Below are positions 1 to 42,730 of a stretch of DNA of 42,730 bases, piece after piece. Under the pieces are notes generated by a model. The model saw only the letters and a program-made list of their open reading frames with translations. It was not told the origin of the DNA and did not search any database. Each line of letters begins with the position of its first letter. Position 1 is the stretch's first letter. The stretch is from Alphaproteobacteria bacterium (GTDB lineage: Bacteria; Pseudomonadota; Alphaproteobacteria; UBA9219), in the NCBI GenBank assembly GCA_009779135.1, contig WREW01000009.1:1-42730 (forward strand). Direction: 5' to 3'. Position numbers and translations under genes: made by a program.

Positions 1-99
1 ATCCTCGGGGCTTGCGGAGCAAGAGCCCGGGGATCTGACGGTGGACTTGCGCTCTGGCGTCAGATCCCCGGTTCAAGCGCTTCGCGCTTGCCCGAGGAT
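1..99. repeat. Intergenic palindromic repeat with cloverleaf-like fold
   Basis: Four nested or adjacent inverted repeats can be read directly. An outer stem pairs ATCCTCGGG (1-9) with CCCGAGGAT (91-99). A small hairpin has CTTGC/GCAAG arms (11-23). A central 14-bp stem pairs 27-40 (CCGGGGATCTGACG) with 58-71. A second hairpin has 7-bp arms CAAGCGC/GCGCTTG (74-90). Together they form a closing stem with three arms. The right flank continues GATGACA, so the element probably extends left of the window. It looks like a dispersed intergenic repeat (REP/BIME-like) rather than a gene. No copy elsewhere in this window is obvious. Confidence 0.7.
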
Positions 100-118
100 G
101 ACAAGAAAGAGATCTAAG

Positions 119-141
119 CCCTCCCCCCTTGTGGGGGAGGG
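119..141 (-). terminator. C/G-rich hairpin downstream of smc
   Basis: Perfect 9-bp arms CCCTCCCCC (119-127) and GGGGGAGGG (133-141) with a 5-base loop lie 15 bases past the smc stop codon. On the minus strand the hairpin is followed only by a weak T-containing stretch, so it may be a poor intrinsic terminator or simply another dispersed repeat. Confidence 0.45.
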
Positions 142-155
142 TAGGGTGGGGGACC

Positions 156-3100
156 TCAAGCCGCCTGCACCGCTTCAAGCGCTTGCTCTGCTGTATCCAA
201 AGCCGTCTCCCGCTTTTCCCCATCGCGCAAGGCCACAGCGCCGGCGAGATCAACCGAAACCAGCTGGGAAACGCCTTTTTCACTCATCGTCACGCCGTAA
301 AGCCTATCCATATGGGCCATGGTCAGGCGTTGGTGCGTGATAATCAAAAAACGCGTACTTGTTTCCAGCCCGATCTCCTGCACCAGAGCGCAGAAACGAT
401 CAATGTTGCTTTCATCAAGCGAAGCTTCAGCTTCGTCAAGAACGCAGATGGGCGAGGGGTTGGTTTGAAAAACGGCGAACAAAAGCGCAAGCGCCGTCAG
501 AGTCTTTTCACCACCGGACAGAAGAGAAAGGATCTGCTGTTTTTTCCCTGGCGGCGCGGCAAAAATCTCAAGCCCCGCATTCATGGGATCTTCATTTTCC
601 ACCAAAGCCAGCGAGGCTTTGCCGCCACCGAACAATTTGGTGAAAAGTTTCTGGAACCGCTCATTCACTTGCTCAAACGCATGGTTCAAACGATCCCGCG
701 CCTCGCGGTTAAGCTGGCCGATGCCAAGGCGCAGTTTTTTGATCGCCGCAACCAGATCTTCTTTTTCGCGCGTGAGTTTTTCCATTTCCGTTTGTGTGGC
801 CTCAGCCTCGACCTCGGCGCGCAGATTGACAGGGCCCATATTGTCGCGCTCGCGGCTGTAGCGGGCCAAAAGCTGCTCAAGCTCCACTGCGGAAGGCATG
901 GCCTGAGCCTCATCAAAATCAGCCAGAGCGCGCACATCTTGGGGCTCGCAATCAAGCTTTTCCCGTATGCGCTCGCGCAGCGCGGAAAATTGTTCAGCCA
1001 CGGCGGATGCGGCAGATTCAGTGCGAATGCGGTTTTCACGCGCAGCGGCCAGTTTGGCTTCTTCTTCTTTCAGCTGGCGCTCAACCATTTCCAGTTCATG
1101 CTCAGCCGCAATCAGAATATCAGCCGCGCGGGAGCGCAGGTTTTCCGCCTCGGACAGTTGCGTCAAAAGCTCTTGGCGCTGCGCGGCAAGTGCCTCAGGC
1201 TTGGCTTGAAGTTCTGAAAAACTCTGCTCCAGCGCCTTGATGCGCGTTATAAAGGCAAGCGCTGCTTTTTCCGCCTGACTTGCGCGGTTGTGCCAAGCTT
1301 GAAGATCTTCTTCAATAGAAGTAAGCCGTTTGTCCTGAAAATCTTTTTCGCGGTTAAGATGGTCAAAAGCGCTTTGATGCGCGGCTTTTTCACCGCGCGA
1401 AGTTTCCAAAATGTTGCGCTGCGCCGTAATACGCTGCTGCAAAGCTTCCTGATCGGCTAAAGAAGAAAGATCTTTTTCAATAACCTGCTTGCGGGTCGCA
1501 AGACTTTCCTGATCCTGCGCATTTTGCTTTAGATTTTCATGCAAAGCCGAAAGCCGCGCATGCGCCGCTTCATTTTCGCGCTTTTGTCCGGCATGGTGAT
1601 CGCGCGCGTCATTCAGCGCCGTAAAGGCGACCTGCAGCTGCTCGCGCGTTTGATTTTCAAGATCCTGACATTGCGCAAACAGGGCATTGGCGCTTTCAAG
1701 ATCCTGATGCGCCTGATCCAGAGATTTCTGCCCCTCGCTTTGTTTTTCGCGCAAAGAAGCAAGACGGTTGCGCCCCTCAAGCCGCGTGGCGGCGGCGGTT
1801 TTCGCCTCGGGCGTCAGGGTAAATCCATCCCAGCGCCACGCCCAGCCGTCACGGCTGACAAGAATCTGCCCGCACTGAAGTTGCGCGGCGGCTTGCTGTC
1901 CTTGGGCGTTATTTTCCACAAGACCAACCTGCGCCAGCGCCCGCGCCAAAGAAGCCGGCGCATTGACAAACGAAGACAAAGGCGTTGCGATAGAGGGCAG
2001 GGAAGGCAGGCGGCTGCTGTTTTGAACATCGCGCCAGTGCATGGCGTCCGCCGGATTAAGCGATGCCGTCAAAGATTCCCCAAGCGCCACGGCCAAAGCT
2101 TTTTCAAGGCCGGGCGCTACGCTGATGAGGTCAATAACCTGATCCTGTTCTTTGGATTCAAGCGCTAAAAATGCCTCAAGCGCGTCAATATCGGCCATGT
2201 GGCGCGTTTGCTGCGCATGAACCTGCTGCCAGCGTTCACGCGCGGCGTTTTGCGTATCCTGCGATTCACGCCGCGCGGCAGAGGTTTGCTCAACCTGCTG
2301 CTTGCGGCGTTCAAGTTCTTTTTCGCACGCCTCAACCATGCTTGCGGCCAAAAACAGATCTGCGCGCGCGACCATTTCAAGATCAAGCGCCTGCTTTTGT
2401 GATTCAAGATCACTTTGACGACTGTCAAGCGCACCTGCGCGCGCAGCCAGATCTTCTTTTTCCCGCAACAGCGCCTGCCGCTGCGCTTCAGCCTGCGCCG
2501 CTTCCTGCAAAAGGCCGGTCAAAGCCTGATCGCGGCTTTGCACATCCTGCGAAGCCGTTTCAAGCGCCGCAAGCGTGGCGGGCAGGGAGGCTTCTAGCTT
2601 TTCGCGCTCCTGCCTTATTCTTTCCTTTTCTTCCTGAAGGCGGGAAATAGCGGCCAATGAATCGCTTTGATAAGTCTGCTCCCGCGTCTGATCGTCTTTG
2701 GCTTGGTCAAGCTGCGTTTGCGTGGCTTTAAGCTGGCTTTCAAGGCGGGCGCTTTCCTGATCGATCTGCGCACGCGCCAAAGTCAGCTTTTGCAAGCCCG
2801 CTGCGGCCACCGCTTCATCTTTGCGCAAAGCAGGAAGTCGCGCGGCAATATCCACCCGCGCCGCCTCGCTCTTGGCCACAAGCGCCATGCAAGCGCCGAC
2901 AAGATTCTGCGCTTCAACCAGAGATTCCCTTGTTTTTAGCTCCTGCTTTTCTGTATCCAGCCAGCGAAGATGCATCAGAGCCGCTTTGGTGCGGCGGATA
3001 TGCGCAGCAAGATTGCGATAGCGCGAAGCCTGCCGCACCTGTTGCTTGAGCGCGCGCAGCTGAGCATCAAGCGTCACAATCACATCATCCACGCGGGTGA

Positions 3101-3671
3101 GGTTACTCTCAGCAGCTTTCAGTTTAAGCTCAGCCTCATGCCGACGCGCCTGAAGACCGGCTGTGCCTGAAGCTTCTTCCAAAACCTGCCGCCGATCCTG
3201 CGGGCGCGCGCGGATCAGCGCGTCAATTTGACCCTGTCCCACAACGCTAGTCGCTTGCGCGCCGGTGGCCTGATCGGCAAATAAAAGCTGCACATCACGC
3301 TGCCGCACAGGCCGCCCATTGATGCGGTAGTCCGAGCCGCTGTCGCGCTCGATGCGCCTTGTGACAAAAAGATCGTCACTGTCGTTATAAGCAGCGCCTG
3401 CCGTGCGGTCTGTATTGTCAAGCGTCAAGCTGACCTCGGCAAGATTGCGCGCCGGCCGCGTGGCCGTGCCGGCAAAAATCACATCTTCCATACCGGCGCC
3501 GCGCATGCGTTTGGGCGAAGTTTCCCCCATCACCCAGCGCAAAGCTTCGACAAGATTGGATTTGCCGCAGCCATTGGGGCCGACAATGCCCGTCAGCCCG
3601 TCCTGAATAAGGAGGTCTGTAGGATCAACAAAAGATTTAAAACCCTGAAGACGAAGACAAGAAAAATGCAA
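156..3671 (-). CDS. smc: Chromosome segregation protein SMC
   Basis: This ATPase compacts and segregates the chromosome as a homodimer, normally with ScpA and ScpB, which are not in this window. From the chosen start it is 1171 residues, usual for bacterial SMC. Walker A GPNGCGKS lies at residues 31-38 and the ABC signature LSGGEK near 1051. Walker B (CVLDE) ends near 1080 and is followed by AEASLD where many homologues have VDAxLD. Long Gln/Glu/Ala-rich coiled coils flank a central hinge. I chose a TTG start at 3671 because AGGGGA sits 7 bases upstream and the protein then begins (M)HFSCLRLQGFKSF, the family's usual N-terminus. An ATG at 3722 would add 17 unlikely residues and overlap the upstream gene. 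The start is 19 bases after the DsbA-like stop, so the two are probably co-transcribed. Confidence 0.95.
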   Translation of the reverse strand: MHFSCLRLQGFKSFVDPTDLLIQDGLTGIVGPNGCGKSNLVEALRWVMGETSPKRMRGAGMEDVIFAGTATRPARNLAEVSLTLDNTDRTAGAAYNDSDDLFVTRRIERDSGSDYRINGRPVRQRDVQLLFADQATGAQATSVVGQGQIDALIRARPQDRRQVLEEASGTAGLQARRHEAELKLKAAESNLTRVDDVIVTLDAQLRALKQQVRQASRYRNLAAHIRRTKAALMHLRWLDTEKQELKTRESLVEAQNLVGACMALVAKSEAARVDIAARLPALRKDEAVAAAGLQKLTLARAQIDQESARLESQLKATQTQLDQAKDDQTREQTYQSDSLAAISRLQEEKERIRQEREKLEASLPATLAALETASQDVQSRDQALTGLLQEAAQAEAQRQALLREKEDLAARAGALDSRQSDLESQKQALDLEMVARADLFLAASMVEACEKELERRKQQVEQTSAARRESQDTQNAARERWQQVHAQQTRHMADIDALEAFLALESKEQDQVIDLISVAPGLEKALAVALGESLTASLNPADAMHWRDVQNSSRLPSLPSIATPLSSFVNAPASLARALAQVGLVENNAQGQQAAAQLQCGQILVSRDGWAWRWDGFTLTPEAKTAAATRLEGRNRLASLREKQSEGQKSLDQAHQDLESANALFAQCQDLENQTREQLQVAFTALNDARDHHAGQKRENEAAHARLSALHENLKQNAQDQESLATRKQVIEKDLSSLADQEALQQRITAQRNILETSRGEKAAHQSAFDHLNREKDFQDKRLTSIEEDLQAWHNRASQAEKAALAFITRIKALEQSFSELQAKPEALAAQRQELLTQLSEAENLRSRAADILIAAEHELEMVERQLKEEEAKLAAARENRIRTESAASAVAEQFSALRERIREKLDCEPQDVRALADFDEAQAMPSAVELEQLLARYSRERDNMGPVNLRAEVEAEATQTEMEKLTREKEDLVAAIKKLRLGIGQLNREARDRLNHAFEQVNERFQKLFTKLFGGGKASLALVENEDPMNAGLEIFAAPPGKKQQILSLLSGGEKTLTALALLFAVFQTNPSPICVLDEAEASLDESNIDRFCALVQEIGLETSTRFLIITHQRLTMAHMDRLYGVTMSEKGVSQLVSVDLAGAVALRDGEKRETALDTAEQALEAVQAA

Positions 3672-3690
3672 CGGACAATCCCCTGAAAAG

Positions 3691-4347
3691 TTAATGAGTT
3701 TTTTGCGCAAACAAATCGTCAATCACGCGCGCAAAATCCTCATAGGGACGATAGCCTATGATCTGTTGCGCGCCATCATTGAAAATGAATGCAGGTGTTC
3801 CTTCGACTTTGTAGCGTTCAACGGCCTCCTGCCGCAAAGCGATCAAAGCATCCGCAAGCTGGTTGTCGTCAATGCAGACTTGCGCGCGCTCGGCGTCAAG
3901 TCCGGCCATTTGCGCATAGCGCAGCAAAACATCCAAAGGCTTGGGGTTTTTGAGCCAGCTTTCAAGATTGCTGTAAAGAACATGAAGGAAAGGAAGATAT
4001 TGCCCGTCAGGCAAACACCGCGCCAGAACCGAAGCGCGCAGCGCATAAGCGTCCGAAGGAAAATCACGGTAAATAATGCGAAGCTTTCCCGTATTCACAT
4101 AATGCTCGATAAGCTTGGGGAGGATCTTAATGTTAAAATCAGCGCAATGCGGGCAGGTCAGGCTTGAATATTCAATCATCGTCACAGGCGCATCAACCTC
4201 GCCCTGACTATGCTCATAAAGCGCTGCCAGTGTTGTCTGCGCGGCGGTCGCCTGCGCCTCGCTCTGGCCAAAATGCGCCAAAACGCCGCCGCCGAGCAAA
4301 GCCGCAAGACTGGCTAAAACAACAAAAGGTAGAGAGAATCTTTTCAT
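3691..4347 (-). CDS. DsbA-family thiol:disulfide oxidoreductase (thioredoxin fold)
   Basis: A 218-residue exported protein. Residues 1-33 form a hydrophobic signal or anchor segment. The thioredoxin active site CPHC is at Cys65-Cys68, preceded by VTMIEYSSLT, and the cis-proline loop is in VEGTPAFIF near the C-terminus. This pattern fits the DsbA/Com1-like periplasmic proteins that form or reshuffle disulfides. The partner redox protein and natural substrates cannot be told from the sequence; LptD, encoded nearby, is a known class of disulfide-bonded client. The gene lies between dciA and smc on the same strand, a neighbourhood common in Alphaproteobacteria. The ribosome binding site (AAGGAA) is about ten bases from the ATG, rather far. 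Whether it mainly oxidises or isomerises is not resolved. Confidence 0.88.
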   Translation of the reverse strand: MKRFSLPFVVLASLAALLGGGVLAHFGQSEAQATAAQTTLAALYEHSQGEVDAPVTMIEYSSLTCPHCADFNIKILPKLIEHYVNTGKLRIIYRDFPSDAYALRASVLARCLPDGQYLPFLHVLYSNLESWLKNPKPLDVLLRYAQMAGLDAERAQVCIDDNQLADALIALRQEAVERYKVEGTPAFIFNDGAQQIIGYRPYEDFARVIDDLFAQKTH

Positions 4348-4403
4348 GCCAACATGTTCCTTTATTCGGGAATGAAGCAGTATAAGAGATGGAAAATGGA
4401 AAG

Positions 4404-4871
4404 TTAAGGATTTTGATGACCAAATATCGACGCACCCAAAACTTTCAAAGAATCCTTTAACTCGTTGTTTTCAATGTTACTTGTCAGCTTTTCAAGAGTT
4501 TTTTCGGCCCCTTGGGAAAGGGCAGCTTTGCGCGGTTTTTCTGTTTTGGGTTCGGGGTAATAGGTTGCAAGGACAATGCGGCCTATGGCCTCATACCCGA
4601 AATAGCTGTTGATTCGGCTTTGAATCATTGGGATTTGATGGGAAAAAGCAAAGCCAAGCCCGGAAGGCAGCCGGATGGTCAGCTGCGCGCCTGTGCGCTT
4701 TTGCCCGCCATGCGGAAAAGTGATTTTGACAGGCGCGGTCTGATGGGCATAGTCCGCGCCAACGATGGCCACCCAATGTTCCATCAAAGCGGCGTAAAGA
4801 GACCAGTCTTTACCCACCGCCTGACCGGCGATGTGATGAATGCTATGGGCAAGAGGACGAGGAAAGCGCAT
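4404..4871 (-). CDS. dciA: DUF721 family protein, DciA-like
   Basis: A 155-residue protein of the DUF721 family. DciA members load or help the replicative helicase DnaB in bacteria lacking DnaC. The N-terminal part carries the family pattern: RPL near the start, then a helix with HWVAIVGADYAHQTAPVKI, then a beta-rich stretch with LTIRLPSGLGFAFSHQIPMIQSRIN and a GYEAIGRIVL segment. The C-terminal 40 residues are charged and low in complexity. The frame is open to 4991, but I chose the ATG at 4871 because it gives the usual RPxPL beginning. No clear Shine-Dalgarno precedes it. Its start codon overlaps that of mutY on the other strand. The family call rests on pattern and on the mutY/DUF721/DsbA/smc context. 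Confidence 0.82.
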   Translation of the reverse strand: MRFPRPLAHSIHHIAGQAVGKDWSLYAALMEHWVAIVGADYAHQTAPVKITFPHGGQKRTGAQLTIRLPSGLGFAFSHQIPMIQSRINSYFGYEAIGRIVLATYYPEPKTEKPRKAALSQGAEKTLEKLTSNIENNELKDSLKVLGASIFGHQNP

Positions 4872-5964
4872 GAAAAGCAGTGTGGCGCAAAAAAGGGCTT
4901 CAAACAACAAAGAAAAGCAAACGCCATCGGCTGAAGCGCTTTTGATTTGGTATGACCAAAACGCCCGCCTTCTGCCTTGGCGGGCGCGCAAAGGGCAAAA
5001 ACCAAACCCTTATCATGTCTGGCTTTCTGAAATCATGTTGCAGCAAACCACCGTTAACGCCGTCGTGCCGTATTTCCAAAGATTTATCGAAAAATGGCCG
5101 AGTCTCAAAGACCTTGCCAAGGCCTCGCTTGAAGACATTTTGCGCCTTTGGGCAGGGCTTGGTTATTACCGGCGCGCACGTTTTTTGCATGCTTGCGCCC
5201 AAAAACTGGGTTGCACCTTCCCGCAGGATGAAAAAACACTGCGATCCTTACCCGGCATAGGGCCTTATACGGCTGCCGCGATTTCCGCCATAGCTTTTGG
5301 CAGAAAAACCAATGTGGTGGATGGAAATGTTGAGCGCGTGATGGCGCGCATTTTTGCCATAAAAACACCTCTTCCCAAAGCCAAGAAAGAACTGACTGCC
5401 CTTGCGGCTTTATGTGTGCCCGATCGGCGCGTGGGCGATTATGCTCAGGCCCTTATGGATCTGGGCGCAAATATATGCACCCCCAAAACGCCCAAATGCA
5501 TGCTTTGCCCGTGGCGATCCTCCTGTAAAGCCTGCGCGGCGGCTAAGGCTTGGGCCTATCCCCTGCGCGCACCGACTGCGGTCAAGCCGCTGCGCCGCGC
5601 GGTGGCTTTTGTGGCCTTCAATGACAGGCAAAACAAGGTCTTCCTGCGCAGCCGGCCCTTGCAAGGCCTTCTTGCCGGCATGATGGAAGTCCCTTCAAGC
5701 CCGTGGGAAGAAGGAAAAAAGCTGGCTCTTGAGGACGCGCTTGATTATGCTCCGTTCAAGGGAGTCTGGCAGATCCTTCAAGGCGAGGTCTATCATAGCT
5801 TTACCCATTTTGACTTTAAAATCACCGTGGCCGTTTCTGTTATCAAAAACGGGCGGCGTGCCAAAGGTAAATGGGTTTTGATAAAAGACCTCGGCGCGGA
5901 GGCTTTGCCGAGCGTGATGCGTAAAATACTGGCTTTTGCCCTTAAAACGAGAGAGGAAACATGA
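4870..5964 (+). CDS. mutY: A/G-specific adenine glycosylase MutY
   Basis: This base-excision repair enzyme removes adenine mispaired with 8-oxoguanine or guanine. From the ATG at 4870 it has 364 residues. Catalytic Glu54 lies in SEIMLQQT, the helix-hairpin-helix LPGIGPYTA at 127-135, and catalytic Asp151 in VVDGNVERV. The 4Fe-4S loop has Cys203, Cys210, Cys213 and Cys219 in the C-x6-C-x2-C-x5-C spacing. The C-terminal NUDIX-like domain, which reads 8-oxoG, contains YHSFTHFDF. An in-frame ATG at 4840 exists, but GAGGA stands 6-7 bases before 4870, which supports the shorter form. The gene heads a plus-strand unit and its stop overlaps the next start as ATGA. Confidence 0.96.
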   Translation: MKSSVAQKRASNNKEKQTPSAEALLIWYDQNARLLPWRARKGQKPNPYHVWLSEIMLQQTTVNAVVPYFQRFIEKWPSLKDLAKASLEDILRLWAGLGYYRRARFLHACAQKLGCTFPQDEKTLRSLPGIGPYTAAAISAIAFGRKTNVVDGNVERVMARIFAIKTPLPKAKKELTALAALCVPDRRVGDYAQALMDLGANICTPKTPKCMLCPWRSSCKACAAAKAWAYPLRAPTAVKPLRRAVAFVAFNDRQNKVFLRSRPLQGLLAGMMEVPSSPWEEGKKLALEDALDYAPFKGVWQILQGEVYHSFTHFDFKITVAVSVIKNGRRAKGKWVLIKDLGAEALPSVMRKILAFALKTREET

Positions 5965-6785
5965 AAAGCAAACTCTGTTTGAAAACGCTCTGTTTAGGGA
6001 TGGCGCTTTCCCTTGCTTTGCTGGCTCCCTGCGCGCACGCCTATGATTTCAAAAAGCCCAATTTGCAAAACATCATCAAAACGCTTATCCGTTTCGGGGC
6101 GGTGGATATTTATGACGACCACATCATTGATATTTACGCGCGTCTGAATGAGTGTGATCTTTATCTCAAATATTTTCGTAACGAGTTCGTCTGGGAACAG
6201 ATTCGCGCAAAGCTGCGTGAGATTATTCAGCGCGATGTCAAAACCTTTCCTGTGGCTTATTTCTATGACACGTCTTTAAGTCTTGATCGTTATGATTTCA
6301 AAAATAAGATTTATCCCTTTATCAATCAAAGCGCGAACGAGAACGTCAACAGCTTTGTCATGGCCACAAACAAGGAAGATTTTTGCGTCAAGGAAAAGGT
6401 AGAAGGATTTCCCACCAATTTCAGGCTGGTGTTGCGCAGCCCTGTAAGTGTTCCCAAACTTCCCTTGACCGAGCGGGAAGGCGCGGCCCTTTTTAACCGC
6501 CTGCAGGCGGACGAAAATGCGTTAAATCATAGCGTGTCAAAACAGCAGGGTGCCTCAAGGCGCAGTTCGACAATCCAGATTGAGCCAAACCGCATTTATG
6601 TGCGCTTTAATTTTCGTGTTGTGTATATCGCCGCCATCGCAATGCCCAATGTAGGCATAAGTGACAAGGCAAAAGTCGGACAGAAGATCGTCCTAAACAC
6701 GGTAAACTTTGACAGCCAGCTCGACAGTATTGAGTTTTTCGAAGACGAAGCGCGCACCAGACTGCTTTATGCCCATAGATTTTAG
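5961..6785 (+). CDS. Exported protein of unknown function
   Basis: A 274-residue protein I do not recognise firmly; a resemblance to DUF4852-type proteins is possible but unproven. Residues 1-27 form a classical signal peptide (basic start, LGMALSLALLAPC core, AHA-Y cleavage), so it is likely periplasmic; no outer-membrane strand pattern or later membrane helix is obvious. The mature part is rich in Asp, Phe and Tyr, with two cysteines, in NECDLYLKYF and KEDFCVKEKV. A long middle region is predicted helical from its composition, and the last 80 residues look beta-rich. It starts on the ATGA overlap with mutY behind a good GAGGAAA site and ends 6 bases before lptD, so it is very probably translated with both. 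An envelope role beside LptD is an inference from position only. Confidence 0.8.
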   Translation: MKSKLCLKTLCLGMALSLALLAPCAHAYDFKKPNLQNIIKTLIRFGAVDIYDDHIIDIYARLNECDLYLKYFRNEFVWEQIRAKLREIIQRDVKTFPVAYFYDTSLSLDRYDFKNKIYPFINQSANENVNSFVMATNKEDFCVKEKVEGFPTNFRLVLRSPVSVPKLPLTEREGAALFNRLQADENALNHSVSKQQGASRRSSTIQIEPNRIYVRFNFRVVYIAAIAMPNVGISDKAKVGQKIVLNTVNFDSQLDSIEFFEDEARTRLLYAHRF

Positions 6786-6791
6786 GGAAAC

Positions 6792-9020
6792 ATGAATGAA
6801 GTTCTTTCACGTCTTTTAAAAGCACAAAGCACCGCGGCTCTTTGGGTTGTTTTGCTTTGCGCGCCCTCGACATTGCAAGCACAAACACCGCCATCCCCAA
6901 AATCCGCGCGGCCTTTAGCGGCCCTGCCTTACGTTGCGGCTGATTATATGAGTATGAATAACCGCGACAATATAGTGCGCGCCATCGGCCATGTTGAAGT
7001 CGCGGTCAACGACAAACGCCTGCGCGCTGATGAGCTGACCTATAACAAGCTGACAGGCGTTGTCACGGCGCATGGACAGGTGGCGATCAAGGACGCCTCG
7101 GGAATCGTTCTTTTTTCAGACGTTGTCGAGCTGACTTCGGATCTGCGTGATGGCTTTATCGACAAGGCCGCGCTTTTGTTTCCTGATGATTCGCGCTTTA
7201 TCGCGCATGATGTGCAGCGTTACGGCGGGCGCTATTTGATTGCCGCACGCGGCATCTATTCATCTTGCGCGCCATGTGAAACGGATCCGGATCGTCCCCT
7301 GATGTGGCAGATGAAAGGCCGACGCATCACGCATGACAGTGAAAAGAAGGATGTCATATACCGCGACGCCACGCTCGAGATCCTCGGCGTTCCCGTTTTC
7401 TACGCGCCTTATTTTTCGCATCCTGATCCCACGGTCAAGCGGCGGCAGGGCTTTTTATCGCCCTCGGGCGCGCTCGACAACACGCTTGGGGTTGTGTTGC
7501 GAACGCCCTATTATTTTGACATGGCGCCAAGCACGGATCTTATTCTGACGCCGACTTTCAGCACCAAAGATAAATTACAGCTGATGGCAAACTGGCGCTA
7601 TCGCTTTAACTTCGGCGAAATGAACTGGAATGTAAGTGGCACGCAGGCGCAGTTTATCAATGAGCACGGCGTTGACCGAGGCCAGAGATTCCGAGGCCAT
7701 ATTAATGGAACCACGCGGTTTGACGTCACGGAAAACTGGCGTATGGGCAGCAATATCAGTTTAACGACAGATAAAGGCTATCTGCCGCGCTACGATATTT
7801 CTTCGGAAGATGTTTTGATTAACCGCCTTTATGCCGAAAACTTTCAGGGCCGCAATTACGGTGTGGTCAATGGCTTTTATTTTCAGGATCTGCGCCCGGG
7901 CGCGCAGCTGGCTGAACCGACTGTCCTGCCGGAAATCCGCTATACGGCTTTGGGTGAGCCTGGTCAGACTTTGGGCGGACGCTGGTCTTTGGGCAGCGCT
8001 TTGCTTGTCACAACACGCCAGCGTAACGTGCCCGCGCATGAGCAAGGGCCGGACACGCGGCGCCTGTCTTTGGATGGCGGGTGGGAAAGACAGTTTATTT
8101 TACCGGCGGGTTTTTTGACGACGCTCTCGGGCTTCACGCGCGCCGATATTTACTGGGCGGATCATGTGCCTGACCCCAACCAGCCTTTAGGCGCAGGCTT
8201 TTCCAATATCACAAAAATAAGACCCTTTGCGCAGGCCGATGTTACCGTAAGAAATCCTCTGGGCCGTCGAGGGCAGGGCTATCAGCAGGTGATAGAGCCG
8301 ATTGCCATGCTTTCCTTGGCGCCGAATGTTTCGCATAACACAACCCTGCCCAACGAAGACAGCTTTGGTGTTGAGTTTGATGAAACCAATCTTTTTGCGT
8401 CAAGCCGTTTTTCCGGCGTTGACCGACTTGAAGGCGGCGCGCGGGTTGCTTATGGCTTGCGCCATGCGGTGATGGCGGACAATGGCTGGCAGATTGACAT
8501 GATCGGCGGACAGATTTTCCGGCTCCGGCGCGATGATAATTTTGCGGAAGGCACAGGCCTTAACGAGCGTTTTTCTGACATTGTCGGGCGCGTCAACTTT
8601 CTGTTGTCGCCTTGGTTGACGCTGAATTACGGCTTTCGCATGGATCACGGAAGATTTAGTTTTGCGCGTCAAGGCCTTTATGCCGCAGGCGGAAACGATC
8701 TGTTTCGTCCTTTTGTGAACTTTCTTTATGCCAAACAGACCAACAGCCTTACGCAGCAGGCCGAAACGGTTGAGGAAGCGACTTTTGGTTTTTCCTCGAA
8801 GTTTGCAAGATTCTGGAACTTCGCGGCGCGCCATACCCACGCCTTCAAGCCCACGCAGGGGCCGCGCGCCACCTCCATAAGCCTGACTTATCAGGATGAG
8901 TGTTTCACAACAGGCATAACCCTCCGCGAAGACAACACAAGCCGTCTGGACGTCAAAACCGGCCGCTCCATCCTTTTCCACCTCTACCTAAAAAACATCG
9001 GAGGCCTTACCACGCAATGA
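6792..9020 (+). CDS. lptD: LPS-assembly protein LptD
   Basis: This outer-membrane beta barrel inserts lipopolysaccharide into the outer leaflet, working with LptE and the periplasmic Lpt bridge. It has 742 residues. A signal peptide ends near LQA-QT (residue 30). An OstA-like beta-jellyroll spans roughly 45-170 (VAADYMSMNNRDNIVRAIGHVEV, ADELTYNKLTGVVTAHGQV), and the barrel follows with many alternating aromatic strands. Family landmarks include LEILGVPVFYAPYFSHPDP and RRQGFLSPS. The mature protein shows only three cysteines: 159 and 162 (SSCAPC) and 704 (YQDECFTTG), so the two-pair disulfide pattern of E. coli is not complete. AGGGAAAC precedes the ATG. A hairpin follows the stop. Confidence 0.96.
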   Translation: MNEVLSRLLKAQSTAALWVVLLCAPSTLQAQTPPSPKSARPLAALPYVAADYMSMNNRDNIVRAIGHVEVAVNDKRLRADELTYNKLTGVVTAHGQVAIKDASGIVLFSDVVELTSDLRDGFIDKAALLFPDDSRFIAHDVQRYGGRYLIAARGIYSSCAPCETDPDRPLMWQMKGRRITHDSEKKDVIYRDATLEILGVPVFYAPYFSHPDPTVKRRQGFLSPSGALDNTLGVVLRTPYYFDMAPSTDLILTPTFSTKDKLQLMANWRYRFNFGEMNWNVSGTQAQFINEHGVDRGQRFRGHINGTTRFDVTENWRMGSNISLTTDKGYLPRYDISSEDVLINRLYAENFQGRNYGVVNGFYFQDLRPGAQLAEPTVLPEIRYTALGEPGQTLGGRWSLGSALLVTTRQRNVPAHEQGPDTRRLSLDGGWERQFILPAGFLTTLSGFTRADIYWADHVPDPNQPLGAGFSNITKIRPFAQADVTVRNPLGRRGQGYQQVIEPIAMLSLAPNVSHNTTLPNEDSFGVEFDETNLFASSRFSGVDRLEGGARVAYGLRHAVMADNGWQIDMIGGQIFRLRRDDNFAEGTGLNERFSDIVGRVNFLLSPWLTLNYGFRMDHGRFSFARQGLYAAGGNDLFRPFVNFLYAKQTNSLTQQAETVEEATFGFSSKFARFWNFAARHTHAFKPTQGPRATSISLTYQDECFTTGITLREDNTSRLDVKTGRSILFHLYLKNIGGLTTQ

Positions 9021-9024
9021 CAAT

Positions 9025-9043
9025 GGCCCCCCTCGTGGGGGCC
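9025..9043 (+). terminator. Hairpin terminator after lptD
   Basis: GGCCCCC (9025-9031) and GGGGGCC (9037-9043) form a perfect 7-bp stem with a 5-base loop, starting 4 bases after the lptD stop and followed by TTCCCTTAT. The T-tract is short, so termination may be partial. It separates the mutY-lptD unit from cdsA. The rest of the gap to 9101 holds an AGGTGA ribosome site before cdsA and no convincing promoter. Confidence 0.6.
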
Positions 9044-9101
9044 TTCCCTTATCCCCCACAAGACGCTATGCTCCCGCTATCTTTAAAAATCAGGTGACTC
9101 G

Positions 9102-9914
9102 ATGACCAAGAAATTGAAAAACAATCTGACCTTGCGGCTGACCAGCGCGGCCATTCTGATTCCGCTTGTTTTGGCAGTAATATGGGTGGGCGATCAGTTT
9201 TATATCTATAAAGCCGTTGTTTTTGCGGCCATGATGCTGGCCATGGCGGAATGGATGAAGCTGACCGCGCCCAAAATCACGCCGCGCGGAAAAAGCTGGA
9301 ATTATGTAGGGCTTGCCGCCATCCTGATCGTGGCTTTGCTTAAAGATGAGCAGACAGCAGCGCTTTTAACGCCGCTTGCGGCTCTTATCTCAGGTTTTTA
9401 TGCGTATAGGACAAAAGGCAAAAAACCCTTCTGGGCGGCTTTCGGCATGCTTTATCTGGGGCTGTGCGGCCTGTCTCTTTTTTATCTGCGCGCGCATCAG
9501 GACGGGTTTTTTCTGATGCTTTATCTGGTGCTTGTGGTCTGGGCTACGGACTCCGGCGCCTTTGTGGCCGGAAAAACGATCAAAGGCCCCAAACTTTTGC
9601 CGCAGATAAGTCCGCAAAAAACATGGGCGGGTCTGGCAGGCGGGATGATCTGCGCGGCGCTTTTGGGGGGAGCTGTAGCCCATTTCTTTGGAAAACCTTA
9701 CCCTTGCGCGCTGGCGGGTCTGGGCGCGATTTTGGCCGTCATGGCGCAGAGCGGCGATTTTCTTGAGTCTTTCCTCAAGCGTCAGGCGCGTGTAAAAGAT
9801 AGCGGGACTTTAATCCCCGGGCATGGTGGGCTTTTGGATCGCATAGACGGGCTTTTGGCGGCTTCCCTTTTTCTAGCCGCAGGGGTTTTCCTAAGCCAGA
9901 TCCTTCCCGTTTAA
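9102..9914 (+). CDS. cdsA: Phosphatidate cytidylyltransferase CdsA
   Basis: CdsA makes CDP-diacylglycerol from CTP and phosphatidate, the precursor of all bacterial phospholipids, in the inner membrane. The 270-residue protein is a chain of hydrophobic helices. It carries the family signature near its end: SFLKRQARVKDSG, then PGHGGLLDRID at about 239-249 with the metal- and substrate-binding Lys-Asp and Asp-Arg-x-Asp residues. AGGTGA lies 5 bases before the ATG. In many Alphaproteobacteria frr and uppS stand just upstream; here lptD and a hairpin do. Dxr follows after 16 bases, so the two are probably co-transcribed. Confidence 0.95.
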   Translation: MTKKLKNNLTLRLTSAAILIPLVLAVIWVGDQFYIYKAVVFAAMMLAMAEWMKLTAPKITPRGKSWNYVGLAAILIVALLKDEQTAALLTPLAALISGFYAYRTKGKKPFWAAFGMLYLGLCGLSLFYLRAHQDGFFLMLYLVLVVWATDSGAFVAGKTIKGPKLLPQISPQKTWAGLAGGMICAALLGGAVAHFFGKPYPCALAGLGAILAVMAQSGDFLESFLKRQARVKDSGTLIPGHGGLLDRIDGLLAASLFLAAGVFLSQILPV

Positions 9915-9930
9915 GGCGTAAAGTAAAACA

Positions 9931-11103
9931 ATGAACAACACTGAAAAAAGACGAGTCACCATTTTAGGCTCAACAGGCTCGGTGGGCACGCAGACCCTTG
10001 ACTTGATTGCGCGCGACGCGCAGCGCTATGACATCGTAGCGCTGACAGCCAACCGCAATGTTAAGGAGCTCGTGCGTCAGGCCTTGGCCGTCAAGCCGCA
10101 TCTGGCCGTGATTGCGGATGAAACGAAATACAAGGATCTCAAAGACGCGCTCGCGGGCGAAAATATTGAAATCGCGGCGGGCAAGGGCGCCTTGGTTGAA
10201 GCGGCGCAGCGTCCAAGCGACTGGGTGATGGCCGCCATCGTAGGCTCTGCCGGTCTGCCGCCCACTTTGGCGGCGGCGCGCACCGGCTCGATACTGGCCT
10301 TTGCCAATAAGGAAACACTTGTTTGCGCAGGCCCTTTGATGATGGATCTTGTGGCTAAAGAAGGCTGCAAGCTTTTGCCGGTTGATAGCGAACATAACGC
10401 GATTTATCAGGTCTTTGACGAAACGCAGCGCGATTCTGTGGATCGCCTGATTTTAACCGCCTCGGGCGGCCCTTTCCGCACATGGACGCGCGCGGCGATG
10501 AAGGACATAACACCCGCGCAGGCCTGCCATCATCCTGTCTGGGCGATGGGCGCCAAAATCTCGGTTGACAGCGCCACGATGATGAACAAGGCGCTTGAAG
10601 TCATTGAAGCCGCATGGCTTTTTAACATGCCCGAAAAGCAGATCGAGGTTGTGGTTCATCCGCAGTCGGTCATTCATTCGATGGTGGCCTATAAGGACGG
10701 CTCGACTCTGGCGCAGCTCGGCACGCCGGATATGCGCATACCTATAGGTTATTGTCTGGCTTGGCCGCAGCGCATGAAAACACCTGCGGCGCGCCTTGAT
10801 TTTACGCAAATAAACCAGCTGACATTTGAAGCGCCGGATCCTGAAAGATTCCCCGCCCTGCGTTTGGGACGCGAAGCTTTAAGACTTGGCGGCACGGCGC
10901 CCTTGGTTTTGAATGCGGCCAATGAAATCGCGGTTCAGGCCTTTTTGGACGGGCAAATCGGCTTTTTGGATATTGAGAAAATTATCGAGACAACATTGCA
11001 GCAGGGTTTTATAACCTCTCTTGAATCCTTGGATCAGCTTTTTGAAGTGGATGAAAAAGCGCGGGCCTTTGCGCGCAGCGTCAGGCAATCTCTCTTACGA
11101 TAA
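9931..11103 (+). CDS. dxr: 1-deoxy-D-xylulose 5-phosphate reductoisomerase
   Basis: Dxr converts DXP to 2-C-methyl-D-erythritol 4-phosphate with NADPH, the committed step of the non-mevalonate isoprenoid pathway; its products include undecaprenyl phosphate, the carrier for the wall enzymes encoded later in this window. It has 390 residues. The NADPH-binding GSTGSVG is at 13-19, ANKETLVCAG near 125-134, and the metal-binding VDSEHNAI has Asp152 and Glu154. VVHPQSVIHSMV belongs to the catalytic domain. The ribosome site is weak (AAGG about 15 bases away). The stop is followed by rseP after 12 bases. Confidence 0.97.
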   Translation: MNNTEKRRVTILGSTGSVGTQTLDLIARDAQRYDIVALTANRNVKELVRQALAVKPHLAVIADETKYKDLKDALAGENIEIAAGKGALVEAAQRPSDWVMAAIVGSAGLPPTLAAARTGSILAFANKETLVCAGPLMMDLVAKEGCKLLPVDSEHNAIYQVFDETQRDSVDRLILTASGGPFRTWTRAAMKDITPAQACHHPVWAMGAKISVDSATMMNKALEVIEAAWLFNMPEKQIEVVVHPQSVIHSMVAYKDGSTLAQLGTPDMRIPIGYCLAWPQRMKTPAARLDFTQINQLTFEAPDPERFPALRLGREALRLGGTAPLVLNAANEIAVQAFLDGQIGFLDIEKIIETTLQQGFITSLESLDQLFEVDEKARAFARSVRQSLLR

Positions 11104-11115
11104 GAAGGAAAAAAT

Positions 11116-12267
11116 ATGATAGAAGAGATGGTAAATTATGTCACGCAAGGCGGCCTTTATGTGCTGGCCTTTTTGTTTGTGTTGAGCATCGTCGTTTTTG
11201 TTCATGAGTTCGGCCATTTCTGGATCGCGCGGCGCTGCGGCGTTAAGATTGAGACCTTTTCCATCGGCTTCGGGCCCGAGATTTTCGGATGGATGGATCG
11301 CCATGGTACATGTTGGCGCGTGGCATGGATTCCGATGGGCGGCTATGTCAAAATGTTCGGTGACGCCGACCCTGCAAGCGTCGGCGTTTCCGAAGACGCC
11401 AAAGAATTGAGCGAGGAAGAGAAAAAAATAGCCTTTTACACGCAAGGCGTTTCCAAACGCTTTGCGATTGTTGCGGCAGGGCCCGGATTTAATTATCTTT
11501 TTGCGGTTATACTTCTGGCGATCCTTTTCACCGTCAACGGACAGCCCTACACACCGGCGGTTGTCGGTCAGGTTATAGAAGAAAGCGCTGCCGAACGTGC
11601 CGGATTTGAAGTCGGTGACCAGATTATGGCTGTGGACGGCACGAATATCCGCAGTTTTGAAGCCTTGCAGCGCATCATCACAATCAACGCTGGCACGCAA
11701 GTGAAAATCAGCCTTAACCGTGGCGGCACGGCTATGACGATCGAGGTCACCCCTGATGTGGTGCGCCTTACAGACCGCCTTGGTATGGAACACAATCGCG
11801 GGCGTCTGGGTGTTGTCTCGGAAGGATCGGCCTATCGGGAGTTAACCTTTTTTGCGGCGGTTCGTGAATCCTTGTTTGAAACATGGAATATCACCGCCAC
11901 AACCCTGCAGGGCGTAGGCCAGATGATTATGGGCATGCGCGGCACGGAGGAGCTGGGCGGGCCTTTAAGAATCGCTGAAATGTCAGGCAAAGTCGCGCGT
12001 GAGGGAGGCTATGCTCTTTTATGGTTTATTATTGTGATTTCCATCAATCTTGGACTTATTAATCTGTTTCCTATTCCCTTGCTTGATGGCGGGCATTTGT
12101 TATTCTATCTTGTCGAAGGAATCAGGGGCCGTCCGGTCAGCGAGCGCGTTCAGGAATACGGCGCGCGCGCAGGCCTCGTGGTTGTCCTGTCCTTGATGCT
12201 TTTTGCGACATGGAATGATCTGGTTCATTTGCGTGTCGTCTCTTTCATACGCGGGTTGTTTTCTTAG
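11116..12267 (+). CDS. rseP: Site-2 zinc metalloprotease RseP
   Basis: This inner-membrane protease cuts membrane-embedded substrates such as anti-sigma factors and leftover signal peptides. The 383-residue protein has the zinc motif HEFGH at 30-34 in its first membrane helix, one clear PDZ domain around 130-200 (PAVVGQVIEESAAERAGFEVG), and the second catalytic motif NLFPIPLLDGGH in a C-terminal helix. E. coli RseP has two PDZ domains; I see only one plain copy, as in many alphaproteobacterial forms. AAGGAAAA precedes the ATG. The stop TAG is joined directly to the bamA start (TAGATG), which suggests translational coupling. No rseA-like substrate gene is nearby. Confidence 0.95.
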   Translation: MIEEMVNYVTQGGLYVLAFLFVLSIVVFVHEFGHFWIARRCGVKIETFSIGFGPEIFGWMDRHGTCWRVAWIPMGGYVKMFGDADPASVGVSEDAKELSEEEKKIAFYTQGVSKRFAIVAAGPGFNYLFAVILLAILFTVNGQPYTPAVVGQVIEESAAERAGFEVGDQIMAVDGTNIRSFEALQRIITINAGTQVKISLNRGGTAMTIEVTPDVVRLTDRLGMEHNRGRLGVVSEGSAYRELTFFAAVRESLFETWNITATTLQGVGQMIMGMRGTEELGGPLRIAEMSGKVAREGGYALLWFIIVISINLGLINLFPIPLLDGGHLLFYLVEGIRGRPVSERVQEYGARAGLVVVLSLMLFATWNDLVHLRVVSFIRGLFS

Positions 12268-14622
12268 ATGACTGAATCAAAATGGCGGTACCTGATTGCG
12301 GCGGTTGTTCTTGCGGGGGGCTTGGCGCCTTGGCCGGCTGGGGCCTTTGCGGGTCTGGACGCCGGATTTGAAGACGCGCAAACGCACCAGCAGCAGCTTG
12401 CGGCCGTGCAGCAAAACCCATCCTATGACAAGATCAGGATTGAAGGCGCCCAGCGGCTTGAGCGCGATACCATCCTTTCCTATCTGATGCTCAAAGCGGG
12501 CGAGCCGGTGAGCGAGGAAAGTCTGGATCACGCCTTAAAATCCCTTTACGGCACGGGCCTGTTTTCAGATGTCGCGCTGACGCTTGAGGGAAGGGAGCTT
12601 GTGGTCAAGGTCGTTGAAAATCCGATCGTCAGCCGCATTTTCTTTGAAGGCAATGACGCGCTTACCACCAAGGATCTTGAAAAAGAAGTGCAATTAAAGC
12701 CGCGTTTGGTCTATACGCTTCCCAAGCTTCAAAGCGATGTGCAGCGCATTTTGGATCTTTACCGCCGTTCGGGCCGTTTTGCGGCGACCGTGGACCCCAA
12801 GATCGTCAAACTGGATCAAAACCGCGTTGACATTATTTTTGAAATTAATGAAGGCAAACACACCGGCGTAAAGCGCATCAGTTTTGTCGGCAACAAGGCT
12901 TTTGACGACAGCGACCTGCGCGGCGTAATTAACACGCAGGAAAGCGCTTGGTGGAAGTTCTTTTCATCCTCTGATTTTTATGACCCCGACCGCACCAATT
13001 ATGATCGTGAGCTGTTGCGCCGTTTTTATTTGAATGAAGGCTATGCCGATTTCCGCGTGGTCTCAGCCGTGGCCGAAATGACGCCGGATCGGGAAGATTT
13101 CTTCCTGACCTTTACGGTGGAAGAAGGGCCGCGCTACAGGTTCGGCAATATTGACATCGTCAGCGAGATCAAAGGCGTTGATATAAAAGCCCTGAAAAAG
13201 AACCTGTTTACAGCCAAAGGCGACTGGTACAGCGCCGACAAGGTGGAGCGCAGTATTGTCAAACTGACGGCTGTTTTGGGCGATCAGCAATATGCCTTTG
13301 TGGATATTGTCCCCGAAACCACAAAGAACAAAGACGGTTTGACGATTGACGTCACCTATCACATCAAGCCGGGCCAGCCGGTTTATATCGGACGCATTGA
13401 CATCGCCGGCAACACGCGCACGATTGATAAAGTCATCCGCCGCGAGATGCTTGTGGCCGAAGCGGATCCCTTCAGCGCGACAAAAATCCGCCGTTCGGAG
13501 CAAAGAATACGCGATCTCGGCTTTTTCGAAACCGTCAAAGTAACGCCGCAAGAAGGCGCGCAACCGGATCGTTCGGACATCAGGGTCGATGTGACGGAGC
13601 GCTCGACGGGTGAGATCTCGGTCGGCGCGGGCTTTTCTTCGACAGACGGCCCCTTGGGCGATTTCAGTATTCGTGAGCGCAACTTTCTGGGCCGTGGTCA
13701 GGATGTGCGTCTGGGCGCAACTGTTTCAGGGGTGGCCAAGCAGTTTGACTTTAGCTTTACTGAGCCTTACTTCCTTGACCGCGATTTGTCGGCAGGCATG
13801 GATGTGTTCCACATAAGGCGCGACCAGCAGGATTACAGCTCCTTTGATGAGGTCAGCACGGGATTCAGCCTGCGCCTGAACTACCCGCTTTCCGAGCTGT
13901 TGCGCCAACAGCTCAGCTACACGCTACGGAATGATGAGATTAAAAATGTCGATGCCGGCGCTTCGCGCTTTGTGCGGGAGCAGGAGGGCAAAAAACTCAC
14001 CTCCATGGTCTCGCAGGAGCTGATTTATGACGCGCGCGACAGCAAAATAGATCCCACCGAAGGCTTTGCCACCCGTCTAAGCACCGACCTTGCCGGCGCG
14101 GGCGGCGATAAGAGATATGTGCGCGTGCGTTTAAGCGGCTCGCAATATTATTCGCCGATTGAAAAAGTCGTCATCAGCGCCATAGGCGAAATTGGGCATA
14201 TTCAGGGCTTCAGCCAGAAAGTCCGCATTGAAGACCGCTTTTTCCTCGGCGGCGATAATTTGCGCGGCTTTGCTTATGCGGGTGTAGGGCCACGGGATAT
14301 GACGGGCAAAGCAAGGGATGCTCTGGGCGGCAACAGCTATGCAAGCGGCTCGCTTGAAGTATCTTTCCCGACCTTTATGCCCGAAGATCTCGGCTTTAAG
14401 GGCCATGCGTTCAGCGATATAGGCATTTTGGCCAACAACAAAGAAAAAGCGCGCCCGGGTGAGATTCTAAGGGCAGACGAAGCCCCGCGCGCCAGTGTCG
14501 GCATAGGACTTTCTTGGAACTCGCCTTTTGGTCTGGTACGGCTTGATTATGCGCAGCCTGTTTTGAAAAAATCCTATGATGATATCCAGCATATCCATTT
14601 CAGCTTCGGCACGAGGTTCTAG
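12268..14622 (+). CDS. bamA: Outer membrane protein assembly factor BamA
   Basis: BamA is the central Omp85 protein that folds beta-barrel proteins into the outer membrane. It has 784 residues. A signal peptide ends around AFA-G. A series of POTRA domains follows from about residue 50 (YDKIRIEGAQRLERDTILS starts the first) to about 440, then the barrel, with the family region RNFLGRGQDVRLGATVSG and a late VRIEDRFFLGGDNLRGF (the VRGF-type motif of loop 6, here LRGF). The chain ends in HFSFGTRF, a terminal phenylalanine as expected for an outer-membrane barrel. It starts at the base after the rseP stop. Skp-like starts right after its own stop, again as TAGATG. Confidence 0.97.
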   Translation: MTESKWRYLIAAVVLAGGLAPWPAGAFAGLDAGFEDAQTHQQQLAAVQQNPSYDKIRIEGAQRLERDTILSYLMLKAGEPVSEESLDHALKSLYGTGLFSDVALTLEGRELVVKVVENPIVSRIFFEGNDALTTKDLEKEVQLKPRLVYTLPKLQSDVQRILDLYRRSGRFAATVDPKIVKLDQNRVDIIFEINEGKHTGVKRISFVGNKAFDDSDLRGVINTQESAWWKFFSSSDFYDPDRTNYDRELLRRFYLNEGYADFRVVSAVAEMTPDREDFFLTFTVEEGPRYRFGNIDIVSEIKGVDIKALKKNLFTAKGDWYSADKVERSIVKLTAVLGDQQYAFVDIVPETTKNKDGLTIDVTYHIKPGQPVYIGRIDIAGNTRTIDKVIRREMLVAEADPFSATKIRRSEQRIRDLGFFETVKVTPQEGAQPDRSDIRVDVTERSTGEISVGAGFSSTDGPLGDFSIRERNFLGRGQDVRLGATVSGVAKQFDFSFTEPYFLDRDLSAGMDVFHIRRDQQDYSSFDEVSTGFSLRLNYPLSELLRQQLSYTLRNDEIKNVDAGASRFVREQEGKKLTSMVSQELIYDARDSKIDPTEGFATRLSTDLAGAGGDKRYVRVRLSGSQYYSPIEKVVISAIGEIGHIQGFSQKVRIEDRFFLGGDNLRGFAYAGVGPRDMTGKARDALGGNSYASGSLEVSFPTFMPEDLGFKGHAFSDIGILANNKEKARPGEILRADEAPRASVGIGLSWNSPFGLVRLDYAQPVLKKSYDDIQHIHFSFGTRF

Positions 14623-15291
14623 ATGCGTCGCTTTCTTTTGCCGCTGGCCCTTTTTTCGGCAATGGTTTTGGGGGCGGCTGTTTTCATAGCTTGGCCGACC
14701 TTGATAAAGGAAAAGCCTGAACCCGCCGATGTGCAGGAGCCTGCCGGCCTGTCTGTGCGCGCGCGCCTTCCCCAAGGGCAGGGAACCGTGATGGCCATCG
14801 TGGATGTGCAAAAGGTTCTTGAGAAGTCAACCGCAGCTGTGGGCGCGCAAAAAATACTGGATGCGCACCGTCTGCGCTTCCAAAAAGAAGTATCTTCTGA
14901 AGAAAAAGAACTGCGTGAAGCTGAACAGGCGCTTCAAAAATTGCGCGAAACCGGCCAGATGGAAGCCTTTGTTGAAGCTGAAGCCGCTCTGCAAAACCGC
15001 TTTTTAACCATTGAGCGCCATGTTCAATCCCGCCGCAAGGCGCTTGATCAAGCCTATACGGACTCGATGGCCATGGTGCGCGAAGGCCTTGTTGACAGCG
15101 TCCAGACCATTGCCAAGCAGGCCGGAATCAATCTTGTCCTCGTCAAGCAACAGGTGATATGGAACGATCAAGTCGTTGATATAACGGACGAAGTCTTATC
15201 TCTGCTGAACAAAAAACGCCCGCAAGTCGAAGTTAAAATCGAGCCGCAGGAAGACCTTTGGCAGGATCCGCGCATGCCGGTAAAGCCGTAG
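14623..15291 (+). CDS. skp: OmpH/Skp-like periplasmic chaperone
   Basis: A 222-residue member of the Skp/OmpH family, which holds unfolded outer-membrane proteins on the way to BamA. An N-terminal hydrophobic stretch (LPLALFSAMVLGAAVFIAW) could be a signal or an anchor; no clean cleavage site is seen. The conserved start of the mature domain is VMAIVDVQKVLEKSTA near residue 58, followed by a long charged coiled coil up to about 160 and a beta segment (INLVLVKQQVIWNDQVVDIT). A proline-rich tail follows. The insert between the hydrophobic segment and the domain is longer than in E. coli Skp. It lies directly after bamA with start and stop joined. The symbol is a family-level call. Confidence 0.85.
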   Translation: MRRFLLPLALFSAMVLGAAVFIAWPTLIKEKPEPADVQEPAGLSVRARLPQGQGTVMAIVDVQKVLEKSTAAVGAQKILDAHRLRFQKEVSSEEKELREAEQALQKLRETGQMEAFVEAEAALQNRFLTIERHVQSRRKALDQAYTDSMAMVREGLVDSVQTIAKQAGINLVLVKQQVIWNDQVVDITDEVLSLLNKKRPQVEVKIEPQEDLWQDPRMPVKP

Positions 15292-15350
15292 AGATTGCAG
15301 GAAAGCTTTTAAAACGCTAAAACCAAGCTGCGAAAACAACCAAGGAGATT

Positions 15351-15827
15351 ATGGGCATGTCTGAGACGTCCATTGACATCAACGGGATCATGAAAAAAAT
15401 CCCGCACCGTTATCCTTTTTTGATGATTGACAGGATTGAAGATGTGGTGCGCGGCGTTTCCTGCACGGGAATCAAGAATGTCTCGGTGAATGAGCCTTTT
15501 TTTCAGGGCCATTTCCCGGGCCATCCCATTATGCCCGGCGTGTTGATTATCGAAGCGATGGCGCAGACAGCGGGCGTGCTTGTGATTGACTCGCTTGACG
15601 GCGTGGATGCAAGCACGCATGTCGTTTATTTCATGAGCATTGACGAAGCGCGTTTCCGCAAACCTGTTTTACCCGGCGATCAACTCCATATCAAAGTCGA
15701 AAAGGAACGCAACCGTGGCCATGTCTGGCGTTTTCGTGGGCAGGCTTATGTAGGGGAAACGCTTGTGGCGGAAGCTATTTATACGGCCATGCTGGTTCCC
15801 GATTCAGGCCGCACGGAGTCCCGATGA
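15351..15827 (+). CDS. fabZ: 3-hydroxyacyl-[acyl-carrier-protein] dehydratase FabZ
   Basis: FabZ dehydrates 3-hydroxyacyl-ACP in fatty-acid elongation and competes with LpxA for 3-hydroxyacyl-ACP, so its place beside lpxA is meaningful. The 158-residue hot-dog-fold protein shows [10 protein letters not shown] at 18-27 and the active site [20 protein letters not shown] with catalytic His54 and Glu68. AAGGAG stands upstream of two possible starts, ATG 15351 (spacing about 4) and ATG 15357 (spacing about 10); the shorter form is equally plausible. LpxD, usually encoded just before fabZ, is not present; the 59-base gap after skp holds no gene. The stop overlaps lpxA (ATGA). Confidence 0.96.
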
Positions 15828-16615
15828 CCATTCACCCCTCCGCCGTCATTGACCCCAAAGCCGAGCTTGGCGCTGATGTCACCATCGGCCCTTATTGCGT
15901 CATCGGCTCGCATGTCCGTCTTGGTGATCGCGTTCATCTTGTGGCGCATGTGGCCATAGATGGCCGCACAAATATCGGCGCGGGAACGCAAATCTATCCT
16001 TTTGCCTGCCTTGGGCATCGCCCGCAGGATTTGAAATATCATGATGAACCTTCAACGCTTGAGATCGGCGAAAACAACCAGATCCGCGAATATGTGACCA
16101 TGAACCCGGGCACCGAAGGCGGCGGCATGGTGACAAAAGTCGGCAATAACGGCCTTTTCATGATCGGCGTGCATGTGGCGCATGATTGCCATGTCGGCAA
16201 CAATGTCATCATGTCCAACAACGCGACTTTGGCCGGCCATGTGCATGTTGAAGATTACGCGATCATCGGCGGCCTTTCCGCTGTCCATCAATTTGTGCGC
16301 ATCGGCGCGCACGCCATGATCGGCGGCATGACGGGCGTGGGGCGCGATGTGATCCCTTATGGGATTGTGCGAAGCGGGGAAGGCCACCTTGCAGGCCTGA
16401 ACATTATCGGCCTTGAGCGAAGAGGTTTTGACCGCAAGGAAATCCATGCCCTGCGCGCGGCCTATAAGATGCTTTTCGGCGTTAGCGAAGGCACCATCAT
16501 GGAACGTCTGAATGGCGTTGAGAGCAATTTCAAGGAAAGCAGCCTCGTCATGGATGTGGTTGCCTTTCTCCGCGCGCGTGACGCGCGCCCCATCTGTCAG
16601 CCTTTGGAAGATTGA
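15824..16615 (+). CDS. lpxA: Acyl-ACP--UDP-N-acetylglucosamine O-acyltransferase LpxA
   Basis: LpxA adds a 3-hydroxyacyl chain to UDP-GlcNAc, the first step of lipid A synthesis, in the cytoplasm. The 263-residue protein consists of hexapeptide repeats forming a left-handed beta helix ([22 protein letters not shown] onward in six-residue rungs), then a C-terminal helical domain from about 190. The catalytic His lies in [13 protein letters not shown], and [13 protein letters not shown] is a typical rung. Acyl-chain length cannot be judged by eye. It overlaps fabZ by four bases and is followed by lpxI after seven. Confidence 0.97.
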
Positions 16616-16622
16616 GAGAGAA

Positions 16623-17429
16623 ATGGGAAAGCTCGGCATTCTGGCGGGAGGAGGTAGAGCCCCTCATCAGCTTGTTAAAACCTGTCGTGATATGGGCCGT
16701 TCTTTTTTCGTCTTTGGTCTGGAAAGCCATGTTGATGAAGATCTGGCCACAGATGCGATCATCCCTTTGGGCAAGACGCAGATCTTCAAGGATATCTGCG
16801 CGCGCGAAAATATCACGGAAATTATTATGCTCGGGCGCGTGCGCCGTCCCAGCGTGGCAGAGCTTCAACCTGATCTTTTGGGCCTCAAGCTTCTGGCGAA
16901 AATCGGCCTCAATATGTTCGGCGATGACGGCCTTTTGCGCGCGCTGAGCGATGGTATAGAAAAAGAATGTCAGGTCAAAGTCATCAGCGCGGCGGATGTG
17001 TTTAAAGATTTTCTAACGCCCGAAGGTATTTTGACAAAGGCCGCACCTGACGCGCAAGCCCAAGAAGACATAACCCGCGCCATCGAAATCGCGCAAACTT
17101 TGGGAAAACTTGACATAGGTCAGGCCGTGATTGTGCAACAAGGCATTGTTTTGGGTGTCGAGGCCATCGAAGGCACCGACGAATTGATCGCCCGCGCTGG
17201 CATGCTCAAACGTCAAGGCGCCGGCGGCGTGCTGGTAAAACTTGCCAAACCCCAGCAGGACAATCGCTTTGATCTGCCCGCCATCGGCCCCGATACAATT
17301 CAGGGCGCAAAAAAAGCCGGTCTGGTCGGCATAGCGCTAGAGGCAGAGCGCAGTTTAATCATCGACAAACAAGCTACGCTGGAAAAAGCCGACAAAGCAG
17401 GCCTTTTTGTCATAGGCCTAAAGCTATGA
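16623..17429 (+). CDS. lpxI: UDP-2,3-diacylglucosamine pyrophosphatase LpxI (DUF1009)
   Basis: LpxI hydrolyses UDP-2,3-diacylglucosamine to lipid X, replacing LpxH in most Alphaproteobacteria. The 268-residue protein begins MGKLGILAGGGRAPHQL. It has the family elements MLGRVRRPSVAEL and, in the C-terminal domain, QAVIVQQGIVLGVEAIEGTD and GAGGVLVKLAKPQQDNRFDLP. The frame is open to 16512, but the ATG at 16623, behind GAGAGA and just after the lpxA stop, gives the proper N-terminus. The 3' end overlaps lpxB as ATGA. Position between lpxA and lpxB is the classic one. Substrate deacetylase lpxC and acyltransferase lpxD are not in the window. Confidence 0.95.
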   Translation: MGKLGILAGGGRAPHQLVKTCRDMGRSFFVFGLESHVDEDLATDAIIPLGKTQIFKDICARENITEIIMLGRVRRPSVAELQPDLLGLKLLAKIGLNMFGDDGLLRALSDGIEKECQVKVISAADVFKDFLTPEGILTKAAPDAQAQEDITRAIEIAQTLGKLDIGQAVIVQQGIVLGVEAIEGTDELIARAGMLKRQGAGGVLVKLAKPQQDNRFDLPAIGPDTIQGAKKAGLVGIALEAERSLIIDKQATLEKADKAGLFVIGLKL

Positions 17430-18568
17430 CGGATGAGAAAGCCCCCCTTTTTTTTCTTATCGCGGGCGAAGCTTCCGGCGATGCCCTCGGCGCGCCGCTT
17501 ATCAAAGCGATTCAAAAAAAGACAAACAACAAAGCGCGTTTTGTCGGTGTCGGCGGCCCACGCATGGTGCGGGCGGGCTTGACTACGCTCTTCCCCCAAT
17601 CCGATCTTGCGCATATGGGATTGTTTGAGCTGGTTAAACATCTCCCGCTTTTATTAAAACGCCTGCATCAAACCATCAAAGCGGCAAAGGCCATGAACCC
17701 TGCAGCTTTGATAAGCATTGACTCGCCCGATTTTTCTTTCCGCGTGGCGCGCGCGCTCAAGGGCAGGGGCATCCCCCTGATTCATTATGTGGCGCCGAGC
17801 GTATGGGCGTGGCGCGCGGCCCGCGCGAAAAAAGTCGCAAAGTTTCTGGATCATCTTCTGGCGCTTTTGCCGTTTGAGCCGCCTTATTTCACCAAAGAAG
17901 GCCTTGCTTGCACATTTGTCGGCCATCCTCTTATTGAAAGCGGGGCGGGGCAGGGCGATGCCAAAAAATACGGGGATGCTTTGCTTCTGACCTTTCTTGC
18001 CGGAAGCCGCAAAAGTGAGGTTTCAAGACTCCTTCCTGTTTTCAAGGAAACGGCGCAGCTTTTGAAAAAAGATTTCCCCGCGCTTGAACTTGCCATGCCG
18101 GTTGTGCCCCATCTGCGCGATATGATTGCGGATGAGGTTAAAACATGGGATCTTCCCGTCCATATTCTTGACAATGACAAAGATAAATATGACGCGATGG
18201 CCGCAAGTCGCGCGGCTTTGGCCTGTTCAGGCACGGTGTCGGTCGAACTTGCGCTTGCGCGTTTGCCAGGGATCATTGCCTATAAAACAAACCCGATGAC
18301 AATCTGGATCGCGCGACGCTTTATCAAGCTGCGCTATGTCACGCTGGTTAATATCATGCAGGATCGCCTTGTCATGCCCGAGTTTTTGCAGGAAGACTGC
18401 ACCGCAGAAAAACTCGCGCCGGCGCTGAAGAAGCTGATAGATGATGAGGCGTTGCGTCAGGAACAAATCAAAGATCTTGATCTTGTCGCCGCGTGGCTCG
18501 GAAAAGGCCAATTTATCCCGTCTGAAAAAGCCGCCGATGTGGTCATGCAGGAAGCCGGACTTCTATGA
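17426..18568 (+). CDS. lpxB: Lipid-A-disaccharide synthase LpxB
   Basis: LpxB (glycosyltransferase family 19) joins lipid X to UDP-2,3-diacylglucosamine, giving the tetra-acyl disaccharide 1-phosphate at the inner membrane. The 380-residue sequence starts with the family motif FFLIAGEASGDALGAPLI. It contains HYVAPSVWAWRAARAKK, TFLAGSRKSEVSRLLPVF and ACSGTVSVELALARLPGI. These mark the two Rossmann domains and the nucleotide-sugar site. It begins on an ATGA overlap with lpxI and closes the long plus-strand operon. Its last six bases overlap the tail of the convergent GT4 gene, leaving no room for a separate terminator. Confidence 0.97.
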   Translation: MTDEKAPLFFLIAGEASGDALGAPLIKAIQKKTNNKARFVGVGGPRMVRAGLTTLFPQSDLAHMGLFELVKHLPLLLKRLHQTIKAAKAMNPAALISIDSPDFSFRVARALKGRGIPLIHYVAPSVWAWRAARAKKVAKFLDHLLALLPFEPPYFTKEGLACTFVGHPLIESGAGQGDAKKYGDALLLTFLAGSRKSEVSRLLPVFKETAQLLKKDFPALELAMPVVPHLRDMIADEVKTWDLPVHILDNDKDKYDAMAASRAALACSGTVSVELALARLPGIIAYKTNPMTIWIARRFIKLRYVTLVNIMQDRLVMPEFLQEDCTAEKLAPALKKLIDDEALRQEQIKDLDLVAAWLGKGQFIPSEKAADVVMQEAGLL

Positions 18569-19705
18569 AGATGTTTTCAACACTTCCTCATAAAGTTTCA
18601 CCGTCTCCGCGCACATTTTTTCAATGGAGAAGTTTTCGACAACATGTTCCCGCGCGGCTTTTTCCATGGCGGCGCGCGCTTCCGGCTTCATATTCAGCGC
18701 GAAATCCAGCTTGTCCGCCAAGGCCTGCGCATTGTTCGGCGGCACCAGAAAGCCGGTCTTGCCGTCAATAACGGTCTCGCACGAGCCGCCTATATCCGTG
18801 GCCACAATAATCCGCCCCATGGCCTGCGCCTCCACGGCCACGCGCCCGAAAGGCTCCGGCTCTGTTGAGGCCGACACCATCACGTCTGACAGCATGCACA
18901 TCACAGGCATGTCCATCGCTTTTTCAATCGTAATCACGCGCCGCGAAGGCGGCAGCTGATCCAGTTCTTTTTGAACCCTGTCCATAACCTCGGCAGATCC
19001 TTTTTTGCCGAAGAACAGGCCTGTCATACCTTCATGCTTTATCAGCCCCAGCGCACGCGCCAGCACCGCGTGGCCTTTCCATCTGGAAAACCGCCCCGCC
19101 ATGGCGATAACAGGCATGTCGGCGGAAATCTGAAGCGCTTCTCTCATTTCCTTTATTTGCTCCGGCGTCACATGCGCCGGATCGAATACGGTCAGATCCG
19201 CGCCGCGATGAATACGCGCGATTTTTTCCGGCGCGACACCATATTCACTGACGAGGTGGTCTTTGACAAAATCCGATACGGCAATGACCTTGGTGCCTTG
19301 AGTCATCACGCGGTTGTAACGCTTTTTCAGCCATCGCGGCTTCAACCCGTAAAATCCGTGGAAGGTTGTGACGAAAGGAATGCCGGTTTTCTGGCTGGCC
19401 AGTTTCACAGACCATGCCGGCGCGCGCGAACGCACATGAATCAGGCTAATTTTTCTCTCCCGCATAAGATGCGCAAATCTGGCGGCATTAAGCCATATCT
19501 TGAAAGGGTTTTTTGTAGAGATCGGCAAGGTGATATGCTCCACACCCAGCTGCTGGAGTTCTTCTACCATCCGCCCGCCGGTTGACACGACAATATTGTG
19601 CACGCCGTTTTTTTGCAGGTAAGCCGCCATTTCGACCGTCCCGCGTTCCACACCGCCCATTTCCAGCGAAGGTAAAACCTGCATGATTATCTTATTTTCC
19701 AACAT
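18563..19705 (-). CDS. Glycosyltransferase family 4 protein
   Basis: A GT-B glycosyltransferase of about 380 residues. It starts with the family pattern QVLPSLEMGGVERGTVEMAAYL. The second domain has PVIAMAGRFSRWKGHAVLARAL (nucleotide-sugar binding) and the retaining-enzyme motif EPEPFGRVAVEAQAMGRIIVATDIGG. The N-terminal acceptor domain carries LIHVRSRAPAWSVKLAS. The acceptor is probably LPS core or another surface glycan, an inference from its place between lpxB and a heptosyltransferase-like gene. The start is uncertain: ATG 19705 or 19714 give typical lengths but lack a ribosome site, whereas a TTG at 19741 has GAGGG eight bases upstream. It is transcribed away from the GT9 gene. Confidence 0.9.
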   Translation of the reverse strand: MLENKIIMQVLPSLEMGGVERGTVEMAAYLQKNGVHNIVVSTGGRMVEELQQLGVEHITLPISTKNPFKIWLNAARFAHLMRERKISLIHVRSRAPAWSVKLASQKTGIPFVTTFHGFYGLKPRWLKKRYNRVMTQGTKVIAVSDFVKDHLVSEYGVAPEKIARIHRGADLTVFDPAHVTPEQIKEMREALQISADMPVIAMAGRFSRWKGHAVLARALGLIKHEGMTGLFFGKKGSAEVMDRVQKELDQLPPSRRVITIEKAMDMPVMCMLSDVMVSASTEPEPFGRVAVEAQAMGRIIVATDIGGSCETVIDGKTGFLVPPNNAQALADKLDFALNMKPEARAAMEKAAREHVVENFSIEKMCAETVKLYEEVLKTSS

Positions 19706-19777
19706 GGCCGCCATGCTACTATGTGCCGGCTGAAAAAACAACTCGCCACCCTCAAAAAAGAGTGCTACGCAAACGAA

Positions 19778-20692
19778 ATGAAAAAAGAACGCATTCTGGT
19801 TATCCGTTTAAGTGCTCTGGGCGATATTGTTATGGCTATGGACGCCATGGCGTCCATCCGCGCGCACCACCCAAAAGCGGAAATAGGGCTTTTAACCATG
19901 CCCGCCTTTGCGCCTTTTGCGCATCAGATGCCGTGGTTTGACCGCGTGATGATCGACCCGCGTCCCAATTTCACCCAAATTATAAAATGGATTAAACTTG
20001 GTAAAGAGCTCCGTGCTTTTGCACCGACCATGGTCTATGACCTGCAATGCAAACCCCGCCAGAGCATTTTATTTCACCTTCTGGGCCGCCCCGCTTGGTG
20101 CGGCACGGCCAAAGGATGCCTTTATCCGCGCCCGCTGCTGGATCAAAGAAAAATCCATGTCAAGGATGGTTATCGTCTTTTGTTGGGCGTTGCGGGCGTG
20201 CCTGTCAAAAGCGCAGATCTTGACTGGTTTGATGATCCTTTGGACGGGTTTGATCTTCCCGCGCGTTATACCTTGCTGATCGCGGGCTGCTCGCCGCAGC
20301 ATCCGCATAAACGCTGGCCGATTGAAAACTACGCCGCCTTGGCGCAAGCGCTGGCTGAAAAAGGAATCGCAAGCATTGCCATAGGTACCAAAGCGGAAAG
20401 CGCTGCCATTGATGAGCTATGCTGCCTTGTGCCTTCCATCATCAATTTAACGGACAAAACATCCCTCAAACAAATAGCCGCCCTTGCGCGCCGCGCGCAT
20501 TTTGTCATCGGCAATGACACAGGCCCCATCCATATCGCCGCCGCTGTCGGCGCAAAAACGCTGGCCCTTTTCTCAGACCGAGGCACCCCCGCCTGGTCAC
20601 ACCCCTCAGGCCCCGACGCGCAATGGCTCCAAGGCCACCCGCTTGCAAAGCTTGAGGTGAGCGAAGTGTTGAAAGTTGTGACCTGTAAATAA
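19778..20692 (+). CDS. Glycosyltransferase family 9 protein, LPS heptosyltransferase-like
   Basis: A 304-residue GT9 enzyme of the ADP-heptose:LPS heptosyltransferase type (RfaC/RfaF/RfaQ group), which extends the inner core of LPS at the inner membrane's cytoplasmic face. Hallmarks are ILVIRLSALGDIVMAMDAM at the N-terminus, VYDLQCKPRQSILFHLLGRP, and the sugar-nucleotide motif GNDTGPIHIAAAVGAKTLALF near residue 245. The frame opens at 19721, but ATG 19778 gives the normal N-terminus with a weak AAGAG site. Which heptose position it serves cannot be told. Its stop TAA lies in the left arm of the following palindrome. Confidence 0.9.
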   Translation: MKKERILVIRLSALGDIVMAMDAMASIRAHHPKAEIGLLTMPAFAPFAHQMPWFDRVMIDPRPNFTQIIKWIKLGKELRAFAPTMVYDLQCKPRQSILFHLLGRPAWCGTAKGCLYPRPLLDQRKIHVKDGYRLLLGVAGVPVKSADLDWFDDPLDGFDLPARYTLLIAGCSPQHPHKRWPIENYAALAQALAEKGIASIAIGTKAESAAIDELCCLVPSIINLTDKTSLKQIAALARRAHFVIGNDTGPIHIAAAVGAKTLALFSDRGTPAWSHPSGPDAQWLQGHPLAKLEVSEVLKVVTCK

Positions 20693-20794
20693 CCCCCCTA
20701 ACTGTCATTGCGAGGAAAGACGGCGAAGCCGGCTTGACGCGGCAATCGCGGCGATGTTGCAGGGATTGCCGCGTCGGGCCTAGGAGGGGGGTTA
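20690..20794. repeat. Large intergenic palindrome between convergent genes
   Basis: The outer arms TAACCCCCC (20690-20698) and GGGGGGTTA (20786-20794) are exact reverse complements, and their ends are the TAA stop codons of GT9 and ftsA. Inside lie a short hairpin CGGC-GAA-GCCG (20721-20731) and a 12-bp stem GACGCGGCAATC (20736-20747) with GATTGCCGCGTC (20764-20775). TGTCATTGCGAGG opens the left half, as in a widespread class of bacterial intergenic repeats. It probably also acts as a two-way terminator, though no T-tract follows. A related half-copy lies at 41887-41926. Confidence 0.75.
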
Positions 20795-22126
20795 CCCCCG
20801 CACAGAAAACATCTGGGAAAGCCGCCCCATAAGAGAAGACCCCGCGCCGTCATAGCGCCCGGGCGCGTCAATGCCCTCGGGCGCAAGGGCGGTGACCAGC
20901 AAACCGGCTGTTGTTGAAAAAGCGGGGCCAGAAGTCGCCTCCGCAAGCCCCGTTGCAGACAGGCTGCGCGGCTGCATGCGAGCTTGGCTCATGGTAGGCG
21001 GCGTGATTCGTAAAGGCCTGCCAAGCCGCACCTGCTTGTCAAGAATACGGCTTGCAAGATCACGAATCCCCGGCATCTGGCTTGTGCCGCCCGTCAGCAC
21101 CACGCGCTTGCCCGCAGTTTCGGAAAGGCCGCTTTTGTCAAGGCGCGCGCGCACCATTTCAAAAATCTCCTCAAGGCGCGGCTGAATGATTCCGATCAGA
21201 TGGGATTTCGGCAGACGATTGGCAAAGGCAGGATCTTCTTCGCCCACCTGCGGCACGTCAATAGTCTCCCGCTCATCCAAACCCGAAAGCGTGGCGTTGC
21301 CGTAAAGCGTTTTAAGCCGCTCGGCATGCGCAAAAGTCGTCGTCAGCCCGCGCGCAATGTCGTTGGAGATATGAAGTCCGCCCAAAGCAAGCCCGTCAGC
21401 ATGAATCATATGCCCGTCAAAAAAGATTCCAAGACTTGTTGTGCCGGCGCCCATATCAATCACGGTGCAGCCAAGATCCATCTCATCCAAGGCAAGACAG
21501 GAAAGGCCGCTGGCCAAAGGCGCGGCCACAAGATGCTCGACCTCAAGATGCGCGCGCGCAATGGCGGTTTCAAGCGTGCGGGCAGGGCCGAACGCCGCCG
21601 ACACCAGATGATAATCAGCCTGCAACATGCCGCCGATCATGCCCAAAGGCTCACGAATCCCGCGCTGGCCGTCAAGCGTGTAGTGAATGGGAAGCGTGTG
21701 CAAAAGCTCCAGAGTATGGCCGTCCATATCCTCGGCCGCCATGGTCTGCGCCTCGGCAACAAGACGTTCCATATCATGCGCCGTGATTTCGCGCCCATTA
21801 AGAGGGAGATCAACATTGACAGTCTGTGAAAGAAGCTGAGCGCCGGCAATATTGACGATCACGCGCTCGATTTCCTCGCCGGCCATTTGTTCAGCCGCGT
21901 CCACAGCGGAAGAAACAGCGCCGCGCAGCACTTCCATGTCCGACACAAGTCCGGCGCGCACCCCTTCGGAAAGCTGATGCCCGATGCCCACGACATGAGG
22001 CTGGCCCTCTTCATCAAGCCGCGCAATAAAGCAGGCGATCTTGCTGGTGCCTATATCAAGAGCCGCCAGCGTATCGCCCTGCGTCGAGCGCGGTTTGCCC
22101 AAAAGCCATTGTGCCAAGCGGTTCAT
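20792..22126 (-). CDS. ftsA: Cell division protein FtsA
   Basis: FtsA is the actin-like ATPase that anchors FtsZ to the membrane and recruits late division proteins. The 444-residue protein has phosphate-1 motif DIGTSKIACFIARLDEEG at the N-terminus, phosphate-2 VIDMGAGTTSLGIF, and the adenosine motif VVLTGGTSQMPGIRDLA. The SHS2-type 1C domain lies in the first third. The last ten residues (MGRLSQMFSVRG) look like the amphipathic membrane-targeting helix. It starts on a TAATG overlap with ftsQ. ftsZ, nearly always next, is missing; the gene ends in a palindrome facing a glycosyltransferase. Confidence 0.97.
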   Translation of the reverse strand: MNRLAQWLLGKPRSTQGDTLAALDIGTSKIACFIARLDEEGQPHVVGIGHQLSEGVRAGLVSDMEVLRGAVSSAVDAAEQMAGEEIERVIVNIAGAQLLSQTVNVDLPLNGREITAHDMERLVAEAQTMAAEDMDGHTLELLHTLPIHYTLDGQRGIREPLGMIGGMLQADYHLVSAAFGPARTLETAIARAHLEVEHLVAAPLASGLSCLALDEMDLGCTVIDMGAGTTSLGIFFDGHMIHADGLALGGLHISNDIARGLTTTFAHAERLKTLYGNATLSGLDERETIDVPQVGEEDPAFANRLPKSHLIGIIQPRLEEIFEMVRARLDKSGLSETAGKRVVLTGGTSQMPGIRDLASRILDKQVRLGRPLRITPPTMSQARMQPRSLSATGLAEATSGPAFSTTAGLLVTALAPEGIDAPGRYDGAGSSLMGRLSQMFSVRG

Positions 22127-22968
22127 TAGCGGCTCCCTGAAGTCGGATCTATTGTTTCAAGAGCTATTCTGTCAGGAAGACGTAAATCAATCGTTTTTAT
22201 ATCCGTCCGTTCCAATATTTTTTGCTCCTCTATAAGCTTGGCCAATGCCGCAAGCGCCCGCTCGGGCTTGTATTCGGGAAGCCGTACGACGGGCCCTTGA
22301 CGCAGGTGAAAGTTCCACCGCCGTTCACTGACCCGCACAGCCGCCTGAAGATTATGCGCAATATCGGGAAACCCTTCCAAAAGCGCAAGCAAAGCCTTGG
22401 TTTGCTCGGGCGCGGCCGTGCCGACAACAAGGGGAAGATAGGTAAACCGCGCCGGATCAGCCTGTAAAAGCTGCCGCCCCTGATCGTCAATGACGATGGT
22501 TCGCTCTTGATTCTGCCAGCGGGCCATGGGCTTGTGCTCTTGAAGAAAAACAAGAACACTGTCCGGTAAACTGCGGATAATGGTGGCATTTTCCACCCAC
22601 GGCAAAGCGATCACAGCTCCGTGAGCTGCCGCAGGGTCAAAGGCGAAAATAGGGCTGCCATCCTGTGCGTCAAGAGCGGCGAGCAAGGCTGGTTTATCCG
22701 TGTAATAAAGCCCGCGTACCAACACATTGCGGACGGAAAAGCCCATTTTTTGCGTGACGTTCAAAAAAACCTGCTGCATTTCAGCGCCGAGAGCATGCGG
22801 CCAGCGCTTATGCCAGACCCAAGACACCAAGAAAATAAAGGCCACAGCCGTCAGCACCATCAAGGCAAGCTTGCCGACCATGCTTAAACGCTTCTTGCGC
22901 TCAGGCGCGGCAAGATTTTGCTGAACCGAGCCGCGCAGGGGCGTTTTTCTTTTCTTCACGCGAGCCAT
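22126..22968 (-). CDS. ftsQ: Cell division protein FtsQ
   Basis: FtsQ is a bitopic inner-membrane protein that links early and late divisome parts. The form of 280 residues has a basic cytoplasmic tail, one membrane helix (LALMVLTAVAFIFLVSWVW) near residue 38-56, a POTRA domain starting SVRNVLVRGLYYTDKPALLAAL, and the FtsQ domain after it (PWVENATIIRSLPDSVLVFLQEHKPMARWQ region). I took ATG 22968, with GGTGG five bases upstream; a GTG at 22977 would add three residues. It starts shortly after the murB stop. ddl, often found in this gap, is absent. Confidence 0.93.
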   Translation of the reverse strand: MARVKKRKTPLRGSVQQNLAAPERKKRLSMVGKLALMVLTAVAFIFLVSWVWHKRWPHALGAEMQQVFLNVTQKMGFSVRNVLVRGLYYTDKPALLAALDAQDGSPIFAFDPAAAHGAVIALPWVENATIIRSLPDSVLVFLQEHKPMARWQNQERTIVIDDQGRQLLQADPARFTYLPLVVGTAAPEQTKALLALLEGFPDIAHNLQAAVRVSERRWNFHLRQGPVVRLPEYKPERALAALAKLIEEQKILERTDIKTIDLRLPDRIALETIDPTSGSR

Positions 22969-22983
22969 AAAAGCCACCCACCA

Positions 22984-23895
22984 TCAGGAAAGAGGTTTTC
23001 CTATCCTACGGATTTCCCAAAGCAAGTCTATGCCTGATGTTTCAAAAACGCGCCGTCTGACTTCTTCGCCCAGATCTTCAAGGTCTTGAGCGGTCGCCTG
23101 ACCCGTATTTATCATAAAATTAGCGTGCATTTTCGAGATCATCGCCCCCCTAAGCCGCAGGCCGCTGCATCCGGCCGCTTCAATCAGCTCCCAAGCTTTA
23201 TGGCCTTCGGGATTGGCAAAGGTCGATCCTGCCGTTCTTTCGTGAACGGGTTGGGATCCTTCGCGGGTCTCCTGAATCTCCCGCATTTCTTTGGCGATTT
23301 GCTCGGCATCAGCCGCTATGCCCTGCAAAGTGGCTTCAATGAAAATAAGGCCTTCCGAATCACTAAAGCGATAGGCAAAGCCCATCTGTTCCTTGCTGCG
23401 CACGATCATATTGCCGCGACGGTCAAGGGCTGTCGTATCCACCACGACATCGCTGGTTTCCCGCCCATGCGCGCCGGCATTCATGGCCAAAGCGCCCCCC
23501 AGCGTCCCGGGAATCCCGCTCATAAAGGCAAACCCGCCCAAAGCGGCGCGCTGCGCGGCCATGGCGATATTGCGATCTAAAGCCGCAGCCCCCGCAGATA
23601 TATAAGGCGTATGAACATGAATCCGCGCAAAAGGAGGCCCCAATTTGATGACCACCCCCTCAATCCCGCCGTCACGAATCAGCGTGTTGGAAGAAGCCCC
23701 CAGCAAAGTAAGCGGCACGGCGTCGTCAAGCCGCGCAAGAAAATCCGAAAGATCGTCACGATCCTCAGGCTTGAAAAGCACTTCAGCCGGCCCGCCGACC
23801 TGAAACCATGTTTGATCTTTCAGCGGCGCGTTTGCGGTGAGAGAGCCGCGCACTTTGGGCATACGTTTGAAAAGATCATCAGAGAAAGCAGCCAT
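22984..23895 (-). CDS. murB: UDP-N-acetylenolpyruvoylglucosamine reductase MurB
   Basis: MurB reduces UDP-GlcNAc-enolpyruvate to UDP-MurNAc with NADPH and bound FAD. The protein has 303 residues. FAD-domain motifs are QVGGPAEVLFKP, LLGASSNTLIRDGGIEGVVI and GIPGTLGGALAMNAGAHGRE. The substrate domain has RTAGSTFANPEGHKAWELI with the catalytic serine, and MHANFMINTGQATAQDL with the late glutamine/glutamate region. I chose ATG 23895, preceded by GGAG with spacing six; a TTG one codon upstream is less likely. Start and murC stop share one base (TGATG). Confidence 0.96.
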   Translation of the reverse strand: MAAFSDDLFKRMPKVRGSLTANAPLKDQTWFQVGGPAEVLFKPEDRDDLSDFLARLDDAVPLTLLGASSNTLIRDGGIEGVVIKLGPPFARIHVHTPYISAGAAALDRNIAMAAQRAALGGFAFMSGIPGTLGGALAMNAGAHGRETSDVVVDTTALDRRGNMIVRSKEQMGFAYRFSDSEGLIFIEATLQGIAADAEQIAKEMREIQETREGSQPVHERTAGSTFANPEGHKAWELIEAAGCSGLRLRGAMISKMHANFMINTGQATAQDLEDLGEEVRRRVFETSGIDLLWEIRRIGKPLS

Positions 23896-25343
23896 CAAGA
23901 ACTCCCTTTACCGCGCAAGGAAGAAAGCGCTGTGGGCAGTTGATAAGCCCATGCGCTGATCGAACCTGCGCCAAGACAGATGATATAATCCCCCGGTTGA
24001 GCCAAAGGCGCCAGAAGATCCGCCAAAGACTCAGGCGCGGAAAGAATCTCAACATGGCGGTGCCCGTGCGCGAGCAAACCCTCAGCCAAAGCCTCTTTAC
24101 TTGCGCCTTGCAAGGGCTGCTCGCCCGCCGGATAAACATCCGCGACAATCACGCAGTCCGCATCATGAAAACAAGTGCAGAAAGAAGAAAAAAGCTGGGA
24201 AAGCCTTGAATAACGGTGCGGCTGCACAACCGCAAACACGCGGGATTCATTATCCCCTTTGGCCTGCCGCGCGGCTTTCAGCGTGGCGCTGATTTCAACA
24301 GGATGGTGTGCGTAATCATCAATAATCGTGATGTCATCGACCATGCCCGTGCGCGTAAAGCGCCGCTTAACGCCCTCAAACCTGCCCAAAGCCCTGACGA
24401 TCACATCAAACGAAAAGCCAAGCTGCCAGCCGATGCTTATGGCCGCCAGAGCATTTTGAACATTGTGAATCCCGATCACAGGCAAAAACACATCCTTGAT
24501 GATTTCACCCTGTCCTGTTTTGCTGTGTGAAAGATGCACATCAAAACGCGATCCACTGGGCGAAGATTCAACATTCACCGCGCGCACCTCGGCCTGCGGC
24601 GAAAGCCCGTAGGTGATGATTTTGCGATCTTGAATCTTGGCGCGCAAAACCTGCACTTCGGGATGATCAATGCATAAAACAGCAAACCCGTAAAAAGGAA
24701 TGTTTTGAATAAAGCTTGCATAAGCCTGTTTGACGGCATCAAAGCTTTTGTAATGATCCATGTGCTCGGGATCAATATTGGTGACAACGCAAAGACTGGC
24801 CGGCAGCTTGGTGAAAGAGCCGTCCGACTCATCCGTCTCCACCACCATCCAGTCCCCGCCGCCCAGCCGCGCATTGGTGCCGTAGGCATTGATAATGCCG
24901 CCGTTAATCACGGTGGGATCAAGCCCCGCTTCATCAAAAAGCGTGGCGACCATGGAAGTTGTTGTGGTCTTCCCATGCGTTCCGCCGACAGCGACAGACC
25001 ATTTAAGCCGCATCAGCTCCCCCAGCATTTCAGCGCGAGGCACCACGGGGAGCAAGGCTTTGCGCGCGGCGCGCACCTCGGGATTGTTTTCTTTAACGGC
25101 AGAGGAGATCACCACAACACCGGCGCCGCCGAGATTATCCGCATGATGGCCGATGGAAATAGAGATCCCTTTTTGCCGCAAGCGCTTGACATTGGCGTTT
25201 TCAGTAAGATCACTGCCCTGAACATGATAGCCCAGATGGTGGAGAATCTCGGCGATGCCGCTCATCCCGATTCCGCCGATTCCCACGAAATGAATAATCC
25301 CCACATCCAAAGGCGCCAGCGCCCGCGCAAAAGCATTATTCAT
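23895..25343 (-). CDS. murC: UDP-N-acetylmuramate--L-alanine ligase MurC
   Basis: MurC adds L-alanine to UDP-MurNAc, the first amino acid of the peptide stem, using ATP. From ATG 25343 it has 482 residues. The Rossmann N-terminus reads [19 protein letters not shown], the ATP P-loop [18 protein letters not shown], and the central domain has the family patterns [29 protein letters not shown] and [12 protein letters not shown]. The frame opens 13 codons earlier inside murG, but the ATG used here gives the normal N-terminus and follows GCAGG. The gene overlaps the murG end by eight bases. Confidence 0.97.
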
Positions 25344-26481
25344 CCTGCATGCCTTTCTTGACAAGCGCCGCAGGAGTCTCAAGCTTCGCTACTTCGTAAA
25401 GACAATCAGCCAGACGATCAACGGCCATGGTCGTGCCAAGCGCCCGCGCTGCCATGGCGGCCTGATTTAAACTGCCGGGTAAATCCACAAGTGCGGCAAG
25501 CCGCACCGCCAAAGCCTCGGGCGTGAAAGTGTCCTGAGGAATAATCCACGCGCCGCCCGCTTGCGCCAGAGCCTCGGCATTAGCTTGTTGTTCTTGCGCG
25601 TGGCCGAAGGGGAAGGGGACAAGAATAGAAGGCCGCCCTAAAGCCGTCAGCTCCGCCACACTCGCGCCGCCCGCGCGGCTGATGACAAGATGCGCAGCGG
25701 CCATGCGCTCAGGCACGTCCGTAAAAAAGGGCGATGTCTGCGCCACAACGCCCGCAGCGGCAAAAGCAGCGCGAGTCTGTTCAAGATCTTCACGGCGGCA
25801 TTGCTGGCTGATAAGAAGGCGCTGGCGCAGCGCGGCAGGCAACAAAGCCAACGCTGCCGGCACAACCGTGCTGAACACCTGCGCGCCCAGAGATCCGCCA
25901 AGAACCAGAAGCCGCAAAGGTTCCTCCGCCGTAAAAGCCGGAAAAGGATCGCTGCGATGCGTGATGAAGGCCGCCGCCACAGGCGTCCCCGTGCGCACAA
26001 GGCGCGTAAGATTGTTGGAAGGAATCCCTTCGACATGAGGAAAAGACACCGCCAAAGCCTGCGCCCAAGGAAGCATGGCGCGGTTGGCGCGCCCGAGCAC
26101 GGCGTTTTGTTCATGCAGTAAAATAGGAATGCGCTTGCGCGAAGCCGCATAAAGCAAAGGCACCGTAGGATAGCCGCCGAAACCGGCAACGGCCGCGACT
26201 TTCTGGTGCCCCAGAAGGCGCAAAGATTGCCATGCGCCCCATCCCATCACAGCAAAGCTTAGGCCCTTGCTTAAAAGCCCTTTGCCCAGAGGTCTGGCGC
26301 TGATCTGATGAAGCGGCACTTGAAGATTAAGCGGCAGCGATGCGCCGCGCGCATCCGTCACCAGCATCACGCGCGCGCCACGGCCCAAAAGCTCCTGCGC
26401 CAGCGCGCGCGCCGGAAAAAGATGCCCGCCGGTTCCACCGGCCGCAAGAACAAATAAGGGAGATTGATCTTCTGTCATCAT
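25336..26481 (-). CDS. murG: UDP-GlcNAc--lipid I transferase MurG
   Basis: MurG moves GlcNAc onto lipid I to make lipid II at the inner membrane. The 381-residue GT28 protein shows the glycine-rich loops [13 protein letters not shown] at the N-terminus and [14 protein letters not shown] in the C-domain. It also has [39 protein letters not shown], where sugar-nucleotide and diphosphate contacts sit. [14 protein letters not shown] is the acceptor-side motif. The ATG at 26481 has AGGA five bases upstream. It lies 14 bases after ftsW. Confidence 0.97.
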
Positions 26482-26495
26482 AAGAATCCTACCAC

Positions 26496-27611
26496 CTACA
26501 GATCAGACAAGCCATAGCGTTTGCGAGTCAAGGCCAAAAGCATCCCCATGGAAAGACACATGGAAAGCAGGGAAGAACCGCCATAAGAGATAAAAGGGAG
26601 GGTCATGCCCTTGGTCGGAATCAAGTGCAGATTCGAGGCTAGGTTGATAAAGGTTTGAAACCCAAACACAATCAAAAGGCCGCTGACAGACAAAAGAATG
26701 AAAAGATTATTTTCATGTGTCGCGCGCCAAAGCCCGCGCAGCGTGATAAAGGCAAAAAGCGCCAAAATCAGTAGCGCGCCGATCATCCCAAGCTCTTCAC
26801 CGGCCACGGCGAAAATAAAGTCGGCATGCGCATCGGGAATGGACATTTTCACGCTTCCGGCCCCGGGGCCCGTCCCGAAAAGCCCGCCATGGCTAAAGGC
26901 TTCAAGGGCCTTGTCGGTCTGGTAGGTGTCGCCGGTATGATCCAAAAACCTGTCGAAACGCGAAGCGAAATGGGGAAACGCATAATAAGCGCCCAAAAGC
27001 ACCAAAAACCCGACAAGCGGCAGTACGCAGACAAGCAAAACAGGCATACCGGCTAAAAAGAACTGACCAAACCACATGATCGAGATCAAAATCGCCATCC
27101 CTATATCCGGCTGCGCCACAAGGCAGGCCATAATCAAAAGATAAAGAAGGATGTTCACGCCAAGGGCGGGAAAACCCTGCCGCAGACATTGCCGTGAAAA
27201 AAGCCAAGCCGCCACAACGGCAAAGAAAGGCTTGATAAACTCGGACGGCTGCAGGGAAAAGGCGGCGAAATCAAGCCAGCGTGTCGCCCCTTTGATCTCA
27301 ATCCCGATAAAAGGCGTCAACGCCAAAAGCACGAGAAAAAAAGCAAGCCCAAAGGCTGAAAAACGCTGAATCAAACGCGAGGGCAAAAGCGAGATTCCGA
27401 AAAGCAAAAATACCCCGGGCACAAGAATAAGCACATGGCGCTCGAAAAAATAAAAATTATGGAGACCGTGATGAGCCGCAATCGCCGGTGTGGCGGCTTG
27501 GATCAGAAGAATACCCATGCCCATCAGAAAAAGAACAGCCGCCAGCGTCCATCGATCAACGGTCCACCACCATTTTCCGATAACGGTCTGATCTGTACGC
27601 GCAACAGGCAT
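26496..27611 (-). CDS. ftsW: Lipid II polymerase / division protein FtsW
   Basis: FtsW is a SEDS-family glycosyltransferase that polymerises septal glycan together with FtsI. The form of 371 residues has about ten membrane helices. Diagnostic parts are SLQPSEFIKPFFAVVAAWLF, the extracytoplasmic loop HGGLFGTGPGAGSVKMSIPDAHADFIFAVAGEELGMIG with the key Asp region, and PFISYGGSSLLSMCLSMGMLLAL at the C-terminus. The frame extends upstream to 27752 inside mraY, but ATG 27611 (MPVARTDQTVIGKWWW) is the natural beginning. No Shine-Dalgarno is clear, and translation probably couples to mraY, whose stop is seven bases away. murD, normally between the two, is absent. Confidence 0.95.
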   Translation of the reverse strand: MPVARTDQTVIGKWWWTVDRWTLAAVLFLMGMGILLIQAATPAIAAHHGLHNFYFFERHVLILVPGVFLLFGISLLPSRLIQRFSAFGLAFFLVLLALTPFIGIEIKGATRWLDFAAFSLQPSEFIKPFFAVVAAWLFSRQCLRQGFPALGVNILLYLLIMACLVAQPDIGMAILISIMWFGQFFLAGMPVLLVCVLPLVGFLVLLGAYYAFPHFASRFDRFLDHTGDTYQTDKALEAFSHGGLFGTGPGAGSVKMSIPDAHADFIFAVAGEELGMIGALLILALFAFITLRGLWRATHENNLFILLSVSGLLIVFGFQTFINLASNLHLIPTKGMTLPFISYGGSSLLSMCLSMGMLLALTRKRYGLSDL

Positions 27612-27618
27612 GGCTAAT

Positions 27619-28704
27619 CTAACGCAGTTTGAGGGTGGACATGCCGATAAGCGCCAAGATACAGGCAATGATCCAAAAACGTATAACAACCGTGGGCTCA
27701 GACCAGCCGAGTTTTTCAAAATGATGGTGTAAAGGCGCCATCTTGAAAACACGTTTGCCCGTCATCTTGAACGAGGCAACCTGAACAATGACAGAAACCG
27801 TCTCCATCACAAAAAGCCCGCCGATGATGGCCAGCACGATTTCATGCTTGATGATGATGGCGATGGTGCCGATGGAGCCGCCCAAAGCCAGCGAACCGGT
27901 ATCGCCCATAAACACCTGCGCCGGCGGCGTGTTGAACCATAAAAACCCAAGACACGCCCCAACCAGAGCGCCGCAGAAGATAGCAAGCTCGCCCGCGCCA
28001 GGAACAAAGACAATCTGAAGATAGTTTGAAAAAACATGATTACCCACAAGATAAGCAATGACGCCAAAACATAGCGCAACAATCAAAACAGGAACAGTCG
28101 CAAGCCCGTCAAGCCCGTCCGTAAGATTGACCGCATTGCTGGCGCCCACCATCACGAACATGGCAAAAGGCACAAAAAGCCACCCCAGAGGAATCCATAA
28201 ATCCTTGAAGAGGGGAATAGCCAGATCCGTCGCGTGCGATGACGTACTCACGGCCAAAATCAGCAAAACCGCAAAGGCCGCAATCAGGGTCTGCAGCGAC
28301 AATCTGATTTTCCCCGGCACGCCGCGCACATTGCGCTTGGTGAGTTTCTGATAATCATCCGCAAAACCGATCAGGCCGAATCCGACCGTCACCGTCAGGA
28401 CAATCCAAGTGTAGAAATTGGTCAAATCCATCCATAAAAGCGTGCTGACGACCACCGCAATCAGGATCATCAAGCCCCCCATAGTGGGCGTGCCTTTCTT
28501 TTTAAGATGGCTTTCGGGGCCGTCTTCGCGGATAGGCTGGCCTTCGCCCTGCTTGCTGCTAAGCCAGCGGATAAGGCCCGGGCCTAAGGTAAAACAGATA
28601 AAAAGAGCCGTCATAACCGAAGCGCCCGTCCGGAACGTAATATACCGAAACAGGTTAAAGAGGATGAAGTCCTGAGAAAAAGGGGCCAGAAGATGATAAA
28701 GCAT
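27619..28704 (-). CDS. mraY: Phospho-MurNAc-pentapeptide-transferase MraY
   Basis: MraY attaches phospho-MurNAc-pentapeptide to undecaprenyl phosphate, giving lipid I in the inner membrane. The 361-residue protein is a multi-span enzyme of usual length. It carries [14 protein letters not shown] after the first helices, [18 protein letters not shown] with the catalytic acidic pair, [14 protein letters not shown], the metal-binding [12 protein letters not shown], and the histidine motif [14 protein letters not shown] near the end. AGGTTTTTCACTT precedes the ATG. It follows murF after 11 bases and sits immediately before ftsW. Confidence 0.97.
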
Positions 28705-28715
28705 AAGTGAAAAAC

Positions 28716-30113
28716 CTACCCCTCTAAAGCTTTTAAGACTTGAATGATTTTATCCATTTTCATGCCATGCGATCCTTTGACCATCACGCTGTCGCCGTCC
28801 TGAAGATCTTGGGGCAGCCGCGCGGCCAAAGCGGCGCTGGTTTCGGCAAACCCGCCGCGCAGGGAAGGGGGAATGGCGTTGTAGAGTGAGCGCATCTGCT
28901 CGCCGCACGCATAAACAGCATCAATATGGTGACGCAAAAGATCATCGGCAAGATCGCTGTGATAACGCTCGCTTTCCGTGCCGAGCTCCAGCATATCGCC
29001 AAGCACGGCAACCTTGCGTCCCTGAGGGGACATAGCGGCAAGCCTTGCAAGGGCCGCGCGCATCGAAGGCGGGCTTGCATTATAGCTTTCATCAAGAAGC
29101 ATAAAGGATAATCCGTCCGCAAGCGCAAGCTGCTGCATCTGCCCGCGTCCTGCTAAAGGACGAAAGGCGCTCAAAGCCTGCGCGCAAACCTCAAGATCTG
29201 AATCCAAAACCGCGCACACCAAAAGCGAGCCCAAAGCGTTGAGGACAAAATGCTGCCCCGTAAGCTCAAGCCGGAAAGATATTTTTTTGCCGAGCACCGA
29301 AGCCTGCACAAAGCAGGCTTTTCCCTCCTGCGTCAGCTCCAGAAGATAGGCATCCGCCTTATCCTTGCCGCTGAAATTGAGTATCTTCTTAATCCCGCAG
29401 CTGCGCGCCTTGCGCATCAGCACATCCCCGCAGGCGCTGTCCTTGCTGAAAACGGCTGCTGCGTTTGAAGAAAACCCTTCGAATATTTCCGCCTTGGCGG
29501 CGGCCAGATCCTCAAGCGAGGCAAAGGCCTCTATGTGAACAGGCTCGATATTCGTCACAAGCGCCACATCAGGCCGCGCAAGCCGTGATAAAGGCGCAAT
29601 TTCGCCCGCATGATTCATGCCCATTTCAATCACGGCAAACTTGCTTTCAGAAGGCATGCGCGCGAGCGTCAGAGGAACGCCGACATGATTGTTCAAATTG
29701 CCCTCATTGGCAAAACAATCATCATTTGCGCCCAGCATAAGCCGCAGCATTTCCTTGTTTGTGGTTTTCCCGACCGAGCCGGTGACCGCAACAACCCGCG
29801 CAACAACCCTTTCCCGCGCAAACCGCGCAAGGTCGTAAAGGGCTTTATAAGTATCTTCAACGAAAATCAAAGGCGCGTTTTGCGCGGTCATGGGCACCTG
29901 CCGATGCACAAGCGCGCCCGCCGCCCCCGCGTCAATCGCGGCATGAACAAAATGATGGCCGTCTGTTTCAGTTCCTTCAAGCGCGATGAAGAGATCGCCT
30001 TTTTGCGTTTGACGGCTGTCAAAATTCACGCCGCTTGCAAACCAGTCTTGGGGATGCAATGTGCGGCCATTGCAGGCTTTTAGGATATCTTCAACGCTCC
30101 ATTTTACATTCAT
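28716..30113 (-). CDS. murF: UDP-MurNAc-tripeptide--D-alanyl-D-alanine ligase MurF
   Basis: MurF adds the D-Ala-D-Ala dipeptide to the UDP-MurNAc-tripeptide. It has 465 residues, with a substrate-binding N-terminal domain ([20 protein letters not shown]), the ATP loop [14 protein letters not shown] near 110, the central-domain [18 protein letters not shown], and the C-terminal [17 protein letters not shown]. Its dipeptide substrate needs a D-Ala-D-Ala ligase, and no ddl is in the window. It begins on an ATGA overlap with murE, which fits stepwise pathway order. Confidence 0.96.
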
Positions 30114-31582
30114 AGCCGCTCCAGAACTTTTTTGATTTCTTTCCCGTCATGAAAGGGGAGAACATCATGACCTATGATTTGACCTTCTTCATGACCCTTG
30201 CCGGCAACAACAAGAACATCGCCGGCGGCAAGCTCCTTGATGGCAGTTTCGATAGCTTGCGCGCGATCCGCAATTTCAACCGGCGCGGCGCCTTGCTGAA
30301 AACCATCCAAAATCTCTTTCCTTATGGCCGCCGCGTCTTCATGACGGGGATTGTCGTCCGTCACAATCACGCGGTCGGCATATTGCTGCGCAATCGCGCC
30401 CATTAAAGGCCGCTTACCGCGATCACGATTGCCCCCGCAGCCGAACACAACATACAACCGCGCCCCTTCGCCAAGATGTCCGCGCATTGCTTTTAAAACA
30501 TGCTCAAGCGCCGAAGGCTTATGCGCGTAATCAACAAAAATGCTTGCGCCTTTTGGCGTGCGCCCGATCAGCTCAAGCCGCCCCGCAACGCCTTCAAGCC
30601 TCTCAAGACCATGCGCCATGGAGGATGGATCGCAACCACCGGCAACAGCAAGCCCCAAAGCGCAAAGGCTGTTGGATACCTGAAAACTCCCCGCCAGCGG
30701 CAGCATGATGTCGTAAATCTGGCCCAAAAGTTCAAACCGCATGGTCTGCCCATGCGGGCAAGGCGCGTGGCTGAGAAGGCGGATCTCACGCCCCTGCATG
30801 CCGTAGCTTAAAACCTTGCAGCCGCGCGCAAGAACAATGGCGTTAAGATCGTCAAACTCCGGCGCGTCCGCATTAAGAACGGCCCATCCGCCTTGTTTGA
30901 GGATCGAGGTGAACAAGCGCAGCTTGGCGGCGAAGTAATGTTCCATCGTTTGATGATAATCAAGATGATCGCGCGAAAGGTTGGTAAAAGCCGCAAGATC
31001 CACACGGGCGCTGTCAAGGCGGCGCATGGCAATTCCCTGACTTGAAGCCTCCATCGCAAGATGCGTGACGCCCTCATGCGCAAGATCATGCATGATTTTG
31101 TGAAGCGCAACGGAGTCAGGCGTCGTCAGATTGCCGTAAGTTGTGCCTTCGTCCGTAATCAGCCCGAGCGTGCCTAAAGAAGCCGCTTTATAGCCGGCTG
31201 TTTTCCAAAGAGAGCGCGTAAATTGAACAGTTGATGTTTTGCCGCTTGTTCCCGTGACAGCCGCAATGGTTTTGGGTTGATCGGGATAAAAGCGGCTGGC
31301 CAGAACCGAAAGCGCGTGCCTTGTGTTTAAAGTCTGGATCAAAGCAACATGGTCAGGAACGGGATCATGCGGCATGTCCTGTTCAATCACAACAGCGCTT
31401 GCGCCTCGGCAAGTGGCATCAGCGATAAAATCAGCGCCGTTTTGAGAAGTTCCCTTGATAGCAACAAAAATATAACCGGATTTGATCTGTCGTGAATCAG
31501 CACTGATCCCGCTGACAGCAGGATCATGAGCACCGCTAACGGAAAAACCGTCACTGGGTTCGATTAGATTCGACAGATGCAT
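30110..31582 (-). CDS. murE: UDP-MurNAc-L-Ala-D-Glu--meso-diaminopimelate ligase MurE
   Basis: MurE adds the third stem residue. The C-terminal motif DNPR (in VIVTDDNPRHEDAAAIRKEI) indicates meso-diaminopimelate rather than lysine, so the wall should be the Gram-negative A1-gamma type. The ATP loop is AVTGTSGKTSTVQF and the N-terminal UDP-binding domain has GISADSRQIKSGYIFVAIKG. About 490 residues. Starts at 31582 (MHLSNLIE), 31588 and a TTG at 31603 are all in frame; I chose the first, but no ribosome site decides. The start lies inside the 3' end of ftsI, an overlap of about 32 bases. Confidence 0.95.
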   Translation of the reverse strand: MHLSNLIEPSDGFSVSGAHDPAVSGISADSRQIKSGYIFVAIKGTSQNGADFIADATCRGASAVVIEQDMPHDPVPDHVALIQTLNTRHALSVLASRFYPDQPKTIAAVTGTSGKTSTVQFTRSLWKTAGYKAASLGTLGLITDEGTTYGNLTTPDSVALHKIMHDLAHEGVTHLAMEASSQGIAMRRLDSARVDLAAFTNLSRDHLDYHQTMEHYFAAKLRLFTSILKQGGWAVLNADAPEFDDLNAIVLARGCKVLSYGMQGREIRLLSHAPCPHGQTMRFELLGQIYDIMLPLAGSFQVSNSLCALGLAVAGGCDPSSMAHGLERLEGVAGRLELIGRTPKGASIFVDYAHKPSALEHVLKAMRGHLGEGARLYVVFGCGGNRDRGKRPLMGAIAQQYADRVIVTDDNPRHEDAAAIRKEILDGFQQGAAPVEIADRAQAIETAIKELAAGDVLVVAGKGHEEGQIIGHDVLPFHDGKEIKKVLERL

Positions 31583-33407
31583 AATCATCCGTTTCTTTTT
31601 CAAGGTTCAAACTATCCAGAAGTCCGGCGCCCAAAGGTTTAAGCAATCGGTTTTCCGTTGTTTTTATCATATCGCGATCCACCGGAGGAAGCCAAAGCAA
31701 AGGCGCCGCCTGCATCACAATACGCCCCACAACAGGCGCAGCTGTCCAGCCCCCCGTTGCAAAGCCGTGTGTCTTAGGCGTCCCCTTGGGATCGTCCAGC
31801 AAAACGAACACAAGATAGCGCGGCGCATGCGCGGGGAAAACCCCAATAAAAGAAGAAATGCGAGCATTTTGCGCATAGCGCCGCCCGACGATTTTATCGG
31901 CTGTTCCCGTTTTACCCCCAACCATATAGCCAGCAACATCCGCGCGCTTGCCCGTGCCGAACTTGACGACAAGCCGCATCAAAGCCAGTAATTGCTGGGA
32001 TGTTTTGGCCGAAATCACGCGCCGATCCTCTTTGGTTCGGTCAAGTTTGGCCAGTGTGGCCACATCAAGCTTCAGGAGCGTAGGCTCCACTCTGGTGCCG
32101 CCATTAACCATAGAGGCAATGGCGCTGGCAAGCTGCACGGCGCTCACAGCGATTCCATGGCCGAACGCAATGGTCATAAGGGTCGTTTCGCGCCAGCTGG
32201 AGCCTGCGGGCACGATAGGGGCCCCGACTTCCGGTATTTCAAGCGAAGGCCTTTCCGTCAAACCGAGTTTCTCTAAAAAGGCGCGCTGCGCAGACACGCC
32301 GATTTTTTCAGCCATGCGCGCAGAACCGATATTGGAGGAGAGCGTGAAAATCTCAGCCACATTCAGGGCGTGCGTGGCCGGATGCATATCGCGGATCACG
32401 CGCCCGCCGACTTCAATGGGATGCAGCGTGTCAAAACGATCAGAAAGCCGGATCTGGGGCGATTCAAGCGCCAAAGCGGTCGTAAAAATTTTGAATGTCG
32501 ATCCCATCTCATAAACGCCGAGCGAAGCGCGATTGAAACGCGCCGCGTCACTGGCTTTGCCGGCCTTTTGTGGATCAAAGTCGGGCAGGGACACCAAAGA
32601 CAAAATCTCGCCCGTATGAATATCCATCATCACGCCCGCGCCGCCCAAAGCGCGGAACTCATGCACGGCATCACCGATCTCGCGGTGCAAAATGGTTTGC
32701 ATGCGAAGATCCAGAGACGACATCAAAGGGTCTTGCTTGTTTTGGAGCTGCCTGTGCAGGCTTTTTTCAAGACCGGCAATCCCGTTATTGTCAATATCGG
32801 TGTAACCGACAACATGCGCGGTGACGCCGCCGGCAGGGTAAATGCGACTTTCATCCGGCGCAAACTCAAGGCCCGCAATGCCCATGCGGTTGATGGCCGC
32901 ATATTGGCGCGGCGTCACATGACGGCGGATGGTCACATAGCGTCTGGAAGAAGTAATCGCTTGCGCAAGCCTGTCCGCGTTAATCTCGGGAAAGACCGAA
33001 GCCAGCTTTGAAGCCGCATCGGAAGGATCTAAAATCTTGCGCGCATCAGCCATCAGCATCACGGTCGGCAAAGAAGTGGCAAGGAGCGTGCCGTGACGAT
33101 CCGTGATATTAGCGCGCGCCGTAACGGGAATGTCCGCGCGCAGCGCCTTGAGCTCTTGCGGCTCCTTCGTTTCCGTGTGAAAAGTTAAAAGGGCGGTACG
33201 CCCTGCAATCACAAGAAACAAAAACGTCAAAAGCAGAATAACGAAACTGAGGCGAAAACTAGCGCGGCGCAGGGCATATTCACCCGGGGAAAAGAACCGG
33301 CGCAGGGAAGAAGGTTTTTCGCGTGTGCGCAAAGCATCAATCAACCCGGGCAGCCAAGGTTGCTGACCCTGCGGCGTGCGGCGATGGTGCCGAGGCCGCG
33401 AAGTCAT
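31551..33407 (-). CDS. ftsI: Septal peptidoglycan transpeptidase FtsI (PBP3)
   Basis: FtsI is the class B penicillin-binding protein that crosslinks septal peptidoglycan with FtsW. It has 618 residues. A basic cytoplasmic tail rich in Arg/His/Pro comes first, then one membrane helix (LSFVILLLTFLFLVIAGRTAL) near 55-75, a pedestal domain, and the transpeptidase domain with active-site Ser-x-x-Lys in EMGSTFKIF, SSN in FTLSSNIGSARM, and KTG in VGGKTGTADK. An extended C-terminal tail follows. It starts on an ATGA overlap with ftsL. Confidence 0.97.
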   Translation of the reverse strand: MTSRPRHHRRTPQGQQPWLPGLIDALRTREKPSSLRRFFSPGEYALRRASFRLSFVILLLTFLFLVIAGRTALLTFHTETKEPQELKALRADIPVTARANITDRHGTLLATSLPTVMLMADARKILDPSDAASKLASVFPEINADRLAQAITSSRRYVTIRRHVTPRQYAAINRMGIAGLEFAPDESRIYPAGGVTAHVVGYTDIDNNGIAGLEKSLHRQLQNKQDPLMSSLDLRMQTILHREIGDAVHEFRALGGAGVMMDIHTGEILSLVSLPDFDPQKAGKASDAARFNRASLGVYEMGSTFKIFTTALALESPQIRLSDRFDTLHPIEVGGRVIRDMHPATHALNVAEIFTLSSNIGSARMAEKIGVSAQRAFLEKLGLTERPSLEIPEVGAPIVPAGSSWRETTLMTIAFGHGIAVSAVQLASAIASMVNGGTRVEPTLLKLDVATLAKLDRTKEDRRVISAKTSQQLLALMRLVVKFGTGKRADVAGYMVGGKTGTADKIVGRRYAQNARISSFIGVFPAHAPRYLVFVLLDDPKGTPKTHGFATGGWTAAPVVGRIVMQAAPLLWLPPVDRDMIKTTENRLLKPLGAGLLDSLNLEKETDDYASVESNRTQ

Positions 33408-33853
33408 GGTCTTTGGCCTAATTGTGCCAAAAGAAGATGGTGCAGATATTGCGTTTCAACAGACGATGCGGCCTGCGTTATGACGCGCACAGGCGGCTTT
33501 GAGGCCTGATTTTCCGCCACACGCTGGGGTTTGGGCGAAGAGGAAAGGGCGGCCATCCGTAAGCCGATCAAACCGTCAAGTTTTTTCAAAGAGCCCGCAG
33601 AAGCCACCTGCTGCGGCTTTGTAGGCCCAAGTTTAAGATGCTTGCGCGCCTGATCTTCAATGCGCGCGGGCGTGGAAAGAAAAACCCATTCGGCCTTGAG
33701 CACATGAATATTGCGCTGCTCAAAAGCGATTTCACGGTTAAGAGCATGAAGCTGCCGCCCGAGTTCCTGCACGCGAACGCTTGTGTGATAAAGCCCAAGG
33801 CTTATCACAAGCGTCAATGAAAACCAGATACACAAAATTGAAGCGCGGCTCAT
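33404..33853 (-). CDS. ftsL: Cell division protein FtsL-like
   Basis: A 149-residue bitopic protein. One membrane helix lies at about residues 5-22 (ILCIWFSLTLVISLGLY), then a leucine-zipper-like coiled coil (VRVQELGRQLHALNREIAFEQRNIHVLKAEW) and the pattern LSTPARIEDQARKHLKLG, which closely matches alphaproteobacterial FtsL. FtsL forms a trimer with FtsQ and FtsB that activates FtsW-FtsI. The tail after residue 90 is longer than in E. coli and poorly conserved by eye. Position between rsmH and ftsI, with four-base overlaps on both sides, supports the call. Confidence 0.9.
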   Translation of the reverse strand: MSRASILCIWFSLTLVISLGLYHTSVRVQELGRQLHALNREIAFEQRNIHVLKAEWVFLSTPARIEDQARKHLKLGPTKPQQVASAGSLKKLDGLIGLRMAALSSSPKPQRVAENQASKPPVRVITQAASSVETQYLHHLLLAQLGQRP

Positions 33854-34803
33854 AAGTCGGTCTCCTGAAGGGTATCAAGTCGCATCGCCACACGAAGCCG
33901 TGCGCTGCGCGCTCTTGGATTAAGGCGTATTTCCTGCGCGGAAGGGACTTCTGCTTTGCGCGAAAGAATCGCAAGCAACGCCGGCTGAGGCTTGTCCGCC
34001 ATCGCGCCCGGCGTATGCCGCGACGTGTTTTGCGCGCCTTTGGCGTAGTGGCGCATAAAGTTTTTCACCCGCCTGTCTTCCAGCGAATGAAAAGACACCA
34101 CCGCCAGCCTTCCTTGCGGCTTGAGCAGGGATAGGCTTGCCAAAAGCCCGTCCTCAAGCGCGGAAAGCTCATCATTCACGGCGATGCGCAAAGCCTGAAA
34201 ACAACGTGTCGCAGGATCAAGCCCGTCTTTGGAAGACGGCACGCAAGAACGTACAAGCTGCGCAAAATCCTGCGTGCTTTCAAAAGGCGCCTTTTGGCGT
34301 CTTTCCACAATCCTGTGCGCCACGCGCCGCGCATAGCGCTCCTGCCCGTAATGATAAAAAATATCCGCAAGCTTTGCTTCGCTGGTCGTGTTGAGCAGAT
34401 CTGCCGCTGTCGGATGTTCACTGCTTTGATCCATGCGCATATCAAGGGGGCCGTCTTTTTGGAAGGAAAACCCGCGCGCGGCCTCATCAAGCTGCGGCGA
34501 GGAAACGCCAAGATCAAGCGCAATCCCATCCACCGCGCCCGCTTTTCCGATCAGCTGATCCATAGCGCTGAAATTGCCGTGATGAAGCACAAGGCGCTGG
34601 CCGTATTTTTCGACCATGGCCGCACCGGCTTCAAGAGCTTCAGGATCGCGGTCAATGGCGTGAACGCATCCCGCGCCGCGCTCCAAAATCCCGCGCGTAT
34701 AACCGCCGCGCCCGAACGTGCTATCAACATAAAGCCCGCCGGTTTTTACCGCCAGCGCTTCAAGCACCTGCTCCAGCATCACGGGGGTATGAGCATCCGT
34801 CAT
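33850..34803 (-). CDS. rsmH: 16S rRNA (cytosine1402-N4)-methyltransferase RsmH
   Basis: RsmH (MraW) methylates the N4 position of C1402 in 16S rRNA, at the decoding centre, with S-adenosylmethionine. The 317-residue protein begins HTPVMLEQVLEALAV and has the SAM-binding motif VDSTFGRGGYTRGILERG near residues 26-43. LDLGVSSPQLDEAARGFSF and VSFHSLEDRRVKNFM are the other family markers. It sits in the usual place between mraZ and ftsL, with ATGA overlaps at both ends. Confidence 0.97.
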   Translation of the reverse strand: MTDAHTPVMLEQVLEALAVKTGGLYVDSTFGRGGYTRGILERGAGCVHAIDRDPEALEAGAAMVEKYGQRLVLHHGNFSAMDQLIGKAGAVDGIALDLGVSSPQLDEAARGFSFQKDGPLDMRMDQSSEHPTAADLLNTTSEAKLADIFYHYGQERYARRVAHRIVERRQKAPFESTQDFAQLVRSCVPSSKDGLDPATRCFQALRIAVNDELSALEDGLLASLSLLKPQGRLAVVSFHSLEDRRVKNFMRHYAKGAQNTSRHTPGAMADKPQPALLAILSRKAEVPSAQEIRLNPRARSARLRVAMRLDTLQETDL

Positions 34804-35279
34804 AGAGCCTCCCCGATTTTCAAGGAAGCGGCGGCGATGATCTTGCTCAGCGAAATATCCTGCGCCTTGGCCAGATCGCGCGCTTTGGTTTCATGCGCAT
34901 AAAGTTTCTGCGGTGCCCAAAGCTGGAAAGTTTTGCGCCGCCCGACAAAAGCAACATCATCCGTGATGCCGACAGCCTGCGCCAGAGCAGAAGGCAGCGT
35001 AATGCGGCCCTCACTGTCAAAAGGAACCTGAACAGAACCGCCGAAAATGGTGGTTTCAATCAGCTCAAAAGTTTCCGCTGTCAAATCAAGTTTTTCGAGA
35101 CTCCGGCTTAAAAGCTCAAGATGCGCGATGGAACATCCATCCAAAGCCTCGTATTGGAGCGAGCGAAACACCACAATGCCGGTCGCGTCCACGCCCAAAG
35201 TGGCGCGAAACGAAGCCGGAACAGACACACGTCCCTTTTTGTCAACCCGATTGACAAAAGTTGAGAGGAACACGGCCAT
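34800..35279 (-). CDS. mraZ: Transcriptional regulator MraZ
   Basis: MraZ is a DNA-binding protein that represses its own dcw promoter and also serves as first gene of the cluster. The 159-residue chain has two SpoVT-AbrB-like repeats: FVNRVDKKGRVSVPASFRATLG at the N-terminus and PFDSEGRITLPSALAQAVG in the second half, each ending in a DNA-contact turn. GAGGA lies about seven bases before the ATG. Five TGGG-type repeats with 10-bp spacing lie upstream at 35339-35382 and are its likely operator. The 3' end overlaps rsmH. Confidence 0.96.
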   Translation of the reverse strand: MAVFLSTFVNRVDKKGRVSVPASFRATLGVDATGIVVFRSLQYEALDGCSIAHLELLSRSLEKLDLTAETFELIETTIFGGSVQVPFDSEGRITLPSALAQAVGITDDVAFVGRRKTFQLWAPQKLYAHETKARDLAKAQDISLSKIIAAASLKIGEAL

Positions 35280-35338
35280 GAGAAATCCTCACACATCAAG
35301 GCATTAGAAAAACGCTTTCGCCACCGCAAAAAGTTTTG

Positions 35339-35382
35339 TGGGTATATATGGGATACCATGGGAAGCCATGGGAATGCAAGGG
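35339..35382. promoter_or_regulatory. Five-repeat MraZ operator
   Basis: TGGG occurs at 35339, 35349, 35359 and 35369, then AGGG at 35379, giving five units with an exact 10-bp period. Known MraZ operators are TGGGA-type boxes separated by about five bases, that is a 10-bp period, usually three boxes. The tetramers read on the plus strand, opposite to mraZ; on the coding strand they are TCCCA-like. The block lies 60-103 bases upstream of the mraZ start, so it can cover the promoter. No -35/-10 pair is clear. Confidence 0.75.
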
Positions 35383-35397
35383 AATATGTGATAAAAA

Positions 35398-35436
35398 ACA
35401 ATAAAAAAGAGAACAATTCTCATTGTTCTCTTTTTG
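35398..35436 (-). terminator. Rho-independent terminator after the SapC-family gene
   Basis: A perfect 10-bp stem, AGAGAACAAT (35408-35417) with ATTGTTCTCT (35422-35431) and a four-base loop. Reading the minus strand it is followed by TTTTTTATTG, the classical U-tract. It lies about 30 bases past the stop of the upstream minus-strand gene and thereby isolates the dcw promoter region. The plus strand also has a T-run (35431-35435), so it could act in both directions. Confidence 0.85.
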
Positions 35437-35467
35437 TTCTTGAGTTTTGCGTCTTCAGGAAAAACTT

Positions 35468-36229
35468 TTACGCGCGCCCTTGTTCCCGCATGGTGGAAAG
35501 CGCCATCAAACTCTGCCAGCGATGCGAGGACAAAAGATGAGCAAAAATCATCCCGATCCACCCCTTGCGCCGCCAAGAGAGATAAACATTGTCCGGCAAA
35601 AGATCAAACTTCTTAGGATCAATCACCTGAAAGCCCGCCAGTTGAAGTTTCGAGCCGCCCGGCATGTCGATCTGCGCGTCATTATTCATCAAAAGATTAT
35701 AGTCTTTGATCGTTTTGACGAACTCCTCCGTCGCCTCGCCCTGCGCGCGCAAGGTTGCGCAGAAGTTCATGGCGCTTTGCGTAAAAGTCGAAGGCTTTCC
35801 GTCTTTGAAAAGCGCATAATCGCCTGAAGACCCAAGCATGTCGCTGGTTTCATCAATGCACAGCACGAACTGTTTTTGATCGGGATCATCCATCAAAAGG
35901 AAGGGATAGCGCCGCACATAAGCCGGCAGATAGCTGCCGCCCAGCCATTGGCCGTTTTCATCGATAAAGAGATTTTCGTCATTGCTCAACCCGACCACAG
36001 CCGCCGGAATGGGCGAGGGGCCTGACGCAAAAACGATGGGATAATGCGCCGCCGCCATGGGCAGCTCATCAATCAAAAGCGGAATAGCGTTGGTGTTGGC
36101 CGCAAAATTAAAGCTCTTGGGCGCCGAGACATAAAGATCAGCGTCCTTTTCCATATCTAAAGGCCGGATGGTCTTGTAGAACATCGGCATATCGGGTTTT
36201 TCAGGTGTCACATTTCCGTTAGTGGCCAT
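35468..36229 (-). CDS. SapC family protein
   Basis: A 253-residue cytoplasmic-looking protein matching the SapC family (PF07277 type), named after a Campylobacter surface-layer gene product but of unsettled role in Proteobacteria. Visible family traits are AHYPIVFASGPSPIPAAVVGL, ENLFIDENGQWLGGSYLPAYVRRYPFLLM and the glycine-poor C-terminal part ending in a helix (WIGMIFAHLLSSHRWQSL). No signal peptide or membrane helix is evident. GGAG precedes the ATG. It lies 97 bases after surE; that gap shows only a weak GGGA/TCCC hairpin candidate and no clear promoter. A strong terminator follows. Function in this organism is unknown. Confidence 0.85.
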   Translation of the reverse strand: MATNGNVTPEKPDMPMFYKTIRPLDMEKDADLYVSAPKSFNFAANTNAIPLLIDELPMAAAHYPIVFASGPSPIPAAVVGLSNDENLFIDENGQWLGGSYLPAYVRRYPFLLMDDPDQKQFVLCIDETSDMLGSSGDYALFKDGKPSTFTQSAMNFCATLRAQGEATEEFVKTIKDYNLLMNNDAQIDMPGGSKLQLAGFQVIDPKKFDLLPDNVYLSWRRKGWIGMIFAHLLSSHRWQSLMALSTMREQGRA

Positions 36230-36326
36230 AAGAAGGCTCCTTTTGATCTATGGTCTCTTGAACAATCGCACCAGTCTAGGGAAGGACTCCCCCAAAGACA
36301 AGAGCAATAAAATTATAGCAAAATCC

Positions 36327-37166
36327 CTAAAACGGATCATCCGGCCCGGGGCTGAGCGGGTTGACGGACGAAGGCTTGACAGACCCGCCATCCTTCGAAG
36401 CAAGGGATACAAAAGGACGCTCCAAAAGAATGCTGTGATCGCGGCCAAGAGCGCAAAGCGCAATCTCGCCGCGCTCAAGCGCCACCACATCGCTGGCCTG
36501 ATCGCCTGCGGGTTCGCCCAGTTCGGCGCCGATCCAGAAATATTCACCCCGCAAAGGCGTCAAACGGCGATAGGCCCGCCAGCTGCGAAGATTTTTTTGC
36601 GCCTGTCTTGTCCAGCGCATCCCTTTTATATCCTGCGCGGGAATATTCGGAATATTCACTGAAATGCAGCTTTCCTTGCGCCAACCTTCACTGAGAAGAT
36701 AGTGCAAAAGATGCGGCAGCATGGCGCGCGTCGTGTCCCACCGCACACCGCGCTCAAAAGAAACATCCTGACTGATGGCGATCGCCGGTACGTTGAAAGT
36801 CAAAGCCGTCATCGCCGCGCCCACAGTGCCGGAAATATTCGCAATATCGCCCGTATTAAGACCGGCATTCACGCCGCTGAGGATCAAGGAAGGCGGCGTT
36901 TCCTTCATAATATAATCAAGCGCCAAAATCACGCAGTCGCTTGGCGTGCCCTTGACCGTCCAGAAGCGGTCTTTGCGTTTTCTGATATGCACGGGCTTGC
37001 GGAGCGTGACGCTTTGGGACATGCCGCTTTTTTCTTCATCCGGCGCGATAACCCAAAGTTCCTGCGTGAAAGAGCTCGCAATTTCAGCCAAAACTTTCAG
37101 CCCCTCCGATTCATATCCATCATCGTTGGTGATTAAAATACGGGGAAGGCTGATGCGGTTCGTCAT
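36327..37166 (-). CDS. surE: 5'/3'-nucleotidase SurE
   Basis: SurE is a metal-dependent phosphatase of nucleoside monophosphates, polyphosphates and short RNAs, often linked with stationary-phase survival. The 279-residue protein opens with ILITNDDGYESEGLKVL, whose acidic pair binds the metal. It continues with VIAPDEEKSGMSQSVTLRKPV, VKGTPSDCVILALDYI and LILSGVNAGLNTGDIANISGTVGAAM, the complete family pattern. The C-terminus is extended by a Pro/Ser-rich tail. GAGGA sits very close to the ATG. The stop of surE and start of the next gene are 97 bases apart. Confidence 0.96.
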   Translation of the reverse strand: MTNRISLPRILITNDDGYESEGLKVLAEIASSFTQELWVIAPDEEKSGMSQSVTLRKPVHIRKRKDRFWTVKGTPSDCVILALDYIMKETPPSLILSGVNAGLNTGDIANISGTVGAAMTALTFNVPAIAISQDVSFERGVRWDTTRAMLPHLLHYLLSEGWRKESCISVNIPNIPAQDIKGMRWTRQAQKNLRSWRAYRRLTPLRGEYFWIGAELGEPAGDQASDVVALERGEIALCALGRDHSILLERPFVSLASKDGGSVKPSSVNPLSPGPDDPF

Positions 37167-37198
37167 ATCCTCAAATAAGTTTCAAAAAAAAGCGGTAA

Positions 37199-37984
37199 TC
37201 AGGGCGAAAGATCATCCTCTTCATCGTCAAAAGTCGGCAAGATGTAATTAAGAGGCTTTCCAAGCTGTCCCGCGCGATACTGGCGATACATGCTGCGCAC
37301 CTGCGCGTAGAAATCCAAAGATCCCGCGCGCAAAACGTCAAGTTCTTCAAGCGCCGATTCACGTTTGGACAAAGCCGGCGCAATGGTGGTCGCGGTGAAA
37401 TAAGCGCGCCTGATGGTCGTGCCGCCTTGCCCCGCCACAATATATTGCCAAGGCGAGGCCATCGTATCAGCCGCAATGCCGACCGCATCACGCACAGTGG
37501 AAGGCCCGACCAAAGGCAGAACAAGATAAGGCCCTTCACCAAAGCCCCAGACCGAAAGCGTCTGTCCGAAATCGCCCGTCTGGCGCGGCAGGCCCTGCTT
37601 GGCGTTGGCGACTTCAAACATGCCGCCAAGACCGATCGTTGTGTTGACCACAAAGCGCGAGAAAGTTATGCCCGCATCATGCATACGACCTTGCAGGATG
37701 TTGTTGGCCATAATCACCGGCTCGCCCATATTCTTGATAATCGCCGCCACGCGGGTTCTGATGGGCGGCGGCACTGTGGCGCGGTAAAGTTCAGCCAAAG
37801 GCCTTAAAAGAAGGCGATCCAGAAAATCATTCACGTTGAAAATGACGCGGTTCATCGGCTCCAGAGGGTCATTATTTTCTGCGGCCAGACGTTGTTCCGC
37901 ATAACTGCGCGGCGTGCTTGCGCAGGCCGAAAGCAGGAAAAGAGCCAGAAAAGAAACCGCAAAAAGCTTGGCATAACGCATCAT
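37199..37984 (-). CDS. mlaA: MlaA/VacJ-family phospholipid-transport lipoprotein
   Basis: MlaA removes misplaced phospholipids from the outer-membrane outer leaflet. The gene encodes a lipoprotein of about 261 residues: signal peptide with lipobox LLSAC, then the family core starting EPMNRVIFNVNDFLDRLLLRPLAELYRATVP, IKNMGEPVIMANNILQG, GLGGMFEVANAKQGLPRQTGDFGQTLSVWGFGEGPYLVLPLVGPSTVRDAVG. These match MlaA closely. The start could be any of three consecutive ATGs (37987, 37984, 37981) after a GGTGG site. It lies 39 bases after hpnN, so a joint transcript is likely. The MlaC/MlaBDEF partners are not in this window. Confidence 0.94.
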   Translation of the reverse strand: MMRYAKLFAVSFLALFLLSACASTPRSYAEQRLAAENNDPLEPMNRVIFNVNDFLDRLLLRPLAELYRATVPPPIRTRVAAIIKNMGEPVIMANNILQGRMHDAGITFSRFVVNTTIGLGGMFEVANAKQGLPRQTGDFGQTLSVWGFGEGPYLVLPLVGPSTVRDAVGIAADTMASPWQYIVAGQGGTTIRRAYFTATTIAPALSKRESALEELDVLRAGSLDFYAQVRSMYRQYRAGQLGKPLNYILPTFDDEEDDLSP

Positions 37985-38023
37985 CATAACCCACCCGTGG
38001 CGCCCCATTGCAAAAGGCACCGC

Positions 38024-40627
38024 TTACGAACGTTCTTTTGTATTCTTACCGGAGTCAAAAGGTTTGAGCAAGACCGGCAGCACAAGAAAAGTGCTGAGTG
38101 TGGAATATAGCAGGGCTATAGTTAACAACAGCCCCATGCCCCGTGTGCCTGTGTGTGAGGACAAAGACAAGGCCCCGAAAGCCACAAGCGTTGTGCCTGC
38201 GCTGAAAAGAACCGCGCGGGCCATGGCGGAGGAGAGCGGATATCTAAACCCTTGTTTTCTATAAAAGATGAAGTAAATCGCAAAAGTAACCCCAAGGCTG
38301 AGCAGCAAGGGCAGTGCAATAATATTAGCAAAATTAAGCGGCATCCCCATCAGCACAATGGTGGCCAAAGTCATCACGCCGGCAAAAAGAAGCGGGGCCA
38401 GAAGCCGCAAAACATCTAAGACATGGCGCAAGACGAGGAAGGAGAGAACCGCAATTGCCGCCAAAGCCAGCATACCCGCACGTGTAAAAGCGGAAGATAT
38501 GGTTTTGCCCGATTCCTGAATGGACACGCCTGTCCCCGTGGCATGGGGCGCCACCTGCCGGACGGCATGGGTAAAGGCCTCAAGCACGCGATGATCGCGG
38601 GCATTGCCTTGGGGATAAACCTCGATTTTGGCGCGGCCATCTTCTGCAATCCAGTCGCGGCGCAGATCCGGCGAGATGGACTCAAGCGTTGCGGCTTTGA
38701 CATTTAAAAGCGTGTAAAGCTGGGCCAGATAAGCCTTTAAGCCTGAGACCAGAGTATAATAACTGTAATCCAGCATGTCCAAATCATCCGCCACCACAAT
38801 GGCATCCAGCGCATCCGCAAGCTTTTGCGCCTCAACCTTATCCGCGCCCAGCGAACGCAGATTACGCGCTGTTTGCGACATGGCTGCATAATCGCGGCTA
38901 TAGCTCGGCGGCATCAAAAGTCCACGAGGCGACAAGGTCGGGCCTAAAACAAACATCGCATCATCAATAATGGCAAGCTTGGCGGCTTGTTCTTGCGGTG
39001 AGGGCACAAAGCTTGCCAGCGTGATGACATGATCCACCTCGGGCAAAGCCTCGATTTTGGCGGCCAGAGCAACAGCCGCTTCCAAAGACGGCTCCAAAAT
39101 CGTGATCGTGTAAGGCGTGGCGTCAGGATCTTTCATGATGTCGAACATCGTTGAAACGGACTCCGTGCGCGGATCTTTAAGATTAAGCGGGTCAGCATCA
39201 AAACGTATCTGGGAGGCAAGAAGCCCCGCCCCAAGCGCCAGACCGATAATCACGAAAAGGAGAGTTTTACGGTGTTTTTCGATGAAAAGATCAACAGGCT
39301 TGGCCCATGCATAGCCGATAGACTCTTTTTCCACGGGCGGATTGAAGAACACGAACAAAGCGGGCAGCAAAGTAAGATTAAGGACATAAGCAATCAACAT
39401 CCCCATGCCGGCGATAATGCCAAGCTCGGAAACACCGCGATAATCCGTAGGAATAAAGGCGAAAAAGCCCAAAGCCGAACACAAGGCCGCAAAGCTTATA
39501 GGCACAGCAATGCGCTGCGCCGTGTTCTCAAGCGCGGCCTTGAGATCTGCATGATGAAATCTGGCATCCCGCAGACGCACGCCGAATTGAATCCCGAAAT
39601 CAACGGCAATCCCGACAAACATCACGGCAAAAGCGATGGAGATCAAATTAAGCGCCCCCACAGCCATCAAGGCAAGAGCCGTAGAGATAATAAGACCGGC
39701 AAAAAGCGTTGATAAAATCGGCACAATAAGCCGCCAAGAACGCAGCGCCAGAACCAAAAGCAGAGCGACAAAAACAATCGAAAGCATCAGCGAAAGCTGC
39801 GCTCCTTCCTTGACCGAGGCAAACTCCTCATCATTCAAAGCCACCGAGCCGGTAAGGCGCACCCTCACGCCGCGCGCGTCCGTCAGCTCAAGCGTCTGCG
39901 CAATGCTGCGGATTTCTTTGGTAACATCCGCACCCGGCGAAAGATCCTCATAATCCAAAACAGGCTGCACAAGAATAAACTTGCGCGTATCGCGTAAAGT
40001 CTGCTCTTTGCTCATCACGCTTTGCCACGGCACGCGCCGCAGATGGGTGTCTTTTTCCTCAGCCGCTTTAAGACCCTTGGTCATCAGGGCAAAGATAGGC
40101 GCCATCTCTTCATAAGAGCCTTGCCCCCGCTTCAGCCCTTCAACCGACAGATCCATAATGGCCAAAAGCCCGCGCAAAGTCGGATCTTTGGCAAACCCGC
40201 CCAAAAGAGGCTGCACCCGCATCAGTTGATCCAAAGTATCCTGAAGCGAATCTTTATTGATAAGAAGAAGGCCGTATTTCTGGAAATAAGCGCGTTTTTC
40301 CGGCCTTACGACGCTTTTAAAAAGATCCGTGCGCTTTTCAAAAACCTTGGTCAGTAAAGTGGCGGCGTCTTCCGCCACATCCGCATTGATCCCATCCACC
40401 ACGACCACAAGACGATCCAGCTCATGCGGAAAGGCTTCTTCCATCTGCCTTTCCAGCTCTTTCCAAGGAAGATTCTGAGCAATCAGGGTTTCAATGTCTG
40501 TGTTGATCCTGAAATTGTTAGTCACATACCATCCGGCCCCTGCCACCGCGAAAAGGGCAAGCAGCACGATCCACAAAGCAAAACGGCGCGAAACATCGAC
40601 GACAGAAACAACAAAATTCGTCAGCAC
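38024..40627 (-). CDS. hpnN: MMPL/RND transporter HpnN, hopanoid-type
   Basis: A large inner-membrane RND-like protein of about 867 residues that in Rhodopseudomonas and Burkholderia moves hopanoids to the outer membrane. Two halves, each an exported loop and about six membrane helices, are visible; conserved parts include VRLTGSVALNDEEFASVKEGAQLSLML, FVGIAVDFGIQFGVRLRDARF, ALCSALGFFAFIPTDYRGVSELGIIAGMGMLIAYVLNLTLLPA and VTFAIYFIFYRKQGF. The frame reaches a TTG at 40642 without a ribosome site; I chose GTG 40627, behind GAGGA at spacing eight, giving MLTNFVVSVVD. No hopanoid-synthesis gene (shc, hpnC-E) is here, so hopanoid substrate is a family-based assumption. Confidence 0.88.
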   Translation of the reverse strand: MLTNFVVSVVDVSRRFALWIVLLALFAVAGAGWYVTNNFRINTDIETLIAQNLPWKELERQMEEAFPHELDRLVVVVDGINADVAEDAATLLTKVFEKRTDLFKSVVRPEKRAYFQKYGLLLINKDSLQDTLDQLMRVQPLLGGFAKDPTLRGLLAIMDLSVEGLKRGQGSYEEMAPIFALMTKGLKAAEEKDTHLRRVPWQSVMSKEQTLRDTRKFILVQPVLDYEDLSPGADVTKEIRSIAQTLELTDARGVRVRLTGSVALNDEEFASVKEGAQLSLMLSIVFVALLLVLALRSWRLIVPILSTLFAGLIISTALALMAVGALNLISIAFAVMFVGIAVDFGIQFGVRLRDARFHHADLKAALENTAQRIAVPISFAALCSALGFFAFIPTDYRGVSELGIIAGMGMLIAYVLNLTLLPALFVFFNPPVEKESIGYAWAKPVDLFIEKHRKTLLFVIIGLALGAGLLASQIRFDADPLNLKDPRTESVSTMFDIMKDPDATPYTITILEPSLEAAVALAAKIEALPEVDHVITLASFVPSPQEQAAKLAIIDDAMFVLGPTLSPRGLLMPPSYSRDYAAMSQTARNLRSLGADKVEAQKLADALDAIVVADDLDMLDYSYYTLVSGLKAYLAQLYTLLNVKAATLESISPDLRRDWIAEDGRAKIEVYPQGNARDHRVLEAFTHAVRQVAPHATGTGVSIQESGKTISSAFTRAGMLALAAIAVLSFLVLRHVLDVLRLLAPLLFAGVMTLATIVLMGMPLNFANIIALPLLLSLGVTFAIYFIFYRKQGFRYPLSSAMARAVLFSAGTTLVAFGALSLSSHTGTRGMGLLLTIALLYSTLSTFLVLPVLLKPFDSGKNTKERS

Positions 40628-40657
40628 GGGAAAGATCCTCAAAAAACGGATTAAGAT

Positions 40658-41158
40658 TTAGGGATGATCCGCATTTGCAATCATGGCGTCAAGAGGAATC
40701 CCGGGTTCATATTTCACGCGGCGGACTGTAGGAAAGGATTTGACGTGAGCAATATTGGGTGCTGTGGTAAGCTGCGCGGTGAGAAACTTTTGAAAAGCCT
40801 CCCAATCCGGCGCAACAACTTTAAGGAGAAAATCCGATTCACCGGTCAGCATGTAGCTTTCCCGCACCTGAGGCCAAGATTGCAGAAGTTCAGCGAAATG
40901 CGCAAAATCGGACTCGGAATGATTAACAAGAGAAACGTGAATCATCACCGTCATCATAAACCCCAGCTTGTCAGGAGCGACATCCGCATGATACCCACGA
41001 ATATAGCCTTCCTGTTCAAGGACTCGAACGCGCCGCAGGCAGGGCGGTGCGGAGATGCCGGACTTGGCGGCAAGCTCCACATTGGTAATACGCCCGTTCT
41101 TCTGCATCTCGGAAAGGATAATAAGATCGATACGATCGCGTTTAACTTGTTTCATCAT
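40658..41158 (-). CDS. Lrp/AsnC-family transcriptional regulator
   Basis: A 166-residue regulator. The N-terminal helix-turn-helix is DLIILSEMQKNGRITNVELAAKSGISAPPCLRRVRVLEQEGYI. The C-terminal RAM ligand domain follows, with YHADVAPDKLGFMMTVMIHVSL and YMLTGESDFLLKVVAPDWEAF. Lrp/AsnC proteins sense amino acids and form octamers; the ligand is not readable. The frame opens to 41266, but ATG 41158/41155 follow AGGATTT and give the normal start. It is divergent from the ELM1-family gene over a 52-base gap, where an operator may sit. Its stop is 30 bases from the hpnN start. Confidence 0.93.
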   Translation of the reverse strand: MMKQVKRDRIDLIILSEMQKNGRITNVELAAKSGISAPPCLRRVRVLEQEGYIRGYHADVAPDKLGFMMTVMIHVSLVNHSESDFAHFAELLQSWPQVRESYMLTGESDFLLKVVAPDWEAFQKFLTAQLTTAPNIAHVKSFPTVRRVKYEPGIPLDAMIANADHP

Positions 41159-41210
41159 AAATCCTAATGTTGAAGTAAAAACTCTCATTTGGAACAAGGA
41201 GTTTAGCCAA

Positions 41211-42236
41211 ATGTCCCCCTCTCGCCAAGCCACCTGTTGGATCCTCACAAAAGGCGTAATAGGCATGGATAATCAATGCCTTGGACTCGCCGATGCGTTG
41301 AAAACCACTCCGGTTGTGAAACGAATCGTCCTCCGCACGCCATGGAAGCAACTCGCGCCATACTGGCGTATGAATCTTAATTATGCATTAAGCCGCGAGA
41401 GTGACTCCCTTGCGCCGCCATGGCCGGATCTGGTGATCGCGGCGGGCCGCGCGGGAGGGACGGCGGCTTTGCTCCTCAAGCAGCGCGCGCGCAAACAGAG
41501 GCATCCTCTTGTGACGGTTTATATCCAAAACCCATTTATTGACCCGCGTCACTTTGATCTTGTGGCCGTGCCAAGACATGACAATGTGTGGGGCGACAAT
41601 GTGGTGACGACACGAGGCTCCATCAACCGCATAACACCTGCACTTTTAACGCGAGAAAAAGAAATATTCCGCCAGATGTTCGAGCCGCTGCCATCCCCGC
41701 GCATCGCGGTATGCATCGGTGGCCGCAACGCCGTCTATGATTTTGAAGAAGAGGATATGACAACACTCGCCGCGCAACTCGTAGAACTTGCCGAACAAAC
41801 GCAAGGCTCTTTGATGATAACAACCTCCCGCCGCACCGGCGAAAAAAACCTTTCCATTTTGCGCGACGCCCTCGAACAAACCTCATTGTCATTGGCAGGA
41901 GGGCCACAAGGCCCGACGCGGCAATCTCAGCATATTTTATGGACAGGCCAAGGCCCCAACCCCTATTGCGCCATGCTCGCATGGGCCGACGCCGTTTTAG
42001 TCACCGCCGACTCCGTCAACATGATCTCCGAAGCCTGCACCACAGGCCTACCTGTTCATGTGATTCCGCTAAAAGGCGGCTCCCCCAAGTTCCGCCGCTT
42101 CCACCAAAGCTTGCGCGATGACGGCCTGACGCGGCCCTTTCAAGGCAAACTGGAACACTGGTCTTATAATCCTTTACAAGACGCCGAACTCGTCGCCGCG
42201 CGGGTGAGGGCGCTACTTGAAACAATCACTTCCTGA
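41211..42236 (+). CDS. Mitochondrial fission ELM1 family protein
   Basis: A 341-residue protein of the ELM1 (DUF1022-type) family, named after a plant mitochondrial fission factor but widespread in Alphaproteobacteria with unknown function; the fold resembles GT-B glycosyltransferases. Seen: CWILTKGVIGMDNQCLGLADAL at the N-terminus, PDLVIAAGRAGGTAAL, VYIQNPFIDPRHFDLVAVPRHD, IAVCIGGRNAVYDF, and NPYCAMLAWADAVLVTADSVNMISEACTTGLPVHVIPL. AAGGAG lies ten bases before ATG 41211, so the upstream open frame from 41055 is disregarded. Residues 226-239 are encoded by DNA resembling an intergenic repeat. The 3' end overlaps the convergent gene by 11 bases. Confidence 0.9.
   Translation: MSPSRQATCWILTKGVIGMDNQCLGLADALKTTPVVKRIVLRTPWKQLAPYWRMNLNYALSRESDSLAPPWPDLVIAAGRAGGTAALLLKQRARKQRHPLVTVYIQNPFIDPRHFDLVAVPRHDNVWGDNVVTTRGSINRITPALLTREKEIFRQMFEPLPSPRIAVCIGGRNAVYDFEEEDMTTLAAQLVELAEQTQGSLMITTSRRTGEKNLSILRDALEQTSLSLAGGPQGPTRQSQHILWTGQGPNPYCAMLAWADAVLVTADSVNMISEACTTGLPVHVIPLKGGSPKFRRFHQSLRDDGLTRPFQGKLEHWSYNPLQDAELVAARVRALLETITS
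41887..41926 (+). repeat. Half-copy of intergenic repeat inside a coding region
   Basis: The stretch starts TGTCATTG and ends GGCCCGACGCGGCAATC (41910-41926). The latter 17 bases are the exact reverse complement of 20764-20780 in the palindrome after ftsA, and GACGCGGCAATC also matches its left half. TGTCATTG and a following AGGA match the palindrome's opening. The reading frame is kept, coding for a Gly/Pro/Gln-rich loop in the ELM1-family protein. This resembles the palindromic elements of Rickettsia that insert in frame in genes. Confidence 0.6.
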
Positions 42237-42726
42237 CACAGCGGACAGCTTGGGTGTTAGATTTGAGGCAGCTTTTCTCGAAACCGTCAGAAAACTGCTT
42301 ACACCTCGCATAACTAGTGTTCCCAGAGGTCTCAGTAGATGACCAGTAGGTATCTCCGGATAATCCGCTGCCGGGGATATTTTTAGTCTGGAAAAGCACG
42401 GCTAACTCAAGTCTGGCGGGCAGATACCAGTCACTATGCCCATGCACGGTCAGATTATGGCACCAGAGCGCTGCGCGATAAGGCGCAGGCGATGGCCCAT
42501 TACCAAACGCGACAAGCCCCGCCGTATTGCTTGATCCTGAAATCTCGTGCGTAAAGCCTGTAACGATGTCATTGCCATAGGGGCCTCCATCATTCCATGA
42601 GGTTTCCTGCCGCGCGCCGGCGCAAATTGACCCGTTCCAGGTAAAACCCATATCACAGGCCGTGGCATACATCTTAACATTTCCATCCGGCGACAGACCC
42701 ATATAAATCGTGCTATCCTGACACAT
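42226..42726 (-). CDS. C-terminal part of a DUF1566 (Lcl-type) domain protein
   Basis: The frame is open to the window edge, so this is probably the 3' part of a longer gene; the ATG at 42726 need not be the start. The 166 visible residues end in a recognisable DUF1566 domain: SDWYLPARLELAVLF, TYWSSTETSGNTSYARCKQFSDG and AVRCVRK. Several cysteines (CQD, ACDMGF, SICAG, WCHN, RCKQ, SCLK, RCVR) suggest an exported, disulfide-bonded protein. Such domains occur in surface and adhesin-like proteins. The function is unknown, and the N-terminal architecture is not visible. Confidence 0.8.
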   Translation of the reverse strand: MCQDSTIYMGLSPDGNVKMYATACDMGFTWNGSICAGARQETSWNDGGPYGNDIVTGFTHEISGSSNTAGLVAFGNGPSPAPYRAALWCHNLTVHGHSDWYLPARLELAVLFQTKNIPGSGLSGDTYWSSTETSGNTSYARCKQFSDGFEKSCLKSNTQAVRCVRK

Positions 42727-42730
42727 CGTG

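Follow-up and report, generated by a model that had tools for sequence, protein, structure and literature searches.

A probable insertion of a CGTC-type REP into the reading frame of an alphaproteobacterial ELM1-family gene

Two repeat-bearing loci in the window

The window, i.e. the whole stretch of 42,730 nt that was analyzed, carries a repeat in two settings (Table 1): inside a gene of the ELM1 family and in the spacer that separates a GT9 gene from ftsA at their 3' ends. R1, a covariance model of the repeat built from 24 copies with the ELM1 copy among them, returns exactly two matches in the window, one in the ELM1-family gene and the other being the intergenic arm that starts at 20703, and an Rfam search of the window matched no family. 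The sequence at 41887-41926 is TGTCATTGGCAGGAGGGCCACAAGGCCCGACGCGGCAATC, and each of its 40 nt agrees with the repeat, in the two stems as well as at the conserved ends; the copy scores 63.1 bits against R1 (E 1.4e-17 in the window), a value to be read with its own presence in the training set in mind. The assignment of the gene to the ELM1 family and the integrity of its reading frame across the repeat, both proposed in an earlier note made from the letters alone, hold up. So does the 17-base match between 41910-41926 and the reverse complement of 20764-20780, which in a repeat search extends to a 24-nt, 92% inverted pair.

The intergenic element occupies a usual REP location, between the 3' ends of genes (Di Nocera et al. 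2013, PMC3733652). As it consists of a 45-nt arm and a truncated partner, and the ELM1-family gene has a single partnerless arm, the earlier description of the gene copy as half of an intergenic repeat is right with respect to the usual inverted dimer; the copy is nonetheless a complete REP monomer in itself. Similarly, the 40-base length given for the element applies to the monomer, whereas the inserted stretch defined by homology measures 45 nt.

Table 1. Coordinates of genes and repeat features in the window and of in-frame REP dimers in same-genus genomes
Feature	Position or locus	Strand	Evidence or remark
CDS, PF06258 (Mito_fiss_Elm1) family protein, 341 aa, GT-B-like predicted fold	41211..42236	+	Pfam E 6.7e-100; AF2; Foldseek
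Solitary REP monomer, S (40-nt) type, TGTC...GGCAATC, in-frame translation LSLAGGPQGPTRQS	41887..41926	+	pattern, covariance model R1, frame
Inner hairpin GGGCC-ACAA-GGCCC of the ELM1 monomer	41901..41914	+	stem varies by paired changes family-wide
Segment of 15 codons (about residues 225-239, give or take a few codons at either border) without counterpart in homologues	41883..41927	+	alignments, BLASTP
Intergenic REP arm, L (45-nt) type	20703..20747	+	pattern, covariance model
Truncated inverted partner arm, inner half only, source of the 17-base match	20764..20780	-	unreported by R1
GT9/heptosyltransferase gene, one side of the intergenic element	19721..20692	+	
ftsA, convergent gene, other side of the intergenic element	20792..22126	-	
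GT9 with in-frame REP dimer	L168:1042-2112 (G003:C136)		second arm degenerate; about 56 extra residues
PrmC with in-frame REP dimer	L324 (G005)		
AnmK with in-frame REP dimer	L289 (G005)		
Chorismate-binding/glutamine-amidotransferase fusion with in-frame REP dimer	L315 (G005)		
UbiV with in-frame REP dimer	L323 (G005)		
TrmB with in-frame REP dimer	L290 (G005)		
PolA, contig-end fragment	L281 (G001)		both arms in linker between two nuclease domains

A query of genome contigs with the ELM1-family protein by itself gave no match; a query by alignment did. The spacing between L221 and W244 is 22 residues in the window protein, as against seven in 25 of the 26 related-genome homologues and eight in the remaining one; among 43 further homologues, taken from named records, it is seven in 40 and 9, 12 and 16 in the other three. 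Residues 226-239, put forward earlier as a lineage-specific insertion, thus correspond closely to a stretch (about 225-239) that is missing from all 26 aligned relatives. The protein is thereby 15 residues (45 nt) longer than with the usual loop, and the REP core accounts for 40 nt, or 42 with its tail; no clean target duplication making up the difference was found at the site. The nearest homologue, at about 61-64% identity, is too distant for reconstructing the exact insertion event. In the AlphaFold2 model of the protein (mean pLDDT 93.0), the only residues with confidence below 50 are 1-3 and 231-237, and the predicted fold resembles, in Foldseek searches, the GT-B enzymes MGD1 and MurG and the UDP-GlcNAc 2-epimerases, with modest TM-scores of about 0.5.

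A genome-wide family of inverted heterodimers

The strict repeat pattern TGTCATTGN{10,40}GGCAATC occurs 127 times in the 1.545-Mb genome (62 forward and 65 reverse), and the same pattern read backwards as a control has 0+0 matches genome-wide. The covariance model yields 153 genome matches, i.e. about 150 copies, a count scored on 150 first-look candidates only, so that weak copies may be missed. The earlier judgment that the match between the two loci exceeds chance is thus borne out by the contrast between real and reversed patterns and by the model score of the ELM1 copy, and the search for further copies that it had suggested brings up about 150.

Arms of the family come in two sorts, S (40 nt), with an inner hairpin of the form GGCC-NNNN-GGCC, and L (45 nt), which alike start with TGTCATTG and end with GGCAATC. 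The stem is laid out as two 5-bp helices with an internal loop between them. In the 24 aligned copies, the outer helix, ATTGC/GCAAT, is nearly invariant, with its first two positions, A5-T44 and T6-A43, unchanged throughout, and the inner helix shows paired changes. The preceding tag is TGTC in all 24 and CGTC in many copies from sister genomes, and the unpaired tail is mostly CTC or CCC in this genome and CCA in several sister-genome copies. The outer flanks of many copies in this genome are often C/T-rich, which could reflect either a target preference or a part of the element.

Grouped within 150 nt, the 127 copies form 83 clusters. Most often seen are S+L- (22) and L+S- (13), the strict pattern ends being separated in most cases by 16 or 19 nt. 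Of the 38 two-element clusters, 36 share a single inverted polarity (35 S/L heterodimers, one S/S); the other two are one pair of the opposite polarity and one S-S-. A looser partner search pairs 112 of the 127 copies and leaves the ELM1 copy among the 15 unpaired ones. In its usual form, the repeat pairs a 40-nt with a 45-nt arm as an inverted heterodimer.

The published CGTC-tagged REP superfamily is, according to Di Nocera et al. 2013 (PMC3733652), found mainly in the alphaproteobacteria, mostly as inverted dimers and often as heterodimers. Based on its tag, the A-T start of its stem, its inverted dimers and the lack of a transposase (see below), we file the present repeat within this superfamily as a longer variant; its stem and loop sizes fit none of the four described families, and hence the placement is made at the superfamily level only.

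Copies within genes of this and related genomes

For the genome containing the window (G000), we inspected flanks of up to 2 kb around the repeat clusters and sought ORFs spanning a copy. The ELM1 ORF alone extends far to either side of its copy and has a recognized domain on each, and intragenic copies are hence rare in this genome. Ten other copy-spanning ORFs that were tested have no Pfam match and gain no support from codon scores, a measure that is weak also for ELM1 itself. The count of copies inside genes called for by the earlier note thus confirms the ELM1 copy and leaves it as the sole one clearly interior to a recognized conserved gene. A degenerate copy (L143:2001-2042, on contig C6) lies in the N-terminal extension of an FtsW/RodA-like ORF whose start may be downstream. 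Neither of the commonest dimer lengths in this genome, 101 and 104 nt, is divisible by 3, whereas 18 of the 36 dimers sampled in sister genomes are; this difference might account for the lower frequency of intragenic copies here than in the sisters.

The sister genomes were sampled, rather than fully surveyed, by reading the surroundings of part of their copies. They have their own versions of the repeat, including short CGTCATTGCGAGC...GCAATC forms, and the sample contains seven cases of in-frame REP dimers inside conserved genes, distributed over three same-genus genomes (Table 1). PrmC has 44 extra residues relative to the E. coli enzyme with zero missing, and the alignment closes around them; AnmK has 48 residues where its best PDB match has 6, and both it and the chorismate/glutamine-amidotransferase fusion gain about 40 residues. 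The match of UbiV to its NCBIfam model is split at the insertion point, and a PDB search with this protein gave no match. The GT9 gene of the window lacks the dimer of its G003 counterpart. All the well-supported cases are dimers or have a degenerate second arm. TrmB is the weakest of the seven: its two arms lie inside the ORF but upstream of the matched domain, and its assignment as an intragenic case leans partly on general background on the TrmB family. Candidates in M16, head-tail connector, EipB and S74 genes were set aside, since their copy is not within the matched domain and might be at the end of the true gene or beyond it.

The frame used in ELM1 is open in 52 of the 63 S-type copies, and repeat monomers and dimers alike are often open in one or more frames; hence, survival of a copy in frame requires no special mechanism. 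Among the few forward copies in conserved genes, six of eight share the ELM1 frame (S-L-R/A), a number too small to build on.

Origin of the ELM1 loop and comparison with known REPs

We consider it very probable that a dispersed CGTC-type REP was inserted in frame into the ELM1-family gene in this lineage and is now a tolerated loop of 15 residues. The CGTC-type REP is a short palindromic repeat, probably mobile and non-autonomous, the mobility of its copies being suggested by their number and their lineage-specific sites. One copy would have entered the gene in this lineage, insertion appearing the likeliest route of gain, and the frame was kept, since 45 nt were gained in all and the frame used contains no stop. 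The repeat would now be translated in vivo as a 15-residue loop, probably disordered, at the surface of the second GT-B half, where it links a helix to a strand. It has most likely been retained through tolerance rather than function.

That these residues are merely an ordinary variable loop with a chance likeness to the repeat we regard as extremely improbable: the site does tolerate length change, as the three of 43 distant homologues with 2, 5 and 9 extra residues indicate, but none of the distant homologues has residues aligned with the REP-coded 231-236, and neither the fit of all 40 nt to the repeat nor the absence of reversed-pattern matches would be expected of chance. It is also very unlikely, if somewhat less so, that the element is selected because the loop, or a hairpin in mRNA or DNA, provides a regulatory or protein function. 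The inner hairpin of the ELM1 copy is perfectly paired, and REPs have been proposed as RNA elements (PMC3733652); against this, when the copy is folded in silico as single-stranded DNA within its gene, the predicted energy is ordinary (z -1.28, with 25 of 200 shuffles folding equally well), the loop is predicted to be disordered, and the REPs of the relatives reside in unrelated proteins with no function in common.

A quite possible variant of the insertion scenario, which we stop short of calling probable, is that a full dimer of about 101-104 nt was inserted and later lost one arm, leaving a single arm that preserves the frame. This would accord with monomers being the minority in the genome, with the dimeric state, degenerate or otherwise, of the well-supported intragenic cases in relatives, and with the indivisibility by 3 of the commonest dimer lengths. 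However, the sequence downstream of the ELM1 copy shows no remnant of a second arm, and 15 of the 127 copies are likewise single by the same test. Under either course, in-frame insertion followed by tolerance stays the reading that we prefer for the ELM1 loop.

A search for the Y1 transposase (PF01797, RAYT) found none in the window's own genome. Among the five sister genomes, there is one Y1-type match (L347; G004:C139:3430-3786), with no REP within the surrounding 2.2 kb. These negatives agree with the lack of a dedicated transposase for CGTC REPs stated in PMC3733652. A more speculative proposal, which we advance with considerable doubt, is that CGTC REPs are still being mobilized into genes by an enzyme other than Y1/RAYT in this probably Micavibrio-related genus, recurrently lengthening conserved proteins in frame. 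A genus in which repeat families vary and intragenic insertions are clean would in any event be a good place to seek a CGTC-REP transposase, and the ELM1 case illustrates a route from a non-coding repeat to protein sequence.

The present repeat shares with the superfamily, as described in PMC3733652, the TGTC/CGTC tag (TGTC or CCTC variants being allowed), the AT at the first two stem positions, inverted dimers that are often heterodimers, the want of an associated transposase and occasional intragenic copies. It is distinguished by units of 40-45 nt, with a 5-bp outer stem, an internal loop and an inner stem, whereas the families CGTC-1 to CGTC-4 have an 8-9-bp stem and a 4-5-nt loop; its overall length is greater. 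The superfamily tail is mostly CCA and that of the present repeat mostly CTC; dimers of the superfamily are predominantly head-to-head, and those here are, in nearly all two-element clusters, inverted with one polarity. The same source assigns RPE-4 and RPE-6 of R. conorii to the superfamily, and it reports intragenic CGTC REPs for several species, those Rickettsia elements included. The likeness to Rickettsia palindromic elements perceived in the earlier note is apt to the extent that RPE-4 and RPE-6 are CGTC REPs that occur in intergenic positions as well as within genes, in frame in conserved proteins, a link taken from that source; intragenic CGTC REPs were, however, already known outside Rickettsia. 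The lineage is also another one, and its genome has one clear intragenic copy. Like the RAYT-mobilized REPINs (GTAG REPs), the repeats described here form inverted doublets of about 100 nt at many sites, but they differ in their tag and in the absence of a Y1/RAYT gene from their own genome. Hence, the phenomenon of intragenic CGTC REPs is already known, insertions of this sort being most familiar from Rickettsia, and what is new is the variant and the lineage, a non-Rickettsia one with several lineage-specific cases in conserved enzymes.
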